Assembly: GCF_009834785.1 (NCBI RefSeq)
Contig: NZ_WUYX01000008.1
Location: 1-64,000, forward strand
Direction: 5' to 3'
Source: Natronorubrum halalkaliphilum
GTDB lineage: Archaea; Halobacteriota; Halobacteria; Halobacteriales; Natrialbaceae
Length of the DNA: 64,000 nt
Notes under the pieces: generated by a model
What the model was told of the DNA's origin: nothing
The model's input: only the letters and a program-made list of their open reading frames with translations
Database searches by the model: none
Shown: positions 1-64,000 of the stretch, one piece after another
Numbering within the stretch: position 1 is the first letter of the stretch
How the letters are laid out: each line of letters starts with the position of its first letter
Made by a program: the position numbers and the translations under genes

Positions 1-85
1 TGACCCCTGCCGACAAAGCATATCTCCACCGTAGATCGCCCCCTACGAGATACTAACGAAATCAGCTGGGGCTAAACACGTACGT

Positions 86-102
86 TACAGCAATCCGTAT
101 GA
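86..102 (+). repeat. Solo copy of TACAGCAATCCGTATGA motif
   Basis: These 17 bases are identical to one end of the 86-bp element at 18236-18321. No second end is visible nearby, so this looks like a solitary end or a shared regulatory motif. The rest of positions 1-139 shows no gene. Confidence 0.5.
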
Positions 103-139
103 CCGTCGGGCCTCGAGTCGGGAACAGACGGAGCGACGG

Positions 140-1348
140 TCACCTCCGGAGGAGCGGATAGGCGACGAGTCCCGAACAGAGAACGAGCGCACCGAAGACG
201 ACGATGAGGACGCGATAGCCGGCGACCGTCGAGGCGAAAACCGTTTCGGCGAGATACGTAAACGAGATCGGGCCGAGCGTCTGTCCGAGACGGAGCACGC
301 TGGTTCGTAATCCCATCATCCCCGCGCGCAGCCGTTCCGAGACGAGCGTTATCATCGTCGTATCGATCGACGGCATCACGATGCCGAACCCGACGCCGAA
401 GGCAAGCAGCGAGAGACCGACGGCGACTGGCGACGGAGAGATCCAGACCCCGAGTAAACTGAATCCGTACGCGATAAAGCCCAGCGCGACCAGTTCCGTC
501 GGGGACCGCCAGTTGGAGATCCGCCCGTACTGCGAGGAGACGACGGCGCTGGCGAGGGCTACCATCGCCAGAATGACGCCGATTTCGCCGGAGGTGAGCG
601 CGAACTCGTCACTGAGCAACAGCGGTAACGCCGTCTGGACCGCGCCGTAGAAGACGAAGAAAATGACGAAAATGGCGGCGAAAATCGCCATCGCTTGCGG
701 ATCGACGGCGACGGCGCGCAGGCGACCGAGATACGTCGCGACGTCGCTCGCCTGCCGTCCCTCCGGCTCCGGGAGGACGAAAACCGCGACGATCCCGACG
801 AGAATGCCGATCCCGAAGAAGAGAAACGGCGCGTTCCAGCGGATGCCGGCGAGCGCCCCGCCGATCAGCGGATAGAGGGCCGCCCCGGTTCCGATCATAC
901 TCGAGTTGACGCCCATGACGGCGTTCTGGCGCTGGCCGTCGTAGAAGTCGCCGATCAGCGTGACCGCGAGGGTGACGAGCGCGCTGGCACCGACCCCCTG
1001 GACGAACCGGAAGAGCAGGACTTCGACGAACGTGCTCGCGAACGCGATTCCCGCGCCACCGGCGCCGAAGGCCAACAACAGCGGAATCATGACGCGCCGG
1101 CGGCCGATCCGATCGGCGATCAATCCGAGAAACGGCGTCAGGAAGATACCGGGCAGCGTGTACACCGTGATGATCAGGCCGATCTGGGCGTCCGACACCT
1201 CGAAGACGACGCGCAGCTCCGGGAGGATGGGACTGATGAGCGAGACGCCCATTACCCCCATGAGCGAACTCGCGAGGATGATGTACAGGGTACTCGAGTC
1301 CCACGGAACCGACGACACGGTCGATTCCGTCCCGTTTTCCGTCGTCAT
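140..1348 (-). CDS. Major facilitator superfamily transporter
   Basis: A 402-residue integral membrane protein with about 12 hydrophobic segments, the usual MFS length. After a short polar N-terminus the first helix starts near residue 20. The loop between helices 2 and 3 carries the MFS motif A (GLIADRIGRRRVM), followed by LFRFVQGVGAS in helix 4, which resembles drug:H+ antiporters. It probably exports a small molecule across the cytoplasmic membrane; the substrate cannot be read from sequence. It is divergent from coaBC with about 190 bases between them. Family is confident, substrate unknown. Confidence 0.9.
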   Translation of the reverse strand: MTTENGTESTVSSVPWDSSTLYIILASSLMGVMGVSLISPILPELRVVFEVSDAQIGLIITVYTLPGIFLTPFLGLIADRIGRRRVMIPLLLAFGAGGAGIAFASTFVEVLLFRFVQGVGASALVTLAVTLIGDFYDGQRQNAVMGVNSSMIGTGAALYPLIGGALAGIRWNAPFLFFGIGILVGIVAVFVLPEPEGRQASDVATYLGRLRAVAVDPQAMAIFAAIFVIFFVFYGAVQTALPLLLSDEFALTSGEIGVILAMVALASAVVSSQYGRISNWRSPTELVALGFIAYGFSLLGVWISPSPVAVGLSLLAFGVGFGIVMPSIDTTMITLVSERLRAGMMGLRTSVLRLGQTLGPISFTYLAETVFASTVAGYRVLIVVFGALVLCSGLVAYPLLRR

Positions 1349-1501
1349 ACTACCGAAGAGAAGTACTCTCGAAGACCCGTTCCACCGCCCTTAGTGTGGC
1401 GGTACGACCCGCGGCTTACCGGTACTCGGCGACCGCGGGGCAGGTGTGACCGACGGCTACGCGACTCGACGGCCGAATCGATCGGCGTCACGATCCCTCG
1501 C

Positions 1502-1509
1502 TATACTTA
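1502..1509 (+). promoter_or_regulatory. TATA box of coaBC
   Basis: TATACTTA lies about 30 bases before the coaBC ATG, the spacing expected for a haloarchaeal promoter giving a leaderless or nearly leaderless transcript. Confidence 0.5.
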
Positions 1510-1537
1510 ACATCGCCCGAGAGAGACTATTGGACGA

Positions 1538-2761
1538 ATGCTCGAGGGAGTCAACGTTGCGCTCGGGGTGACGGGATCGATCGCGGCCGTCAAGACGGTC
1601 GAACTGGCCCACGAGCTCCGACGACATGGCGCGCAGGTCCGGGGCGTAATGACCGGCAGTGCACGGGGGATCATCCACCCGTGGGCGGTCGAGTTCGCCA
1701 CCGAGAACGACGTGGTCACGGAGATCACGGGCCGCGTCGAACACGTCGACCTCTGCGGGTACGACGGCTGGGCCGACGTCTTCCTGATCGCGCCCGCGAC
1801 GGCGAACACCGTCGGCAAGATCGCCGGCGCAGTCGATGACACGCCCGTGACGACGTGTGCGACGACCGCGCTCGGTGCGGACACTCCTGTAGTCATCGCG
1901 CCCGCGATGCACGAACCGATGTACGACCACCCCGGCGTCCTCGAAGCCATCGACACCGTCTCGGAATGGGGCGTCGACTTCGTTGATCCGCGTCTCGAGG
2001 AGGGGAAGGCGAAGATTGCGAGCGAGGACGCCATCGTCCGCGACGTCGCCCGCGCGGTCGGCGATCGGCCGCTGGAGGGCGAACACGTCGTCGTTACCAG
2101 CGGTGCGACAGCCGAGTCGATCGACCCCGTTCGGGTGCTTACCAATCGCTCGTCGGGGAAGATGGGCCGGGCGGTCGCAGCGGCCTGCTACATCCGCGGG
2201 GCCGACGTGACGCTCGTTCACGGCGTCGTCGGACCGCAACCGATCGATCGGGACATGGTCCTCCCCGAAAGCGACGCCGACGGCAACGTCCCGTACGCGA
2301 CGGTTCGCAACGTCGAGAGCGCCGCGGAAATGCTCGAGGCGACGCGCGACGCCTGCGCCGATGCGGACACGCTGGTTTCGGTGGCCGCGATCGGCGACTA
2401 CACGGTCGAGCCGAGCGACGAGAAGATCCGCTCGGGCCAGGAGCTCTCGCTGGAACTCGAGTCAACCCCGAAGCTCATCGACGACATTCGCGACGCGCGG
2501 CCGGAACTGCCGATCGTCGGATTCAAGACCGAAACGTCGGACGACGAGACGGCGATGGTCGAACGGGCGCGGAGCACGCTCGAGCGGGCCGGACTGGCGT
2601 TCGTCGTCGCCAACGACGCGAGCGTGATGGGTGCGGACCGGACGAAAGCACTGTTGGTCCACGAGGAAGACGCCGCTCGCTACGAGGGGACGAAGGCGGG
2701 GCTGAGCGAGGAAATCGCCGACTCGATCGCGGCGATCCTCGGCGAGACGCGGCCGTCGTAA
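1538..2761 (+). CDS. coaBC: Bifunctional phosphopantothenoylcysteine decarboxylase / phosphopantothenate-cysteine ligase
   Basis: This 407-residue cytosolic enzyme makes 4'-phosphopantetheine for coenzyme A: the CoaB half joins cysteine to phosphopantothenate and the CoaC half decarboxylates the product. The N-terminal flavoprotein domain (residues 1 to about 180) has VTGSIAAVK, the likely active-site His69 (EHVDL) and PAMHEPM at 122-128, the archaeal form of the PxMNxxMW motif. The CoaB domain begins near residue 182 with TSGATAESIDPVRVLTN, followed by SSGKMG and VSVAAIGDY. Length is typical for the fusion. The ATG lies about 30 bases after a TATA box. It is a stand-alone gene. Confidence 0.95.
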   Translation: MLEGVNVALGVTGSIAAVKTVELAHELRRHGAQVRGVMTGSARGIIHPWAVEFATENDVVTEITGRVEHVDLCGYDGWADVFLIAPATANTVGKIAGAVDDTPVTTCATTALGADTPVVIAPAMHEPMYDHPGVLEAIDTVSEWGVDFVDPRLEEGKAKIASEDAIVRDVARAVGDRPLEGEHVVVTSGATAESIDPVRVLTNRSSGKMGRAVAAACYIRGADVTLVHGVVGPQPIDRDMVLPESDADGNVPYATVRNVESAAEMLEATRDACADADTLVSVAAIGDYTVEPSDEKIRSGQELSLELESTPKLIDDIRDARPELPIVGFKTETSDDETAMVERARSTLERAGLAFVVANDASVMGADRTKALLVHEEDAARYEGTKAGLSEEIADSIAAILGETRPS

Positions 2762-2823
2762 CGTCCGCCGGCGGGACGTCAGGAGAGTTATATAGGTGGC
2801 GTTCGTGCCCCGAATTAACAGCG

Positions 2824-2928
2824 ATGCGACCGGTTTCAGCTGCAGTTGTCTCTCCAGCGTCGGACCCGGCCGTGGGTTCGGTCGGCGACGTGAATCTGAA
2901 TTCGATTCCGGGCAGCGTCTCGAGGTGA
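2824..2928 (+). CDS. Possible 34-codon leader ORF before the winged-helix gene
   Basis: An ATG at 2824 lies about 33 bases after a TATA-like GTTATATAG near 2787 and opens a 34-codon frame ending in TGA six bases before the GTG start of the next gene, in the same frame. It may be a leader peptide, or simply a long 5' leader in which the frame is accidental. The predicted peptide resembles no family I know. Confidence 0.25.
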   Translation: MRPVSAAVVSPASDPAVGSVGDVNLNSIPGSVSR

Positions 2929-2934
2929 TCCGCG

Positions 2935-3564
2935 GTGGCCCAACAACAAGAACATCAATCCGATAACGATACCGAGAACGAGGACGAAAATCCCGACGAT
3001 ACCAGCCCGCTCTCGAAAGGCGAAATCTTCGAAGTGCTTCGCAACCAGCGCCGGCGCTACGTCCTCCAGTACCTGAAACAGGACGGCCGCCCCATCGAAC
3101 TCGGCGACCTCGCCCAGCAGGTCGCCGCCTGGGAGTACGAAACGACGCTCGACGACGTCACGCCCGAACAGCGAAAGCGCGTCTACACCACGCTCCAGCA
3201 GACGCATCTTCCGAAGATGGATCGGTCCGGTATCCTCGAGTTCGACTCCGATGCGGGCGTTATCGAGGCCACGGATCGAACGCGGGATATCAGCATCTAC
3301 CTCGAGATCGTTCCCGGCCACGAGTTCGCCTGGCGGGAACTGTACCTCTCACTCGGCGCGATCAGTTCGGCGCTGGTGGCCGCACTCTGGCTCGAGATCT
3401 ACCCCTTGACGATGCTGTCGGATCTGTCCTGGGCCGGGATCATCGCCGTCACGTTCACCCTGACGGCGGCAGTCCACATCTACCACGAACGGAATATGCG
3501 ACTCGGCTACGGCGAACAGCCCCCCGAACTCAGTTACGGAAGCGACGATCCGGGAAAGCGATAG
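2935..3564 (+). CDS. Winged-helix membrane protein (DUF7344-type regulator)
   Basis: This 209-residue protein has an acidic N-terminus (about 1-28), then a winged-helix region starting SKGEIFEVLRNQRRRYVLQYL and including RKRVYTTLQQTHLPKMDRSGIL, followed by two hydrophobic segments near residues 140-190. This is the haloarchaeal DUF7344 architecture: a DNA-binding-like domain tethered to the membrane. It begins with GTG; no ATG is available in frame nearby. A paralogue with the same layout lies at 52404-52976 beside the signal peptidase module. Target and signal are unknown. Confidence 0.8.
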   Translation: MAQQQEHQSDNDTENEDENPDDTSPLSKGEIFEVLRNQRRRYVLQYLKQDGRPIELGDLAQQVAAWEYETTLDDVTPEQRKRVYTTLQQTHLPKMDRSGILEFDSDAGVIEATDRTRDISIYLEIVPGHEFAWRELYLSLGAISSALVAALWLEIYPLTMLSDLSWAGIIAVTFTLTAAVHIYHERNMRLGYGEQPPELSYGSDDPGKR

Positions 3565-3641
3565 GCGAATCGTCTCGTACGAACTGCCGTGATAAGTTCC
3601 GTCGCGACCGCAAGGCTGCGCACGGTCGCCCCGGTACACGG

Positions 3642-3658
3642 TACAGCAATCCGTATCA
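3642..3658 (+). repeat. Solo TACAGCAATCCGTATCA motif
   Basis: This matches one end of the 18236-18321 element except for one base near its end. It sits in the intergenic region upstream of hpt without a visible partner end. Confidence 0.45.
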
Positions 3659-3781
3659 GTCGTTACCAGAGAGTGTCGTCCCGATCAGCCGTCCACGAGC
3701 GATTCTTTGCAAACAGTGAGTCGGAGACACACCGCTCGGACGGATCGTCAACTTTTACTCTCCAACCGACCGACCCACGAC

Positions 3782-4348
3782 ATGGATCAGTTAAAGCGGT
3801 CGCTTCTCGAGGCGCCGATTATCGAGAAAAACGGCTATCACTACTTCGTACACCCGATCAGTGACGGTGTCCCGAAGCTCGATCCGGGACTCCTGCGCGA
3901 GATCGTCATCCGAATCATCCGGAAAGCCGAACTCGAAAACGTCGATCGGATCGTGACGCCGGCGGCGATGGGAATCCACATTTCGACCGCCGTCTCGCTG
4001 ATGACCGACATCCCGTTGACGGTCATCCGAAAGCGTCAGTACGGCCTCGACGACGAGGTCGCCATCTCCCAGAAAACCGGGTACTCGGAGAACGAGATGT
4101 ACATCAACGACGTCCGCGAGGGCGAGCGCGTGCTCGTCCTCGACGACGTCCTCTCGACGGGCGGCACGCTCGCGTCTGTCCTCGAGGCGCTCGAGGGCAT
4201 CGGCGCGGAAGTGATCGACACGGTCGCAGTCATCAAGAAGGTCGGCGGAGAGAACAAGGCCAGAGACGCCGGCTACGACATCAAGACGCTGATCAACGTC
4301 GACGTCGTCGACGGAGAGGTCGTCATCGTCGACGAGCACGGCGACTAA
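3782..4348 (+). CDS. hpt: Hypoxanthine/guanine-type purine phosphoribosyltransferase
   Basis: A 188-residue cytosolic type I phosphoribosyltransferase that salvages purine bases using PRPP. The PRPP-binding motif [13 protein letters not shown] is at about 117-129, preceded by the flexible-loop region with [21 protein letters not shown]. The sequence fits the archaeal HGPRTase/adenine-type group, so the preferred base (hypoxanthine, guanine or adenine) is not certain. I chose the ATG at 3782 because the protein then begins [12 protein letters not shown], as in haloarchaeal relatives, and a T/A-rich stretch (TTTTACT) lies about 28 bases upstream. An upstream in-frame start at 3707 adds an unconvincing basic stretch. 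Confidence 0.88.
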
Positions 4349-4930
4349 GCGGCAGGTCTGGAGTCGGCCACGAACGCTTCTGGCGTTCCCCGCCTGGTCC
4401 GCACGGGCCCGCGGGGACACGCACAGCTCGGTATTCAAGAGACGCTCGCTCGAGAGACCATTACATTTCGACCCGGTGACGCTCCAGTCTCGAATGTACT
4501 GCGCGGACGATCCTCGTCCGTCGGGTACCGCGCGGACGTAACAGTGGTCGAGAAGTTCGGTGCTTGACCGCTCCGCGTAGTCCCCAAGCCGCTATTGGAC
4601 CGAGTAATATTCCCTTGGGGTACCGAACGCAGACTACGTGAACTCTTGTCGGAGTTGTCGAACTGGCAGCCCCTACCCATTCTGCTAGAGGCGACCAATC
4701 TATTTTGTACATACTGTGAAAAGAAGGGGTGAATTTTCGGAATTTTACAAATATACCCCGTTCCAATAGAGTGTCAGGGTAAAAGCATTTGGACTAGTCG
4801 TATCTGGAGAATCTCTCCATGTGTTTCACGTTTCTTGAACCCACAACAGCATATTACGGCTGTTTGTCTCATTATCGGACGTATACGCCGATATACTGCC
4901 ACCAGAGTAAGCGGTTATTAGACAGGGTAA
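4349..4930. other. Intergenic region without a supported gene
   Basis: About 580 bases between hpt and the transporter promoter. Open frames here are short and not protein-like. The second half (about 4690-4930) is noticeably richer in A and T than the surrounding genes. I see no tRNA, repeat or known motif apart from the operator-like element that follows. Confidence 0.5.
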
Positions 4931-4964
4931 GTATTGCTTGGAGGCGAAGCAATACATATTTATA
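4931..4964 (+). promoter_or_regulatory. Inverted repeat GTATTGCTT/AAGCAATAC next to TATA box of the first peptide transporter
   Basis: A perfect 9-base inverted repeat (4931-4939 and 4947-4955, 7-base gap) directly abuts a TATA box, TATTTATA at 4957-4964. The TATA box lies about 23-30 bases before the binding-protein ATG at 4987. A repressor or activator bound here would overlap the TFB recognition region. One arm, AAGCAATAC, recurs at 15916-15924 between the divergent genes of the second transporter. Confidence 0.6.
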
Positions 4965-4986
4965 CCTGTGTTCCACATCCAATTCC

Positions 4987-6921
4987 ATGGTGCAGGATCC
5001 CAAACAGTCCGATCAAGCCATCAATCGACGAACCCTCCTTCAGGGAGTCGGTGGTGCCGGAGTTGTAGCAGTTGCTGGATGTCTCGGTGACGATGACGAC
5101 AGCGATGCTCCGTTCCAACTACAGCTAGAAGTCAACGCAGACAACAGCGACCGCGTGCAGATGGTCGAGCTTATCGCTGCGTCTCTGGAAGACACGGGGT
5201 ACTTCGAGACTGAAATCGAGACCTACGAGTGGAACACTTACACTGGCCGCGTGCTGGATACCGAGTACGCCCAGAACGGGTACATTCCGTGTATCGGTCT
5301 TTCGGGCACCTTCAACCCGGAAAGTTTCTGTAACGCCCTCCATCACTCCGACAACCACGGGCAGTGTTGTAACCTGGTCGGTGTCGACGACGCCGAACTC
5401 GACGACATGATGGACGACGCACGGTACGGCATGGAAGTGTCGGAAGATCCCGACCTCCGTCGTGAACGCTACGACGACGTCTGGCACCACCTCGCCGAGA
5501 ACCGGTACAGTTCGATCACGCACTTCGACCTCCAGACGGCCGTCACGAGCACGGACGTCCACGGCTTCGACATGTGGCCGTTCGCGGAGGGCATGTTCAG
5601 CTACGCCCTCTACTCGCCACAGGAAGAGCAAGTCGCGTGGATCGACCGCGATAACGAGGCCTCCGAGGATGCCGATCTGTCCGACATCGAGGAAGGTGGT
5701 ACCCTCCACGGTGCGATCGCGGCGAACGTCGACGGGTTCGACTACCCGTACACCAGCGACACCACCTCGTCGATGTCCCAGTTCTTCATCTACGAGGCGC
5801 TGACGGCCTCCGACAGCGAAGGTAACGTCTACCCGTGGCTCGCCGAGAGCTACGATATCCTCGATACCCAGGACATCGACCGTCTCGCCTACGAGGACTA
5901 CATGATCACGGTCGACGCCGACGAAGAGGGTGCACTCGATACCGAGGAACAGATCATCGTTCAGCACCCCGAGGACGACCCAATCGGCGACGACGAGGTC
6001 CGCGTTCTCACTCCCGAAGAGGCTTCGGACGCCGTCGACGACGGCGTCTTCGGCATGCAGTTCCGATACGAACTGCGAGAGGGCGTCGAGTTCCACAACG
6101 GCGAAGAGCTCACCGCAGAGCACGTCGTCGCTTCCTACGAGCGCTACGAGAACTCCGACATCTCCGCACAGACGTTCGACTCGGTGCTCCACGCTCGAGA
6201 GGTCGACGAGTACACCGTTGACGTCTACGCGCAGGTTCCCGACGCAGAGGCCGAACGCGAGCTGCCGATCTACATCTACTCGCTCGAACAGGCCGACATG
6301 GAAGGCGGCGCCGTCGACCCACGAGAGGGCGTCACGCCGGTCGGTACGGGGCCGTACGAGCTCGACGACTTCTCCGACGAGGAGTACGTCGAATACACCA
6401 AGTTCGACGACTACTGGGTCGAACAGCAGGGTGTCGACTCGATCGACTGGTTCGACGGCTCCTCGGAGTTCCCCGACGGTCCCGTCGTCGAGAGAGTCGA
6501 ACTCGAAATCGTTCCGGACGACGCAACCCGATCCGGTGCCCTCCAGAACAACGAAGTCGACATCACCTACGGACTGGCGACGTCGACGCTCGACGACTTC
6601 GAGGCTTCGGACGACTACATCGTCCACGGCGTCGAAACCGGTGGCTACGAGTACATCCAGTACCCGCTCCACGTCGAACCGTGGGACGACGAGCGACTTC
6701 GCGAGGCTGTCAACCACCTCATCCCGCGTCAGCAGATCGTCGACAACGTCCTCAACGGCTGGGCGCGTCCCGCGTGGACGGACCTGCCGGAACTCGCACA
6801 CGGGACCGGGACGGTCGACCACGATGCACTCGAGGATGAAATCCGTCCGTACAACGAGTACGATCAGGAGCGTGCCGAAGAGTTGCTCGAAGAAGTCGTC
6901 GAAGATCACGACCTGAACTAG
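4987..6921 (+). CDS. Peptide-type ABC transporter substrate-binding lipoprotein, apparently circularly permuted
   Basis: A 644-residue family 5 solute-binding protein held on the outer face of the membrane. It starts with a Tat-type signal (NRRTLLQG, 13-20) and lipobox ending at Cys32, then an Asp-rich linker. Residues 41-223 correspond to what is normally the C-terminal domain: the stretch after the conserved YDxERAxELL motif, with VNADNSDRVQMVELIAASLE, GTFNPESFCNALHHSDN and the terminal VHGF segment. Residues 228-644 then run from the usual mature N-terminus (LSDIEEGGTLHGAIAANVDG) through FIYEALTAS, FRYELREGVEFHNGEELTAEH and GTGPYELDDF to YNEYDQERAEELLEE, and stop there. The order is therefore C-domain, then N-domain. 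The ATG at 4987 fits the TATA box; the upstream in-frame extension lacks a signal. Confidence 0.88.
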   Translation: MVQDPKQSDQAINRRTLLQGVGGAGVVAVAGCLGDDDDSDAPFQLQLEVNADNSDRVQMVELIAASLEDTGYFETEIETYEWNTYTGRVLDTEYAQNGYIPCIGLSGTFNPESFCNALHHSDNHGQCCNLVGVDDAELDDMMDDARYGMEVSEDPDLRRERYDDVWHHLAENRYSSITHFDLQTAVTSTDVHGFDMWPFAEGMFSYALYSPQEEQVAWIDRDNEASEDADLSDIEEGGTLHGAIAANVDGFDYPYTSDTTSSMSQFFIYEALTASDSEGNVYPWLAESYDILDTQDIDRLAYEDYMITVDADEEGALDTEEQIIVQHPEDDPIGDDEVRVLTPEEASDAVDDGVFGMQFRYELREGVEFHNGEELTAEHVVASYERYENSDISAQTFDSVLHAREVDEYTVDVYAQVPDAEAERELPIYIYSLEQADMEGGAVDPREGVTPVGTGPYELDDFSDEEYVEYTKFDDYWVEQQGVDSIDWFDGSSEFPDGPVVERVELEIVPDDATRSGALQNNEVDITYGLATSTLDDFEASDDYIVHGVETGGYEYIQYPLHVEPWDDERLREAVNHLIPRQQIVDNVLNGWARPAWTDLPELAHGTGTVDHDALEDEIRPYNEYDQERAEELLEEVVEDHDLN

Positions 6922-6986
6922 TTGCGGAGTTGGGGGTCGCGCTCTCCACCCTTTCATGCGGATACATACATACATCCATACATAAC

Positions 6987-7943
6987 ATGAGCTTACGACG
7001 TTTCATACTGAAACGGGTACTTTCGATCATACCGATACTGTTCGGTGTCTCGGTAATTACGTTCGCCCTCGTTCATCTCACGCCGGGTGATCCGATCGAT
7101 CAGATGATCGGCTTGAATCCGGACATGACTCGGGCGGATGAGGCACAGCTCCGTGCCCGATACGGACTGGACGGACCGGTATGGCAACAGTACATGACCT
7201 GGATTGGGAACGTTATAACGGGGGATCTCGGACAGGTTTACAGCTCCGGACGGGACGTGTCCTGGATTATTCAGGCTCGACTGCCTGAGACCGTCGCGCT
7301 CGGTCTCTTCGGCTGGGCGTTCGGTCTCCTGATCGCGATTCCGACGGGGATCTACGCAGCCGTCAAGAAGGATCAGTTCGCCGACACCGCGAGCCGATTC
7401 CTCGCCCTGTCGGGCATCTCGATCCCGAACTTCTGGCTCGGTCTGATGCTGATCCTGATCGGATCGCTCTGGATCGGTCTGTGGCCGGTGTTGCCGCCGT
7501 CTCGACAGCCGCTGTACCACCCGGAAATGTTGTGGTACCTGATACTGCCCGGTATTACCATCGGGACGGCATCGGCTGCGAGTATTATGCGAGTGATGCG
7601 GACCTCGATGGCCGAGGAAATGAACAAAGAGTACGTGATGGCCGCGCGAGCAAAGGGTCTCCCCGAACGGACCGTCGTGCTCAAGCACGTCCTTCGGAAC
7701 TCGCTCATCTCGGTTGTCACGCTCGCCGCAACGCTGACCGCGAGTATCGTCGCCGGTTCGGTCGTCGTCGAGTTCGTGTTCAACTGGCCCGGACTCGGAC
7801 GGGAGTTCATTAACGCCATCAATCAGCGAGAGATAAACCTCATCATGGGGATTACGCTGTTTACCGGGGTATTCATCATCCTGGCAAATCTGCTGGCAGA
7901 CATCCTGTACGCGGTACTTGACCCAAGGATCCGATATGACTAA
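6987..7943 (+). CDS. dppB: Dipeptide/oligopeptide ABC transporter permease, DppB type
   Basis: A 318-residue inner permease that pairs with the next gene product to form the membrane channel. The N-terminal TM segment (RFILKRVLSIIPILFGVSVITFALVHLTPGDP) is the classic DppB/OppB opening. Five more helices follow, and the EAA loop that docks to the ATPases reads EYVMAARAKGLPERTVVLKHVLRNS. The ATG at 6987 gives the expected N-terminus; an upstream in-frame GTG adds 19 unrelated residues. A run of CATA-like tetranucleotides lies just before the start. It overlaps the next gene by 8 bases. Confidence 0.93.
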   Translation: MSLRRFILKRVLSIIPILFGVSVITFALVHLTPGDPIDQMIGLNPDMTRADEAQLRARYGLDGPVWQQYMTWIGNVITGDLGQVYSSGRDVSWIIQARLPETVALGLFGWAFGLLIAIPTGIYAAVKKDQFADTASRFLALSGISIPNFWLGLMLILIGSLWIGLWPVLPPSRQPLYHPEMLWYLILPGITIGTASAASIMRVMRTSMAEEMNKEYVMAARAKGLPERTVVLKHVLRNSLISVVTLAATLTASIVAGSVVVEFVFNWPGLGREFINAINQREINLIMGITLFTGVFIILANLLADILYAVLDPRIRYD

Positions 7944-8988
7944 GAACAGATCTACATCGACGGAACGCGGTCGAATCCAGATCTCCGGATTCGATTCTGA
8001 TCACGTCACGGAACGAGATCCGCTGTCCGGCTGGACCGAAGAAAGCGGCCGGGCGACACAGAGCCGGTGGGAACGCGCCTGGTCGCGTTTCAAGCGCAAC
8101 AGGTCCGCGATAATCGGTCTCGCGGTCGTGTCGATCCTGGCTCTGCTCGCGGTCTTCTCGCGACCGATCACGGTGTACGGACTGACGGTCCAGCCGTTCT
8201 CGATTGCGCCGTACGATCCGACGACGATCCTCTACCTGTCGGATCCGACGGTTAGTATCTACGACTCACCGTCGACTAGCCATCCCATGGGCGTTGATGG
8301 ATCCGGTCGAGACCTGTTCTCGAGAATCCTCTACGGCGGTCGGTACAGTATCTCGATCGGGTTCGTCGTCGTTGCACTTACCGCAAGCTTCGGTATGGTG
8401 TACGGCGCAATATCCGGATACTACGGGGGCTGGGTCGACGAGATTATGATGCGAATCGTCGACACCATCTTCGCGTTCCCAGGACTCATCCTGGCACTGA
8501 TCATCGTCGCGATTCTCGGCGGTGGCTACTGGCAACTCGTTCTGGCGTTCTCGCTGTTCGGATGGGCCACCTACGGTCGCCTGATCCGTGGTGAGGTGCT
8601 CTCTATCAAAGAAAACGAGTACGTGCTCGCCGCAAAAGCACTCGGTGCACGCGATCGGTCCGTCATCTTCAGACACATCATTCCGAACGCGATGCCGCCG
8701 TTGATCGTCTACGCGACGCTCAACATCGGGACCGTCGTTATCGGGGTCGCGGCGCTCGGATTCCTCGGACTCGGAATGCCGCCGGGCACGGCCGAGTGGG
8801 GGACGATGCTCGACCAGACTCGCGAAACGCTAATCCAGGGGCCTGACGGTTCGATCCCCTGGTGGGCAACCATCTATCCCGGCGCCGCGATCTTCATCTT
8901 CGTGATGGCGATGAACATGATCGGCGACGGGATCAACGACGCGCTCGACGCCCAGCAGACCGGCGTCGGGCAGGAGGGAGGTGACTAA
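7936..8988 (+). CDS. dppC: Dipeptide/oligopeptide ABC transporter permease, DppC type
   Basis: A 350-residue second permease. A polar N-terminus of about 55 residues precedes RWERAWSRFKRNRSAIIGLAVVSILALLAVF, the DppC N-terminal helix. A loop with HPMGVDGSGRDLFSRILYGGRYS follows, and the EAA docking loop is NEYVLAAKALGARDRSVIFRHIIPNAMPP. It ends with GDGINDALD, as DppC proteins usually do (GDxLRDxLDP). The start ATG at 7936 overlaps the end of dppB, and the stop is immediately followed by the ATG of the first ATPase, so the genes are translationally coupled. Confidence 0.93.
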   Translation: MTKNRSTSTERGRIQISGFDSDHVTERDPLSGWTEESGRATQSRWERAWSRFKRNRSAIIGLAVVSILALLAVFSRPITVYGLTVQPFSIAPYDPTTILYLSDPTVSIYDSPSTSHPMGVDGSGRDLFSRILYGGRYSISIGFVVVALTASFGMVYGAISGYYGGWVDEIMMRIVDTIFAFPGLILALIIVAILGGGYWQLVLAFSLFGWATYGRLIRGEVLSIKENEYVLAAKALGARDRSVIFRHIIPNAMPPLIVYATLNIGTVVIGVAALGFLGLGMPPGTAEWGTMLDQTRETLIQGPDGSIPWWATIYPGAAIFIFVMAMNMIGDGINDALDAQQTGVGQEGGD

Positions 8989-10068
8989 ATGACGCTACTC
9001 GAAGTAAACGATCTGACAGTAAAGTTCTACACGCAGGACGGCGTCGTCACTGCGGTCGATAACCTCTCCTATCAAATCGAGAGCGGCGAAAAGTTCGGGG
9101 TGGTCGGAGAGAGCGGTGCCGGCAAAAGTGTCACTGCACTTTCGCTGATGCGGCTCATCGACAGTCCCGGACAGATCGAAAGTGGGGAAATCCTGTTCAA
9201 AGGCGAGGACCTCCTCGAGATGAGCGAAGAAGAGGTCCGGAATATCCGTGGCAACGAAATCGCCATGATCTTCCAGGACGCACAGACCGCGCTCAACCCC
9301 GTGTACACGGTCGGCGAACAGATCGCCGAAGCGATCAGACACCACCTCGGCCACGACGAGGCGGAGGCTCGAGAACGAACGATCCAACTACTGGATCGTG
9401 TCGGCATTCCGGAAGCCGAAACGCGGTTTTCCGACTATCCACACGAGTTCTCCGGCGGGATGCAACAACGTGCCGTCATCGCGATGGCGCTGTCGTGTGA
9501 CCCCGACCTGTTGCTCTGTGACGAGCCGACGACCGCACTCGACGTGACGATCGAGGCCCAGATCCTCGAGGAACTCGAGGAACTGGCCGACGATTTCGAC
9601 ACGGCGATCCAACTCATCACGCACGACCTCGGCGTCGTCGCCGAAGTCTGTGACCGAGTGATGGTGATGTACGGTGGGAAGCCGGTCGAGAAGGCGCCGG
9701 TCGAAGAGCTCTACTACGACCCCAAACACCCCTACACCGTCGGTCTGATGAGTTCGATCCCGCGTGTCGGGGACGACCGGGACCGATTGCAGACGATTCC
9801 CGGGACGATGCCCGATCTGGTCGAACTGCCGCCGGGCTGTAGCTTCCACCCGCGATGTCCGTACGCGGAGGAGTCGTGTACGCGCAAGGAACCGCCGCTT
9901 CTCGACCCCGAAACCGGCGAGGAAGCTGCCGGAACGGCGAACGAACACGCGGCTGCCTGCCTCGAATACAGCGGCGAGCTACAGGGCGGACTCGACTACT
10001 CCGTCGAGATCAACGATTCGCAGGGGGAACCAACCGCCGTGAATCCGGAAGGTGATCGCAATGACTAG
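8989..10068 (+). CDS. dppD: Peptide ABC transporter ATP-binding protein, DppD type
   Basis: A 359-residue cytosolic ATPase. Walker A is GESGAGKS (about 40-47), the Q-loop is in [11 protein letters not shown], the signature is FSGGMQQR, Walker B is [12 protein letters not shown], and the H-loop is in LITHDLGVV. The C-terminal oligopeptide-transporter domain is recognisable by [17 protein letters not shown] and a later Cys. The DppD assignment rests on position and on this C-terminus. The start codon directly follows the dppC stop, and the gene overlaps the next ATPase by 8 bases. Confidence 0.93.
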
Positions 10069-11458
10069 ACACGACGAACCGATCCTCCGCGCGGAGAACC
10101 TGACGAAGTACTACGACAGCAGCGGCGGGGTTATCGACAACCTGCTCGGGAACTCCCAGTGGGTCAAAGCCGTCGACGGCGTCGATTTCGAACTACGCGA
10201 GGGAGAAACCCTCGGCGTCGTCGGGGAAAGCGGATGCGGAAAGAGTACGCTCGGCCAAGCGCTGCTCAGACTGATCGAACCTACCGACGGATCGATCTAC
10301 TATCAAGAACGGGTCGATTCCGAAGGCGGGTCGGGCCAGCGCGAAGAGATCGACCTCACTGAAGTTTCCAGTTCGCGACTTCGCGATCTCCGAACGGACC
10401 TCCAGTATATCTTCCAGGATCCGTTCTCGAGCCTGAATCCGCGCCTGACCGTCGGCGACATTATCGGGGAACCGCTCGATATTCACGGCATCGCATCGGG
10501 CGAAGATCGAGACGAACACATCTACGACCTCCTCGAGACCGTCGGGTTGAACCCGAGTCACGCACACCGCTACCCACACGAGTTCTCCGGCGGACAGCGC
10601 CAGCGGATCGGGATCGCCCGAGCGCTGGCGGTCGATCCGGAAGTCATTATCTGTGACGAACCGGTCAGCGCACTCGACGTCTCGGTTCAGGCACAGATCC
10701 TCAACCTGCTCGAGGACCTCCAAGAGGAGTTCGGACTGTCCTACGTCTTCATCGCCCACGACCTGAGCGTCGTCGAGCATATCTCGGATCGGATCGCGGT
10801 CATGTATCTCGGAGAGTTCGCTGAGGTCGGCACGACCGAAGATGTGTTCTCGCCGCCGTACCATCCGTACACGGAGGCGTTGCTCTCGGCAATTCCGGAG
10901 CCGGACCCTCTCTGGGAAGGCGAGCAAATCTTCCTCTCCGGAACCGTCCCCTCGCCGATTGATCCGCCGTCGGGCTGTCGGTTCCACACGCGGTGTCCCC
11001 GCGTGATCCCGCCGGCCGAGTACGACCTCGAACAGGAGGTCTGGCGCTCGATCATGGACCTCAAGCTTCGGGTCAGGGGCGTCGATACTGCCGAAGCCAT
11101 CGCCGTGCTCGACGATGGTGGAAACGGAGACAACGAACCGCTCACGCTGGACGATATCGCCAGAGACAACTTCGACAGTCAGGTCAGAGCGGAGTTCGAT
11201 CTCCCACAAACGATTGCCGACCCCACTGTCGAACAGTCGCTGTCGCAGGCCATTGACGAACTCTACGCCAAGAACCTCGGCGCGGCACAGGACCTCCTCG
11301 AGGACGCGTTTACCTCGCCCTGTGAAGTCCATCAACCGGAGCAGGTTCCGACGGGCAAGACCCATCGGATCTCGTGTCTGCTCTACGACGATCGGTACGA
11401 TGACGGGCAGTTCCGGTCGACATCCGGCGGTACCGGAGACGCCATCGCCGACGACTAA
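10061..11458 (+). CDS. dppF: Peptide ABC transporter ATP-binding protein, DppF type, with split C-terminal domain
   Basis: A 465-residue partner ATPase. Walker A is GESGCGKST, followed by a [10 protein letters not shown]-loop, the signature FSGGQRQR, Walker [13 protein letters not shown] and the H-loop IAHDLSVV. The C-terminal cysteine motif CRFHTRCP is followed by about 110 extra acidic and helical residues before the closing cysteines (SPCEVHQ and ISC). This makes it longer than bacterial DppF (about 330). The same insertion occurs in the second DppF-like protein at 12217-13578, so it is a lineage feature and not a frameshift. The ATG at 10061 is chosen over a GTG nine bases upstream. It is the last gene of the operon. 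Confidence 0.92.
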
Positions 11459-11541
11459 CCGGTAGTCAACTCGTACGGTCTCCGCGACAGCGCGAACTGA
11501 ACGTTTTAGTTCCCCCCGCTCTAGACGCCTAAGAGACACCA

Positions 11542-12105
11542 ATGCGTCGCATCTACGAATCGGGAGCCCTTCATCGCGATGACGAACACTTTACCCCGAA
11601 CAAACGAGACAGATCCTACCGACCGCAAGCGCTGCGCTCGCTGAACTCGACTCGGCTGAGTCGGTCTCTCCTGCCGAACCGATTCGGCTATCGAGCGATT
11701 TCGATCAGCGTTTCGACGCCCCGGGAGGAGTTTGCGTCCGATACCGCGATCCCGTTTCAAGTGACGATGAAAAATACGCTGCCGGTCCCCGTCACGGTAC
11801 CAACGAACTCGCCGGTGTTGTGGACGTGGGACGTCGACGGCACAACAAATGCCTCGCGCGTTCCGCTCCACGACCCACCCGAGGAGTCGGGCGCGTTCGT
11901 TTTCGACCGCGGCGAACGAAAACAGTTCACGAAGGGCTGGCAGCAACTGTTCCGCGTCTCCGAAAGCGAGTGGGAGCCGGCCGAACCCGGCGAGTACACG
12001 ATCGGTGCCGAGGTAAACGTCGACAACGCGGACAAGAAAGGACTTCGCGGGACGACGACCGTTCGTATCGTTCCAGAGACCGCGACAGACGCGGACGGAC
12101 GATAA
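11542..12105 (+). CDS. Uncharacterised beta-rich protein, BsuPI-like
   Basis: A 187-residue protein without a signal peptide or TM segment. The first 55 residues are basic and polar. The rest looks like a beta-sandwich: ISISVSTPREEF, PFQVTMKNTLPVPVTVP, FDRGERKQFTKGWQQLFRV and EPAEPGEYTIGAEVNV. The spacing of the GW and PGEY segments is reminiscent of the BsuPI proteinase-inhibitor fold, but only weakly. It lies between the two peptide transporter clusters, transcribed with the first and convergent with the second, so an accessory role is conceivable but unproven. Confidence 0.6.
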   Translation: MRRIYESGALHRDDEHFTPNKRDRSYRPQALRSLNSTRLSRSLLPNRFGYRAISISVSTPREEFASDTAIPFQVTMKNTLPVPVTVPTNSPVLWTWDVDGTTNASRVPLHDPPEESGAFVFDRGERKQFTKGWQQLFRVSESEWEPAEPGEYTIGAEVNVDNADKKGLRGTTTVRIVPETATDADGR

Positions 12106-12216
12106 TCGCTCGCCGCCGTCTCATCTCGTCTTAATTTTCGCGACTCCTCGTGGAGTATCCGTTCACTGGAAACCAACGATAACCAACGGCGATCGGCGAT
12201 AGCCAACGGTAACCGA

Positions 12217-13578
12217 CTACGGCCACGACAGCGGCTCCGCGTCGACTGACGGATCGTACCGATGACAGCGAACCGGTCGCTCGCAGTCGGTTCCGTCGGA
12301 CGGCGTCGAGCGCTCGCAGACGGTCGGAATCGCTTCGGCGAGCCGATCGCGCGCCACCTCGAGGTCGCCGCGGACGATGGCGTCGACCGCGTCGTCGACA
12401 CCGCGATCGACCCGCTCGTCGGGGATGTCCGACGGGAGTCCGAAGGTTTCGCGGACCGTGGCCTCGTCGACGGCCGTCGTGCCCGCGTCCGGTTCGATCG
12501 CGGCGGGCAGTTCGTCGGCCTGGAGGGTAAAGCGGAACGCGGCGATCGTCTGCCAGAGTTCCCGGTCGAGGTCGACGTCTTCCGGCGGGATGAGCTCCGG
12601 ACACCGCGTGTGGAACCGACAACCCGACGGCGGATCGCTCGGATCCGGAATCGTATCCGTCAAGGGCCGGACCAGCTCGCGGTCCGACGGATCGAGACTC
12701 GGAACCGAGCCGAGTAACGTGCGCGTGTAGGGATGGGCGGGCGCCTCGAGCACCTCGTCGGTCGGCCCTTGTTCGACGATTTCGCCGAGGTACATGACGC
12801 CGATTCGATCACAAAACCGTCGAACGACGTCGATATCGTGACTGATGAACAGTACTGCGATATCGAATTCACGGCGGAGTTCGTCGAGCAGGGCGAGGAC
12901 GTCGGACTGAACGCGACCGTCGAGTGCGCTCGTCGGTTCGTCGGCGACGATCAAATCCGGGTTGAGCACGAGCGCCCGTGCGATCGCAATCCGCTGTTTT
13001 TCGCCGCCGGAGAACTCGTGGGGGTATCGATCGACGTCGTCAGCCGAGAGACCCACTCGCTCGAGGAGATCGGTTACGATCGCTTGGCGGCGGTCGGCGT
13101 CATCCATTCCGTGGAGCGCGAGCGGTTCGGCAACCGCCTGCCCGATCGTCAGCCGCGGGTTGAACGCCTCGTTCGGGTCCTGGACGACGAGTTGTGCTCG
13201 GCGGCGGAACGCACGAAGATCGGCACCCGAAAGGGACATGATCGAGTCCCCATCGAATCGGATCTCGCCGCCGGTGGGCTCCTCGAGTCGAAGGGCCGAA
13301 AGCGCAGTTGTCGTCTTTCCGCTGCCGGATTCGCCGACGAGACCGAACGCCTCACCGTCACGAATTTCGAAACTCACGCCGTCGACGGCCCGGACGCGGC
13401 CGACCTCTCGTCGAAGCAGTCCGCGCGTGATCGGAAAGTGCGTTTCGAGGTTTTCGACCTCGAGGAGGGGGTGTGAATCGTCAGGAACGGCGGCGCGGTC
13501 CCCAGCGGCGTCGCTTTGCGTGTCGTGGTCCGGCTGTACGGCGGGAGATCGAGAGCGGTCGGTGCTATGGTCAGTCAT
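12217..13578 (-). CDS. Peptide ABC transporter ATP-binding protein, DppF-like (second transporter)
   Basis: A 453-residue ATPase. It has Walker A GESGSGKTT, QDPNEAFNPR Q-loop, signature FSGGEKQR, Walker B LIVADEPTSALD and the H-loop FISHDIDVV. As in the first Dpp[10 protein letters not shown] is followed by an insertion of about 100 residues before the final cysteines (TVCERS, DCERPVRCHRY). The N-terminal 35 residues are a polar extension. It overlaps the upstream DppD-like gene by 8 bases, which implies one transcript. It is clearly a paralogue, not a copy, of the 10061-11458 gene. Confidence 0.92.
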   Translation of the reverse strand: MTDHSTDRSRSPAVQPDHDTQSDAAGDRAAVPDDSHPLLEVENLETHFPITRGLLRREVGRVRAVDGVSFEIRDGEAFGLVGESGSGKTTTALSALRLEEPTGGEIRFDGDSIMSLSGADLRAFRRRAQLVVQDPNEAFNPRLTIGQAVAEPLALHGMDDADRRQAIVTDLLERVGLSADDVDRYPHEFSGGEKQRIAIARALVLNPDLIVADEPTSALDGRVQSDVLALLDELRREFDIAVLFISHDIDVVRRFCDRIGVMYLGEIVEQGPTDEVLEAPAHPYTRTLLGSVPSLDPSDRELVRPLTDTIPDPSDPPSGCRFHTRCPELIPPEDVDLDRELWQTIAAFRFTLQADELPAAIEPDAGTTAVDEATVRETFGLPSDIPDERVDRGVDDAVDAIVRGDLEVARDRLAEAIPTVCERSTPSDGTDCERPVRCHRYDPSVDAEPLSWP

Positions 13579-14644
13579 CGGTTGGTTCCTCGATGAGGGT
13601 GTTTACGGCGGCATCGTCGTGGAGGATCGGTGCCGGATCATGTTCGGGGCCGTAGTACAGACACGATGCCCCGTGTGTTTTGCGGTCATCGACGGTGTAA
13701 AACGGCGGCTGATCGCCACCCGCACAGGCATCGATCGCGTGCGGACATTCATCGCGGAACCGACAGCCGTCGGTTGGGATGTCGCCGCGAGCGGACCGAT
13801 CACCGCGGCGTGAAAGCCCGTCGTAACTATCGAACAGCGACCGGGTGTAGGGATGGGCGGGCTGGCTGTACAGCGCCTCGATCGGGCCGCGTTCGACGAT
13901 CGTTCCACCGAACATCACGAGGACGCGATCGGCGAGTGCGGCGGCGACGCGCAAGTCGTGTGTGATCAACAGGACGGACATCCCGCCGTCGGTGAGTTCT
14001 CTGAGGAGTTCGATCAGCCGGGCCTGTACCGTGACGTCGACGGCGGTCGTCGGCTCGTCTGCGATCAGCAGCGCCGGATCCGCCGCGAGTGCGATCGCGA
14101 TCGCAACGCGCTGTTGCATCCCGCCGGAGAACTCGTGTGGATAGTCGTCGATACGGGTCGGGGCGTTCGGAATCCCGACCTGCCGAAGCAACTCGCTCGC
14201 CCGCTCGCGAGCGTCCGATTCGGAGATCTCTTCGTGGATGGTAATCGCTTCGACGAGTTGGTCGCCGACGGTATAGACGGGGTCGAGTGCGCTCTGTGGG
14301 TTCTGAAAGACGTGTGCGATCTCGGTTCCACGAATCGAGCGAAGCGTCGACTCGCTGGCCTCGAGCAGGTTTCGCCCCTTAAACTCGACCGTTCCACCGA
14401 TGATTTCGGCGGGCGGTTGGGGAACGATCCCGGTCAGTGACTCGCAGGTAACGCTCTTTCCGCTGCCGGATTCGCCGACGAGACAGACCGTCTCTCCGCG
14501 GTTGACGGTAAAGCTCACGCCGTCGACGGCGTGGATGGTTTCCCGTTCCGTTCGAATCCGCGTCCGAAGGTCGTCAACGCTCAACAGCGGTTCTTCATCG
14601 TCGGATCGGTCCTGCGGTGTCGTGGTGTGTGGCTGTGTCGACAT
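13571..14644 (-). CDS. Peptide ABC transporter ATP-binding protein, DppD-like (second transporter)
   Basis: A 357-residue ATPase with Walker A GESGSGKSVT, FQNPQSALDP Q-loop, signature FSGGMQQR, Walker B LLIADEPTTAVD and the H-loop LITHDLRVA. The C-terminal domain has GCRFRDECPHAIDAC and a closing SCLYYGPEHDP. It follows the permease with a 3-base gap and overlaps the next ATPase, so C, D and F form one minus-strand operon. Confidence 0.92.
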   Translation of the reverse strand: MSTQPHTTTPQDRSDDEEPLLSVDDLRTRIRTERETIHAVDGVSFTVNRGETVCLVGESGSGKSVTCESLTGIVPQPPAEIIGGTVEFKGRNLLEASESTLRSIRGTEIAHVFQNPQSALDPVYTVGDQLVEAITIHEEISESDARERASELLRQVGIPNAPTRIDDYPHEFSGGMQQRVAIAIALAADPALLIADEPTTAVDVTVQARLIELLRELTDGGMSVLLITHDLRVAAALADRVLVMFGGTIVERGPIEALYSQPAHPYTRSLFDSYDGLSRRGDRSARGDIPTDGCRFRDECPHAIDACAGGDQPPFYTVDDRKTHGASCLYYGPEHDPAPILHDDAAVNTLIEEPTDD

Positions 14645-14647
14645 GAG

Positions 14648-15841
14648 TCAGTGAGTTCGTCGGGGATCGAGTGCGTCGCGAAGTCCGTCACCGACGAGTT
14701 TCAGGGACGCGAGCGTGAGCGTAAGCGCGATTGCCGGGAAGGTCGAGACCCACCAGATCTCGTGTGGGTCCATAACGAAACCGATACCGGTGAGCGGCGG
14801 ATCGAGCCCCTCCTGAATGGTCGACCCCCACGAGTAGAGTTCGATATGGTGGAACCCGAGGAAGGCGACGCCGGCTTCGACGAGCACGAGCAGCGCAAGC
14901 AGGTGGAACACGGCGGGGATGAGCGTGTTCGTGATATTCGGAACGATGTGACGTTTCGCTATGTAAAGCGGCGATGCCCCGAGGCTTCGTGCAACGAGTA
15001 CGTACCCGTCTTCGCGGCGCTGAAGCGTCTCACTTCTGACCAGACGGGCGATACCACCCCAACTGAACAGTCCGAACATGACCAGTAACAGAAGCAGCGA
15101 GACGTTCCAGTACATGTAGCCGATGAAGAACACGACGATTGCCGGGATACAGAGCTGAATGTCGACGTAGCCCATCAACAGATCGTCGATCCGACCGCCA
15201 CGGAAGCCGGCGAGGATGCCGACGATTGCGGCGAGTGGAACGACGAACGCTGCGGTAAAGACGAGGACATACAGGGCAATTCGAGCTCCTTCGATGAGGA
15301 GGTGACCGAGGGGATGTCCGCGGTGGTCCGTCCCGAGAGGGTAGGTCAGCGAGCCCTCACAGTAACGAGTTACCCCTTCACCCGCCGTCATCGTCCCGAG
15401 ACAGTCTGCGTGCCAGCCGGCCTCGCTCGTAAACCCGTACGGTGCATGAAAGCGGTGCTGGAATGCGAGTTCGGGTGAGCCAACGATGATCGGTCCGACG
15501 ACGGCAACGAACGAGAGCACCGCCAGAAACCCCACTGCGGCTGCGTGAATCGGCCGGGAAACCAGACGCCCCAAGACGCGCAGCGTTAAGTCACGCTGCC
15601 GAACCGCGGGGACGACCACGAGTGAGAGCAACACGGCGACCCCCAGCAATATTACCCAGTCGAGCAACTCCAGTCGCCATCCGAGCGAAATGACATTCGA
15701 CGACTCGAGCGCGTAGAGTGCGGCGAACAGAACCATGGCAACGATAAATGCCGTTCTCGTCGGCGTGTGGAGCCGTCCTGAACGGTCTATCTCGTCCCAG
15801 TCTACCCGCTCGAAACGGTTGGGGTCGTCAGGCTCACTCAT
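14648..15841 (-). CDS. Peptide ABC transporter permease, DppC-like with extra N-terminal helices (second transporter)
   Basis: A 397-residue permease. Before the standard DppC core it has two additional hydrophobic segments (about 30-50 and 58-78). The loop after the core's first helix is long (about 120-170) and contains two cysteines (ADCLG, RYCEG). The EAA loop reads DGYVLVARSLGASPLYIAKRHIVPN, and the C-terminus GDGLRDALDPR is diagnostic. It is divergent from its likely partner at 16130; the A/T-rich promoter lies within about 35 bases of the start. Confidence 0.9.
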   Translation of the reverse strand: MSEPDDPNRFERVDWDEIDRSGRLHTPTRTAFIVAMVLFAALYALESSNVISLGWRLELLDWVILLGVAVLLSLVVVPAVRQRDLTLRVLGRLVSRPIHAAAVGFLAVLSFVAVVGPIIVGSPELAFQHRFHAPYGFTSEAGWHADCLGTMTAGEGVTRYCEGSLTYPLGTDHRGHPLGHLLIEGARIALYVLVFTAAFVVPLAAIVGILAGFRGGRIDDLLMGYVDIQLCIPAIVVFFIGYMYWNVSLLLLLVMFGLFSWGGIARLVRSETLQRREDGYVLVARSLGASPLYIAKRHIVPNITNTLIPAVFHLLALLVLVEAGVAFLGFHHIELYSWGSTIQEGLDPPLTGIGFVMDPHEIWWVSTFPAIALTLTLASLKLVGDGLRDALDPRRTH

Positions 15842-16129
15842 GGAGGACGACCGGAATAATATACTATTATATATTAAAAGTATCTGTATTGAGCACTCGA
15901 TGGTACCACTAAAAGAAGCAATACGTTTTTGTCACGAAGGTCGGTATCAGGCACCAATGCTCTCCAGCGGATGTTGCTGCAGTTGTGACGCCTTCCGGGA
16001 CGGGAAAACCCGGTTTAGGCCCAGCAACCGCCACGCCTACGCACAAATTTACGCGTTCCTGGATCGGCAACGACAGCGACGATCGTCAGTTCGTGGCTCT
16101 CGAGTCCCGTCAACCGAACGGTGGGTTGG
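15842..16129. promoter_or_regulatory. Divergent promoter region of the second peptide transporter
   Basis: An A/T-rich block at 15855-15881 contains overlapping TATA-like sequences, placed correctly for the minus-strand permease start at 15841. GTATTG at 15886-15891 and AAGCAATAC at 15916-15924 form an inverted pair (GTATTG and CAATAC). The latter is identical to one arm of the inverted repeat before the first transporter (4947-4955). No clear TATA box sits at the usual distance from the plus-strand gene, so that gene probably has a longer leader. No ORF in this stretch is convincing. Confidence 0.5.
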
Positions 16130-17113
16130 ATGAATTTCGTCCGGATCGTCGCCAAGCGGGTTGCGCTGGGTCTCGTCGCGGCCTGGGCCGTTTTGACGGT
16201 CGTTTTCGCCGTGTTTACGATGAGTGATGACTGGATCGAACAGACTATCGAGGGTGCGATGCGTTTTCAGGGGGCTAACGAAGCCGAGATCGAACGATCG
16301 ATCGAGGAGTATCTCGCGACACACGGGTTCGACCGTCCGCTCTACGAACTGTATTTCGACTGGATGGGAAACATGCTGACGTTCCAGTGGGGCGAGGCGT
16401 TTTTCCTGGAAGCTGACAGGGGCTCCGGTGCCGGATTCTACGGGACCGGCGACCCGGTGTTCCCGATGGTCGCCGACGCCGTACTCCGAACGGGAATGTA
16501 CGTTCTCCCGGCGATCGTGCTTGCAATTGTCGCCGGTGTTCTCATCGGACTCTACGCCGCGATGAACCCGCAGAGCCGCCTCGCCGGATCGGGGATGAGT
16601 ATGGCGTACCTTCTCTTTGCCGTCCCGAACTTCTGGATCGGCGGGATGCTCCTGTCGTACGCAGCCGGCGGCGTGATTCCGGATTCGACGCTGCTGTTCG
16701 AGCACATCTTGCCGATCACGCTCACTGCGACGACCTTACTCGGCGGCTATGTCGCGTACTCGCGTGCACACTCGATCGAGTACGCGTCTGCGGATTTCGT
16801 AACCCTCGTGAAGGCAAAAGGGGCCAACCGTATTCGGATAGCCACACACATCGTTCGGAATTCGGCGATTCCGCTGTTCTCGATGCTCTTTACCGAAGCG
16901 CTTGCGCTGCTCGTTCTTGCCGTCTTCGTGATCGAATCACTGTTCCAACTGGACGGGTTCGGATCACTGCTCTTCAACGCGGTTCACATGCGCGACCTGC
17001 CGGTCGTCCTCGGCTGCACCCTCGTCATTATTGCGGTCGGTATCCTCGGCAACATCGTCCAGGACCTGGCCTACAGTAGCCTCGACCCGCGTGTCGATAC
17101 GGGCAGTCGCTAA
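16130..17113 (+). CDS. Peptide ABC transporter permease, DppB-like (second transporter, divergent)
   Basis: A 327-residue permease. The N-terminus MNFVRIVAKRVALGLVAAWAVLTVVFAVFT is the DppB-type first helix. Further helices and the docking loop DFVTLVKAKGANRIRIATHIVRNS follow, ending with a YSSLDPRV motif as in DppB. It should pair with the DppC-like permease encoded on the other strand at 14648-15841, an uncommon split of the two permease genes. I prefer the ATG at 16130 over a GTG at 16121. No substrate-binding protein gene accompanies this set. Confidence 0.9.
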   Translation: MNFVRIVAKRVALGLVAAWAVLTVVFAVFTMSDDWIEQTIEGAMRFQGANEAEIERSIEEYLATHGFDRPLYELYFDWMGNMLTFQWGEAFFLEADRGSGAGFYGTGDPVFPMVADAVLRTGMYVLPAIVLAIVAGVLIGLYAAMNPQSRLAGSGMSMAYLLFAVPNFWIGGMLLSYAAGGVIPDSTLLFEHILPITLTATTLLGGYVAYSRAHSIEYASADFVTLVKAKGANRIRIATHIVRNSAIPLFSMLFTEALALLVLAVFVIESLFQLDGFGSLLFNAVHMRDLPVVLGCTLVIIAVGILGNIVQDLAYSSLDPRVDTGSR

Positions 17114-17140
17114 CCGACTCCCGTCACGGCCCTTCTCGGA

Positions 17141-18076
17141 TTACGGCTCGATACCGCCGCCGACGCCCCCGATCTCGGTCGGATCGAACTCGAGCAGCGG
17201 CGCGTCACAGTCGACACACTCGAGGGCGAGCACCTCGTACGATCGACAGCACGATTCGGTAGTCTCCTCGCCGAGCGTTATTGTCCCGCCACAGTCCGGA
17301 CACGTCTCGAGGAACGACCGCAGTACTTCGAGTAACTCGAGGCGCTGCCCGCGGGGGACGGCCTCCCAGCGGTCGGTCTGTTCGCGCAGGGCGTGGTGGA
17401 CCGCGACGTCGGCGACCAGCGCCGCATCTGCGGGCCACTTGTGGACGCGACGGCCGATTTTGGCCGCGGGATAGTCGCGATCTTTGATCGTCACCGCACC
17501 TTCTTCGACGTCGAACAGATCGGCGATCGTCTCGTCATCGGCGGTCGTTCCACGGTGTCGATCCAGTTCGTCCTCGACCCGATCCGCGAACGCGTCGGTG
17601 AGACAAAGGTCGTCCGCGTGGTCACACGGCCCGACTGCCTCGACGTCGAGCAGGAACTGTTCGGGGTCGACGGCATTTTCGCGCTGGCGCTCGATTTCGT
17701 CGACGTAGGCCAGTTTCTCTTCGTCGTCCGCTTCGTTACTGCGGCCCGTTTCGGTCGCTTCGTCGGCGTCGTCCATTTCGATCGTCGTTCCGGTCCGGGG
17801 CTCGCGGGGCCCCTTGTCGAACGCCGCGAGAACCTCGTCGGGTAGGTACCGACTGGTGAGCGCTGGGGTTCCCGGAACGAGATAGCCCCGAAGGTAGATC
17901 GCGAGCAGTGACACGCCGACGGTAAGGGAAGCGAGGCGGCGCGACCGGACCGCGACAACTGCGCTCGCGACGAGTGCAAGTACCACGTTGACGGCCGTAC
18001 ACGGAACGCACCGATTTTCGCCGGTGTGTTCGGGTTGCCGCAGTCGGTCGATAATCGCGACGATCTGAGATGGCAT
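17141..18076 (-). CDS. Membrane-anchored zinc-ribbon protein of unknown function
   Basis: A 311-residue protein. The N-terminus contains a CVPC pair at residues 23-26, then two hydrophobic segments (about 28-45 and 50-67). A long acidic cytosolic region follows, with HADDLCLTDAFADRVEDEL and DYPAAKIGRRVHKWPADAALVADVAVHHALREQ. Near the C-terminus CPDCGG, a CC pair and ECVDC suggest a bound zinc. I do not recognise the family beyond a conserved haloarchaeal membrane protein. It is convergent with the DppB-like gene, 28 bases apart. Confidence 0.65.
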   Translation of the reverse strand: MPSQIVAIIDRLRQPEHTGENRCVPCTAVNVVLALVASAVVAVRSRRLASLTVGVSLLAIYLRGYLVPGTPALTSRYLPDEVLAAFDKGPREPRTGTTIEMDDADEATETGRSNEADDEEKLAYVDEIERQRENAVDPEQFLLDVEAVGPCDHADDLCLTDAFADRVEDELDRHRGTTADDETIADLFDVEEGAVTIKDRDYPAAKIGRRVHKWPADAALVADVAVHHALREQTDRWEAVPRGQRLELLEVLRSFLETCPDCGGTITLGEETTESCCRSYEVLALECVDCDAPLLEFDPTEIGGVGGGIEP

Positions 18077-18235
18077 AGATCACGGTTGGGTTCCAACAAT
18101 AAAACGGATGCGTCTTCGTCGAGGCGGCTAACTCGAGGCCCCGTCGGTCGTGTCGCTCCCTCGTTGTCTACGTCAAATCTACACGACTCTCACGGATTCA
18201 GCACTCCTTCCTCGTAACACTCGTCGATCGTTGTT

Positions 18236-18321
18236 TGAGACGGTTTACTGTAGTCAATTACCGCGGATCATCGACCCCGTCCCTGGTGATCGGCGGTAAC
18301 TAGTTACAGCAATCCGTATGA
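18236..18321 (+). repeat. 86-bp element with imperfect terminal inverted repeats, copy 1
   Basis: The left end reads TGAGACGGTTTACTGTA and the right end, reverse complemented, TCATACGGATTGCTGTA, so the ends form an imperfect inverted repeat. The interior (TAGTCAATTACCGCGGATC to CGGCGGTAACTAGT) matches the element at 21978-22062 in the opposite orientation with only a few differences. It codes for nothing visible. It resembles a miniature inverted-repeat element. Confidence 0.7.
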
Positions 18322-18335
18322 ATCCGTGAAAAGTC

Positions 18336-18405
18336 GCGGGAGGTAGATTTGAACCACGGCGAGACGTGCTCGCTTTCGCTGCGCGCGACTCGTCTGGTTC
18401 AAATC
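18336..18405 (+). repeat. Partial duplicate of the initiator tRNA 3' end, arranged as a long palindrome
   Basis: Bases 18336-18354 repeat the 19 bases at the 3' end of the neighbouring tRNA gene (18455-18473), a pattern left by integration into a tRNA gene. GATTTGAACCA at 18346-18356 is inverted at 18395-18405, with GAGACG/CGTCT pairs further inside, so the whole block could form a hairpin. It contains no gene. Confidence 0.65.
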
Positions 18406-18453
18406 ACCACCGTGCTATGGATGGCGCTCACGAATTTGTTCGCGCCAAAACAT

Positions 18454-18527
18454 AGCGGGAGGTAGATTTGAACTACCGGTCTGCGGGTTATGAGCCCGCC
18501 GGAATCTCCTGGCTATCCCATCCCGCT
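18454..18527 (-). tRNA. Initiator tRNA-Met (CAT)
   Basis: The 74-nucleotide gene folds into a full cloverleaf. The acceptor stem is AGCGGGA paired with TCCCGCT. The anticodon stem GCGGG/CCCGC encloses the loop CTCATAA, with anticodon CAT at 18490-18492. The T arm is GGTAG TTCAAAT CTACC. The A1-U72 end pair and the three consecutive G-C pairs in the anticodon stem are initiator features, which separates it from elongator tRNA-Met. No intron is present and CCA is not encoded. An ATTATAA box lies just upstream. Confidence 0.95.
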
Positions 18528-18593
18528 ATCACATTATAACCGAGTCCGCTAGTTAAGGGTTGTGATTCGGTCGCCGTGTGCGGGTTTCTACCG

Positions 18594-19040
18594 TCACTCC
18601 CGGTGGACTTTCCACGTGTAGAGGCTCTCACAGGTATAGTTGACGAAAAATCCGATCCCGATACCGATCAGGTTCGCAACCAGATACCAGACGTCGAACC
18701 AGTTGACCAACGTCGCGAGGACCGACAGCGTGACCAGAAAGCCGGCAAACCGAACCGCGTTCGAGCGCAGGAATCGCTTTCCGAGGGCTCGAGGCGTCAT
18801 CGCCCCGTACTCCGCGAACGTCCACTGTTCGTTGATTACAAAGATGACCATGATCGACAGCTCCCAGGAGATCACCTTCGCCATAACTGGACCGAGCGCC
18901 GTTAACTCGACCAGCACAACGAGCGCGATGTTATCGACGGCTGCGCCGACGACCCCGACGCCGGCGAACTGGCTAAACCGCGCCGTCGAGAGCAGCGCGC
19001 GAAACCGCGTTCGAATAGCCTCTGAAAGCGAATTACTCAT
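18594..19040 (-). CDS. GtrA family membrane protein
   Basis: A 148-residue protein with four TM segments in the GtrA pattern: RFSQFAGVGVVGAAVDNIALVVL at the start, WELSIMVIFVINEQWTF in the second helix, and NLIGIGIGFFVNYTCESLYTW in the last. GtrA proteins are thought to help flip polyprenyl-linked sugars for cell-surface glycans. No glycosyltransferase partner is adjacent, so the substrate is open. Confidence 0.88.
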   Translation of the reverse strand: MSNSLSEAIRTRFRALLSTARFSQFAGVGVVGAAVDNIALVVLVELTALGPVMAKVISWELSIMVIFVINEQWTFAEYGAMTPRALGKRFLRSNAVRFAGFLVTLSVLATLVNWFDVWYLVANLIGIGIGFFVNYTCESLYTWKVHRE

Positions 19041-19254
19041 CCTGAAGCTCGTTCGTGTGGTCGCTCGTCACCGTCAGTCGAGTTGTGGTCACGCTCGAGT
19101 GTAACCCGTATTGGTCAGGGTGCGCGCGTACGCGAGGCCAATATCGAGTATCAGGCAATCTCGAACAGACGGACCGGTGTCAGTCGGTACCGGAACCGGC
19201 ACCGGTACACCCCCAACCCGCCGAGATCTGCCGGCACAACCTTAGCAGGCCGTA

Positions 19255-19521
19255 TCAAATGGCGAGGTCGCCCTTCGGTCGCACGACATCGACGGCGTCG
19301 GCGTCGATGCGGTCGACGTCGAGGAAATGAGGCATGAAGTTTCGTTTCTCGTAGTCCTCGTATTCGTCCTCGGTACCGATGGTACACCACAGTTGGACCG
19401 TCTCGGGGCCGTGCCACTCGCCGTTGCGGTTGATGCCGAAACAGACCAGCTCTTCCCCGTCGTAGTTGATGATGGCCCCTTTCCGAATTCCGGGATCGCC
19501 GTGGATGATGAGCTGCTTCAT
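19255..19521 (-). CDS. HAH_0734 family small protein
   Basis: An 88-residue soluble acidic protein beginning MKQLIIHGDPGIRKGAIINYDG and containing FGINRNGEWHGPE and KRNFMPHFLDVD. I recognise the pattern as a conserved haloarchaeal family of unknown function. The ATG at 19521 is chosen; the in-frame extension upstream is not typical. It is divergent from the ribosomal protein operon that starts at 19698. Confidence 0.75.
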   Translation of the reverse strand: MKQLIIHGDPGIRKGAIINYDGEELVCFGINRNGEWHGPETVQLWCTIGTEDEYEDYEKRNFMPHFLDVDRIDADAVDVVRPKGDLAI

Positions 19522-19655
19522 GGGTACCGGTTCACAGGAGAGCGGATTAAGCGCTTCGAAGCCAACAGCCACGCCATAGCGAGTCGGTGACCGAACCGAC
19601 CGACCGGAGACGCATCAGCGACGCTACTGCTCCCAGCGACGACGAACCAAACGGG

Positions 19656-19662
19656 TTTTAAA
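19656..19662 (+). promoter_or_regulatory. TATA box of the rpl44e operon
   Basis: TTTTAAA lies about 36 bases before the rpl44e ATG, implying a short leader for the translation operon. Confidence 0.45.
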
Positions 19663-19697
19663 CAGCCCTGCCTTAGCCCACGTCAAGTGAGATAACC

Positions 19698-19979
19698 ATG
19701 CAGATGCCACGCCGATTCAATACGTACTGTCCGCACTGCAACGAACACCACGAACACGAAGTCGAAAAGTCCCGAACGGGCCGCTCGAGCGGCATGAAAT
19801 GGGACGCTCGCCGAACCCGGCGCAACACCTCGAGCATCGGTAACTCCGGTCGCTTCTCGAAGGTGCCAGTTGGCGAGAAACCCACTAAGAAGACCGACCT
19901 CAAATACCGCTGCAGCGAGTGTGGCAAGGCCCATCTCCGCGAGGGATGGCGTACCGGCCGACTCGAGTTCCAGGAGTGA
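19698..19979 (+). CDS. rpl44e: 50S ribosomal protein L44e
   Basis: A 93-residue basic ribosomal protein of the archaeal/eukaryotic large subunit. It begins [28 protein letters not shown], and the zinc-binding cysteines are in YCPHC (near the start) and RCSECG (near the end). Length and sequence are typical. It is the first gene of the block rpl44e-rps27e-aif2a-nop10-PAC2, a conserved archaeal arrangement. Confidence 0.97.
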
Positions 19980-19984
19980 TTACG

Positions 19985-20158
19985 ATGGCAGGAAATTTCT
20001 ACAGCGTCCGATGCAGTGACTGTGAGAACGAACAGACCGTCTTCGGCAAAGCCTCCTCGGAGGTCGCCTGTGCCGTCTGTGGCACGACGCTTGCGCGACC
20101 GACCGGCGGCAAAGCCGAGATCGACCACGAAATCCTCGAAACAGTCGAGTCACGATGA
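19985..20158 (+). CDS. rps27e: 30S ribosomal protein S27e
   Basis: A 57-residue zinc-ribbon ribosomal protein starting [21 protein letters not shown], with the second pair in CAVCGTTL and the usual ending [10 protein letters not shown]...ILETVE. The ATG at 19985 follows rpl44e by 5 bases. Its stop overlaps the start of the aIF2-alpha gene by four bases (ATGA), indicating coupled translation. Confidence 0.97.
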
Positions 20159-20955
20159 AATACAGCGGTTGGCCCGATCCCGGCGAACTCGTCGTCGGCA
20201 AGATCGACGAAATCGAGGACTTCGGTGTCTTCGTCGATCTCGAGGAGTACCAGGACAAGCGGGGACTGATCCACATCTCCGAAGTCGCGAGCGGCTGGAT
20301 CAAAAACGTCCGCGATCACGTCCGCGAGGGACAGATCGTCGTCTGTAAGGTCCTCGACATCGACGAGAGCTCCCAGCAGATCGATCTCTCGTTGAAAGAC
20401 GTCAACGATCACCAACGCTCGGATAAGATCCAGGAGTGGAAAAACGAGCAGAAGGCGGACAACTGGATGGGGATCGCACTCGGTGAAGACCCCGATGACG
20501 AGAGCTACACCGCGATCGCCAACGAACTGATCGGTGCCCACGGCAGCCTCTACGACGGTTTCAAGCAGGCCGCGATCCACGGCGACGAAGCGCTCGAAGG
20601 CACCGATCTGACCGACGACGAGATCGAATCGATCGTCGAAACCGCACGCGAGAACGTCTCAGTCCCGTACGTCAACGTCACTGGATACGTCGATCTCGAG
20701 AATCCGTCGGCAAGCGGCGTCGACGGCATCCGTGACGCTCTGCAGGCCGCCGAAGGTAACGGTGACGTGCCCGACGAAGTCGACCTCGAGGTTAGCTACG
20801 TCGGCGCTCCGGAGTACCGCATCAAGGTAAAAGCACCCAACTACAAGACTGCCGAGTCCCAGCTCGAGGAGAGCGCTCGGCGCGCGGTCACTGCGATCGA
20901 GTCCGAGGGCGGCGATGGCGAGTACCACCGCGAGCGACGAACCGACGACGAGTAA
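20155..20955 (+). CDS. eif2a: Translation initiation factor aIF2 subunit alpha
   Basis: A 266-residue alpha subunit of the aIF2 heterotrimer that brings initiator tRNA to the ribosome. The N-terminal S1/OB domain reads [25 protein letters not shown] and [26 protein letters not shown] helical middle domain and a C-terminal alpha-beta domain ([14 protein letters not shown]) follow. Length is as expected. The initiator tRNA gene it serves lies about 1.6 kb away in this window, possibly by chance. Confidence 0.97.
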
Positions 20956-20963
20956 CGTACGCA

Positions 20964-21143
20964 ATGAAGTCTCACATCCGGGTCTGTTCGGCGTGGCGCG
21001 AGGTCCACGATCGCCCGGTGTACTCCCTTTCTGAGACCTGCCCCGACTGTGGTTCCGAGACCGAAAACAGCGCCCCGGCCCCGTTCGATCCGAACGACCC
21101 GCACGGCGAGTACCGACGCGCTCTTAAACGTCGCCATCGCTGA
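20964..21143 (+). CDS. nop10: H/ACA ribonucleoprotein protein Nop10
   Basis: A 59-residue protein: MKSHIRVCSAWREVHDRPVY, then CPDCG, then SAPAPFDPNDPHGEYRRALK. Nop10 binds Cbf5 in the H/ACA pseudouridylation complex. The archaeal zinc-ribbon cysteines are reduced here to CSAW and CPDC. It lies 8 bases after aIF2-alpha and 6 before the PAC2 gene, in the usual archaeal order. Confidence 0.95.
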   Translation: MKSHIRVCSAWREVHDRPVYSLSETCPDCGSETENSAPAPFDPNDPHGEYRRALKRRHR

Positions 21144-21149
21144 TACGGT

Positions 21150-21917
21150 ATGGACGAACTCGAGATCGACGCAGTCGCCGAGGTCGAGCTTGACGACCCC
21201 GTGCTCGTCGAGGGGCTGCCGGGTGTCGGACACGTCGGAAGTCTCGCCGTCGAGCACCTGCTCGAGGAACTCGAGGGGGAAAGTACGCTCGTGCGTCGCG
21301 TCTACTCCCGGGAGTTTCCGCCGCAGGTGAGCGTCGAGGACGGTGTCTCGAAGTTGACGTGCGCGGAGCTCCACGCCGTGTCGGTTCCCGACGGCCGTGA
21401 CCTGTTACTGCTGAGCGGCGATCATCAGGCCCAGACCAACAATGGCCATTACGTACTGACCGACGCCTTCCTCGATATCGCCGAGGCGTTCGGCGCGAAC
21501 GAGGTCTACGCGCTCGGCGGCGTCCCAACCGGCGAACTCATCGACGAGTACGCCGTCGTCGGCGCCGTCAGCGACGAGTCGCTGGTCGAGGGCCTAGAGG
21601 ACGCTGGCGTCGAGTTCCGCGAGGACGAACCCGCGGGCGGCATCGTCGGCGTCTCGGGGCTCATGCTCGGACTGGGCGAGCGCCGCGGCTTCGACGCCGC
21701 CTGTCTGATGGGCGAGACTAGCGGGTATCTGGTCGATCCGAAAAGCGCTCGAGCGGTCCTCGAAGTGCTCGAGACGATGCTCGGATTCGAACTCGACTAC
21801 GAGACCCTGGACGAGCGCGCCGACGAGATGGAAGACGTCATCGGCAAGATCCAGGAGATGGAACAACAACAGCAGATGGACGTGCCGACGGACGACGACC
21901 TGCGCTATATCGGCTAA
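21150..21917 (+). CDS. PAC2-family proteasome assembly chaperone-like protein
   Basis: A 255-residue soluble protein of the PAC2/DUF75 family, with the N-terminal signature VLVEGLPGVGHVGSLAVEHLLEEL and the core LLLLSGDHQAQ, YALGGVPTGEL and GVSGLMLGLGERRGFDAACLMGETSG. The C-terminus is a helical Glu/Gln-rich tail. Relatives help assemble the eukaryotic 20S proteasome; the archaeal role is less clear. It is the last gene of the translation operon. Confidence 0.9.
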   Translation: MDELEIDAVAEVELDDPVLVEGLPGVGHVGSLAVEHLLEELEGESTLVRRVYSREFPPQVSVEDGVSKLTCAELHAVSVPDGRDLLLLSGDHQAQTNNGHYVLTDAFLDIAEAFGANEVYALGGVPTGELIDEYAVVGAVSDESLVEGLEDAGVEFREDEPAGGIVGVSGLMLGLGERRGFDAACLMGETSGYLVDPKSARAVLEVLETMLGFELDYETLDERADEMEDVIGKIQEMEQQQQMDVPTDDDLRYIG

Positions 21918-21977
21918 GCGATTCAACAGGCTCGTTCTCGGGCTAGTTCCGTTTCGGTGGGTATCCGTTTACAGGTC

Positions 21978-22062
21978 TCATACGGATTGCTGTAACTAGT
22001 TACCGCCGATACCAGGGACGGGGTCAGTGATCGGCAGTAATTGACTACAGTAAACCGTATCA
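21978..22062 (-). repeat. 86-bp-type element, copy 2 (inverted relative to copy 1)
   Basis: On the minus strand this reads as the 18236-18321 element with a handful of substitutions and one base fewer. Ends are TCATACGGATTGCTGTA (21978-21994) and TACAGTAAACCGTATCA (22046-22062). Its right end supplies the stop codon of the microprotein gene at 22060-22179, which suggests the element inserted at or near the 3' end of that gene. Confidence 0.7.
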
Positions 22063-22179
22063 GACGTCCGTTTTTTGCGGACGGAAGAGGGCACAGTTTG
22101 GACACCAAACGGACCCATCAGCCCGCGAGATTTTCTTTCCGGTACAGTCGGGACAACGACGCTCCGAATAGCGGACCAT
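22060..22179 (-). CDS. Cysteine-pair microprotein (zinc-finger type), 39 residues
   Basis: The frame reads MVRYSERRCPDCTGKKISRA, then VWCPNC and a basic tail. The two CPxC knuckles 17 residues apart are a plausible zinc site, as in the many small haloarchaeal zinc-finger proteins. It shares the opening MVRY and the first knuckle with the protein at 22531-22671. Its stop codon falls on the last three bases of the repeat element at 21978-22062, so the original C-terminus may have differed. Confidence 0.6.
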   Translation of the reverse strand: MVRYSERRCPDCTGKKISRADGSVWCPNCALFRPQKTDV

Positions 22180-22236
22180 GCGATATCGAGAGAGAATTGG
22201 CTTGCGTCGCTATGACCCTTTCGGTGGTGTAGATGA

Positions 22237-22398
22237 TTTGCTTCCGCCCTCGCCGCAAAACCGACCAGAGCAAAGCTCATCGAACGGTATTGGACCCATC
22301 CCACGATCGGTGGTTCCGCTGACGCGGTGACCTGTCCCGGATGCGGGGAAGTTAGCAGTTACCCGCACCGAACAGTCGACACGCTTCCGCGGCTGTAA
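22237..22398 (+). pseudogene. Possible 5'-truncated coding remnant with a CPGCG knuckle
   Basis: After an in-frame TGA at 22234, 53 codons stay open to a TAA and read like protein, including KLIERYWTHPTIGGSADAV and TCPGCGEVSSYPHRTVDTLP. There is no ATG or GTG start near the beginning, so it may be a gene remnant, or the end of something whose start is lost. It overlaps the minus-strand small membrane ORF at 22352-22477, so at most one is likely to be translated over the shared bases. Confidence 0.25.
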
Positions 22399-22477
22399 CG
22401 TCAGCGATCGTCGGTCCAACTGCGAGAAAGATTCCGAGCAGTACCAGCACGAAGAGTGCGATCAGTCGGCCGACCAT
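22352..22477 (-). CDS. Possible 41-residue single-helix membrane protein
   Basis: The frame reads MVGRLIALFVLVLLGIFLAV, then GPTIADVTAAEACRLFGAGNC. A strong hydrophobic helix at about 5-20 is followed by a short tail with two cysteines. The composition looks like a genuine small membrane protein, but support is only from the reading frame. It lies between two cysteine-pair microproteins on the same strand. Confidence 0.4.
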   Translation of the reverse strand: MVGRLIALFVLVLLGIFLAVGPTIADVTAAEACRLFGAGNC

Positions 22478-22530
22478 GTGGTAACCGACACCGGACAGGA
22501 CGATAGCAGTATCTGAACGATACGTGACCG

Positions 22531-22671
22531 TCAGTCACACTGACTACAGGTCGTCGGTCGACCGAGCGAATCGCGAGACGTGCCACAGTTCGAACAGCTA
22601 TCGGGACCGTCGATTCGAGCGTACAATCGTTCACCGCAGTCGGGACAGCGGCCGTCGGGATAGCGAACCAT
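22531..22671 (-). CDS. Small zinc-ribbon protein, 46 residues
   Basis: The frame starts MVRYPDGRCPDCGERLYARI and continues DGPDSCSNCG and TTCSQCD. Three Cys-x2-Cys pairs are present; four of the cysteines fit a zinc ribbon and the third pair at the C-terminus is extra. The opening MVRY(P/S)xxRCPDC is shared with the microprotein at 22060-22179, so the two are probably diverged relatives. Function unknown; members of this group include regulators of motility and biofilm formation in other haloarchaea. Confidence 0.7.
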   Translation of the reverse strand: MVRYPDGRCPDCGERLYARIDGPDSCSNCGTSRDSLGRPTTCSQCD

Positions 22672-22751
22672 ACCGTACTGAGAGCACAACCGGAGTATAT
22701 GCTTTGGGGATCTGTCCTGCGAGAAACGTGTACCGGCGGTCAGAAACGCGG

Positions 22752-23576
22752 TCACGAACTCGTCTCCGGGGAAAGCGCTTCCATCACGCGACAGGCGTTC
22801 TTCGAAAACGCCCGCCAGAGTTTGTCCTCCGAGACGTCGAGCGTGAGGATTTCCATGACGGCAACGTCGGGATGGCAAGCGGGAGCGCCGCTTCCAAAGA
22901 GGACTCGGTCGGGATGTTCCAACAGCGCCCGCTCGAGTACCTCCCGATAGCGGACGAAACTCGTCTCGAGATAGCAGTCGTCGTACTCCTCGAGGAGGTC
23001 GATCATCTCGTGCATGAGTTCGCGGTCGAGGGGGTAGCCACCGAAATGACTAACGACGGTCGGAAACGAACGCTCGAGGACGGTAGTGGCCAGCGCCTCG
23101 GGCGGGGCGTCGGTGCCGCCGCGGACGATCACCGGGAGATCGACGTCTTCGAGGACCGCAAGCACGTCCTCGTCGGGGAAGTCGTCGACGGTCGGATCGA
23201 AGACGAAGCCGTGAAACCGGTCGTCGTAGGCGTACTTTTCGATGTCCTCGGGCGTGGTGTGATACGGCTCGCGGTTGCTGACCGCATTTCGGAGTCGTCC
23301 CGCTGTGGTCGTTCCCGGTTTCTGGGTGCCGTTGATGCGGGCGACGGCGACGAACGGTCGGTCGACGCTATGGCGGGCGACGCCGTTGTTCGACGCGACG
23401 TAACTCGTCTCGGGCCTGGCGGGCGGGAAGACGACCGCCCGAGTAATTCCCGCCTGATGCATCTCTCGCTCGAGTCGCTCCGGCGTGATCACTCGGCCCC
23501 GGAACGCGTCTTCACCGTCCGGTGGCAGCCGCGTACAGACGTCGACGACGCGAAACCCGTGTTCCAGCTCGAGCAT
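22752..23576 (-). CDS. Amidohydrolase family protein (TIM-barrel, Amidohydro_2 type)
   Basis: A 274-residue putative metal-dependent hydrolase. Features are [12 protein letters not shown] at the N-terminus where this family usually has DxHx[13 protein letters not shown] in the middle, [30 protein letters not shown] and a C-terminal [20 protein letters not shown], which matches the strand 8 FGSDxP motif. The N-terminal HxH pair is absent, so activity is uncertain. I placed the start at 23576 ([12 protein letters not shown]); longer frames run into the thermosome promoter. It is divergent from the thermosome gene. Confidence 0.75.
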
Positions 23577-23700
23577 CTGTTTCGAGTGTTTTTCAGTCGA
23601 GCTATATTTTGCTACCGGCCCCGATTCGTGGCGACCGACCGGGACCACGAGAACTCGTTCCATGCAATCGCCAGACGGAGCGCCGACCGTAGCAAAACAC

Positions 23701-23707
23701 TTATATA
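23701..23707 (+). promoter_or_regulatory. TATA box of the thermosome gene
   Basis: TTATATA lies 36-42 bases before the thermosome ATG at 23743, implying a leader of about a dozen bases. Confidence 0.55.
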
Positions 23708-23742
23708 GAAGTGCTGACGACATAGTTAGTGAGGATTCAACA

Positions 23743-25320
23743 ATGGCACAACAGCGACGCATGGGCGGACAGCCTATGTTTATTATGAGCGAGGATAGCC
23801 AGCGAACGCAGGGCCGCGACGCCCAGTCGTCGAACATTATGGCCGGCAAAGCGGTCGCCGAAGCCGTACGCACGACACTCGGGCCTCGCGGGATGGACAA
23901 GATGCTCGTCGACTCCAGCGGCGAGGTCGTCATCACCAACGATGGCGCGACCATCCTGAACGAGATGGACATCGAACACCCCGCAGCCCAGATGATCGTC
24001 GAAGTCGCCGACTCCCAGGAAGAGGAAGTCGGCGACGGAACGACGACGGCGGCCGTGATCGCTGGGAACCTGCTTGGTGAAGCCGAAGACCTCATCGAAC
24101 AGGACGTCCACGCGACGACCATCGTCGAGGGCTATCACAAGGCCTCCGAAATCGCCCTCGAAGCGATCGACGAGCAGATCAGCGAAGACGCCGTCGACGA
24201 CGACGTGCTAAAACAGGTCGCCGAGTCGAGCATGACCGGCAAAGGGACCGGCGGCCTCACCGCCGAGTCGCTGGCCGAAACGGTTGTCGGCGCGATCCGT
24301 CACGTCGAACTCGACGACGGCGTCGCACGCGATAACGTCGCCGTCCACACCCAGATCGGTGCCTCCTCGAACGCGACGGAACTCGTCCCCGGCATCGTCA
24401 TCGACGAAGAGCCTGCCCACGACGCGATGCCACGCGAGGTCGAGGACGCCTCGATCGCCGTGCTCGACGTCGAACTCGGCGTCCGAACGGGCGAGATCGA
24501 CGCCGAGTACGCCATCGACTCGATCGATCAGCTCAACACCGCGATCGACGCCGAGGAGAGCGAAGTCCGCGGCTACGCCGAGACGGTCGCCGAGAGCGGT
24601 GCCGACGTCGTCTTCACGACCGACGATGTCGACGACCGCGTCTCCACCTACCTCGCTAACGAAGGCGTCCTGGTCTTCGAGAACGTCGGCAACAGCGACG
24701 CCCGCGACATCGTCTCTGCGACGGGCGCACGCCGCGTCGGTGCACTCGACGACCTCGAGGAGTCCGACTTCGGCCAGGCCGACCGCGTCCGCGCCGAGAA
24801 CTACGGCGACGACGACCTCGCGTTCGTCGAGGGCGGCGCAGCCGCCGAGTCCGTCACCGTCTTCGTCCGCGGCGGGACCGAACACGTCGTCGACGAACTC
24901 GAGCGCGCAATCGGTGACGCACTCGACGTCGTCGCGACCGCGCTGTCCTCCGGCGAAGTCGTTCCCGGTGCAGGCGCGACCGAGATCGCCATCGCGGACA
25001 AGATCCGCGAGGAAGCCGCCGGTATCGAGGGCCGCAAACAGCTCGCCGTGACGGCCTTCGCCGACGCACTCGACATCGTTCCCCGGACCCTCGCCGCGAA
25101 CACCGGTCAGGACCCGATCGACGCACTCGTGGACCTTCGTGCCGCCCACGAGTCCGAGGGCCGCGCCGGTCTGATCACCAGCGGTGAAGAGGTCACCATC
25201 GACGATCCCTTCGAGTACGGCGTCGTCGACCCCGCCGACGTCAAACGCGAAGCCGTCGAGAGCGCGACCGAAGCCGCAACGATGATCGTCCGCATCGACG
25301 ACGTCATCGCCGCCGAGTAG
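23743..25320 (+). CDS. thsC: Thermosome (group II chaperonin) subunit, CCT3-like
   Basis: A 525-residue subunit of the archaeal group II chaperonin. The equatorial ATP-site motifs are [20 protein letters not shown] and [14 protein letters not shown]; the C-terminal equatorial part has [13 protein letters not shown] and [11 protein letters not shown]. It ends at about [12 protein letters not shown] and lacks the Gly/Met-rich tail of the main haloarchaeal subunits. Length and missing tail fit the third paralogue (CCT3 of Haloferax volcanii, about 524 residues). A TATA box lies just upstream. Chaperonin identity is certain; the paralogue number is an inference. Confidence 0.95.
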
Positions 25321-25350
25321 GCTTTTCTCCTCGTCTTTACGGTTTTTGTG
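25321..25350 (+). terminator. T-rich run after the thermosome gene
   Basis: Several T runs (GCTTTTCTCC, GTCTTTACGG, TTTTTGTGG) directly follow the stop codon, which is the form of archaeal intrinsic terminators. No hairpin is needed or seen. Confidence 0.4.
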
Positions 25351-25432
25351 GACAGTCGTCTCCGTTCAGCTATCGGGACAGTCAGCTGGCCAACAGTGTT
25401 AACCGTTAGCAAGGCCCAGTTGAAACTGTATC

Positions 25433-25801
25433 ATGTCCAAAACCACTCGAGATCGCGTCACACCAGTCAATGACATCGCCGATCGTCCACTCGATTACGA
25501 CGACGAGCGAGGCACGTATCACGCCTGGTGTGTGGACACGGATTACGAGCCGGCGAGTACGGCGGTACTGATGGCGGTCTCGTCAGTGCGTGATATCGAC
25601 CCGGAAAATCTCGAGCAGCTCTCAGGCCGTGTCGATCCCGACGCGTTGAACGCGCTCGTCGGTCACTGGACCGAAAGCGGGTCACGGACAGGGGATAACT
25701 CGATCGGGTTTTCGTTCGCCCAGTGTGCTGTAACGGTCCACGCTAATGGGGAAATCGTAATCGACCCCGATCACAGCCCGGGCGAGTCAGTCGAGCCGTA
25801 A
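25433..25801 (+). CDS. HalOD1 output-domain protein
   Basis: A 122-residue soluble acidic protein. From residue 35 it follows the HalOD1 pattern: PASTAVLMAVSSVRDIDPENLEQLSGRVDPDALNALV, then IGFSFAQCAVTVHANGEIVID. HalOD1 is a haloarchaeal domain found alone or after response-regulator receiver domains, and its mechanism is unknown. No receiver domain or kinase is adjacent. Its stop codon overlaps the 3' end of the remnant frame on the opposite strand. Confidence 0.85.
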   Translation: MSKTTRDRVTPVNDIADRPLDYDDERGTYHAWCVDTDYEPASTAVLMAVSSVRDIDPENLEQLSGRVDPDALNALVGHWTESGSRTGDNSIGFSFAQCAVTVHANGEIVIDPDHSPGESVEP

Positions 25802-26053
25802 CTGACTGCCATACCGGTCGTCACGCGAGACGGTTGCGTGTGGCTCTTTTTCCCAACCCAGTGGTGAACTGTCGGTGTTCTCTCGGTCAATCGGTAGCTC
25901 CGACGCTGGCCACCCCTGGGACAATTCCATCGCCGGGACCGTGATGTGAATCGGTCGCTGACTGCCGTGGGTGATCGGATCAGCGGTTTCGACTCGAGTT
26001 CGTCTGTGTCCACAGTTCTCTTTACCTTCTCCGGCATATAATACAGAATCTAT
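25787..26053 (-). pseudogene. Possible start-less coding remnant
   Basis: An open frame of 88 codons on the minus strand reads like protein, including GKENCGHRRTRVETADPITH, RPIHITVPAMELSQGWP and WEKEPHATVSRDDRYGSQL. It has no ATG or GTG start before an internal ATG. A neighbouring frame begins MPEKVK, so a single-base change could have broken an original gene. I do not recognise the family. A TATTATAT sequence lies at its upstream end. Confidence 0.25.
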
Positions 26054-26081
26054 TTAATTAAAGAATTATCACTACTAGACG

Positions 26082-27278
26082 ATGGCTGATCGGCGATCAC
26101 AGACGCGACGACGATGGCTTGGTTCGTGTGCGAGTGTTGCAGGCGTAACAGCGCTTTCCGGTTGTTCTGGCGGCGAAGAAACCGAGACTGGAGGTGATGG
26201 AAACGATGGGAGTGACGGGGAGGAATCCTCGAGTAGCGATTGGCCGATGTACGGTGTGGATCTGCAGAATACAGCACATCAGCCGAATGTAACAGGACCA
26301 GACGGTGACAGCGTAACAGCTCGCAAAGTACATGATATGGGTGGAGGCAGTTCGTATCCGGTCGTCGTTGTCGACAATTACCTCTATGCGACAAGCCGAA
26401 ATGGTGTGGTACTTGCCTTTGATCGTGAATCTGAAGAGCTACTCTGGGAAGAAGACGGTCATGGTCCGTTGATGGCTCACGATGGAACAATCTACGGGCC
26501 ACGAGCCAGCCATAGCGTGTATGGATATGATATGGAGAGTGGTGCTCGGTGGGAGTCTACTGAAGTCGAACTTGATCGAAGTCTAAATCTCAATAACGAA
26601 CCGATACCGACTAATAACGGTGTCTTTGTGATTTCTGATGATCACGTATGGAACGTTGATTTTGACAGCGGAGAGTACACAAGTACTCATGAGTATTCCC
26701 AGTATTCGCGCGACTTAATTGGAAATACAGACATTCCTGCATACAACAATGGAATACTATACCACGCGAGGGGTGTCGAACTGTATGCATTAAACGTTGA
26801 GACCGGTGAACACGAGTGGATCGTTAAAGGAGAGAACGTAATGCACAGTGGAAATCCAGCAGTAGCTAATGGTAAGGTCTACATCACAAGCGCTGACGAA
26901 CAACTCTACGCGTACGATGCCGAATCCGGTGACGAAATCTGGACAGTAGAAACGACCACACAAGTTGAAACAAGTCCCGCAGTCACTGACAAGAAAGTGT
27001 ACTTTGGAGATAACCAACGAGTAGCAGCTGTAAATGCAGAATCTGGAGAGATTGAGTGGGATATTGACATAGCCATTCCTGAGTCAGAGGTTGTGATTGC
27101 AGACGGTGTCGTTTATCTCGCTAATTCACTGGGCCTTACTGCATTAGATAGCAACACAGGTGGTTTGCAGTGGGAATTAGAACTTGATGGAGGATTCACA
27201 TCGCCACCAACAGTATCTGATGGAGTCGTATATCTCCCTGCGTTGAATAACAGCCTTTACGCAATAGAGGACACGTAG
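26082..27278 (+). CDS. PQQ-like beta-propeller lipoprotein
   Basis: A 398-residue exported protein. The N-terminus has a twin-arginine signal (RRRWLGSCASVAG) and a lipobox with Cys at LSGC, then a Gly/Glu/Asp/Ser linker. The rest is a repeated propeller blade: YATSRNGVVLAFDRESEELLWE, LYALNVETGEHEWIV, LYAYDAESGDEIWTV, VAAVNAESGEIEWDI and LTALDSNTGGLQWEL, with about seven blades. It resembles BamB-like and PQQ-dehydrogenase propellers but has no catalytic residues I can identify. Codons use much more A and T than flanking genes, which suggests later acquisition. It is convergent with the next large gene. Confidence 0.85.
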   Translation: MADRRSQTRRRWLGSCASVAGVTALSGCSGGEETETGGDGNDGSDGEESSSSDWPMYGVDLQNTAHQPNVTGPDGDSVTARKVHDMGGGSSYPVVVVDNYLYATSRNGVVLAFDRESEELLWEEDGHGPLMAHDGTIYGPRASHSVYGYDMESGARWESTEVELDRSLNLNNEPIPTNNGVFVISDDHVWNVDFDSGEYTSTHEYSQYSRDLIGNTDIPAYNNGILYHARGVELYALNVETGEHEWIVKGENVMHSGNPAVANGKVYITSADEQLYAYDAESGDEIWTVETTTQVETSPAVTDKKVYFGDNQRVAAVNAESGEIEWDIDIAIPESEVVIADGVVYLANSLGLTALDSNTGGLQWELELDGGFTSPPTVSDGVVYLPALNNSLYAIEDT

Positions 27279-27403
27279 GCGCGCTGTAACACTATTCTAT
27301 CTTCAGATACGTTAGGATCCTTTATTAAGGGATTGAGCCTTATCCTCCTAACCTAAGCGATGAATTTCATTGTCGATTGAACGAGAACGTCCAAAACACC
27401 TCG

Positions 27404-30400
27404 CTACGGACAATCTTCTTTTACAGGTGTGGTGTGTTCTTTACTAAACTCTGGCCCGGTCTCACCCCAGAGTGGCGAACACAGTTGCCCTGGTGCGTCC
27501 CCTCCGAGTTGATTATCGCCAACCCCGGGAGCACCCTGTGGTAAGAATTGTGGAGCAGGAACAACCACAAGAACCGATTGACTATTTTCGTAGCTGATTG
27601 GATCGGTTGATCCTAACTCGAGTCCGTGTCCATCGGGTGTCCCTAGTACGACGTCCTTGTCTTCTCGGATGTAGGTTGTTGACTCAGTTACCGATGGATC
27701 TCCACTGGTTGCCTCTACCTCAAAACGAGCATATTCCCCTTCAAGTTCGATCTCCCACGCATCGACCTGTAGATAGAACAATGGTGGCCACGGGACTAAT
27801 GGAAAGCCAGGTTGGCCAACCTTGTTGTTGTACCCGGTTCCCATCGGTGCAAAATCTATGTCGTCGTTGATTTCGAGTGGGCCAGCACCTGCAGCCCGAA
27901 CTGCCGGTACTTCGGTTTGGTTGACGGCCGCTTGCGAAGAATGGTAAGTGGGTGAACCGTCGACATCGACGTGAACATCGTTCAGTACATCGGAGGTATC
28001 GATCTCAGAACCGCCTTCATCCTGTAACATCTCTTCACCTGAACCGAGCATTTCGTCGAGTAGATCCATCGGACCACTGATGATATCATTTACCGAATCA
28101 AGAAGTCCACCTAATAAATCATTGATGAGATTTTCACCACCTGTCGTCACTTTCTCGTGTTCGCTTGCCAACTCGTGGACATATTTGTAAATGGTATTGA
28201 AATATGTCTGCCGAGCCTCCATCGTAGCGATATCCGGCCCATTATCGAAGTCATCGTGCTCGGTTACAAACTCCGATTCCATTTCTTCAACGCTCTCATT
28301 GATTTCCCTCATCGGACTTTCATCGGCCGTCAGCATCTCCGTGATCTCGGCTTCTACCGGTTCGATTTCCGCCACCGTCTCGTTGTGTACTTTCATGAGA
28401 TCTCCCCAGACGATATGGTTATGAAGCTGGTCCTGATTCCGAGGTGAAAGCGGAATATCCTCGTCGAAACTGTCGTCGTAGTTAATCGCACTTCTGAAAT
28501 CGCTCGTCGATTCGATATTCCTAGACCGGTCCTCCAGCCAATCTTCGAAAGACGAGTGACTACCGAAGTTGCTGCCGAAAAATTCTTTCGTCACTTCGTC
28601 GGCTGCACCCTCCCAGTTGTTCGGAGCTGCTACGTACGGGTCTGGAGATCCCCCAGAATCGAGCACGTGCTCGACATCGCTTGGATCGGTCTCCAGATTC
28701 GGAGCGAATTCTCCATCGAGTTCGAACGAAGCGGTATAATTGGTGTGCCGATCCGCTGATTCCCACACATCGAACGAACTATTCGTGGTCGTATCGTTCC
28801 AATAGCGGTATGTGAGATATCTCATCTCAATCTCGATGTCGACCTCAACAAGCGACCGATCGAGGTTGGAATTACCGTTGTCCGCGGTTACTTTGTCAAT
28901 ACGAGCGTCTACCTCCGTGTTGAACGTATGTTCATTACGGTTGTGTTCAGTATGATTACTAGCATCGTATTCGTCCGGGAGACGAGGAATGGGATGACTG
29001 GTGAGGCCATCACTAGAGGGAGGATTGCTAATACTTCCGACAATTGTGTTAACCGTATAGACATCATTGATCGCGTTTCTGGTCTGGTCGTAATCGAAAA
29101 CAGCATCGTTCCTAAGGTCATTCAGACTATCCTGAACGCCTGAGATGGCATCATTCTCATCTTCTATCGTGGTGTCATCAGTTCGTTCATTCTCATCGTC
29201 ATCATAATAATCCTCGAGATATTCTTCACTAAACCGCTCAGTCTCGTTTAATCCCTCTCGCATCTCGGCTTCAAGAGTGTCCTGTCCGAGACCGGCTTCC
29301 ATCTCGTACATCGCCATATCCGCAAAGGGGTGGCCTTGAATGGTCCCGCTCTTATCGATATTCCCGAGCAGACCCGAGATGATTTCCTCGATCGTCGGCA
29401 TGTCGGGTAACTCGCCGTCCGGAGAGACGACTCCGTCCGCACAGAGATCATCGACACTACTGACGTTCTCGTCAGGATGGAGTTGGGCAGCGATATCGTC
29501 GAAATCGTAGTTCAGGTCGAGTGCACTCTCCGAGAGGTCGTAGGCCATGCACACGAACGGCCCCGCCATCACGCGATTCCCATAGTCGTCTTGCGTTCCA
29601 AACACCTCCTGTTGGGCCGTCAACCGCGCGTCGTTGGCCATCACTTCCGTGTGTTCGTTCGGGGTAACGTTCTCGAAGGCACGATCCGCGGGATCGCCGA
29701 GCAACCGATCGTAGTAGGCCTTCCCCCAGGTCAGCGGCCACATCCGTTTTGCGAGGTCGTAGCCGTACCCCTCGCGGTCCTCGATACTCTCGAGCATCCC
29801 CTTGTTCAGATGCGTTTCGTACTCCTCGACGCGGTCGTGGAGTTCCATCATCGTCGTCCCCACCGAAACCGTAACGTTGCGCGTCACCGCCGTCTCGAGG
29901 TCCCCATCGCCGTCCCGAACGGCGAACTCGACATCCCGGATCGTTACGTCCATGATCCCGTCGTTCTCCTCGAGGGTGACGGAGTCGAGGGCCGACTCGA
30001 GGTCGTCGTTGTCGGTCCAGTCGTCGACCTCGGGCATCGAGACGGCGACAGTCCGGCCCTGACCGACGGTCTGTTCCCGGCCGTCGAGCGCCCTGGTGGC
30101 TTCCGCGAGGATCGTAAGTCTCGTCTGGTCTTCGAACGCGGTGTCGCCCTCGAGTACACCCTCGAGATCGGAATCGACGCTCGTCACCGGCGAGCGGACG
30201 ACTTCGTCGGTCGCTCTGACGGTCGCCTGTCGGATCTCGCTGGTCGCATACGCTTCTCCCCGATCGATCGCCCGATCCGTACCGCGATCGATCTCCGGTT
30301 CGCCGCGCGTCTGCAACGTTGCGGCGATCATGACCGAACTCATGAGGAGCAACACGCCGATAACCGCGAACGGAATTCGCGCTCTGTCATCGGCCGCGAG

Positions 30401-30430
30401 CGAAATCGTTCCGGGCCGTTCGCCTCTCAT
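27404..30430 (-). CDS. Large membrane-anchored surface protein (DUF7286-like)
   Basis: A 1008-residue protein. A short basic N-terminus and one TM segment (about 20-38, PFAVIGVLLLMSSVMIAATL) are followed by a long, acidic, mostly helical extracytoplasmic region. A 'MRGERPG...ADDRARIPFAVIGVLLL' type opening is seen in haloarchaeal DUF7286 proteins, usually encoded beside type IV pilus-like genes. Here no pilus ATPase is adjacent. Third codon positions are G/C-rich for the first 300 or so codons (29500-30430) and A/T-rich for the remainder, so the gene looks mosaic. It overlaps the 44-residue ORF upstream by ATGA. Confidence 0.7.
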   Translation of the reverse strand: MRGERPGTISLAADDRARIPFAVIGVLLLMSSVMIAATLQTRGEPEIDRGTDRAIDRGEAYATSEIRQATVRATDEVVRSPVTSVDSDLEGVLEGDTAFEDQTRLTILAEATRALDGREQTVGQGRTVAVSMPEVDDWTDNDDLESALDSVTLEENDGIMDVTIRDVEFAVRDGDGDLETAVTRNVTVSVGTTMMELHDRVEEYETHLNKGMLESIEDREGYGYDLAKRMWPLTWGKAYYDRLLGDPADRAFENVTPNEHTEVMANDARLTAQQEVFGTQDDYGNRVMAGPFVCMAYDLSESALDLNYDFDDIAAQLHPDENVSSVDDLCADGVVSPDGELPDMPTIEEIISGLLGNIDKSGTIQGHPFADMAMYEMEAGLGQDTLEAEMREGLNETERFSEEYLEDYYDDDENERTDDTTIEDENDAISGVQDSLNDLRNDAVFDYDQTRNAINDVYTVNTIVGSISNPPSSDGLTSHPIPRLPDEYDASNHTEHNRNEHTFNTEVDARIDKVTADNGNSNLDRSLVEVDIEIEMRYLTYRYWNDTTTNSSFDVWESADRHTNYTASFELDGEFAPNLETDPSDVEHVLDSGGSPDPYVAAPNNWEGAADEVTKEFFGSNFGSHSSFEDWLEDRSRNIESTSDFRSAINYDDSFDEDIPLSPRNQDQLHNHIVWGDLMKVHNETVAEIEPVEAEITEMLTADESPMREINESVEEMESEFVTEHDDFDNGPDIATMEARQTYFNTIYKYVHELASEHEKVTTGGENLINDLLGGLLDSVNDIISGPMDLLDEMLGSGEEMLQDEGGSEIDTSDVLNDVHVDVDGSPTYHSSQAAVNQTEVPAVRAAGAGPLEINDDIDFAPMGTGYNNKVGQPGFPLVPWPPLFYLQVDAWEIELEGEYARFEVEATSGDPSVTESTTYIREDKDVVLGTPDGHGLELGSTDPISYENSQSVLVVVPAPQFLPQGAPGVGDNQLGGDAPGQLCSPLWGETGPEFSKEHTTPVKEDCP

Positions 30431-30561
30431 TCGTCCCAGCGCCGGATCGGTAGCAGGACGTTTTCGGCCCGCAACGGCCCGGAGACCGCTCCAGTGTTTC
30501 GTTCGTCGCGTTCAGTACGCTGGTTGGCCAGAACGATACCGACAGGGCCATCCCGATTCAT
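30427..30561 (-). CDS. 44-residue ORF coupled to the large surface protein, possibly a truncated gene
   Basis: The frame begins MNRDGPVGIVLANQRTERDE and ends SGPLRAENVLLPIRRWDE. Its TGA overlaps the ATG of the 1008-residue protein by the ATGA pattern. In related pilus-like operons the gene before the DUF7286 gene is longer, so this may be only its 3' end behind a new promoter: TATTTAAAC lies about 30 bases upstream. That is an inference; no domain is recognisable. Confidence 0.45.
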   Translation of the reverse strand: MNRDGPVGIVLANQRTERDERNTGAVSGPLRAENVLLPIRRWDE

Positions 30562-30637
30562 AGGGCAGTTGGGCCGCCCCTTCGTATTTAAACACTAACC
30601 GCACATTCCGTGAGTCTGCCAGGAAGCGAACGGTGGC

Positions 30638-31513
30638 TCACGCCGACGCGCTCTCGAGAACGACCCGATCGCCGACCTCGAGACCGAATTCCTCGTCGCC
30701 GCGGTCCTGATTGACGTCGAGTTCGACGTAACCGTGGCTTCCGACGGTCGCGAGTCGAGCACCGACCGGAACGGCGGCGAAGGTCTCGCCGACGGGAACC
30801 GATTCGCCGTTCGTGACGATTCGATCGTACTCCGCGAGGAAGGTACCGGGAACGTTCGTGATAACGTTTCCAAAGTCGTCGACGACGAGGACCTCGCCCG
30901 TCGCGCGGGTATCCTCGAGCGTCGGCTCGGGGAGGGCGAGATCAACGGGGTCGTTTTCAAGCGGCGAGAGCCACGCGAGCGACTCGAGGTCGTCGAGACG
31001 CGTTTCGTGTACCGTTCCAGCGGCGGGCGCGAAGATATCTCGGCCGTGGAACGTGTTGCTGGCGTTCACCGAGTTGGATCCGTGAGACGAGAGCGCTGTC
31101 GCGTTCGAACTCGGCGAATCGCCGCCCGCGGGATCGACCGACTCGAGACGCGACTCGTCGATGACAAACGATTCGAACGCCGCATCGTCGGCAAGTCGTC
31201 GCGCGACGGGACACAAGACGCCGTTGTCGGGGCCGACGAGCGTGTGCTCGCCCGCACGAACGACGAGCGCGTTGCGGTCGGTTCCGACGCCGGGGTCGAT
31301 GACAACGAGGTGGGTCGCCATGGGAAAGTACGGGAGCGTTTCGCGAAGCCAGAACGCGGCTGTGCGGACGTCCTGTCGGGGAAAGTCGTGTCCGATGTCG
31401 ACCAGTCTGGCGTCCGTTCGTCGACAGAGCACGCCTTTCATCGCCGCGGGGTAGGGCGTGCCGAAATCCGATGCGAGCGTGATCACGGGCGATGGTACGA
31501 ACCGCTCGGCCAA
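30638..31513 (-). CDS. SAM hydroxide adenosyltransferase (SAM hydrolase, DUF62 family)
   Basis: A 291-residue cytosolic enzyme expected to split S-adenosylmethionine into adenosine and methionine using water. The N-terminal domain has ITLASDFGTPYPAAMKGVL, where Asp of SDFG binds adenosine, then DIGHDFPRQDVRTAAFWL, VVIDPGVGTDR and VGPDNGVLCP. FHGRDIFAPAA and VLVVDDFGNVITNVPG are the C-terminal domain signatures. All are family hallmarks. It is next to nadM on the same strand, 77 bases away, so the two may be co-transcribed. Confidence 0.93.
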   Translation of the reverse strand: MAERFVPSPVITLASDFGTPYPAAMKGVLCRRTDARLVDIGHDFPRQDVRTAAFWLRETLPYFPMATHLVVIDPGVGTDRNALVVRAGEHTLVGPDNGVLCPVARRLADDAAFESFVIDESRLESVDPAGGDSPSSNATALSSHGSNSVNASNTFHGRDIFAPAAGTVHETRLDDLESLAWLSPLENDPVDLALPEPTLEDTRATGEVLVVDDFGNVITNVPGTFLAEYDRIVTNGESVPVGETFAAVPVGARLATVGSHGYVELDVNQDRGDEEFGLEVGDRVVLESASA

Positions 31514-31590
31514 AGTCGATGCGTCTCCGTCCCGGCGCCGGGGACGGCCACCGGACTCGAGAAGACAGACGGAACGGACCTATCGGAGAA

Positions 31591-32109
31591 TCAGTCGCCG
31601 TTCGAGTCCGAGCCGCTGATCATCTGGATGCGCTCGATGCCGCCGATTTCGCCGACGACGTCGGCGACGGCTTCGGGGACCAGCGTCTCCCAGTCGCCGC
31701 CGTGGATCATCCGTTGGCGGACCTCGCTCCCCTCGAGGACCTCCCGATTAAACATGGGCGACTGGCGGATTTCGATGTCGGCCTCCCGAAACAGTTGGAT
31801 GACGAGCGGGTTGTTCGAGTAGGCGACGTCGAAGTCGGGGCTCATGCTCTGGACGTGGCTCACCCAGACCGAGTTGCGCTCTAAGTCTTCGATCGGGACG
31901 GCGTAGGTCACGAGATCGTAATCCACGAGTGACTTCGTGATCATCATGATCCGTTCGCCCGCCGTGAACGGATTTCGAACCGTATGTGAGTCGTCGGCGC
32001 TTCCGATGCCGAGGACGAGTTCGTCGACGTCCTCCGCGATCTGCTCGACCATGCTAAGGTGGCCGTTGTGGAAGGGCTGAAACCGGCCAATGTAGAACCC
32101 CCGAGTCAT
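31591..32109 (-). CDS. nadM: Nicotinamide-nucleotide adenylyltransferase
   Basis: A 172-residue archaeal NMN adenylyltransferase that makes NAD+ from NMN and ATP. It begins MTRGFYIGRFQPFHNGHLSM with the nucleotidyltransferase HxGH motif (HNGH, about 14-17). It continues ELVLGIGSADDSHTVRNPFTAGERIMMI, and a SxxxR-type motif is represented by SEVRQRMIHG near the C-terminus. Length is typical. The ATG at 32109 is preferred to the 31-residue upstream extension. Confidence 0.95.
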   Translation of the reverse strand: MTRGFYIGRFQPFHNGHLSMVEQIAEDVDELVLGIGSADDSHTVRNPFTAGERIMMITKSLVDYDLVTYAVPIEDLERNSVWVSHVQSMSPDFDVAYSNNPLVIQLFREADIEIRQSPMFNREVLEGSEVRQRMIHGGDWETLVPEAVADVVGEIGGIERIQMISGSDSNGD

Positions 32110-32242
32110 GCCGAAACGTGTTGGTGCAGTGTGCTTAAGCGTGGCGAGTTTCCGACGAAATCGATCGCAACTTCGTCCATAGCGTGTAACCTCGCTGTCC
32201 ATCTCCGCGTGTGAACACGGCGTACCGCGCTCGAGTCCGTCA

Positions 32243-32430
32243 TCACGTCGTTTCGAACAGTAACTGATACTGTCGGACAGCAGTCACTGAGAAGTCGGTC
32301 GCAAATTCGCGGCCGTCATCCCCGAGGACGGCCGCAGTAGCGCGACTGATCTTCGAATTGTTCTGTCTGGCAGTATGACCGTTCGGTGTTGGATCGAACA
32401 GCCGGTCGTAGTTCGATTATCCTCAGTCAT
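32243..32430 (-). pseudogene. Possible frameshifted remnant upstream of nadM
   Basis: One minus-strand frame ending in TGA at 32243 reads NYDRLFDPTPNGHTARQNN, SKISRATAAVLGDDGREF and TDFSVTAVRQYQLLFETT, protein-like over about 60 codons. The only ATG (32428-32430, MTEDNR) is in a different frame, two bases out. An original short gene broken by an indel would explain both. No family is recognised. Confidence 0.28.
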
Positions 32431-32588
32431 ATTTTACTTATCACCACAACGGATGAAAACGACGGGCGAAATTCCCAATCGGTACTGTCGAACGCTGTGG
32501 AGCCGGGTTTCAGCCACTGTCACCATCCTCCGCATGGAGAAAGTATATCAGTGGCAATCCCTTCGAATCAGGTACTGAACAGAGTTCT

Positions 32589-34784
32589 ATGAGCAACGAT
32601 ACGAACGTTGACGACCCTCCCGAAGACGCCACTGGCGCTGCGCCTGACGAGGAGCAGGCACAGTCACAGGACCAGGAGCAGGAGCCAGAGCGTCAGGGAG
32701 ACCGGTCGCCGATCGAGGAGGACGGTGACCGAAACGACGATGTCGGCGACGGTGACGAGTTCGACGATCCGATCGACGATTTCGAGCCGGACTCGACCGA
32801 CAACGACGACGATATCGAGACCGTCGAAGACCTCGGGAGTACGGTCGAAGTCGACCCCGGCGTCGAAGTCGACGAGGACATCGCCGAAGACGATCTTCTC
32901 GGCGGCCTCAAGATCGACTCGACGGAAGATATCGAAGTTCCCGACCGACTCGTCGATCAGGTCATCGGACAAGACGAGGCACGGGATATTATCATCAAAG
33001 CAGCCAAGCAACGCCGCCACGTGATGATGATCGGCTCGCCGGGGACCGGCAAGTCGATGCTCGCGAAGGCGATGAGTCAGCTGCTACCGCAGGAGGATCT
33101 CCAGGACGTTTTAGTCTACCACAACCCGGACGACGGGAACGAGCCGAAGGTCCGAACCGTCCCCGCAGGGAAAGGCGAACAGATCATCGACGCCCACAAG
33201 GAGGAAGCCCGCAAGCGCAACCAGATGCGGTCGATCCTGATGTGGATCATCATCGCGATCATCGTCGGCTACGCGATTCTCACCGTAAATATCCTGCTCG
33301 GGATTCTCGCGGCGGGTATCGTCTGGCTGATCTTCCGCTATACGAGCCGCGGCACGGATGCGATGGTGCCCAACATGATCGTCAACAACGGCGACAAGCG
33401 CACCGCGCCGTTCGAGGACGCGACCGGCGCACACGCCGGTGCACTGCTGGGCGACGTCCGTCACGACCCGTTCCAGTCCGGCGGAATGGAGACGCCGTCT
33501 CACGACCGCGTCGAACCGGGTTCGATCCATCAGGCCAACAAGGGCGTGTTGTTCGTCGACGAGATCAACACCCTGGACGTCCGCACCCAGCAGAAGCTGA
33601 TGACAGCGATCCAGGAGGGCGAATTCGCCATCACGGGCCAGTCCGAGCGCTCCTCGGGTGCGATGGTCCAGACCGAACCCGTCCCCTGTGACTTCGTCAT
33701 GATCGCGGCCGGGAACCTGGACGCGATGGAGAACATGCACCCGGCACTCCGAAACCGGGTCAAAGGGTACGGGTACGAGGTCTACATGGAGGACACCATC
33801 GAGGACACCCCCGAAATGCGGCGCAAGTACGCCCGCTTTATCGCCCAGGAGGTCGAACGCGACGGCCGTCTACCCCACTTCACCGACGACGCTGTCGAGG
33901 AACTCATCCTCGAGGCAAAGCGTCGTTCCGGCCGGAAGAACCACCTGACGCTTCACTTCCGGACCCTCGGTGGACTCGTCCGCGTCGCGGGAGACATCGC
34001 ACGCTCGGAAGACCGAGAGTACACGACCCGCGATGACGTCCTGCAGGCTAAAGGTCGCTCGCGCTCGATCGAGCAACAGCTCGCCGACGACTACATCGAG
34101 CGCCGGAAGGACTACGAGCTGCAGGTCGCCGAAGGCGGCGTCGAGGGCCGCGTCAACGGCCTCGCCGTCATGGGCGAAGACTCCGGGATCATGCTCCCCG
34201 TCATGGCCGAGATCGCGCCCGCACAGGGCGGCGGTCAGGTCATCGCGACCGGCCAGCTCAAGGAGATGGCCGAGGAATCGGTCCAGAACGTCTCGGCGAT
34301 CATCAAGAAGTTCTCCGACGTCGATCTCTCGGAGAAGGACATCCACATCCAGTTCGTCCAGGCCGGCCAACAGGGCGTCGACGGCGACTCCGCCTCGATC
34401 ACGGTGGCGACGGCCGTCATCAGCGCCTTGGAGGACATCCCGGTCGATCAGACCGTAGCCATGACCGGCTCGCTGTCGGTCCGGGGTGATGTGCTCCCGG
34501 TCGGCGGGGTCACCCACAAGATCGAGGCCGCCGCCAAGGCCGGCTGCGACAAGGTCATCATTCCGAAGGCCAACGAACAGGACGTGATGATCGAAGACGA
34601 GTACGACGAAATGGTCGAGATCATCCCGTGTTCGAACATCAGCGAGGTCCTCGACGTCGCCCTGATGGGCGAACCGAAGAAGGACTCGCTGGTCGATCGA
34701 CTCAAATCGATAACCGGCACGGCGTTCGATCAGGGACAGGGCGCCGTCGGCTCCGCCAGCGGCTCGAACCCGAGCCCACAGTAA
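32589..34784 (+). CDS. lonB: Membrane-anchored ATP-dependent protease LonB
   Basis: A 731-residue archaeal Lon. An Asp/Glu-rich tail (1-105) precedes the AAA+ domain with Walker A GSPGTGKS (Lys155). Two TM helices at about 214-256 are inserted in the ATPase domain, as in all archaeal LonB. Walker B (GVLFVDEIN) and sensor motifs follow. The protease domain has the catalytic Ser601 in DGDSAS and Lys644 in GGVTHK. It degrades membrane and soluble proteins, and in haloarchaea controls carotenoid synthesis. The acidic tail is longer than in non-halophiles. A CPBP protease follows after 12 bases. Confidence 0.97.
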
Positions 34785-34796
34785 CAAAAGCGACAG

Positions 34797-35834
34797 ATGG
34801 TTCAGTGGACGACGTTCGCCGGCATTACGGGCGTCGTCCTCGTGTTGCTTCTCGTTCTTTCACACCTCACACAGTCGGCGTTCGATGACGGCGATCTCGA
34901 GCGCGAAAGCGGAGACGACGTCGTCGCGACTGCCGGCGAGAGAGCGATCGATCCGGACAGCTCGCGATCGAACGCAACCGTCGATTCGGAGGGTGTGTCC
35001 GACGCGGCGACGACGCCGACGTCCACGGGCGCAAGCGTCGACCGAGAGTCCGGCGACGCAGCCGATTATTCGGCGCAAGGTCGCTCGAGTCGGGAGTCCG
35101 ACGAGCCAGTGGGGTTCGATGAGTTCGGCGACGTCGGCGAGTTCGATACCGACCGCGACCGCGAGGAACTGAGCGAACAGCCACCGGAGCGCGAGTACGA
35201 CCGCGGCCGGAGCGTCGATCCCGAATCGCTGTCGACCGGAGCGCTCCTGGCAAACGTCGCGTTTTCACAGGGACTGTTCGCGCTCGTGTTGCTCGGTGCG
35301 GTGCTCTATACGGGCATTCCGGCCGACGCCCTGGGCATCGAATTCTCGGTTGCGTACCTCGAGCAGGGGCTGTTGCTCGGTGCGGCTGCCGGGATCGTCC
35401 TCTACGTCGCAAACGAGATCGGAGCGGCGACGGCGACTCGGCTCGGATTCGATCACGACGAAGAGCTTCGCGGGCTGCTGGCTCCGGATTCGATACAGGG
35501 GTGGCTGGCGCTCTTGCTCGTCGTGCTTCCGATCATCGCCGTTTTCGAGGAGTTGCTCTTCCGGGCGGCGCTGATCGGCGTCATCTCGGCCGGCTTCGGC
35601 GTCTCGCCGTGGCTGCTCGCCGTGGTTTCGTCGGTTGCATTCGCCGTCGGTCACGGGGTTCAGGGATCGGTCGGCGTCGTCGTCACGGGCCTTCTCGGGT
35701 TCGTTCTCGCGGCGATTTTCATCGTCACCGGGAGCTTTCTGGTCGTCGTCGTCGCCCACTACCTGATCAACGCGTTCGAGTTTATCGTCCACGAAGGCGT
35801 CGGCCTCGAGTGGAGCCGGACCCTCGAAAGCTAA
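34797..35834 (+). CDS. CPBP family intramembrane metalloprotease
   Basis: A 345-residue membrane protein. One N-terminal TM (6-24) is followed by a long acidic, low-complexity region (30-145), then about seven TM segments. The CAAX-protease-like core begins with Glu251-Glu252 and Arg256 in FEELLFRAALIG. The second motif is in SSVAFAVGHGVQGSVG (His), and a third His is in VVAHYLINAFEF. These are the expected zinc ligands. The gene lies 12 bases after lonB, suggesting joint expression and a role in membrane proteostasis, which is an inference. Confidence 0.88.
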   Translation: MVQWTTFAGITGVVLVLLLVLSHLTQSAFDDGDLERESGDDVVATAGERAIDPDSSRSNATVDSEGVSDAATTPTSTGASVDRESGDAADYSAQGRSSRESDEPVGFDEFGDVGEFDTDRDREELSEQPPEREYDRGRSVDPESLSTGALLANVAFSQGLFALVLLGAVLYTGIPADALGIEFSVAYLEQGLLLGAAAGIVLYVANEIGAATATRLGFDHDEELRGLLAPDSIQGWLALLLVVLPIIAVFEELLFRAALIGVISAGFGVSPWLLAVVSSVAFAVGHGVQGSVGVVVTGLLGFVLAAIFIVTGSFLVVVVAHYLINAFEFIVHEGVGLEWSRTLES

Positions 35835-35859
35835 GGGAAAGGGACTATTCAGTATCGGT

Positions 35860-36213
35860 ATGAACAGTCTCGACAATATTCCCGAATCCGTCTATCGGCT
35901 GATCTTCCTCGGAATCGTGCTCTACTTCGCACTGCTCGTGTACGCAACGGTCGGGAACGAACCGCTGGCGGCGTTCGCCGCGTATTTCCTCTTCGGCGTG
36001 ATCGCAATCGGCGTCGGGACGGTCCTCTACCTGCAGGCCGACAGGGATCGCGGCTCGCCGGCGATGCTGGGTGCGGCCGTCTGTCTCGTCGTCGGCGGGA
36101 TGCTCCAGTTCGCGTTCCTGTTTACCGGCGTTCCGATACTCGACGATGCGTCCTCGCTCGTGGTTTTCGTCGGGATCGGACTCTACATCTACACTGTCTG
36201 GTACGCGGATTGA
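35860..36213 (+). CDS. Small four-helix membrane protein of unknown function
   Basis: A 117-residue protein with four hydrophobic segments (about 10-28, 33-52, 65-85 and 93-113) separated by short polar loops and no conserved catalytic residues. It follows the CPBP gene by 25 bases on the same strand and may belong to the lonB transcript. No family recognised. Confidence 0.65.
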   Translation: MNSLDNIPESVYRLIFLGIVLYFALLVYATVGNEPLAAFAAYFLFGVIAIGVGTVLYLQADRDRGSPAMLGAAVCLVVGGMLQFAFLFTGVPILDDASSLVVFVGIGLYIYTVWYAD

Positions 36214-36253
36214 GCCGCTCCGGGCGGACGTGTTGGATCCACCGATCCATCGA

Positions 36254-37774
36254 TCAACACGCGTAGCTGACCCGCTCGTTCGACGTCGGATCACCGACCG
36301 GCCCGTCCGAGTCGACCGGCTGTTCGACGTGATAGATGGTTAGCGACTCGACGCCGTGCTCGAGATCGAGACGCTCACAGAGTGCCGCCGCCGCCGGCTC
36401 GTAGTGGGTGTCGCCTGCGTACCGGATCTCGTTGCCGTATCGCTTCCAGAGCGTGGACGGATACCGCTCCCCGTCGGGCGGTCCGTCGAACGCGACGTCC
36501 CCGCCGTTGATCGCGTCGATCGTCTCGCCCGACTCGAGTTCGGCTTCGGCGACGTACCAGCTCGTGGAATCCGGCGGATTCGGCGCGAAAAAGGCCCAGC
36601 TCGCGTCGGACAGTTCGTCGTCCAGTTCCGGCGCCGGCGAGTCGACGAGTCCGACTGCCGTTACCTGCCAGACGACCGTCGTCAGCAACACACAGACGAG
36701 GAACACGGAACTCGCCACGTGAGCGATGCGCCGAACGCGAGGGGGAACCGCGGGAATGCCGGGCGTCGCCGATTTGGTCGCGGCCGTTCGGAGCGACGGC
36801 GATAGCTGAAACTCGAGGGGCGCGTCGGTCTTTGAAACGATAGTTCTCAGAAGGTCCTCGACGCGGTCCCAGGCCCGCGGCGGGAGAAACAGGAGCAACG
36901 CGGCGACCATGACGAACGGAAAGACGCCGAGGCGCATCGTCGCGGCCATTCCGACCTGTGCGACGACGAACGCGGCGACGAGTGCGATCCGAAGCCGATC
37001 GGTAAACAGGACGAGAAACACCGACGAGGTGAGCAGGCCGATCCAGAACCAGTTAGCGACGGTGAGAAGCGTAGCGTACTCCGCGAGCAGCGGGCCGAGT
37101 GCGGTAAAGTACTCCTCGAGGCGGAAGATCCGTCGGACGGCCGTACCGGACAACCAAATGTCGCTCTGGAACTTGAGCGCCGCGTTGACCGCGTAGATCG
37201 TCACGAAGTGGAGGAGAATCGTCACGGTGGCCATCGAGCAGCGGCGACGACCGGCCTCGTCGTCCGGACGGCGGGGGTTTCCGAGCGACCACCGGGCGTC
37301 GAGTGGCAGGAACAACCCGAGGAAGAGAAACGAGAGCAAAATCGTGTCGCCGCCGTTGAGCACGTGCGGGTTTCGGGCGTACAGCGAGGTGAGCAAGACG
37401 AGCGAGACGGCCGTCGCGAGCCGGGTTCGGTAGCCGACGAGCAGGGAGACGGCGGCACAGCCGGCGAGAGCCAACAGGAGCCCCTGGACCCACGCCGATC
37501 CGGACAGGGCGTGGAGCGACCACGTCGCGAACAGCGGATACGTCTCCGCCAGCGCCGAGCGGGGAAAGACGCCGGCGTCGGTGTAGAAGGTCACCAGCCC
37601 CGGCAGCCGATAGACGGTCAGATCGAAGAGCAAGAGGAGGCCGAGCGCGATTCGGAACGCGCCGAGGGCTCGCGGATCGATTCCGAGCCGCGGCTCGACG
37701 ACTGCGCGCAGTGACTCGAGTCCCGGAGACCGCTGGTCGGTTCCGTTCGAAGAGTGCTGTCGGGAGGGAGTCAT
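36254..37774 (-). CDS. HTTM domain membrane protein
   Basis: A 506-residue membrane protein with the HTTM signature near the N-terminus: GIDPRALGAFRIALGLLLLFDL, then FYTDAGVFPR, the loop LYARNPHVLNGGDTILLSFLFLGLFLP and NAALKFQSDIWLSGTAVRRIF. HTTM domains are shared with vitamin K-dependent gamma-carboxylase and occur in uncharacterised prokaryotic proteins, often with a DCC1-type thiol oxidoreductase, which is absent here. The C-terminal 130 residues are a soluble domain with three cysteines (ALCERL and the terminal YAC). Substrate unknown. Confidence 0.88.
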   Translation of the reverse strand: MTPSRQHSSNGTDQRSPGLESLRAVVEPRLGIDPRALGAFRIALGLLLLFDLTVYRLPGLVTFYTDAGVFPRSALAETYPLFATWSLHALSGSAWVQGLLLALAGCAAVSLLVGYRTRLATAVSLVLLTSLYARNPHVLNGGDTILLSFLFLGLFLPLDARWSLGNPRRPDDEAGRRRCSMATVTILLHFVTIYAVNAALKFQSDIWLSGTAVRRIFRLEEYFTALGPLLAEYATLLTVANWFWIGLLTSSVFLVLFTDRLRIALVAAFVVAQVGMAATMRLGVFPFVMVAALLLFLPPRAWDRVEDLLRTIVSKTDAPLEFQLSPSLRTAATKSATPGIPAVPPRVRRIAHVASSVFLVCVLLTTVVWQVTAVGLVDSPAPELDDELSDASWAFFAPNPPDSTSWYVAEAELESGETIDAINGGDVAFDGPPDGERYPSTLWKRYGNEIRYAGDTHYEPAAAALCERLDLEHGVESLTIYHVEQPVDSDGPVGDPTSNERVSYAC

Positions 37775-37888
37775 TCGGGGTGACCTGAGTGTCGGTCACA
37801 GCGTTACAAACAGGAGTACAAGTGCTTTGTCGTCGCTCGCTTGCAGTTCGGGTACCGCAGACGGCATGCGTTCGCGGAACCGGTGGTT

Positions 37889-37954
37889 CGGACGATGGTG
37901 ACGGCGTTCGCGGAACGCAGTGAGCCGGACGATGGTGACGGCGTTCGCGGAACG
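37889..37954 (+). repeat. Two copies of a 29-bp direct repeat
   Basis: CGGACGATGGTGACGGCGTT plus CGCGGAACG occurs at 37889-37917 and again at 37926-37954, 37 bases apart. A partial third copy of the GCGTTCGCGGAAC part is at 37868-37880. It lies between the HTTM gene and the MGMT-like gene and probably arose by slippage. Confidence 0.7.
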
Positions 37955-38019
37955 ACTCGAGAACGAGCGCCCACCGGCGTCACGGACCGCTATGCGATAC
38001 CGACGAAACGCCGCTACAG

Positions 38020-38490
38020 TTACAGTCCTTCGAGCGACCGCAACTTCTGTTCGACGGCCGGCGGCGCAGCGCTCGGCCCGTCGCGGACGCGGTGGTCGGG
38101 AATCAGGATCGGTGCGGGGTTCTCGTCGAGGGCCGTTCGGACGAGGATGACGTCGTCCTCGTCGTCTGGATCGAGTTCCGGCGTCATTCGGGTGAGTGCC
38201 TGGACGCTGACCTGCTCGCCGTAGGGAATACCGCGCACCTGTTCGAGAACCGCGCGCTGGTCGGTCGGAACGGTCAGGGCGACCTGCACGTCGGCGAAGT
38301 CGACCTCCTCGATTCCGTCGAGGTACTCGAAAATCTGATCGAGAACCGGGTGGTCGGATTCGGCGTCGTCCTCCGGGGTTGTGGGAAACGAAACGCGCAG
38401 GATACGCCCGCTGGCGGCACCGAGCTGGACGTATCGATCGAGATACGGTGATTCCTGCGCGTAGATTCCGGCGTCCGTGACGTCCTCCAT
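38020..38490 (-). CDS. MGMT-like (alkyltransferase-like) protein without the acceptor cysteine
   Basis: A 156-residue protein. Its second half matches the DNA-binding domain of O6-alkylguanine-DNA alkyltransferases: VLEQVRGIPYGEQVSVQALTRM, then DVILVRTALDENPAPILIPDHRV and a closing VEQKLRSLEG. The family motif PCHRV is here PDHRV, so the methyl-accepting Cys is replaced by Asp. It therefore cannot repair by the usual transfer; alkyltransferase-like proteins lacking the Cys bind damaged bases and flag them. Whether this protein does so is unknown. I chose the ATG at 38490. It is divergent from trpC. Confidence 0.72.
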   Translation of the reverse strand: MEDVTDAGIYAQESPYLDRYVQLGAASGRILRVSFPTTPEDDAESDHPVLDQIFEYLDGIEEVDFADVQVALTVPTDQRAVLEQVRGIPYGEQVSVQALTRMTPELDPDDEDDVILVRTALDENPAPILIPDHRVRDGPSAAPPAVEQKLRSLEGL

Positions 38491-38626
38491 AAATTCGTGT
38501 AGGTGATACGGACTTGAATATTCGCCGGTCGATGGCTGTCGCCCCTCGAGCGAGGGCCACAGCGGAACGCTCGGACTGGCTCGCAGCGCCGATTCGATGA
38601 CGAACCGGCGCAATGACGCAAGCCTT

Positions 38627-38654
38627 TTGTACACATGAGTACGTTGATGTACAA
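38627..38654 (+). promoter_or_regulatory. Putative trp operator with TGTACA sites
   Basis: TTGTACA (38627-38633) and TGTACAA (38648-38654) form an inverted pair. A third GTAC lies between them, so GTAC occurs at 38629, 38639 and 38649, exactly ten bases apart. The last ends just before the trpC ATG at 38657. TGTACA is the TRP box bound by TrpY in Methanothermobacter. Position over the start of a probably leaderless transcript fits a repressor site. Confidence 0.55.
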
Positions 38655-38656
38655 CA

Positions 38657-39448
38657 ATGAACTCCGATACCGAGCTCGCTCCCGCGGTGGAGTCGATCCT
38701 CGAGGCCGCCCGGGAGCGGTCGGGTAGTGACGGTGATGTCGTGGACGTGGACGCGCGGTCGTTGTCCGACGCGTTGACGCGAGCGGAGGCCGACGGCCGC
38801 GTTCCGGTGATCGCCGAAGTAAAGCCCACGAGTCCGACCGCCGACGGCGCGCGCGAAGACGACCCCGTCGAACTTGCCGAAGCGATGGTCGAGGGCGGAG
38901 CGGCCGCGATCTCCGTGCTTACCGAGCCGAGTCACTTCGGCGGCTCGCCCGAAGCGCTCACTCGAGTTCGGGAGGCCGTCGACGTCCCCGTCCTCCGAAA
39001 GGATTTCGTCCTCGAGGAAGCGCAGATGGACCTCGTGGCGGCCGACCTCCTGTTGCTCATCGTCCGGTTCGTCGACGATCTCGAGGCTCTGGTCGCGGCC
39101 GCCCGCGAACGCGGGTTCCAGCCGCTGGTCGAGGTTCACGACCGGGCGGAACTCGAGACCGCGCTCTACGCGGGCGCGGACCTGATCGGCGTGAACAACC
39201 GGGATCTGGGGCGACTCGAGGTGGACCTCGAAACCTTCGAGTCCGTGGCCCCCCAGGCTCCGACTGACGTCACGCTGATCGCCGAGAGCGGCGTCTCGTC
39301 TCCCGAAGACGTTCGGCGGATGCGCAAGGCGGGGGCCGACGGCCTCCTGATCGGCAGCGCGATCATGGACCACGGCGCGGACGACAGCGACGTCGCCGAG
39401 AACACGCGGCGACTGGTCGACGCGGACGACGGTAGCGAGGAGGCATGA
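38657..39448 (+). CDS. trpC: Indole-3-glycerol phosphate synthase
   Basis: A 263-residue TIM-barrel enzyme of tryptophan synthesis that closes the indole ring from carboxyphenylaminodeoxyribulose phosphate. Motifs are [13 protein letters not shown] (catalytic Lys of strand 2, with S/P motif), [27 protein letters not shown] (catalytic Lys), [15 protein letters not shown] and [12 protein letters not shown]. Length is as expected. It is first in trpC-trpB-trpA, the standard haloarchaeal order; trpDFEG are not in this window. Confidence 0.97.
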
Positions 39449-39479
39449 GCGGCGACCGACACACCCACGGAGACAATAC

Positions 39480-40751
39480 ATGAGCACGAGCGACCACGAC
39501 GACGACTCCCAGCGCGAGCGCGACAGCGAGAGCACGTTCGGCGACTACGGCGGCCAGTACGTCCCCGAGGCCCTGATGCCGGCCGTACAGGAACTCGAGG
39601 ACGCCTACGAACGCTACGTGCTCGAAAACGAGGACGGCTTCATGGACGAGTTCCGCGAGCGGATGCGGGATTTCGGCGGGCGACCGACGCCGCTCCAGCG
39701 CGCGGACCGACTGAGCGAGCGCTACGACCGCGAGATCTACCTCAAGCGCGAGGATCTGGTCCACGGCGGGGCTCACAAACTGAACAACGCGCTCGGACAG
39801 GTGCTGCTGGCCAAGTACATGGGCAAGGAGCGTATCATCGCCGAGACCGGTGCCGGACAGCACGGCACCGCGACCGCGATGGCGGCGGCCCACCTCGACA
39901 TGCCCTGCGAGATCTACATGGGCCGGACCGACATCAACCGCCAGCGGCCGAACGTCTATCGGATGCGGATGAACGGTGCGGAAGTGAACCCGGTCACGGC
40001 CGGCAGCGGCACGCTGAAGGAGGCGATCAACGAGACGATGCGCGACTGGGCGACGACCGTCGAGACGACCCACTACGTCATCGGGAGCGTCGTCGGTCCG
40101 CATCCGTTCCCGAAACTGGTCCGTGACTTCCAGGCCGTCATCGGTCGGGAAGCCCGCGAGCAGATTCGAGAGCGGGCCGGCCGACTCCCCGACAGCGTCG
40201 TCGCCTGCGCCGGCGGCGGCTCGAACACGATGGGGACGTTCCACGAGTTCGTTCCCGACGACGACGTTGATCTGCTCGCGGTGGAGGCCGGCGGTTCGAG
40301 CCTCGAGATCGACGAATCGGCGGGACTCGCCCCGAACTCCGCGACGCTCTCGACGGGCACCGACGGGGTGCTCCACGGAGCCATGACGAAACTGCTCCAG
40401 AGCGAGGACGGCCAGATCATGGAGTCTCACAGCGTAAGCGCCGGACTCGACTACGCCGGCGTCGGTCCCGAACTGTCCTACCTCGTCGATACCGGCCGCG
40501 TCACACCGGCCAGCGTCGACGACGACGCCGCGCTCAACGGATTCCACCGCCTGTCGCGGCTCGAGGGGATCATCCCGGCCCTCGAGTCGAGTCACGCCCT
40601 CGGCTATCTCGAGGAGCACTACGAGGAACTCGGCGACCTCATCGTCCTCAACGTCTCCGGCCGCGGCGACAAGGACCTCGAGACGGTGCTCGAGGAGACC
40701 GAGAAGCGCGACCTCGAGGCCGCCCCCGAGGTCGAGGTGTTCGACGGATGA
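39480..40751 (+). CDS. trpB: Tryptophan synthase beta chain
   Basis: A 423-residue PLP enzyme joining indole and serine to make tryptophan. The start has the TrpB1 pattern [16 protein letters not shown], the PLP lysine is Lys100 in [13 protein letters not shown], and the phosphate loop is [34 protein letters not shown] and [12 protein letters not shown] are further TrpB hallmarks. It lies 31 bases after trpC and overlaps trpA by four bases (ATGA). Confidence 0.97.
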
Positions 40752-41743
40752 CCGACGACCCGGAATCGACGGCCGACGAGTACGACAGCGACGTCGAAGC
40801 CGCCATTCGCGAGAACCATCCCGCGCTCATCACGTACCTCACTGCGGGCGATCCCTCGCTCGAGGAGACCAAGGCGTACGTCGAGGCCCTCGATCGCGGC
40901 GGCGCGGACCTGATCGAACTCGGGCTCCCGTTCTCGGAACCGATCGCCGAGGGGCCGACGATTCAGGCGGCGATCAACCGCGCGCTCGAGGCCGGAACGA
41001 CGTCCGAGGGCTTTTTCGAACTGGTCGCGGACCTCGAGACCGAAGCGCCGTTGCTGGTGATGACGTACTACAACATGATCCTGCAATACGGGGAGCGCGA
41101 GACGCCACGCGCCTCGGACGGTGACGCGGATTCAGAACCACCGCGGAAAAGGCCCGACGTTCGGCCGTTCGTCGAACGCGCGGCCGAAGCCGGCCTCTCG
41201 GGAATCATCGTCCCCGACCTGCCGGCCGAAGAAGCCGATCCGCTGCGCGAGGCCTGCAACGACCACGGACTCGATCTCATCTTCATCGTCGCGCCGACGA
41301 CCGAGGGCGAGCGTCTGGACACAATCATGTCTCAGCTCTCCGGGTTCGCCTACGTTCAGGCCCGACTCGGAACGACCGGGGCTCGAGGGGACGTCTCGAA
41401 CGCGACCCACGATAGCCTCGCGCGGCTGTCGGAGTACGACGTCTCGGGACCGAATTCCGACGGCGTTCCAAAGGCGGTCGGGTTCGGCGTCAGCGAAGGC
41501 GATCACGCCGCCGAAATCGTCGAGGCCGGCGCCGACGGCGTCATCGTCGGCAGTGCGCTCATCGACATCGTCGCCTCGAGCGACGAGCCCGCCGCCGACC
41601 TCGAGGCCAAAGCGGACGAACTCAAACGGGGTGCCGTCCGCGGGGCGACGGGCGACGGCGACGGTGATGACGATGCCGAGGGTGACAGAGAAGGGAAGAA
41701 CGACGACGAAAGCGACGACGAAGCGACCGCGAGGACGCGGTAG
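40748..41743 (+). CDS. trpA: Tryptophan synthase alpha chain with acidic C-terminal tail
   Basis: A 331-residue alpha subunit that cleaves indole-3-glycerol phosphate to indole. Catalytic Glu is in [12 protein letters not shown]; the position usually occupied by the second catalytic Asp in ADGP reads AEGP ([11 protein letters not shown]), a haloarchaeal substitution. The YYNMIL motif is followed by an insertion of about 20 charged residues. [21 protein letters not shown] and GVIVGSALI complete the barrel. The last 40 residues are an Asp/Glu/Lys-rich tail, so it is about 55 residues longer than bacterial TrpA. It overlaps trpB. Confidence 0.95.
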
Positions 41744-41793
41744 ATGTACCGGAACCAGAACAGCCATAACTGCAAGCTTGCTACACTCCCGCA

Positions 41794-42591
41794 ATGACTA
41801 CGACAGGAATCGACGCACGACTCGACAGAATCGGCACAGACGGCTCCTACGTAATCGTCCCGATGGATCACGGCATCACGATGGGGGCCGTCCAGGGACT
41901 GAAGGACATCGAATCGACCATCGACGGCGTCACCAGCGGCGGGGCTGACGCGGTCCTCACCCAGCGGGGGATCGCGCCCCGCGTTCACGAGAACAAGAAC
42001 GGTAAGGGGTACATCGTCCACCTCAACGGCTCGACGACGATCGGTCCCGACGAGCAGGACAAGCGACTGACCGGAACCGTCGAGGAGGCCGTTCGGGTCG
42101 GCGCCGACGCCGTCTCGTTCCACATCAACGTCGGCTCGGACCACGAACCCGACCAGATCTCCCAGCTCTCGGAGGTCACGGAAAAAGCCAAACGGCTCGG
42201 GATTCCGGTACTCGCGATGGCCTACGCCCGCGGTCCGGGCGTCGACTCCGAGGATCCCGAAGCGCTCGGCCACGCCGTCCGCCTCGCGGAGGAACTCGGC
42301 GCCGATATCGTCAAGACGGGCTACAGCGGCGACGCCGAGAGCTTTCAGCACGTCGTCGAGTCGACCCGACTTCCGGTCGTCATCGCCGGCGGCTCGAAAG
42401 GGACCGACCGCGAGACGGTCGACATGGTCCGGGGCGTGATGGACGCCGGCGGTGCGGGCGTCTCGATGGGACGTTCGATCTTCCAGCACGAGGATCCCGA
42501 AGCCATCGCGACCGCCGTCTCCGGTGTCGTCCACCACGACCTCTCGACCGAGGAGGCCCTGTCGAAGGCCGGACTGGCGCTCGAGGCCTGA
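41794..42591 (+). CDS. 2-amino-3,7-dideoxy-D-threo-hept-6-ulosonate synthase (ADTH synthase)
   Basis: A 265-residue class I aldolase-like enzyme. In archaea it condenses aspartate semialdehyde with a 6-deoxy-5-ketofructose phosphate to start the alternative route to 3-dehydroquinate. Recognisable segments are YVIVPMDHGITMGAVQGLKD, ADAVLTQRGIAPR, VSFHINVGSDHE, GADIVKTGYSGDAESF with the Schiff-base Lys, and GGAGVSMGRSIFQ. The next enzyme, 3-dehydroquinate synthase II, is at 50089. It follows trpA by 50 bases. Confidence 0.95.
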   Translation: MTTTGIDARLDRIGTDGSYVIVPMDHGITMGAVQGLKDIESTIDGVTSGGADAVLTQRGIAPRVHENKNGKGYIVHLNGSTTIGPDEQDKRLTGTVEEAVRVGADAVSFHINVGSDHEPDQISQLSEVTEKAKRLGIPVLAMAYARGPGVDSEDPEALGHAVRLAEELGADIVKTGYSGDAESFQHVVESTRLPVVIAGGSKGTDRETVDMVRGVMDAGGAGVSMGRSIFQHEDPEAIATAVSGVVHHDLSTEEALSKAGLALEA

Positions 42592-42909
42592 ATCGACGCG
42601 TATCGCACCCTTCTCCGACGCCGTCGATAGCGCGTCGCGATCGACTCGTCGACTGGATTCGCTTTCGGCTGCTTCTTCTGCGGGCCGGGTCAGAACGTTC
42701 CGATACACCCGAGCCATGACGTTCTGACAACAGGTTCGATGTCGGTCCCGTATCGGTACCGGATACGACGCCTGCGTCTGCCACCTGTTTACCCGTCGGT
42801 AGCCGTTGCAAGCCGAACAGACTCGCGTGTCTTGGCGCTTTGGGTTGTATGGAAACACTCCCAGCCGATCGAGTCGGTCCTCACAAGCGGCCTACAGAGG
42901 TGGTCATCG
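42592..42909. other. Intergenic region before the Nramp-like gene
   Basis: About 318 bases without a supported gene. The open frames present are shadows of the neighbouring genes or lack protein character. I see no tRNA, repeat or clear TATA box at the expected distance from the following ATG. Confidence 0.4.
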
Positions 42910-44151
42910 ATGGCGAGTGAGAATTACCAGCAGGGCGGCGTTCAGGCGAGGCTCTCCGACTTTCTGGATGCGTACGGACTCGGCGTGCTGTTCGCGGCGA
43001 ACGTCTTCGGTGCCGGATCGGTCTACATTCTCGCGGACACCGGCGCGAACTTCGCGTTTGCACTGCTGTGGGTGCTTCCGCTGGCCTTTCTCATCGACAT
43101 CGCCCTCCACGACATGTCCGCACGGCTGGCGGTCTCACGAGAGCCGTTGACCGACTACATCGTCGACCTGCTTCCCGGTCCGAGCGGCCCGCTGCTCATC
43201 GTCTCGATGGCCATGATGAGCGCGCTCTGGTCGATCGCAAACTACGCGATCGCCGGCGCGGCGCTGGCGTGGCTCGTTCCCGGACTGGACAACGTCATCA
43301 TCGGGATCCTGCTGGCCAGCGGCGTCGGCATCGCGCTCGTCGAGTTGCGTGTCTACGAACGGATCGAAGGGGCCATCGCGGCGATGGTAATTACGGTTTT
43401 CGGCTCCTACGGACTGCTGTTGGTCGGTCTCGACATCCCTGTCGGTGACGTCGCCGCCGGGCTCATCCCAGTCCTCCAGAGCGAGATCGGCTATCTCACG
43501 GCAGTCATCGCCCTGCTCGGGACGACGGTCTACTGGCCGAACTTCTTCATCCAGTCCAGCATGGGCCCGACCAAGGAGTGGAGCAACATCAGCACGTATC
43601 GGCGGGATAACGCCGCCGGAATCGTCACGACACTGACGATCGGCGCGTTCGTGATGATCGTCTCGGCGGTGACGCTGACCGAGGGACCAACGACGCTCAC
43701 CGGCCCCGGCGAACCGCTCGCCGCTATCCTCGGCGACAGCGCGCTCTACATCTTCCTGTTCGCCGCGTTGCTCGCCAGCTTCAGTTCGGCGACCGGAACG
43801 CTGTTCGGTGCCGGCTACATGGTGCCACAGGCCTTCGGCCACCACACCCGATTCGGCGACGCGAAGTTCAGAGCGACGGTGGTCGGCCTCATCATCTTCT
43901 CGGCGATCGCCGCGTTCTGGCTGCTCGCGAACACCGGGCTTACGCCCGTCAGAATGGCGATCATCATGCCGGCCATCAACGGGCTGATTGCCCTCCCGAT
44001 CACCGTCCTCGCGCTCATCGGCGCGGTCAACCGCTATCGGGACGTCTCGACGAAAGAGAACATCGCGTTCGCGCTGGTCGCGCTCGTCCTGTTGATCGGG
44101 AGCGTCACGACGGCCGAGTCGCTCGCAGCGACCATCTCGGGGTGGCTCTAG
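42910..44151 (+). CDS. Nramp-like divalent metal transporter family membrane protein
   Basis: A 413-residue membrane protein with about 11 hydrophobic helices in the Nramp/LeuT-fold pattern. The first helix carries NVFGAGSVYILADTGANFAFALLWVLP in place of the usual DPGN metal-binding motif, and the sixth-helix MPHN motif is not evident (YWPNFFIQSSM stands there). So the metal ligands differ from true Nramp proteins and the substrate may not be Mn or Fe. TYRRDNAAGIVTTLTIGAFVM and SSATGTLFGAGYMVPQ are other typical segments. The ATG at 42910 removes an unlikely 57-residue extension. Confidence 0.75.
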   Translation: MASENYQQGGVQARLSDFLDAYGLGVLFAANVFGAGSVYILADTGANFAFALLWVLPLAFLIDIALHDMSARLAVSREPLTDYIVDLLPGPSGPLLIVSMAMMSALWSIANYAIAGAALAWLVPGLDNVIIGILLASGVGIALVELRVYERIEGAIAAMVITVFGSYGLLLVGLDIPVGDVAAGLIPVLQSEIGYLTAVIALLGTTVYWPNFFIQSSMGPTKEWSNISTYRRDNAAGIVTTLTIGAFVMIVSAVTLTEGPTTLTGPGEPLAAILGDSALYIFLFAALLASFSSATGTLFGAGYMVPQAFGHHTRFGDAKFRATVVGLIIFSAIAAFWLLANTGLTPVRMAIIMPAINGLIALPITVLALIGAVNRYRDVSTKENIAFALVALVLLIGSVTTAESLAATISGWL

Positions 44152-44272
44152 GTTCCCACAAGACGCTGTGCGAGACAGACCTCCGTTTCGCCGACGGAAC
44201 GGATGGTCCGGTTCCCAAAGCCCGGACTATGCGTGACGAACAGTTATTCCACCCCGCCGTGTACCCGCCCCC

Positions 44273-44863
44273 GTGTCAGGGCCCTCGTTTCGGACGCATT
44301 TACTCGAGCGGACCGACACCGGGCAGTACACCGAACTGCTGTACGACGACGGGGTGAACGACGCGGTGCTGGTCTGTGCCGCCCACGGCGGACAGACCGA
44401 GCCCGGAACCGCCGAACAGGCGGTCGAGTTAGCCGCCAGACTACCCCGGGCTAGCTGCTGGGCATGTCTCGGCTACGACGAACACCACAGCGCGTTCGAG
44501 CTGTGGCATCCGCCCTCGAGCGCCTTCTCGCCCGACGCGTATCCGTTGCTCGCCGAGATCGCCGACCGCGGTTTCGAGACGGTTATCAGCTTTCACGGGC
44601 TCGACGACGACCGAGTTCTCGTCGGCGGCGGGGTCGATACCGACACGAAACGCCGAGTGAGCGATCGCCTCGAGTCGGCCGTCACCCATCCCGTCGAACC
44701 GGTCTCGTCGGGGCGGTACGCCGGCGTCAGCCCGAACAATTTCGTCAACTGGCTCTCGGCCGACGGCGGCCTTCAACTCGAGCAGAGCGCGGCCGTCCGA
44801 CTCGACGAGGGCGACGCCGTCGTTGCCGTCCTGGAGAATTTGATCGAGCGCGGCCGTCTCTAA
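44273..44863 (+). CDS. Poly-gamma-glutamate hydrolase family protein
   Basis: A 196-residue protein of the zinc-dependent PGA hydrolase family (PghP-like). CAAHGGQTEPGTAEQAVELA supplies His and Glu ligands, FETVISFHGLDDDRVLVGGG the second His, and GRYAGVSPNNFVNWLS and GGLQLEQS (catalytic Glu) complete the pattern. Relatives in phages degrade poly-gamma-glutamate; some haloarchaea make that polymer. It starts with GTG at 44273. No signal peptide is seen, so it would act in the cytosol unless exported otherwise. Confidence 0.8.
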   Translation: MSGPSFRTHLLERTDTGQYTELLYDDGVNDAVLVCAAHGGQTEPGTAEQAVELAARLPRASCWACLGYDEHHSAFELWHPPSSAFSPDAYPLLAEIADRGFETVISFHGLDDDRVLVGGGVDTDTKRRVSDRLESAVTHPVEPVSSGRYAGVSPNNFVNWLSADGGLQLEQSAAVRLDEGDAVVAVLENLIERGRL

Positions 44864-44872
44864 TCGGCTGAT

Positions 44873-45907
44873 TCACCCCGAGTCAGTCGGCCCGATCTCG
44901 AGCGGGTCCTCCCGAACCAGTCCTTCGACGACCGCCGAACCCACTCGAGCGGCGTTGTCGATCGCCAGCGCGAGGCTCGCCGGATCGCCGTCGAAGCTCT
45001 CCCGCACGGACTGGCCGGGTGCGGGCCGGTCGTAGTTGGACACGGCACGTACGCTCAGATAGCGGTCGCGCAGGTCGAACCGCTCGAGGGCTCGCGCCGT
45101 CGCGGCGTCTTCCATCTGGGTCGTCACGTAGGGCCCGACGCTGTACCGCTCGCAGAGCCAGTCGACCTCGCGTGCGTACCGGGAACCGTGCCAGAACTCG
45201 TCGCCGCAGACCGTGGTCCCCCGTTCGATCGTCGGCCCAGCGTCGGGTGCCGCCGGATACTCGCGCTGGTACTCGCGAGCGGCGGCGTCCGCGAGCAGGT
45301 CGACGCCTCGAGCGGCCTCGAGGCCGCAGTCGACGACGCCGTCCGCGAGGCGGTGGACGTAGTCCCGCGGGCGGTAGTTGAGGCGGTCGATGGGGCGCTC
45401 GTCGGAGCGGTCGGCGTCCGCGGTGGCGGCCGTCGCGTCTCCGGCGTGATCCTCGCCGGCGGTCGGCTCCGCACCGTGTTCGTTGCTGGCAGTCGCGTTC
45501 TCGCCGTGATCCCACCGGTGTTTCCGATCCCAGTCGACGACCGTATCTGCGACCGCGACCGACCCGAGGGCCGTCGTTTCGGGCGAGGAGCCAGCGATCC
45601 CGCTCGAGACGACGTAGGCTGACTCGAGGTCGATTGTCGGGTTCGCGAGCAACGCAGTAACGGTGGTCGCCGCGTCGCTCTTGCCGATTCCCGTGGTCGT
45701 GATGGCGACGTTCGAATCGGTCAGGTAGACCGGGCTGTCGGTACCCGGTATCGCGAGCGCGTCGACGATGTCGGAGCGCTCGAGCCACGGTCGGCGTTCG
45801 TCGAGCGGGGCCTCGAACGCGGCGGTGAGGACCAGTGCGACGGGCCGAACGGGTGCCTCCGGTTCGGGACTGCGAGGTTCGGGGAGCGACGTATCGTCCG
45901 TAGACAT
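44873..45907 (-). CDS. Purine nucleoside permease (NUP) family protein
   Basis: A 344-residue protein with VALVLTAAFEAPLDERRPWL, then NVAITTTGIGKSDAATTVTALL and VVSSGIAGSSPETTALGSVAVAD, TTQMEDAATARAL and VRAVSNYDRP. This is the NUP family of fungi and bacteria. There is no TM segment, and the pattern of a GxGK loop, a GxAG strand and a late E(D)xA motif matches the nucleoside phosphorylase fold. It may thus be a soluble nucleosidase or phosphorylase rather than a permease. An acidic insertion of about 40 residues (about 150-190) is present. It is divergent from the SprT-like gene. Confidence 0.75.
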   Translation of the reverse strand: MSTDDTSLPEPRSPEPEAPVRPVALVLTAAFEAPLDERRPWLERSDIVDALAIPGTDSPVYLTDSNVAITTTGIGKSDAATTVTALLANPTIDLESAYVVSSGIAGSSPETTALGSVAVADTVVDWDRKHRWDHGENATASNEHGAEPTAGEDHAGDATAATADADRSDERPIDRLNYRPRDYVHRLADGVVDCGLEAARGVDLLADAAAREYQREYPAAPDAGPTIERGTTVCGDEFWHGSRYAREVDWLCERYSVGPYVTTQMEDAATARALERFDLRDRYLSVRAVSNYDRPAPGQSVRESFDGDPASLALAIDNAARVGSAVVEGLVREDPLEIGPTDSG

Positions 45908-45973
45908 GGCTCGTCCTCGGAAAAAGGGGAGCGAGCCCTTGTCAACCGACCGGTCTCGGGAGGAATTGGGAAG

Positions 45974-46651
45974 TTGGATGAGGTGCCTGGGAACCTGGAG
46001 ATTGAACCACTGCCGAAGACGACGGCAACCGCAAAACCTTCGAAACACGGCTTCGTTTTCGAGTCCGTGATCGACGGCGACGACGATGCTGGGGATCTCA
46101 CGATCGACGACGAAATCGTCGCTCGGGCCCGGATTCACGCGCGCGAGATCCTCGACGAGTACGACCTCGAGATCGATCGCGACGCCCTCGAGTGGACCGT
46201 CACCACCCGCGCTCGCCGACGCGCCGGGGCGTGTCGCTGGGACGCGAGCCGCGAGGTGGCGACGATCGTGCTCGCACGACAGGCCTACCAGCGCTACGAG
46301 TGGGAGGCGTTCGCGGGCGTCGTCAGACACGAACTCGTCCACGCCTGGGAGTTCCAGCGGTTCGGCGAGTCGGGCCACGGCGAACGGTTTCACGAGCAGG
46401 CGGAACGGCTCGAGGCCCCGCGTCACTGCCAGTCGTTTTCGGACCCGCGGTACGTCCTTCGGTGTCTCGGAGACGGCTGTGACTGGCACGCGAACCGCCA
46501 CCGCGCCTCGAAGCCGGTGAAAGCGCCGGATCAGTACCGCTGTGGCGCCTGTGGCGGGTCGATCGAGGTCAAACACGCGGACAGCGGCCGGACGTGGACG
46601 ACCGCGAGCGGGTTCGGCGGGACGAAGGCGGCGCTCGGCGACGCGTGGTGA
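45974..46651 (+). CDS. SprT-like zinc metalloprotease domain protein
   Basis: A 225-residue protein with the SprT pattern: VVRHELVHAWEFQRFGESGHGERFHEQA provides HExxH (HELVH, about 119-123) and the third ligand His downstream. A C-terminal zinc ribbon is formed by VLRCLGDGCDWHANRHR and YRCGACGGSIEV. The eukaryotic relative Spartan cleaves DNA-protein crosslinks; the archaeal role is not established. The start is uncertain: the frame begins with TTG at 45974, with alternative GTG codons at 45983 and 46067. The latter, giving VIDGDDDAGDLTIDDE, is plausible. Confidence 0.8.
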   Translation: MDEVPGNLEIEPLPKTTATAKPSKHGFVFESVIDGDDDAGDLTIDDEIVARARIHAREILDEYDLEIDRDALEWTVTTRARRRAGACRWDASREVATIVLARQAYQRYEWEAFAGVVRHELVHAWEFQRFGESGHGERFHEQAERLEAPRHCQSFSDPRYVLRCLGDGCDWHANRHRASKPVKAPDQYRCGACGGSIEVKHADSGRTWTTASGFGGTKAALGDAW

Positions 46652-46774
46652 GGCGACTGTATCGTCGGTATCAGTGCCGATCGAGGGCAAAGCGAGGAGC
46701 TACCGGAAGACAAGGGCCTGTTGCCGAGAGCGAGCCACGGAACACTTATTCGACTCTGTGGTCCTGTTTCAGCT

Positions 46775-47311
46775 ATGGGGATACTCGACTTGATGCTGGG
46801 CCAGTCCGAACCCGGCGAGAAAGGGGTCGAAGGTCGGTCGTACAAGCTGCCGAAGGAGACCCACGACTTCGTCTACCCGATCGCGGTGCGACGAGTTGAA
46901 CTCGAGGCGTTCGACCAGTTGCTCGAGGCCGAGGCCGACGCGCCTTCGATCGAGGAGAACACTGACGAGCTACAGGCGGTCTTCGACGACGTCCTCGGGG
47001 AGACCGAGATCGACGCCGAGGAACTGGCCGAGAAACAGCGCGAGCCGCGGATCGAAACCGAGCGGATCATCGACCACTGGAGCGAGCAACTCGCCGCGGA
47101 CATCGGCGTCGTCTACGCTCGGCCCGGAACGTATCCGACGCTGCTCTCCTTCGTCAAGCGCTGCAAACAGCGCGACGAGCGGGCCGACGACCCGTTCGCA
47201 GTCCCGGAAAGTTTCGGCGACGGTGCCGCCCTGCTCAAGCGACTCGGTAACGCGACCGACGACCAGTATCGCGCGGTCGTTCACACCGATCTGTTGCCGG
47301 CCGAGGGGTAA
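46775..47311 (+). CDS. Conserved haloarchaeal protein of unknown function
   Basis: A 178-residue soluble acidic protein, MGILDLMLGQSEPGEKGVEG, predicted largely helical (LEAFDQLLEAEADAPSIEEN and FDDVLGETEIDAEELAE), with a later VVYARPGTYPTLLSFVKRCK. No domain is recognised. The ATG at 46775 is chosen over an upstream start because the resulting N-terminus is compact. It is convergent with the HAD gene, 18 bases apart. Confidence 0.6.
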   Translation: MGILDLMLGQSEPGEKGVEGRSYKLPKETHDFVYPIAVRRVELEAFDQLLEAEADAPSIEENTDELQAVFDDVLGETEIDAEELAEKQREPRIETERIIDHWSEQLAADIGVVYARPGTYPTLLSFVKRCKQRDERADDPFAVPESFGDGAALLKRLGNATDDQYRAVVHTDLLPAEG

Positions 47312-47329
47312 GAGAAAACGATCGTTCGT

Positions 47330-48007
47330 TCAAACGATCGTCTCGAACGTTTCGAGCGACGAGAGCCGATACGTCGGTTCGTGGCCGCCGTCTCCGAGCT
47401 GATCGTGTCCGGTGTCGATCCAGGCCGAATCGATACCCATCGCGTTCGCGCCCGCGATGTCGGCGTGTAACGAATCCCCGACGTGGATCGCGGCGTCGGT
47501 CGTGGCGTCGAGTTCCGAAAGCGCGCGCTCGAAGGGTTCCGCGCTCGGTTTCGGATAGATGCCCGCACTCGGTTCCGTAAAGACGCGAACGTCGAACGCG
47601 TCCGCGATGCCGAGCGCCTCGAGTTTCTTCGTCTGCGTCGGACGGCCGCCGTTGGTGATGAGTCCGACCTGTCCACAGTCGTGAGCGTACTCGAGCGCCG
47701 CTTTCGCACCGGGACGGAACGCAACGGCGGTCGGGTCCTGGAGTTCGAGATAGACGTCCGTGAGCCGCGACGAGACGGCAGGATCGACGTCGACGCGGCT
47801 CGCGACCTCGGCAAACAGGTTCTCGTAGAACTCGCGATCGGTTTCGGCGGTCGGCAGCGACGGGATAGCAGCCCGCAGATCCGCGGGCGTACAGAACGGC
47901 TCGAGACCGGCCCGGTCGAACGTCGACTCGAGTAGCGTCGCAGCGTCCCGGGTCGGCTCACAGAGTGTGCTGTCGAGATCGAAACAAATCGCATCGTACG
48001 CAGCCAT
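47330..48007 (-). CDS. HAD family hydrolase
   Basis: A 225-residue haloacid dehalogenase-type phosphatase. Motif I is FDLDSTLCEP (nucleophile Asp near residue 9), motif II is GLITNGGRPTQ, a Lys follows in PKPSAEPFERAL, and motif IV is HVGDSLHADIAGANAMG. A helical cap lies between motifs I and II. HAD relatives of this subtype act on phosphoglycolate, sugar phosphates or nucleotides; the substrate is not clear. It is divergent from the regulator gene at 48151. Confidence 0.9.
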   Translation of the reverse strand: MAAYDAICFDLDSTLCEPTRDAATLLESTFDRAGLEPFCTPADLRAAIPSLPTAETDREFYENLFAEVASRVDVDPAVSSRLTDVYLELQDPTAVAFRPGAKAALEYAHDCGQVGLITNGGRPTQTKKLEALGIADAFDVRVFTEPSAGIYPKPSAEPFERALSELDATTDAAIHVGDSLHADIAGANAMGIDSAWIDTGHDQLGDGGHEPTYRLSSLETFETIV

Positions 48008-48150
48008 CTGGCCGGTCTACGTGCGGGAACGTTCTCAACGTTTCGACTGGTCTGGTGTGTGATAACACGACTGTTTGGCGAGCGACTCGCCGCTGACTCG
48101 AGGTGCACGTAATCCACAGCAGTTATTTTTCCTGACAGTCCTGTCCGTGT

Positions 48151-48969
48151 ATGGACGTCGTCAAACGCGTACACATCGTCCCGCTGGGCTACGAGTACGA
48201 CCGAATTCTCGAGCCGATCCGGAACCAGCGGGCCGACCTCGTCTACCTCCTCGAGGACGTCGGCACGAACGAGGACGCCCGGACGGGAACGGCCGACTAC
48301 CACGACGAACTCCGGACCGAACTCGAATCGATCGTCCCGGAGTTCAGAACGCGGCTCTGCGACCTGACCGACGTCTACGCTGTCCTCGGCGAGGTGACGA
48401 CGATCGCCGCGGACCACGCTGACGACAACGTCTCGGTCAACGTCTCCGGCGCGGGGACGATTCCCGCGATCGGCGCGACGATGGCGTGCATGGACGTTTC
48501 GACGGACGCGCGGGCCTACTACGTCGAGCCTTCGGCGTACGGTCACGACGGAGAACGCGAACCGGTATCGACCGGCGTTACCGCGACCGAACAGCTTCCG
48601 ACGTATCCGATCGATTCGCCGACGCCGGATCAGGTCGCGATTATGGGATTTCTGGCCGACCCCGAATCGTGGGACGGCTACCACGAGGCGCGGACCGCGC
48701 CGCCCAAGAAAAAAGACCTGATCGAGTACGCTCGAGCGCAGGGACTTTCCTTTATGGCCGATCGACAACCCCCCGCCGGACGCGACAGCGAGGACAAGGG
48801 TGCCTTTCGCGTCCTCGATACGCACGTTCTTGATCCGCTCAAGGCTGACGGGTACGTGACGGTCGAATCCGTCGGCCGCCGGCGCGTGGTCGAACTCACC
48901 GACCAGGGGGCAAACGCCTACCGGGCGTTCAAGCACAAGCTCGCGGCTGTCGGCGAAGAGGGCGGGTAG
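48151..48969 (+). CDS. HFX_2341-type regulator (Rossmann-like ligand domain plus winged helix)
   Basis: A 272-residue protein. The N-terminal half (1-150) has alternating strands and helices: VHIVPLGYEYDRILEPI, DLVYLLEDVGTN, DDNVSVNVSGAGTIPAIGATMACMD. This resembles CARF-type nucleotide-binding folds. The C-terminal half contains helices and a wing consistent with a winged-helix DNA-binding domain: DQVAIMGFL, KKKDLIEYARAQGLSFMADR, RRVVELTDQGANAYRAF. I recognise the family as HFX_2341/DUF6293. No CRISPR array or cas gene is present in the window, so a role outside CRISPR is likely. Ligand and targets are unknown. Confidence 0.75.
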   Translation: MDVVKRVHIVPLGYEYDRILEPIRNQRADLVYLLEDVGTNEDARTGTADYHDELRTELESIVPEFRTRLCDLTDVYAVLGEVTTIAADHADDNVSVNVSGAGTIPAIGATMACMDVSTDARAYYVEPSAYGHDGEREPVSTGVTATEQLPTYPIDSPTPDQVAIMGFLADPESWDGYHEARTAPPKKKDLIEYARAQGLSFMADRQPPAGRDSEDKGAFRVLDTHVLDPLKADGYVTVESVGRRRVVELTDQGANAYRAFKHKLAAVGEEGG

Positions 48970-48989
48970 CTATCCCGCGGAGAACAGGT

Positions 48990-49180
48990 GATGTGTGAAC
49001 GGAATAGCGGCGGCTGACGGTTGCAGGCTCGAGTCGACAGCGATGGATCGGCGGAGGGCCGAAGCAGCGATTACTGGCGGTTGGAGGTTGGAGGGCCGAA
49101 GCGTCGATGACTGACAGCCGGAGAGCTGAAGCGAACGGCTGACGGCTGGAGGGCCGTCGTCAACGGGGCCGACGCCGCAG
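48990..49180. repeat. Degenerate short repeats rich in GGCTGACGG and GGAGGGCCGAAGC
   Basis: GGAGGGCCGAAGC occurs at about 49054 and again about 37 bases later, with a variant GGAGAGCTGAAGC further on. The intervening GGCTGACGGTT-like words recur at both ends. No coding frame is credible. It looks like decayed tandem repeats between the regulator and the next gene. Confidence 0.5.
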
Positions 49181-49186
49181 GAACAC

Positions 49187-49777
49187 TCACTCGTCGCGGG
49201 CAACCAGCGCGTCGAGCGTTGTTCCCAACCGCGCGAACTCGAGGTCCGCCTCGAGTCGTTCGACGTGAGCTCGAAGCGCCGCTTCGTCGAGACCCCGCTG
49301 CTCGAGGTCATCGCGACACTCGTTCGGGTCGGTCGCTCGAGCGAGCAGGATCGGGGCTGCGTCGGCGAGGTACGAGCCGGGAAGCTCGGGGCCAGCGACA
49401 CTCCCGCGCTCGGCCGCGGCCAGGAGTTCGTGTGCCACGACGAGCCGTCGCCGCAGCGACCGAATCTCCGACTCGGCTGCCGGCGGGCTCAGGTGGCTCG
49501 CCAGCAACTCCTCGGCCGCAGTCACTCGATCCGGATCGACGTCGAACAGCGACTCGAGACACGCGGACTCGAGCGGTCGATCGTTTGTCCGACGGCCGGC
49601 GAGTCGAACGGCACCGAGGACGGCCGCCGACCGGCCGTACTCGAGGGTCGCCAGTTCGCCGGCGTGATCGAACGCTGCACGGGCGACAGCGGCGACTACG
49701 TCGGCGTCAGCCTCGAGCCGACGAATCGCCTCGTCGACCGTCAGTTCGTCGCCCGTCTGGGAGTGTCGCTGACCCAT
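49187..49777 (-). CDS. Helical haloarchaeal protein of unknown function
   Basis: A 196-residue soluble, acidic, Ala/Leu/Glu-rich and almost wholly helical protein (TVDEAIRRLEADADVVAAVA, LRRRLVVAHELLAAAERG, LRAHVERLEADLEFARLGTT). There is no cysteine pair, catalytic motif or TM segment. Upstream lie a TATA-like CAATAATATC and, beyond it, an inverted repeat at 49821-49857 that could be its operator. Confidence 0.6.
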   Translation of the reverse strand: MGQRHSQTGDELTVDEAIRRLEADADVVAAVARAAFDHAGELATLEYGRSAAVLGAVRLAGRRTNDRPLESACLESLFDVDPDRVTAAEELLASHLSPPAAESEIRSLRRRLVVAHELLAAAERGSVAGPELPGSYLADAAPILLARATDPNECRDDLEQRGLDEAALRAHVERLEADLEFARLGTTLDALVARDE

Positions 49778-49820
49778 ACGCGAAAAGTGACGCTATCGGA
49801 TATTATTGACTTCTAAGAAA

Positions 49821-49857
49821 GTAACGATACTACTGATACTATCAATACTATCGTTAC
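49821..49857. promoter_or_regulatory. Inverted repeat GTAACGATA/TATCGTTAC
   Basis: Perfect 9-base arms at 49821-49829 and 49849-49857 enclose ATACTA-like repeats. It sits just upstream of the TATA-like sequence of the minus-strand gene ending at 49777, and about 230 bases before the dehydroquinate synthase gene. The rest of this 310-base intergenic region (to 50088) shows nothing else. Confidence 0.5.
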
Positions 49858-50088
49858 TACCGTTCCTTTCGCCCGTTCGAGACGATCATCGATATCGTGA
49901 GAGACTGATGTACGTGAGCCCACCCCTTCGAACCGCACGAGTAGTCTCCGACGACTCGCCTCGCCGGCCGAGCGCGTAACTCGGGACCGGAGACTCCGGT
50001 TCGTCGAAACGGTGGCCCATCGGGTAGCCGACAGGAGTTCCCTGCGGCATTCGCCACGTTCAAGCCGGTTCCCTTCGACGGTCGATTT

Positions 50089-51300
50089 ATGACGCGATCT
50101 GTCTGGGTAAAAGCCGACGACACGGTCGGCGACTGGGACGACCGCCGTGCGCGGATTACCACCGCGCTCGAGGCGGGTGCAGACTGGGTATTGGTCGACG
50201 AGGACGACGTTTCCCGCGTGCGCGAACTCGGCGATATCAACGTCGCCGCGTTTCGAACCGACGGCGACGTGACGCTGGTCGACGACATCGAAGACGCCGA
50301 AGCCGACGTGGACGAGGTCGACGACGTCGAATCGTCCGCGCGCCCGGACGCCGTTATCGTCGGCAAAGACGGCGAAGGCGACGCGACGATCGATCTCCCC
50401 GAAGACTTCTCCGGCTCCGCGGATCTCTCGACCCTTCGCCGCCGCGACGGCGATCTCGAGCGCGGCGCCTACGTGCGCATTCTCGGCCAGGAGTACGAAC
50501 AGTTCGCCGAAACCGCCGCGGACGAGGCCGATCACACCATCGTCGTCGGCGAGGACTGGACGATCATCCCCCTCGAGAACCTGATCGCCCGGATCGGCGA
50601 GGAAACCGATCTCGTCGCCGGCGTGACCAGCGCCGAAGAGGCGAAGACGGCCTTTGAAACCCTCGAGATCGGCGCCGATTCGGTCCTGCTGGACTCGGAC
50701 GATCCCGACGAAATTCGCCGGACGGTCGAGGTCCGCGACGAGGCCGAACGCGAGTCACTGGACCTCCAGTACGCGACGGTCCTCGACATCGAACGCGTCG
50801 GCAGCGCCGATCGGGTCTGTGTCGATACGGGCAGCCTGCTCGAACACGATGAGGGGATGCTGGTCGGGTCGATGGCTCGCGGCCTCGTCTTCGTCCACGG
50901 CGAGACCGCCGAGTCTCCCTACGTCGCCTCGCGACCCTTCCGGGTCAACGCGGGTGCCGTCCACGCCTACGTCCGCACGCCCGACGGCGGCACCAAGTAC
51001 CTCTCGGAACTCCAGAGCGGCGACGAGGTGCAGGTCGTCGACCTCGACGGGAACACCCGCGAAGCGATCGTCGGACGCGTCAAAATCGAGAAACGACCGA
51101 TGTTCCGCGTCGCCCTCGAAACCGACGACGGCGACCGCGTCGAGACGCTCCTCCAGAACGCGGAGACGATCAAGGTCCCGACCCGAGAGGGACGGACGGC
51201 AGTGACCGACCTCGAGGCCGACGACGAACTCCTCTTGTACTACGAAGACACGGCGCGACACTTCGGCGAAGCGGTCGAAGAGAGCATTATCGAAAAGTAA
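50089..51300 (+). CDS. 3-dehydroquinate synthase II
   Basis: A 403-residue archaeal enzyme that oxidatively cyclises the ADTH synthase product to 3-dehydroquinate, replacing bacterial AroB. It begins MTRSVWVKADDTVGDWDDRR, and contains VLVDEDDVSRVRELG, GEDWTIIPLENLIAR, DVERVG-like LDIERVGSADRVCVDTGSLL, EGMLVGSMARGLVFVHGE and the C-terminal RPFRVNAGAVHAYVRTPDG. Length is slightly above methanogen homologues (about 380), due to an acidic insertion near 65-85. It is separate from ADTH synthase (41794) and aroD (56950) in this genome. Confidence 0.95.
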   Translation: MTRSVWVKADDTVGDWDDRRARITTALEAGADWVLVDEDDVSRVRELGDINVAAFRTDGDVTLVDDIEDAEADVDEVDDVESSARPDAVIVGKDGEGDATIDLPEDFSGSADLSTLRRRDGDLERGAYVRILGQEYEQFAETAADEADHTIVVGEDWTIIPLENLIARIGEETDLVAGVTSAEEAKTAFETLEIGADSVLLDSDDPDEIRRTVEVRDEAERESLDLQYATVLDIERVGSADRVCVDTGSLLEHDEGMLVGSMARGLVFVHGETAESPYVASRPFRVNAGAVHAYVRTPDGGTKYLSELQSGDEVQVVDLDGNTREAIVGRVKIEKRPMFRVALETDDGDRVETLLQNAETIKVPTREGRTAVTDLEADDELLLYYEDTARHFGEAVEESIIEK

Positions 51301-51417
51301 CGTCGCCGTCGGTTCGGGAACCAACTGGGCGAAACGCTGGCCGCTATTCCATCCGTACCGATTCTCCGTACACGAGCAGCAACTGTGGGCAAGGCGAGAA
51401 CGCAGAAGCGTATCAGT

Positions 51418-51876
51418 TTACGGTCGGGTCGGTTCTTCGCGTTCGGATTGGTCGGCATCCGCAGACTCCGATTCCGGCTCTACGGGCTCGATACGGGTCG
51501 TACACCAGTGACAGAACTCGAGGTCTGCGTCGAGTTCCTTGCCGCATTCGGGACAGGACGGCCCCTCGACCGACTCGCCGTTGTTGCTGCCCGGGGGGAA
51601 CCCCATCGCCCGAAAGGTGGCATCGATGGCCGCAAACAGGACGAGAAACGAGAGCACGAACTGGGAGATCGTATCGGTCTCTGATGTGGCGATATCCATC
51701 GCGTCCGATATCGAGCCGGCGGCGGCGATCTGTTCGGTTGGGAAAAATAGCAGGATCGCCGAAATGTAGAGACCTGCAAACACCAGGGCACGGAGCCAGT
51801 CCCGGATCAGGGCGTGCCCTGCACCGGGCATGAACACCGAGAGGCCAGCGGCGGCGAGCGCGCGGAGCCATGTCAT
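51418..51876 (-). CDS. Membrane protein with C-terminal zinc ribbon (DUF7575-like)
   Basis: A 152-residue protein. Three hydrophobic segments (about 3-20, 30-45 and 72-88; e.g. GLSVFMPGAGHALIRDWLRALVF) are followed by a zinc ribbon, CPECGKELDADLEFCHWC, and an acidic tail. The N-terminal part resembles small DUF-type membrane proteins with a PGAGH loop. Function unknown. It overlaps no other gene. Confidence 0.75.
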   Translation of the reverse strand: MTWLRALAAAGLSVFMPGAGHALIRDWLRALVFAGLYISAILLFFPTEQIAAAGSISDAMDIATSETDTISQFVLSFLVLFAAIDATFRAMGFPPGSNNGESVEGPSCPECGKELDADLEFCHWCTTRIEPVEPESESADADQSEREEPTRP

Positions 51877-51975
51877 CGTACGTGGTGATAGGGGACCCCC
51901 GCCCTTAACATTCCGATTTCTGTTTTTCGTTACTATCTCGGCTACTCGATCGGCTGTGAGCGGCTTGCCCCGTTC

Positions 51976-52407
51976 TTAGCCGTTGCAAGGTGTGACGTCT
52001 ATGGTCCGTTCGATCGTGATCCCGTCGCCGGAGAGCGTGAGGTCGATCGTACTCGGCTCATCGCCGACGGTGTCGCAGGTGACGTCCGCCGTTATCGTCT
52101 CGTTCTCGCCGGCGTCGATCGAATCGTTGGCGTTGGTCGATATACCCGCGTCGCTCTCGTCTACCGTCAGATTCAGCGACCTCTCGGCACGGTTCGTCAC
52201 AGTGATCAGGTCGACCGGCGCTTCCTCGGATCCGTTCTCCGTCGAAACGGACTGCTCGTGGGTCTCGAATCCGACCATCGCCGCATCGTCGTCGACGACT
52301 TCGATCTCGACCCCCCGCTCGAGTACGACCGTCGAAACGCCGACGCTCGAGGTGACGAGCAACAGGACACCGAGGAGCGTCACCGCGAGTCCGACTCGGT
52401 TCGTCAT
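51976..52407 (-). CDS. Small exported/anchored protein with beta-sandwich domain
   Basis: A 143-residue protein. One N-terminal hydrophobic segment (about 5-27, LAVTLLGVLLLVTSSVGVS) acts as a signal or anchor. The rest looks like an Ig-like beta-domain with VDLITVTNRAERSLNLTVDE, ENETITADVTC and IDLTLSGDGITIERTIDV, resembling the camelysin/DUF1102 group of surface proteins; two cysteines near the C-terminus may pair. It overlaps the upstream DUF7344-type regulator by ATGA, so the two are co-translated. Confidence 0.7.
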   Translation of the reverse strand: MTNRVGLAVTLLGVLLLVTSSVGVSTVVLERGVEIEVVDDDAAMVGFETHEQSVSTENGSEEAPVDLITVTNRAERSLNLTVDESDAGISTNANDSIDAGENETITADVTCDTVGDEPSTIDLTLSGDGITIERTIDVTPCNG

Positions 52408-52976
52408 GGCGGCTTCCCCTCCGATCCGAGTCGGTTGTGTCGCGTATAGTAGGTGTGAGCCACCGCCGACGCGGTGAACATCGCGACGAGTATCGTCGCG
52501 AGCGCCAACCCGGAGAGGTCGGCGAACGGATACACCGAGTACCACGTCAGCGCAGTGATCGTCACACCGATCCCCGAGAGCGCGAGATAGCACTGGCTCC
52601 ACGGAATGTCGTTTTCCGGGACGTACTCGAGGTACATTCGAACGGTGCGTGCGTCCTCGGTGAGCACGACTTCGCCGCGGTTCCGATCGTACTCGATCAC
52701 CCCTGCATCGGCGAGTTTCGGCAGGTGTGACTGGCGGAGGGCGGTATAGATCCGCTTGCGTTTCTTCCACGGCAGATCCTCGGGCGACGTGTCGTACTCC
52801 CAGGCCGAGACCGTATCAACGAGCGTCCGAAGATCGACCCGTTGACCGTCTCGTTGCTTGAGAAAGTGGAGCACCCACCGCCGCCGGCGATTGCTCAACA
52901 CCGTGAATATTTCGTCGCGCGTCAGTTCCTCGGACTGTCGTCGAGGGTTCTCCCTCGCTGGAACGCTTTCGGTCAC
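52404..52976 (-). CDS. Winged-helix membrane protein (DUF7344-type), second paralogue
   Basis: A 190-residue protein: winged-helix core LTRDEIFTVLSNRRRRWVLHFLKQ and RKRIYTALRQSHLPKLADAG, then VEYVPENDIPW-like linker and two TM segments (about 130-175). It is the same architecture as the protein at 2935-3564, with clear similarity through WEYDT and HLPK. It starts with GTG at 52976; an A/T-rich promoter lies at about 53013-53030. It is coupled to the small exported protein and divergent from signal peptidase, suggesting local regulation. Confidence 0.82.
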   Translation of the reverse strand: MTESVPARENPRRQSEELTRDEIFTVLSNRRRRWVLHFLKQRDGQRVDLRTLVDTVSAWEYDTSPEDLPWKKRKRIYTALRQSHLPKLADAGVIEYDRNRGEVVLTEDARTVRMYLEYVPENDIPWSQCYLALSGIGVTITALTWYSVYPFADLSGLALATILVAMFTASAVAHTYYTRHNRLGSEGKPP

Positions 52977-53307
52977 CCCATCACCCTTCTATCAACGTAC
53001 CTGCTACCGCATATGTTAGTTAATTGTAAGCTGTTCCTCGACGACCATTCTGCGAGATCTGGTGTTGGGAAATAAACAGATCCTGTCCAAAATCGACTCG
53101 ATACCCCATAATTTTACTCGCGGGCTGCCAACAGAGTATTCCGGCTAAATCCGATTGATCGATCCTAATACCTCATTTTCCGACTGCAGTGACCGCCAGC
53201 AGTGATCGAAATCGGCCCATAGCAAAACGTGACAGTTCCGTTCGGTGAAACGACGCGCCGCGAGCGGCCGCGTGACGGCACTCGTTATCGCGTCGAGGGG
53301 AGCACAC
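52977..53307. other. Divergent intergenic region of the signal peptidase module
   Basis: About 330 bases. Its left third carries A/T-rich sequence suited to the promoter of the regulator; a CATAATTTTACT stretch near 53108 could serve the signal peptidase side. No credible ORF, tRNA or repeat is visible. Confidence 0.4.
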
Positions 53308-54474
53308 ATGACACGGACGAACACGGGTGGCTGGACGGTCCTTCGACGAGTACTGCTGCTCAGTATCGGGCTAGGAATCGCGTTGCTCGTGGTCGGACAC
53401 GTCCTCGGCGTTCCGATGGGGTTGGGATACGTGGAAACGGGGAGTATGGAGCCGACGATGGACGCAGGGGATGGTTTCGTCGCCGTTCCGGCCGCCGTCT
53501 CCGGACCGGTCGAGACCGGCGACGTGGTCGTTTACGACGCAAAGGAGATCGAAGGTGGCGGACTCACGACCCACCGCGTGGTCGACGAAACCGAACACGG
53601 CTACGTGACCCGCGGAGACGCCAATCCGTTCGCCGATCAGGACAGCGGAGAACCCCACGTCACCGACGGCCAGATCGCCGCGACGGCGCTGCAAGTCAAC
53701 GGCGAAGTGGTGACGATCCCGCATCTCGGGACGGCCGTGATGGGGCTCGAGAGCGGCCTCGAATCGGCCCAGTGGCGACTCGCGTCGACGCTCGGGACGA
53801 CGGCGGTGCTCGGTACGCAGGGCCTGTCGTATCTCTTGCTCGGATTCGGGCTCACAATTTTGATCGTCTCGACCGTTCTCGATCGGCGGTCGGTGGCCGA
53901 CCGATCGCGCTCGCGGACGCGGACGCGAAGTGACGTATTTGATGCGAGACGGCTCGTCCTCGCGATGGGTGTGCTCGTCCTCGTCGTCTCGCTCGGGACG
54001 ATGGTCGCGATGTCCGACTCGACCGAGATGGGGCTCGTGAGCGCGGAATTCGAGTCGGATCGGCCCGACGTCGTTCCGGCCGGGGAGACCGAGACCCATA
54101 CCTACGAACTGCAAAACGGCGGCGTGTTACCGGTTACGACCATCGTCGAACCGGCGAGCGAGGGGGTGGCCGTCGGCGAAGGGGACGAGCAAACGACGCT
54201 CGGCCACGGGGAGAGCGCGAACCTTTCCGTATCGTACACTGCTCCGCCGGAGACGGGGTACTACCTCCGGTCGCACGTCGAACATAGTTATTTCGCGGTG
54301 CTTCCGGCGCCGCTCATCGGCGAGTTGCATTCGATCCATCCCTGGGTGGCGATGGGTGCCGTGTCGGGGACCGTGACCGGACTCGTCGTCGCTCCGTTCG
54401 CGCTGCTCGCCGGCGCCGGTGCGATCAGAACCCGCTCGCGGCGACGATCCGACTCCACTGGAGGGCTATTGTGA
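53308..54474 (+). CDS. Archaeal signal peptidase I with C-terminal beta-domain
   Basis: A 388-residue membrane protease. A first TM (about 12-33) is followed by VETGSMEPTMDAGD with nucleophile Ser46 and LTTHRVV with His89, the archaeal/ER-type Ser-His arrangement in place of bacterial Ser-Lys. GDANPFAD is a further hallmark. The peptidase part ends near 170. A TM pair and then a beta-rich extracytoplasmic domain (about 255-345) with ETETHTYELQNGGVLPVTT and ESANLSVSYTAPPETG follow, plus a last TM. This fusion is longer than typical archaeal SPase I. The start at 53308 is chosen; a GTG at 53245 is an alternative. Confidence 0.9.
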   Translation: MTRTNTGGWTVLRRVLLLSIGLGIALLVVGHVLGVPMGLGYVETGSMEPTMDAGDGFVAVPAAVSGPVETGDVVVYDAKEIEGGGLTTHRVVDETEHGYVTRGDANPFADQDSGEPHVTDGQIAATALQVNGEVVTIPHLGTAVMGLESGLESAQWRLASTLGTTAVLGTQGLSYLLLGFGLTILIVSTVLDRRSVADRSRSRTRTRSDVFDARRLVLAMGVLVLVVSLGTMVAMSDSTEMGLVSAEFESDRPDVVPAGETETHTYELQNGGVLPVTTIVEPASEGVAVGEGDEQTTLGHGESANLSVSYTAPPETGYYLRSHVEHSYFAVLPAPLIGELHSIHPWVAMGAVSGTVTGLVVAPFALLAGAGAIRTRSRRRSDSTGGLL

Positions 54475-54528
54475 TGACCGTTATGGACGTATTACCAATC
54501 CGAATTTCCGATCCGAGGTGTATCGAAC

Positions 54529-55755
54529 GTGATCAGTGACCGAACGGCCGTGCGGCTCCGCGCCGCACTCGACGAGTGGTTCGTCGTCGTCGTCGTGGCG
54601 TTGCTCGCGCTCACGCTCGTCGGCGGCTGGGCGGTCTACGGCTCCATGGCCGCGACGGAGACCGACGCTGATCGGGAGTCCGTCGAAACCTGGTCGACCG
54701 CCGGCGGCTTCGACCACGGTGTGATCGTCCAGGCGGAGAACGAGGTCTTCCCGGTCGGGACCGAACTCACCGATCGGCCGACCTACTTCACCGAGATTTC
54801 GCCCGAGCTCGAGGCGACGTTCCGCTACTGGTACGACGCGCCCGATGGCGACGGTGACGTCGACCTTGAGGTCGTCGCCGAACGGGAAATCCGATCGGTC
54901 GACGACGACGGCGTGGAGTACTGGGCGGTCAACGAGACGCTCGCCGAGAGCGGCGAATCGGGCCTCGCACCGGGCGAGGAGCACGCAACCGACGTCAGTC
55001 TCGACGTACCGACGACGATGAACGAAACCGACGAGATCGAGGATAGCCTCGGCGGCTCGGCCGGCGAGACCGAGACGGTCGTCGCGGTCACCGTGACGAT
55101 GTCGGGGACGGTCGACGGCGAGCCCGTCGACCGCGTCGAGACCTACGAACTCGAGGTCGTCGCCGACGGCTCGACGTACGCCGTCGACGGACCCTCGCCC
55201 AACGAGGCGGTGACGATGGACACCGCGGCTGCGGAGGACGACGAAGAGGTGACGACCGCCGACTCGTCCGGGTTCCTCGAGACCTACGGCGCTGCACTGC
55301 TGGCGCTCGCATCCGTCTGCGCGCTCGGTGTACTCGCGATCGCGCGAACCAACGGGACACTCGCGCCGTCTGCGGCCGAACTCGAGCGCGTGCGCACACA
55401 GTACGAACGCGAGGAGTTCGACGACTGGATCTCGAGCGGGTCGTTGCCAGACGAGATTCGGGGACGATCACGGATCGACGTCTCGACGCTCGAGGATCTG
55501 GTCGACGTAGCGATCGACTGTGATCGGCGCGTGCTCGAGGATGAACGCGCGGGCGAGTACTACGTGGTGGATGGGGAGTCGTTGTATGTCTATGAGCCGG
55601 ATGGGGTGAAAGCTGCTAACGAACCACCCGGAGACGAAACAACCGGGAGCACCGATCTCGATTCCGTCCGAACTGACGAGGAAACCGTTCTCGGTGACGA
55701 CTCGAGTGCGGGCGAGTTCGAACACGGAGACGGGAGCAGTAGCCTCGAGTCGTAA
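54529..55755 (+). CDS. DUF5305 domain membrane protein
   Basis: A 408-residue protein with an N-terminal TM (about 17-38), an extracytoplasmic beta-rich acidic domain (45-240, with NEVFPVGTELTDRPTYFTEI and FRYWYDA), a second TM (255-273) and a cytosolic C-terminal tail with YEREEFDDWISSGSLPD. I recognise this as DUF5305, which in haloarchaea sits beside signal peptidase I and exported DUF1102 proteins. It starts with GTG. It follows the signal peptidase by 54 bases. Confidence 0.85.
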   Translation: MISDRTAVRLRAALDEWFVVVVVALLALTLVGGWAVYGSMAATETDADRESVETWSTAGGFDHGVIVQAENEVFPVGTELTDRPTYFTEISPELEATFRYWYDAPDGDGDVDLEVVAEREIRSVDDDGVEYWAVNETLAESGESGLAPGEEHATDVSLDVPTTMNETDEIEDSLGGSAGETETVVAVTVTMSGTVDGEPVDRVETYELEVVADGSTYAVDGPSPNEAVTMDTAAAEDDEEVTTADSSGFLETYGAALLALASVCALGVLAIARTNGTLAPSAAELERVRTQYEREEFDDWISSGSLPDEIRGRSRIDVSTLEDLVDVAIDCDRRVLEDERAGEYYVVDGESLYVYEPDGVKAANEPPGDETTGSTDLDSVRTDEETVLGDDSSAGEFEHGDGSSSLES

Positions 55756-55827
55756 GGACCGTCGGCATTCTTCCGATTTTGGGGGCTGGGACTTGTCGAT
55801 CGACGTTCAGCGGGTTTCTCGAGGGTC

Positions 55828-55970
55828 ATGACGGATCGATCGGCCGTGATACTCGCCGCCGCACTCGACTGCAGTGGTTCGTTTGCGCGTCTCCTGTCAC
55901 CGAACCGTCGCCCATCGGCCTCGTAGTCCAGTCGTTAGACAGCTCTCCGGAGTTGGGACTGAGATGGTGA
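55828..55970 (+). pseudogene. Decayed copy of the start of a DUF5305 gene
   Basis: The frame from ATG 55828 reads MTDRSAVILAAALD, matching the DUF5305 opening DRTAVRLRAALDEW. A two-base shift then continues in another frame with WFVCASPV, aligning with WFVVVVV. The resemblance is lost soon after. It is a broken 5' fragment of a second gene, 70 bases after the intact one. Confidence 0.55.
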
Positions 55971-56269
55971 ACCCGGCAAAGGGGGCCTGTCGCTGTGATC
56001 GTCAGGAACAGACCGTTACAGCAGTGGTTCGGGTGAAGCTACGCACGACGGTACGTGATAACTTCGGATATTTCTATCAGTAGTAGCTTTCAGCTATACG
56101 TCGTCATAGAGCCCAAGCCGGCCCTGCAGGCGGTGTGTGTCGAATCTCCTGTCAGTGTATACACAAGGTGGGTACCGTGCATGATGGAAATGCATGCGCT
56201 CGGATACAACGTCAACGCCGTCGAGCGACGATCGGTTGGAAATCCGAGTGCACAATAGGTGGTTCAACT
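55971..56269. other. Intergenic region before the DUF1102 gene
   Basis: About 300 bases of mixed composition between the DUF5305 remnant and the DUF1102-like gene. Short frames exist but none is protein-like. A GATAACTTCGGATATTTCTATC stretch near 56056-56077 is A/T-rich; no tRNA or repeat is visible. Confidence 0.35.
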
Positions 56270-56893
56270 ATGGAACGACGTAAATTCCTGATCGGTGCAG
56301 GGAGTACAACAATCGGAGCAAGTGCTATTGTCGGTTCAGGTGCATTTACGAGTACTGAGATGGATCGGGTCGCTAGCATAGAGGTAGCAGATGACCCTGA
56401 CGCACTACTAGGACTGGAACCATGTGATGGTCCAAATGGTGATTATGCGCTTTTAGAAGAAGATACACGGGGTCGTGAAAAACTTGAAATTCGTATTGAT
56501 CCAGACAATCCGAATATTATTGGAGAGGGTGTGAACCCACAATCCGATACATGGATTTGCTGTATATTTACTGTAAAGAACCAGGGTACTCAACCAGTCG
56601 AAGTTGGGTTTAATACTGGTGGGGGATCACTTCGATCAAACGCCAGATGGCTTTGGAGTGCCGACGACTCCGTCGTCGATGAATCAAATCCACGACCAGC
56701 TGAAACACAAACGGATACTCCCTGCGGTACAGTATATCGACTCGGTACACCTGGCCAAGCATCTCTTCCGACAATTGCTTCAGGGGAAGATTTCACTGTC
56801 AATCTACGGATCAACACAGAAGACGATTTCAGTGGCTCTACATCCGGTAAAGTAGAATCAATCACAATTAGGGCAGACGCCGTAGAAGACTGA
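56270..56893 (+). CDS. DUF1102-family exported protein (TasA/camelysin-like)
   Basis: A 207-residue exported protein beginning MERRKFLIGAGSTTIGASAI, the typical twin-arginine-like signal of haloarchaeal DUF1102 proteins, followed by GSGAFTSTEMDRVASIEVADD. The beta-rich body has VKNQGTQPVEVGFNTGGG and DFTVNLRINTEDDFSGS. A paired Cys-Cys (ICCIF) and two other cysteines may form disulfides. It should be cleaved by a signal peptidase such as the one at 53308. Its codons use more A and T than neighbouring genes. Confidence 0.8.
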   Translation: MERRKFLIGAGSTTIGASAIVGSGAFTSTEMDRVASIEVADDPDALLGLEPCDGPNGDYALLEEDTRGREKLEIRIDPDNPNIIGEGVNPQSDTWICCIFTVKNQGTQPVEVGFNTGGGSLRSNARWLWSADDSVVDESNPRPAETQTDTPCGTVYRLGTPGQASLPTIASGEDFTVNLRINTEDDFSGSTSGKVESITIRADAVED

Positions 56894-56949
56894 ATATCAC
56901 ATCAGTGGGATAAGCCTTCAAAAGAACACACTTCATATTTTGTATTATG

Positions 56950-57633
56950 TTACACATCAGTGGTTAATCTCGAGACTAAGTTCTTCAATCTCTCCAAATC
57001 GTACTGCCCTGGCGCAGTCGCATCCGCTTCATCCACGGGCGCATACCCAATCTTCGACCCGTAAATAGGCGCGACTACTCGAGTGTGACTCCCCACCTCG
57101 CCCATCGCCATCGTCGCCACCCGGTCCCCGTGGGCGGTCAGCTGCTCCGTCGCGGCGAGCAACGCCAGTGTGTCTGTCTTCGATTCCGCGGTCACAGCTA
57201 GCTTCGCCACGTCGGCGTGCTTCCCCGCCTCCGTCAACGTCGAGACCATCTCGCCTCGAGTCGGCGTCCCCTCGAAATCATGACTCGAAGCAACCACTGA
57301 GACGCCCTGATCACGCGCGGTCCCCAACACGTCCTCGGCGTCACCCTCGAGAATCGCCTCGAGTTCCACGTCGATCGCACCCACAGCATCGAACCGAGTC
57401 GCTTCCGCCAACACCTCGAGTCGCGCCACATCGTCCCCGTCCCATTCCCCACCCTCCCATGCGGCCCGGTTCGTCGCGAGAATCGGCAACTCGCCGTCGT
57501 AGGTCTCGAGGGCTGCCAGCGGGTTCTCGGCCAGATCCATCCTGAACTCAATCGCATCCGCGTGTTCGCGGGCGGCGGGCTCCTCCCCCAAATCGGCTGT
57601 CGATGCGGCGAGAACGAACGAGTCGAAGTTCAT
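56950..57633 (-). CDS. aroD: 3-dehydroquinate dehydratase, type I
   Basis: A 227-residue class I dehydroquinase converting 3-dehydroquinate to 3-dehydroshikimate via a Schiff base. MNFDSFVLAASTADL is the N-terminus, AIEFRMDLAENPL follows, and VASSHDFEGTPTRGEM carries the catalytic His; AKLAVTAESKTDTL contains the Schiff-base Lys. The C-terminus VAPIYGSKIGYAP is characteristic. The start at 57633 is chosen; an upstream in-frame ATG at 57672 is possible. It belongs to the aromatic pathway with the genes at 38657-42591 and 50089. Confidence 0.95.
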   Translation of the reverse strand: MNFDSFVLAASTADLGEEPAAREHADAIEFRMDLAENPLAALETYDGELPILATNRAAWEGGEWDGDDVARLEVLAEATRFDAVGAIDVELEAILEGDAEDVLGTARDQGVSVVASSHDFEGTPTRGEMVSTLTEAGKHADVAKLAVTAESKTDTLALLAATEQLTAHGDRVATMAMGEVGSHTRVVAPIYGSKIGYAPVDEADATAPGQYDLERLKNLVSRLTTDV

Positions 57634-57716
57634 GTCGGAGTACTCGTTCGGACCGATAAAAAGGACTCTCATCGAGCAACTACGGGTGCGTTTCGTGCCG
57701 TCGGGACCGACCCGAC

Positions 57717-57947
57717 CTACGCTATTGGTGCCGTAGACTCCCGCGACTGCCGCTCGATCGTCTCGACGAATCCCTCGAGCAACAACTCGATCGCCCGTCC
57801 GTGGGCCTCCTTGCTGCGATGGACGTGCGTCGGTCGAACTGGTTGTGCGTCGTACGCCGCAAACGATCGGGCCGAGTCTTCGCACTCGAGGTGGTGCCGG
57901 AGCCGGTAGAGCAGCGCGTGGAGCTGGACGTACTCCTGCGAGCGCAT
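57717..57947 (-). CDS. UPF0058 family protein
   Basis: A 76-residue helical protein, MRSQEYVQLHALLYRLRHHL, then HVHRSKEAHGRAIELLLEGF. This matches the UPF0058 pattern (QELIHLHGLL... HxSKxxHxxAI). The structure is a small helical bundle; function unknown. The ATG at 57947 matches relatives; upstream starts add residues. It is 84 bases upstream of aroD on the same strand. Confidence 0.82.
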   Translation of the reverse strand: MRSQEYVQLHALLYRLRHHLECEDSARSFAAYDAQPVRPTHVHRSKEAHGRAIELLLEGFVETIERQSRESTAPIA

Positions 57948-58053
57948 CTCGCCAATAGGCATGCGCAACTGCTACTTAGTCCCTTTTCGTCTTTCGACAG
58001 TGAAAACAGTCCGATGATACGTCGATCCCAGTTTCAGGGGTCGGCGAAGAGGA

Positions 58054-59043
58054 TTACGCCAGCCCGAGCGTCTCCTCGGCCTCGAGGAGTTCGTGGTAGC
58101 GGTTCCGGATCGTGACTTCGGAGATGTCGGCGACGTCGCTGACGGCGGCCTGGGTGGTCTTCTCGTTGGTCAGGAGTGCGGCGGCGTACACCGCGGCGGC
58201 GGCGAGTCCGACCGGCGACTTGCCGGAGTGGACGCCCTTTTCCTTTGCGTTCTGGAGCAGTCCGCGAGCGCGGTGTTCGGCCTCGTCAGAGAGGTCGAGT
58301 CCCGACGCGAAGCGTGGCACGTAGCTCTCGGGGTCGGCGGGCTGGACCTCGAGACCCAGTTCGCGCACGACGTAGCGGTAGGTGCGCGCGATCTCGTTTT
58401 TCTCGACGCGGGAGACGTCGGCGATCTCGTCGAGGCTGCGTGGGACGCCGGCCTGACGAGCGGCGGCGTAGACACAGGAGGTCGAGACGCCCTCGATAGA
58501 GCGACCGGGGAGCAGGTCCTCGTCGAGTGCGCGGCGGTAGATGACGCTCGCGGTCTCGCGAACGTTCGTCGGTAGTCCGAGCGCACTCGCCATTCGGTCG
58601 ATCTCGCCCAGTGCCTGTTTGAGGTTGCGCTCCTTGGAGTCGCGGGTGCGGAAGCGCTCGTTCCACTTGCGCAGGCGCTGCATCTTCTCGCGCTGGCGCG
58701 ATCCCAGCGAGTTACCGTAGGCGTCTTTGTTCCGCCAGTCGATGTTCGTCGAGAGCCCCTTGTCGTGCATCGTGTTCGTCGTGGGCGCACCCACGCGGGA
58801 CTTCTCGTTTTTCTCAGCGGCGTCGAACGCTCGCCACTCGGGGCCGCGGTCGACCGAGTCCTCTTCGACGACGAGGCCACAGTCCTCACAGACCGTTTCG
58901 CCGTGTTCGTCGTCGACAACGAGGTTGCCCGCACACTCGGGGCAGGCGAGATCGTTTGCTTCCGTTTCCGTCGTCGTTTCGTCCGCGTCGTTCGTTTCGT
59001 GTTCGGTACGTCGTACTCTGGCGTTTGATGTGGTGTTGGTCAT
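58054..59043 (-). CDS. tfb: Transcription initiation factor TFB
   Basis: A 329-residue archaeal TFIIB homologue that bridges TBP/TATA and RNA polymerase. The zinc ribbon uses Cys34, Cys37, Cys52 and Cys55 (CPECAGN, CEDC). The B-reader/linker region contains GPEWRAFDAAEKNEKSRVG. Two cyclin repeats follow, the first with ALGEIDRMASALGLP, the second with YVPRFASGLDLSDEAEHRA. The last helix-turn-helix reads ISEVTIRNRYHELLE. Haloarchaea carry several TFBs; which paralogue this is cannot be told. Confidence 0.97.
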   Translation of the reverse strand: MTNTTSNARVRRTEHETNDADETTTETEANDLACPECAGNLVVDDEHGETVCEDCGLVVEEDSVDRGPEWRAFDAAEKNEKSRVGAPTTNTMHDKGLSTNIDWRNKDAYGNSLGSRQREKMQRLRKWNERFRTRDSKERNLKQALGEIDRMASALGLPTNVRETASVIYRRALDEDLLPGRSIEGVSTSCVYAAARQAGVPRSLDEIADVSRVEKNEIARTYRYVVRELGLEVQPADPESYVPRFASGLDLSDEAEHRARGLLQNAKEKGVHSGKSPVGLAAAAVYAAALLTNEKTTQAAVSDVADISEVTIRNRYHELLEAEETLGLA

Positions 59044-59261
59044 ACGATGGCGAGTGCTGACCGGCCGAACTGACTGCAAAAGCCCGGGCGGGTTCGTTAC
59101 CTAACGGGTTCTGATACTCGAGGGTTAAGGGTTTCGGAATCGCAGTCCGACACCTCCCGAAAACGGGTAATTCGTCGGAACTAGGATGATCAATCAAAAC
59201 ATTAAAGATTAGAAGGCGGTCGAATCGAAGTCGCCAAATTCGGGCCGCTCGAACGAACCGT

Positions 59262-59801
59262 ATGAACGTTGCAGTCGGGAGCACGAACCCGGTGAAAGTC
59301 GAAGCCGTCGAACGGACGCTCGAGCGGTTCCAATCGTCTATTACCGCGGTCGAAGTCGACTCGGGCGTCGCCGAACAGCCGTGGTCGATCGGCGAAACCG
59401 TCACCGGAGCCGAGAACCGGGCCCGCCGAGCGCTCGCCGCGACCGACGCCGACTACGGAATCGGCCTCGAGGGTGGCGTCGCCCGTTTCGACGGCGTTCC
59501 GGGACTCTCGCTGATCATGTGGGCTGCCGCCACCGACGGTAATCGGATCGAACGCGGCGGCGGCCCGACGCTCCGGCTTCCCGACGAGGTTGCACGTCGC
59601 CTCGAGGACGGAGCCGAGTTGGGACCCGTGATGGACGACCGTCTCGGCACTGCGGGGATCGCCGAGCGTGACGGTGCTGCCGGCGTTCTCACCGCGGGGC
59701 TGACGGATCGGTCGCGAGCGCTCGGCGAAGCGGTCGCCTGTGCGTTCGGGCCGTTTGTCACGACCGGTAATCAGGCGACGGAAACGTCCGAAAGTCACTG
59801 A
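59262..59801 (+). CDS. Inosine/xanthosine triphosphatase (DUF84 family)
   Basis: A 179-residue house-cleaning pyrophosphatase that removes ITP and XTP. VAVGSTNPVKVEAVERTLERF is the N-terminal nucleotide motif; VDSGVAEQPWSIGETVTGAENRARRAL is the central segment; YGIGLEGGV, GRGPTL-like RGGGPTLRLPDEVARRL and LTDRSRALGEAVACAFGPF complete the pattern. Length is typical of YjjX-like proteins. It is divergent from tfb. Confidence 0.92.
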   Translation: MNVAVGSTNPVKVEAVERTLERFQSSITAVEVDSGVAEQPWSIGETVTGAENRARRALAATDADYGIGLEGGVARFDGVPGLSLIMWAAATDGNRIERGGGPTLRLPDEVARRLEDGAELGPVMDDRLGTAGIAERDGAAGVLTAGLTDRSRALGEAVACAFGPFVTTGNQATETSESH

Positions 59802-59980
59802 CCGAAGCTCCGACAACGCAGCCGTTCAATCGCGTGAACAGCGTTCCGGACGGGACGGTAATTGTATCATATTAGACAGTAAATTGAGTCGGTTCGACAG
59901 TGGGTCGAACGACGCCACCGCCAGCCTCTTTATCCGATCGTGAGAGTCAGGAGTTGCCGACAATCATCAAATACAATATA

Positions 59981-60076
59981 TTAACCGGCCGTACCAACGA
60001 AAGCTTTCTACTCGGTTATTCTCCCATTACCGTCCCCAAAAATCGCAAGAAAGCGGCGGGTTAACCGTGCGTACCA
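59981..60076 (+). repeat. Direct repeat TTAACCG-n2-CGTACCAA, 80 bases apart
   Basis: TTAACCGGCCGTACCAA at 59981-59997 and TTAACCGTGCGTACCAA at 60061-60077 differ at two bases. The second copy ends about 35 bases before the DUF7123 gene start and is followed by CCCCTAAGGG at the usual TATA position. It probably is a paired regulatory site. The rest of the 310-base intergenic region has A/T-rich sequence (ACAATATATTA at about 59974) and no gene. Confidence 0.45.
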
Positions 60077-60111
60077 AACCCCCTAAGGGCGTTCCTGTCA
60101 TCCATTGAAGT

Positions 60112-60345
60112 ATGAGCACTGCAATGGCCGCCGACCTCACGAGCAAACAACGCCGTATCCTCCAGTACCTCCGAGATCACGCGGGGACGAAGACCTACTT
60201 CAAGTCCCGGCTTATCGGCCAGGAACTCGGTATGACGGCGAAAGAGGTCGGGTCGAACATCACGGCGCTCCAGGACGGCAACTACGACGTCGAAATCGAA
60301 AAGTGGGGCTACTCCTCGAGTACGACCTGGAAAGTCAACGTTTAA
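60112..60345 (+). CDS. DUF7123 family small winged-helix protein
   Basis: A 77-residue basic/acidic-balanced protein: LTSKQRRILQYLRDHAGTKT, YFKSRLIGQELGMTAKEVGS and NITALQDGNYDVEIEKWGYS. It reads as a compact winged helix ending in a beta wing (TTWKVNV), so likely DNA-binding. Haloarchaea carry it as a conserved stand-alone protein. Two starts are possible (60112 or 60124). Confidence 0.82.
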   Translation: MSTAMAADLTSKQRRILQYLRDHAGTKTYFKSRLIGQELGMTAKEVGSNITALQDGNYDVEIEKWGYSSSTTWKVNV

Positions 60346-60469
60346 CCCACACGTCGCCGGCCGACGTCCGCTCGCGGCCGGTGCACCTCGCGTCCCCCGT
60401 TCTGGTTTTCCCGTTTCGCGCGCTCGACTTCGCTTTTATCACCGACGACAACCTACTGGTACGTGACGA

Positions 60470-61123
60470 ATGCTAACGCTCTTTGACATGGACGGAGTCA
60501 TTCTCAAGGGACCCGGTACCGACCCGCAGGTGTACGCCGACGCCGCCGACGCCGCGCTCGCCGATCTCGGTGCCGATCCGACGCCGGCACAGCGCGCCGA
60601 ATTGAGGCGACACGACCTCGAGTGTGTGAGAGACCACTGTGAAACGCTAGGCATCGATCCGGCGACGTTCTGGGCGCTGAAAGACGAGCACGCGTCGGCA
60701 ACGAGCCACGAACTGATCCGGTCGGGCGAGCGCGGTCTGTACGACGATATCGACGCGATCACCGAACTCGCCGAGCGGACGACGGTGGGGCTCGTCACCA
60801 ATAACCGCCACGCGACCGCCGAATTCGTCGCGGACTATCTCCCCGTCGATTTCGACGTCGTTCGCGGCCGCCGGCCGACGTTCGAGGATTACGAGCGTCG
60901 AAAACCGAACCCTCACTTCATCGAAGACGCGCTCGCGACGCTGGGCGTCAGCGACGGCCTCTACGTCGGTGACTCGGTCAAAGACGTCACGGCCGGACAC
61001 GCAGCTGGACTCGAGACCGCCTACCTTCGCCGGCCTCACAACCGCGAGATCGAGTGTCCCCCAGACGCGACCGCCGAATGCGAATCGCTGACGGAGCTAC
61101 TGACGCTCGTCAAAACGATCTGA
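60470..61123 (+). CDS. HAD family hydrolase
   Basis: A 217-residue phosphatase: motif I LFDMDGVILKGPG near the N-terminus, motif II VGLVTNNRHATA, motif III Lys in RKPNPHF, motif IV YVGDSVKDVTAGHAAGL. The short cap is helical. It resembles phosphoglycolate-phosphatase-like HADs; the substrate is unknown. The gene starts at its first in-frame ATG, where motif I is at residues 3-10 as usual. Confidence 0.9.
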   Translation: MLTLFDMDGVILKGPGTDPQVYADAADAALADLGADPTPAQRAELRRHDLECVRDHCETLGIDPATFWALKDEHASATSHELIRSGERGLYDDIDAITELAERTTVGLVTNNRHATAEFVADYLPVDFDVVRGRRPTFEDYERRKPNPHFIEDALATLGVSDGLYVGDSVKDVTAGHAAGLETAYLRRPHNREIECPPDATAECESLTELLTLVKTI

Positions 61124-61200
61124 ACGGCGAAAACGAAACCGCGGACCGCGAATCGCAAACTACGAAGCGCGAACTGCGAACAACGGACCGCGAACCGAAT
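61124..61200. repeat. Degenerate GCGAA/CCGCGAA repeats
   Basis: GCGGACCGCGAA, GCGCGAACTGCGAAC and CGGACCGCGAACC recur in tandem in a degenerate way over about 75 bases after the HAD gene. Nothing codes here. The style is like the repeats at 48990-49180 but with different words. Confidence 0.45.
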
Positions 61201-61243
61201 CGTGCTCGTGCAGTAATCCGATCTTACTCCCCGTACCGAGCCC

Positions 61244-61861
61244 CTACCCGTCGTACTGGAGGAACTGATCCGCGTTCCGTGCGAGTCGACGCGCCGACTC
61301 GCCGAAGGAGTCGGCGTGGCGGACAACCAGAATCAGGACCGACTCGGGCCGTTCGACGGCGTAGCCGTCCTCGCGGGAAAGCAGCCCCGCCTCCTCGAGT
61401 TCGCCGGCGTACTTGCTGACGGTCGGCGGCGAGACGTCGAGTGCCGTCGCCAGGTCGCCGGCCGTCGCGTCCGAGTTGTGGAGCAGTTCGATCAGCATTC
61501 CCCGCGGCGTCTCCCGGCGCAGGTAGCCAAGCGCCTGTTTCTCGAAGTCGTCGAACCGGCCCGCCGGAACGAACCGCTTGTAGTCGCCGTCGCGGTAGCG
61601 TTCGACTACTTCGAGTTCCTCGAGCCGGCGCAGGTGGTGCTGGGTTTCGCCGGTCCCGAGCTGGAGATCATCGCGAATCTTCGAGAAGTGCGCACCGGGT
61701 GTCGTCGAGAGATAGCCAGCGATCGCATCGCGGGCGTCGCTCTCACCCGTGTCAGCCGCCGCTGACTCGGAGAGGCCCGCAAGCGGTGCTGCGGCACCGA
61801 GAGCAGCAAAGCGGCGCAGGGTCGCTCGTTTGTCGTCGTCGACCCCATCGGGTAATGTCAT
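61244..61861 (-). CDS. Winged-helix transcription regulator with hydrophobic, signal-like N-terminus
   Basis: A 205-residue protein. Residues 1-15 are polar, then RRFAALGAAAPLAGLSESAAAD (about 17-38) resembles a twin-arginine/Sec signal. Two winged-helix units follow: GAHFSKIRDDLQLGTGETQHHLRRLEELEVV (about 55-95) and GMLIELLHNSDATAGDLATALDVSPPTVSKYAGEL (about 120-160). The protein is likely a DNA-binding regulator; the N-terminal segment could anchor it or be misread. The ATG at 61861 is preferred over an upstream in-frame ATG at 61882. Confidence 0.75.
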   Translation of the reverse strand: MTLPDGVDDDKRATLRRFAALGAAAPLAGLSESAAADTGESDARDAIAGYLSTTPGAHFSKIRDDLQLGTGETQHHLRRLEELEVVERYRDGDYKRFVPAGRFDDFEKQALGYLRRETPRGMLIELLHNSDATAGDLATALDVSPPTVSKYAGELEEAGLLSREDGYAVERPESVLILVVRHADSFGESARRLARNADQFLQYDG

Positions 61862-61944
61862 ACTATACCTACTACCCATCACGAGCCGAGCCGTAAAACA
61901 GGTTTCGCTCCCCTTTATTCACCGAAAACGGAATGTCTGTCCGA

Positions 61945-63099
61945 TTATGCGTTGGGACTTCGGTCGCCCTCGCCCGCGGCGTCACCGGCGAACTCCTGAT
62001 CCATCTCCTCGATAACTTCGTCGGGATCGGAGATGGTTCCGGCGTCTTTGCCTTCCTTGATCGCCTGGGCTTCCTGCTCCATCGCTTCGAGGTCCATCTC
62101 GGCCTCCTCGTCGATCTCGCCGATGATCTCGGCGATGTCGTCGAGGCCGATCAGTTCGCGCGTCTCCTCGTCGAAGTCCAGGCTCTCGAGGGAGTCACCG
62201 TCTTCCTTGACGTCGCTGCCCGAGAGGTGCTTGCCGTAGCGACCGACCATCGACGTGAGTTCCTGGGGCATGACGAACGTCGTCGAATCGCTCTGCCCGA
62301 TTTCGGCGAGGGTCTCCATCCCTTGGTCGATGATGGCCCGTTCGCCCATCGACTCGGCGGACTTGGCGCGTAGGACCGTCGAAATCGAGTCACCCTGTGC
62401 CTCGAGGATCTGACTCTGCTTTTCACCCTGTGCGCGGATGATCTCGCTCTGCTTGTCACCTTCCGCCTTCTCGACGGCACTGCGGCGTTCACCCTGTGCC
62501 TCGAGAATCATGGCGCGGCGTTTCCGCTCCGCGGAGGTCTGTTGCTCCATCGCGCGCTGGACGTCCTTCGAGGGGTTGACCTCGCGAACCTCGACGGACT
62601 CGACGCGGATCCCCCACTCGTCGGTGGGTTCGTCGAGTTCCTGGCGGATGCGCGCGTTGATCTCCTGGCGCTTGTTGAGCGTGTCGTCGAGTTCCATGTC
62701 ACCCAGGACGGCACGCAGCGTGGTCTGGGCGAGGTTGGAGACAGCCTTTTTGTAGTCGTCAACCTGCAGGAACGCCTTCTTGGCGTCCATCACTTTGATG
62801 TAGACGACCGCGTCGGCCGTCACTGGCGAGTTGTCGCGGGTGATTGCTTCCTGTCGGGGGACGTCCAGCGTTTGCGTTCGCATGTCGAACCGATACGTAT
62901 TCGAAACGAACGGCGGGACGAAGTTGATACCCGGCTCGAGGAGTTTGCGGTACTCCCCGAAGACGGTCAGGGCGCGTTTCTCGTATGCATCGACGATCTC
63001 GATCGCACTGAGCAGTGCGGCGATGACGACGAGGAGGACGAGGGCACCGACGAACAGCAAGGCGCCACCGGTTTGCAGTGGAAGTAGTTCTACGACCAT
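61945..63099 (-). CDS. SPFH/band 7 membrane protein (stomatin/HflK-like)
   Basis: A 384-residue protein: one N-terminal TM (about 12-36), then the SPFH domain with VDAYEKRALTVFGEYRKLLEPGINFVPPF and RTQTLDVPRQEAITRDNSPVTADAVVYIKV, followed by a coiled coil (EQQTSAERKRRAMILEAQGERRSAVEKAEGDKQS) and an acidic tail. Stomatin-like proteins form membrane microdomain oligomers. It lies 72 bases downstream of the NfeD gene on the same strand; NfeD-stomatin pairs are a standard unit. Confidence 0.93.
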   Translation of the reverse strand: MVVELLPLQTGGALLFVGALVLLVVIAALLSAIEIVDAYEKRALTVFGEYRKLLEPGINFVPPFVSNTYRFDMRTQTLDVPRQEAITRDNSPVTADAVVYIKVMDAKKAFLQVDDYKKAVSNLAQTTLRAVLGDMELDDTLNKRQEINARIRQELDEPTDEWGIRVESVEVREVNPSKDVQRAMEQQTSAERKRRAMILEAQGERRSAVEKAEGDKQSEIIRAQGEKQSQILEAQGDSISTVLRAKSAESMGERAIIDQGMETLAEIGQSDSTTFVMPQELTSMVGRYGKHLSGSDVKEDGDSLESLDFDEETRELIGLDDIAEIIGEIDEEAEMDLEAMEQEAQAIKEGKDAGTISDPDEVIEEMDQEFAGDAAGEGDRSPNA

Positions 63100-63171
63100 A
63101 ATTCAGTCTTACGTGGGGGACGGGAAAAACGTTCCCTTATTTCATCGACATATCGGGTCGATTTCGCTCGG

Positions 63172-63798
63172 TCAGCTCGATTTCTCGGTCTCGGTTTCGG
63201 TTTCAGTCTCCGGTTCGGACTCCCGGTCGGGCACCGATGCCGACTCGTCGTCAGCTTCGTCGGTATCTTGCTGCGTTGCCCCTTCGGCCGCGGCGCCTTC
63301 CGCGAGCGCTCGGTCGATATCGTCTTCGCCGATCGCGCCGAGCGATTCGACCGTCAGTACGTTCCCGCCGCCGGGATCGAGGACGATGATCTCCTCGCCC
63401 TCCTCGATCGTTCCGCTGGTCGATCGCGCACTGTAGTACGGAGCGAACCCGCCCTGGTCGAGTTTCACTTCACCCTCCCGGTTCGAGACGGTCTCGGTGA
63501 CGTACCCCGTCGACCCGGCCAGCGAACTCGAGTCCGTCGTCTGGGCCGTGCCCTTCCCGCCGTAGAAGTCGAACTCGTTGTAGATGTACGCTGCGGCGAC
63601 GCCGATAGCGAGCGTGAGCGCCGCCAGTATGAACGGGCTCAGCGGCGACGGGAAAATCACGCCGATGAGTCCCGCACCGACCAGTGCAACCCCGATGACG
63701 ATGAGATGTGCTCCCGGCGAGATGGCCTCGAGACCCATCAGTATGAGCCCCGCGACCAGGAGCACGAGCGGCATGTTCCCGAAGAGGAGTTCGAGCAT
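63172..63798 (-). CDS. NfeD family membrane protein
   Basis: A 208-residue protein with three hydrophobic segments in the first 75 residues (e.g. MLELLFGNMPLVLLVAGLIL and IVIGVALVGAGLIGVIF), followed by an OB-fold NfeD domain (LAGSTGYVTETVSNREGEVKLD and GEEIIVLDPGGGNVLTVE) and an acidic tail of Glu/Thr repeats. It probably scaffolds the partner stomatin-like protein encoded downstream. Confidence 0.92.
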   Translation of the reverse strand: MLELLFGNMPLVLLVAGLILMGLEAISPGAHLIVIGVALVGAGLIGVIFPSPLSPFILAALTLAIGVAAAYIYNEFDFYGGKGTAQTTDSSSLAGSTGYVTETVSNREGEVKLDQGGFAPYYSARSTSGTIEEGEEIIVLDPGGGNVLTVESLGAIGEDDIDRALAEGAAAEGATQQDTDEADDESASVPDRESEPETETETETEKSS

Positions 63799-63894
63799 AT
63801 GCTGAACTAAGTTCTCACCCGAATTAAAGGTTGCCGAGCCAGCACAGGGCCCGTCGAAACGGATATATCTGCGGGGAGCAAGGCTGTATAACTC

Positions 63895-64000
63895 CTATAG
63901 GGCAATCGAAATGACTTGAAACATGACGAGTGCCATCATGATCGCACCGAGAAACACGAAGACGGTGTGCTCGAGATCCGGGTCGCCGGGTTCGATCGGC
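63895..64000 (-). CDS. C-terminal part of a small membrane protein (runs off the window)
   Basis: The last 34 codons of a minus-strand gene, reading PIEPGDPDLEHTVFVFLGAI, then MMALVMFQVISIAL before the TAG. One TM helix is visible. It resembles the tail of small haloarchaeal membrane proteins of the DUF7312 kind, but the N-terminus lies outside the window. It is upstream of nfeD on the same strand. Confidence 0.55.
   Translation of the reverse strand, partial: PIEPGDPDLEHTVFVFLGAIMMALVMFQVISIAL

Follow-up and report, generated by a model that had tools for sequence, protein, structure and literature searches.

We describe a gene for a substrate-binding lipoprotein of a Dpp/Opp-type ABC importer. 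Judged by its amino acid sequence, the protein is a natural circular permutant within family 5 (SBP_bac_5, cluster C). The gene lies in a stretch of 64,000 bp (hereafter the window) from the genome of Natronorubrum halalkaliphilum (contig NZ_WUYX01000008.1, positions 1-64,000). Trees and junctions show that changes of block order have recurred in family 5, at several breakpoints. We consider it very probable that the reading as a whole is correct, namely that the protein is a family 5 permutant that kept its fold and partner, that it originated in place by duplication, and that the order changed repeatedly.

As a rule, circular permutation in nature is observed between homologues that are only distantly related. 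The case described here comprises four arrangements of one gene that share one operon in related organisms, and orthologues with about 70% identity exist in either order, which makes the route of permutation and its effects on binding, export and lipid anchoring directly testable. The gene for the permuted substrate-binding protein (SBP) seems to have been recut at several points in evolution, with its function apparently kept. In practical terms, family models capture permuted SBPs only in part, collinear alignment of haloarchaeal transporters will err, and the natural breakpoints mark permissive sites for biosensor design.

Results

The reading frame (4987-6921, plus strand, as are all features of the gene and its operon) is intact. 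Its product has 644 residues and carries both an RR motif and a VAGC lipobox, in keeping with the preliminary description, which had called the frame open and the signal peptide intact. The Tat-type signal peptide (NRRTLLQGV) and lipobox, read from the translation, occupy positions 4987-5082, with the lipidated cysteine at residue 32; by inspection, the RR motif and VAGC lie within residues 14-32 at the N-terminus, and permuted orthologues share this start and lipobox. A short acidic linker (LGDDDDSD; 5083-5106), recognized from the translation and by comparison of junctions, leads from the lipobox to the C block (residues 41-223; 5107-5655), a segment that forms the C-terminal third in canonical family 5 SBPs and now stands first. 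A second acidic linker of about 13 residues, also delimited by junction comparison (residues about 222-234; 5650-5688), joins the old C-terminus (..VAWIDR) to the old N-terminus (EEGGTL..). It is followed by the N block (residues 235-644; 5689-6918), which represents the N-terminal two thirds and ends after the helix NEYDQERAEELLEEVVEDHDLN, and by the stop codon (6919-6921). Evidence for both blocks comes from alignments with PDB chains and relatives and from the junctions. The earlier limits of the C block (41-223) stand; the N block, previously set to begin at residue 228, starts slightly later, with EEGGTL at residue 235.

The protein matches the Pfam model SBP_bac_5 (PF00496) with 196 bits (cut-off 32.4) in two stretches. 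In phmmer searches against the PDB, residues 357-591 aligned with residues 102-320 of 5u4o and residues 52-163 with residues 371-474; for 3m8u, residues 352-637 aligned with residues 61-340 and residues 43-199 with residues 350-497. A weak match placed residues 229-293 on residues 35-100 of 5u4o. Because the matches to PDB chains come in swapped order, the C-terminal third comes first, then the linker and then the N-terminal two thirds, and since the same relatives are matched by both blocks in their entirety, the swap is more than chance. Alignment with solved DppA-type proteins, which the preliminary description had suggested as a check of its proposed exchange, thus gave two blocks in swapped order, and alignments with relatives gave the same exchange. 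According to PDB chains, relatives and junctions, the two blocks cover the entire canonical protein and can be rejoined without loss; rejoining restores the normal order, as had been predicted, and yields ...NEYDxERAxELLxEV followed by FPLxVxLExNADN..., as in canonical orthologues. The protein departs from the canonical N-to-C order of the fold and is homologous to it throughout, as a permuted variant.

The best matches in sequence and fold are cluster C proteins rather than proteins with the cluster B (type I) fold. An AlphaFold2 model based on a 29-row alignment was of moderate quality (pLDDT 61.7, pTM 0.62), and its top Foldseek matches were cluster C binding proteins with TM scores of 0.3-0.5 only, which is expected when a collinear aligner meets a permuted, moderate model; these predictions support the assignment of the fold class. 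Scores against NCBIfam family models were far below cut-off, and a match to GATase_7 (E 0.1) was dismissed as noise. A PDB search with the junction profile A1 found no chain that convincingly spans the permuted junction.

The SBP gene is encoded beside genes for DppBCDF-type permeases and ATPases, identified by Pfam and synteny: dppB (6987-7943) and dppC (7936-8988) for the permeases, and dppD (8989-10068) and dppF (10055-11458) for the ATPases. Upstream lies a gene for a hypoxanthine/guanine (purine) phosphoribosyltransferase (3776-4348; NCBIfam HPT_Archaea, 248 bits; synteny), and the operon ends with a conserved gene of 187 residues, gene X (11542-12105; synteny), which had no Pfam or NCBIfam match. 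By tblastn, the order phosphoribosyltransferase - SBP - B - C - D - F - X is conserved, with identities of 48-87% for B and 59-88% for D. The phosphoribosyltransferase is the upstream neighbour in most orthologous loci and was not found in some of the stretches compared; gene X is found in nearly all of them, with canonical and permuted SBPs alike. The function of the protein would be import of the peptide type. As a separate observation, the archaeal phosphoribosyltransferase upstream could hint at a purine-related substrate. A second dpp-type cluster lies at 12217-17113; its dppF, dppD and dppC are read from the minus strand, and its dppB runs divergently on the plus strand. No SBP_bac_5 gene was found beside it within the window.

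At the orthologous locus, the SBP has the order C-N in the window and in L043-L046 and L053, the order C-N with another break (site B, see below) in L116, L117, L121 and L127-L132, the order N-C-N in L134 (one metagenome-assembled genome, MAG), and the canonical order N-C in L098-L101, L103-L111, L118-L120 and L122-L126. The canonical SBPs at this locus in other haloarchaea are up to about 71% identical to the SBP of the window. Four arrangements at one locus indicate repeated permutation of a single gene in place.

Proteins of the window type (site A) consist of the lipobox, a short acidic linker, FPLxVxLExNADN..., ...PQDEQVMWMDE, an acidic linker, DLQEGGTL... and ...NEYDPERAEELLEEVVEDHDL before the stop; the canonical orthologue has the lipobox, an acidic linker, DLQEGGTL..., ...NEYDTERAGELLDEVGEDLGLEYPLEVTLETNADN... 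and ...QAMWLERE before the stop. This comparison places the new termini in the loop between the helix NEYDxERAxELLEE and the following strand. At site B (L035-L041, L116, L117, L121), the break precedes the helix, which is kept with the C block. At site C (MAG G050; L029/L134/L136), about 100 N-terminal residues were transferred to the end of the protein, giving the order N108-413, C, N5-88 in block-model numbering; L134/L136 correspond to the orthologous SBP at G050 C138:2909-4810, and site C was found in this single MAG. Site D occurs in three Chloroflexota genomes (L167-L169) with the order N146-348 (N123-344 in L168), C, N5-139, and the break in these bacterial family 5 SBPs falls between ...FEYWTAYFGSFLN and ...IKSIEAVDDYTV. 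At site E (haloarchaeal L150 and L141), the last part of the C block is followed by N and then by the first part of C; this site is less certain because its first piece is weak alone (11.0 and 5.9 bits). The family has at least five different breakpoints, sites C and E being represented by one and two sequences, and permutation is recurrent and widespread in haloarchaea.

A second large haloarchaeal group (L008, L137-L140, L142-L149, L151-L156) is permuted at or near site A and typically ends with ...GYxWDxDGRLHYPxE. Five of the 12 SBP_bac_5 reading frames in the window genome are permuted (contigs C13, C39, C38 twice, and C44). The four outside the window (L182, L184-L186; C38:75917-76936, C38:78730-79725, C39:35610-37148 and C44:221741-222556) are permuted at or near the same site as the SBP of the window and belong to another, older clade. 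In a control set of 23 classified rows (L048-L070), two were called permuted, L053 (Halorubrum, window type) and L067 (Chloroflexota, site D); both calls are genuine, so that none of the other 21 rows was miscalled. Five proteins that initially appeared to cross the junction, wholly or partly (L170-L173, L175), proved canonical. A search of 150 genomes of Pseudomonadota at E 1e-16 gave no junction-spanning match, which is a weak negative.

A single clade of window-type permutants was rejected in the SBP tree (p-AU 1.3e-4) and likewise in an independent DppB+C+D tree (p-AU 2.5e-4), both rejections depending on one sister pair, the permuted L078/L192 and the canonical L107; with L078/L192 left out, a single clade was not rejected (p 0.14 and 0.345, respectively). 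The L078 and L107 proteins are 73% and 69% identical in the two blocks. L078/L192 and L107 are sisters in the N-block, C-block and operon trees, and the agreement of the three trees implies that the order changed in place, whichever the direction. Joining the window type with the second haloarchaeal site-A clade (6e-5) or with site B (2e-64) was rejected, and with the former a single origin of all site-A permutants; all of these AU rejections presuppose that the model fits. Together with the different breakpoints, they suggest that block order changed about six times in the family, once each for window A, the second A group and sites B, C, D and E. A 69-row tree requires ten.

The direction of change within the window clade may also have been the reverse. 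It is quite conceivable, if somewhat less so than several permutations there, that the permuted order is ancestral in this clade and that the canonical genes nested within it (L098-L106, L021, L107) are reversions, as the trees do place these rows among permuted ones. However, the inner branches are short, and reversion costs the same number of steps as permutation; recombination with a canonical homologue could help it.

As for mechanism, we infer that the permutation arose in place at this dpp operon. The most likely path is a tandem duplication that kept the reading frame and fused the copies, after which the redundant ends were lost while the Tat/lipobox segment remained in front. Permutation by duplication is the favoured route (reviewed in PMC3320104), and we prefer it on two grounds: the export signal has to remain at the front, and this path has been documented well (PMC3320104). 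The clade of the window yielded no duplicated intermediate. L157 (Chloroflexota G425 C43) was considered as such an intermediate and set aside: it repeats in tandem, exactly and in frame, 194 N-block residues together with part of the signal peptide. Of the two blocks the repeat contains the N block only, and it could be a recent duplication or an assembly error. Fission of the gene into two reading frames that were re-fused in the other order, with no tandem duplication, is the other of the two standard routes (PMC3320104) and would agree with the lack of duplicated intermediates; we regard it as rather improbable, as the C half would require its own signal peptide and none of the genomes among the loci examined has separate half genes at the locus.

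The fold is most likely that of the canonical orthologues, and since the operon partners are unchanged, the protein most likely takes the same substrate and passes it to the same DppBC permease. The lipid anchor, formerly on the lobe of the old N-terminus, would now extend from the lobe that contains the new break. We tentatively propose, with rather more doubt than confidence, that haloarchaeal family 5 SBPs are a permutation hot spot in which one operon gene was opened at at least three places and its order switched repeatedly, possibly both ways, perhaps selected via the anchor moved to the other lobe. If this is true, the moved anchor perhaps changes the docking of the SBP on the permease or its stand-off from the membrane.

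Among 392 genomes sampled from the order, 32 from three families (counted from the match table) have the window-type order, collinear and with 53-72% identity; these include the single-contig chromosomes G019, G148, G346 and G353. Isolates with species names that show this order are Halobiforma nitratireducens, Natronorubrum texcoconense, Natronococcus pandeyae and Halorubrum aidingense. In a set of 61 relatives, seven other genomes had one collinear match over nearly the whole protein (58-71% identity), and further relatives matched residues 226-642 and then 34-224, which is the canonical order, with up to 67-73% identity per block. The dN/dS ratios in seven pairs of permuted genes were 0.06-0.26, and by this measure the gene is under purifying selection. 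Natural fusions of gene pieces exist and the window genome has many family 5 paralogues, so that a functionless chimera or decaying remnant, in which the C block of one paralogue was fused before another, truncated one, could be imagined. It is very improbable: the nearest relatives are the same for both blocks, the N-block and C-block trees agree on their main groups, so that the protein is not a hybrid of two paralogues, stop codons are lacking, dN/dS is well below 1, and signal peptide, lipobox and operon are retained. An assembly or misjoining fault that exchanged two parts of an ordinary gene, the main alternative in the preliminary description and suggested by the draft state of the genome (72 contigs), is excluded for practical purposes because dozens of independent assemblies show the same order, linker and ends, some of them single-contig chromosomes; the search of close relatives proposed there as a check was what revealed them.

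Discussion

Canonical family 5/cluster C SBPs (DppA, OppA, NikA, GsiB; PF00496) share with the protein of the window the homology of both blocks, export as a lipoprotein and a dppBCDF operon; the permuted protein differs in having the order C-N instead of N-C, an anchor presumably attached elsewhere on the fold and an acidic linker that joins the old termini. A full-text search found no natural permutation in family 5, most subscription journals being outside its coverage, which agrees with the preliminary description for the family itself; a natural permuted SBP of another cluster was already known. This closest precedent is TpMglB-2 (Tp0684) of Treponema pallidum, which is a natural circular permutant and a membrane-tethered ABC SBP like that of the window (PMC4990184); it belongs to cluster B and binds glucose, and its authors propose the term 'Type Ic / cluster Bc'. 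TpMglB-2, for which ligand binding was demonstrated, differs in its cluster B sugar-binding fold, its breakpoint and a permuted part that lacks clear sequence homology; the passages considered describe no orthologous locus with both orders, such as exist for the SBP of the window. Saposin/swaposin and the intermediates of DNA methyltransferases (PMC3320104) represent the same class of rearrangement, but their folds are unrelated, and in the secreted lipoprotein described here the export signal had to stay in front.

Permuted and canonical SBPs also occur side by side. In L096, L097 and L113 (genomes G145, G175 and G326), an operon with a permuted SBP and one with a canonical SBP face each other at a distance of some 10 kb; the former appears to comprise only dppB and dppC in L096 and L097.
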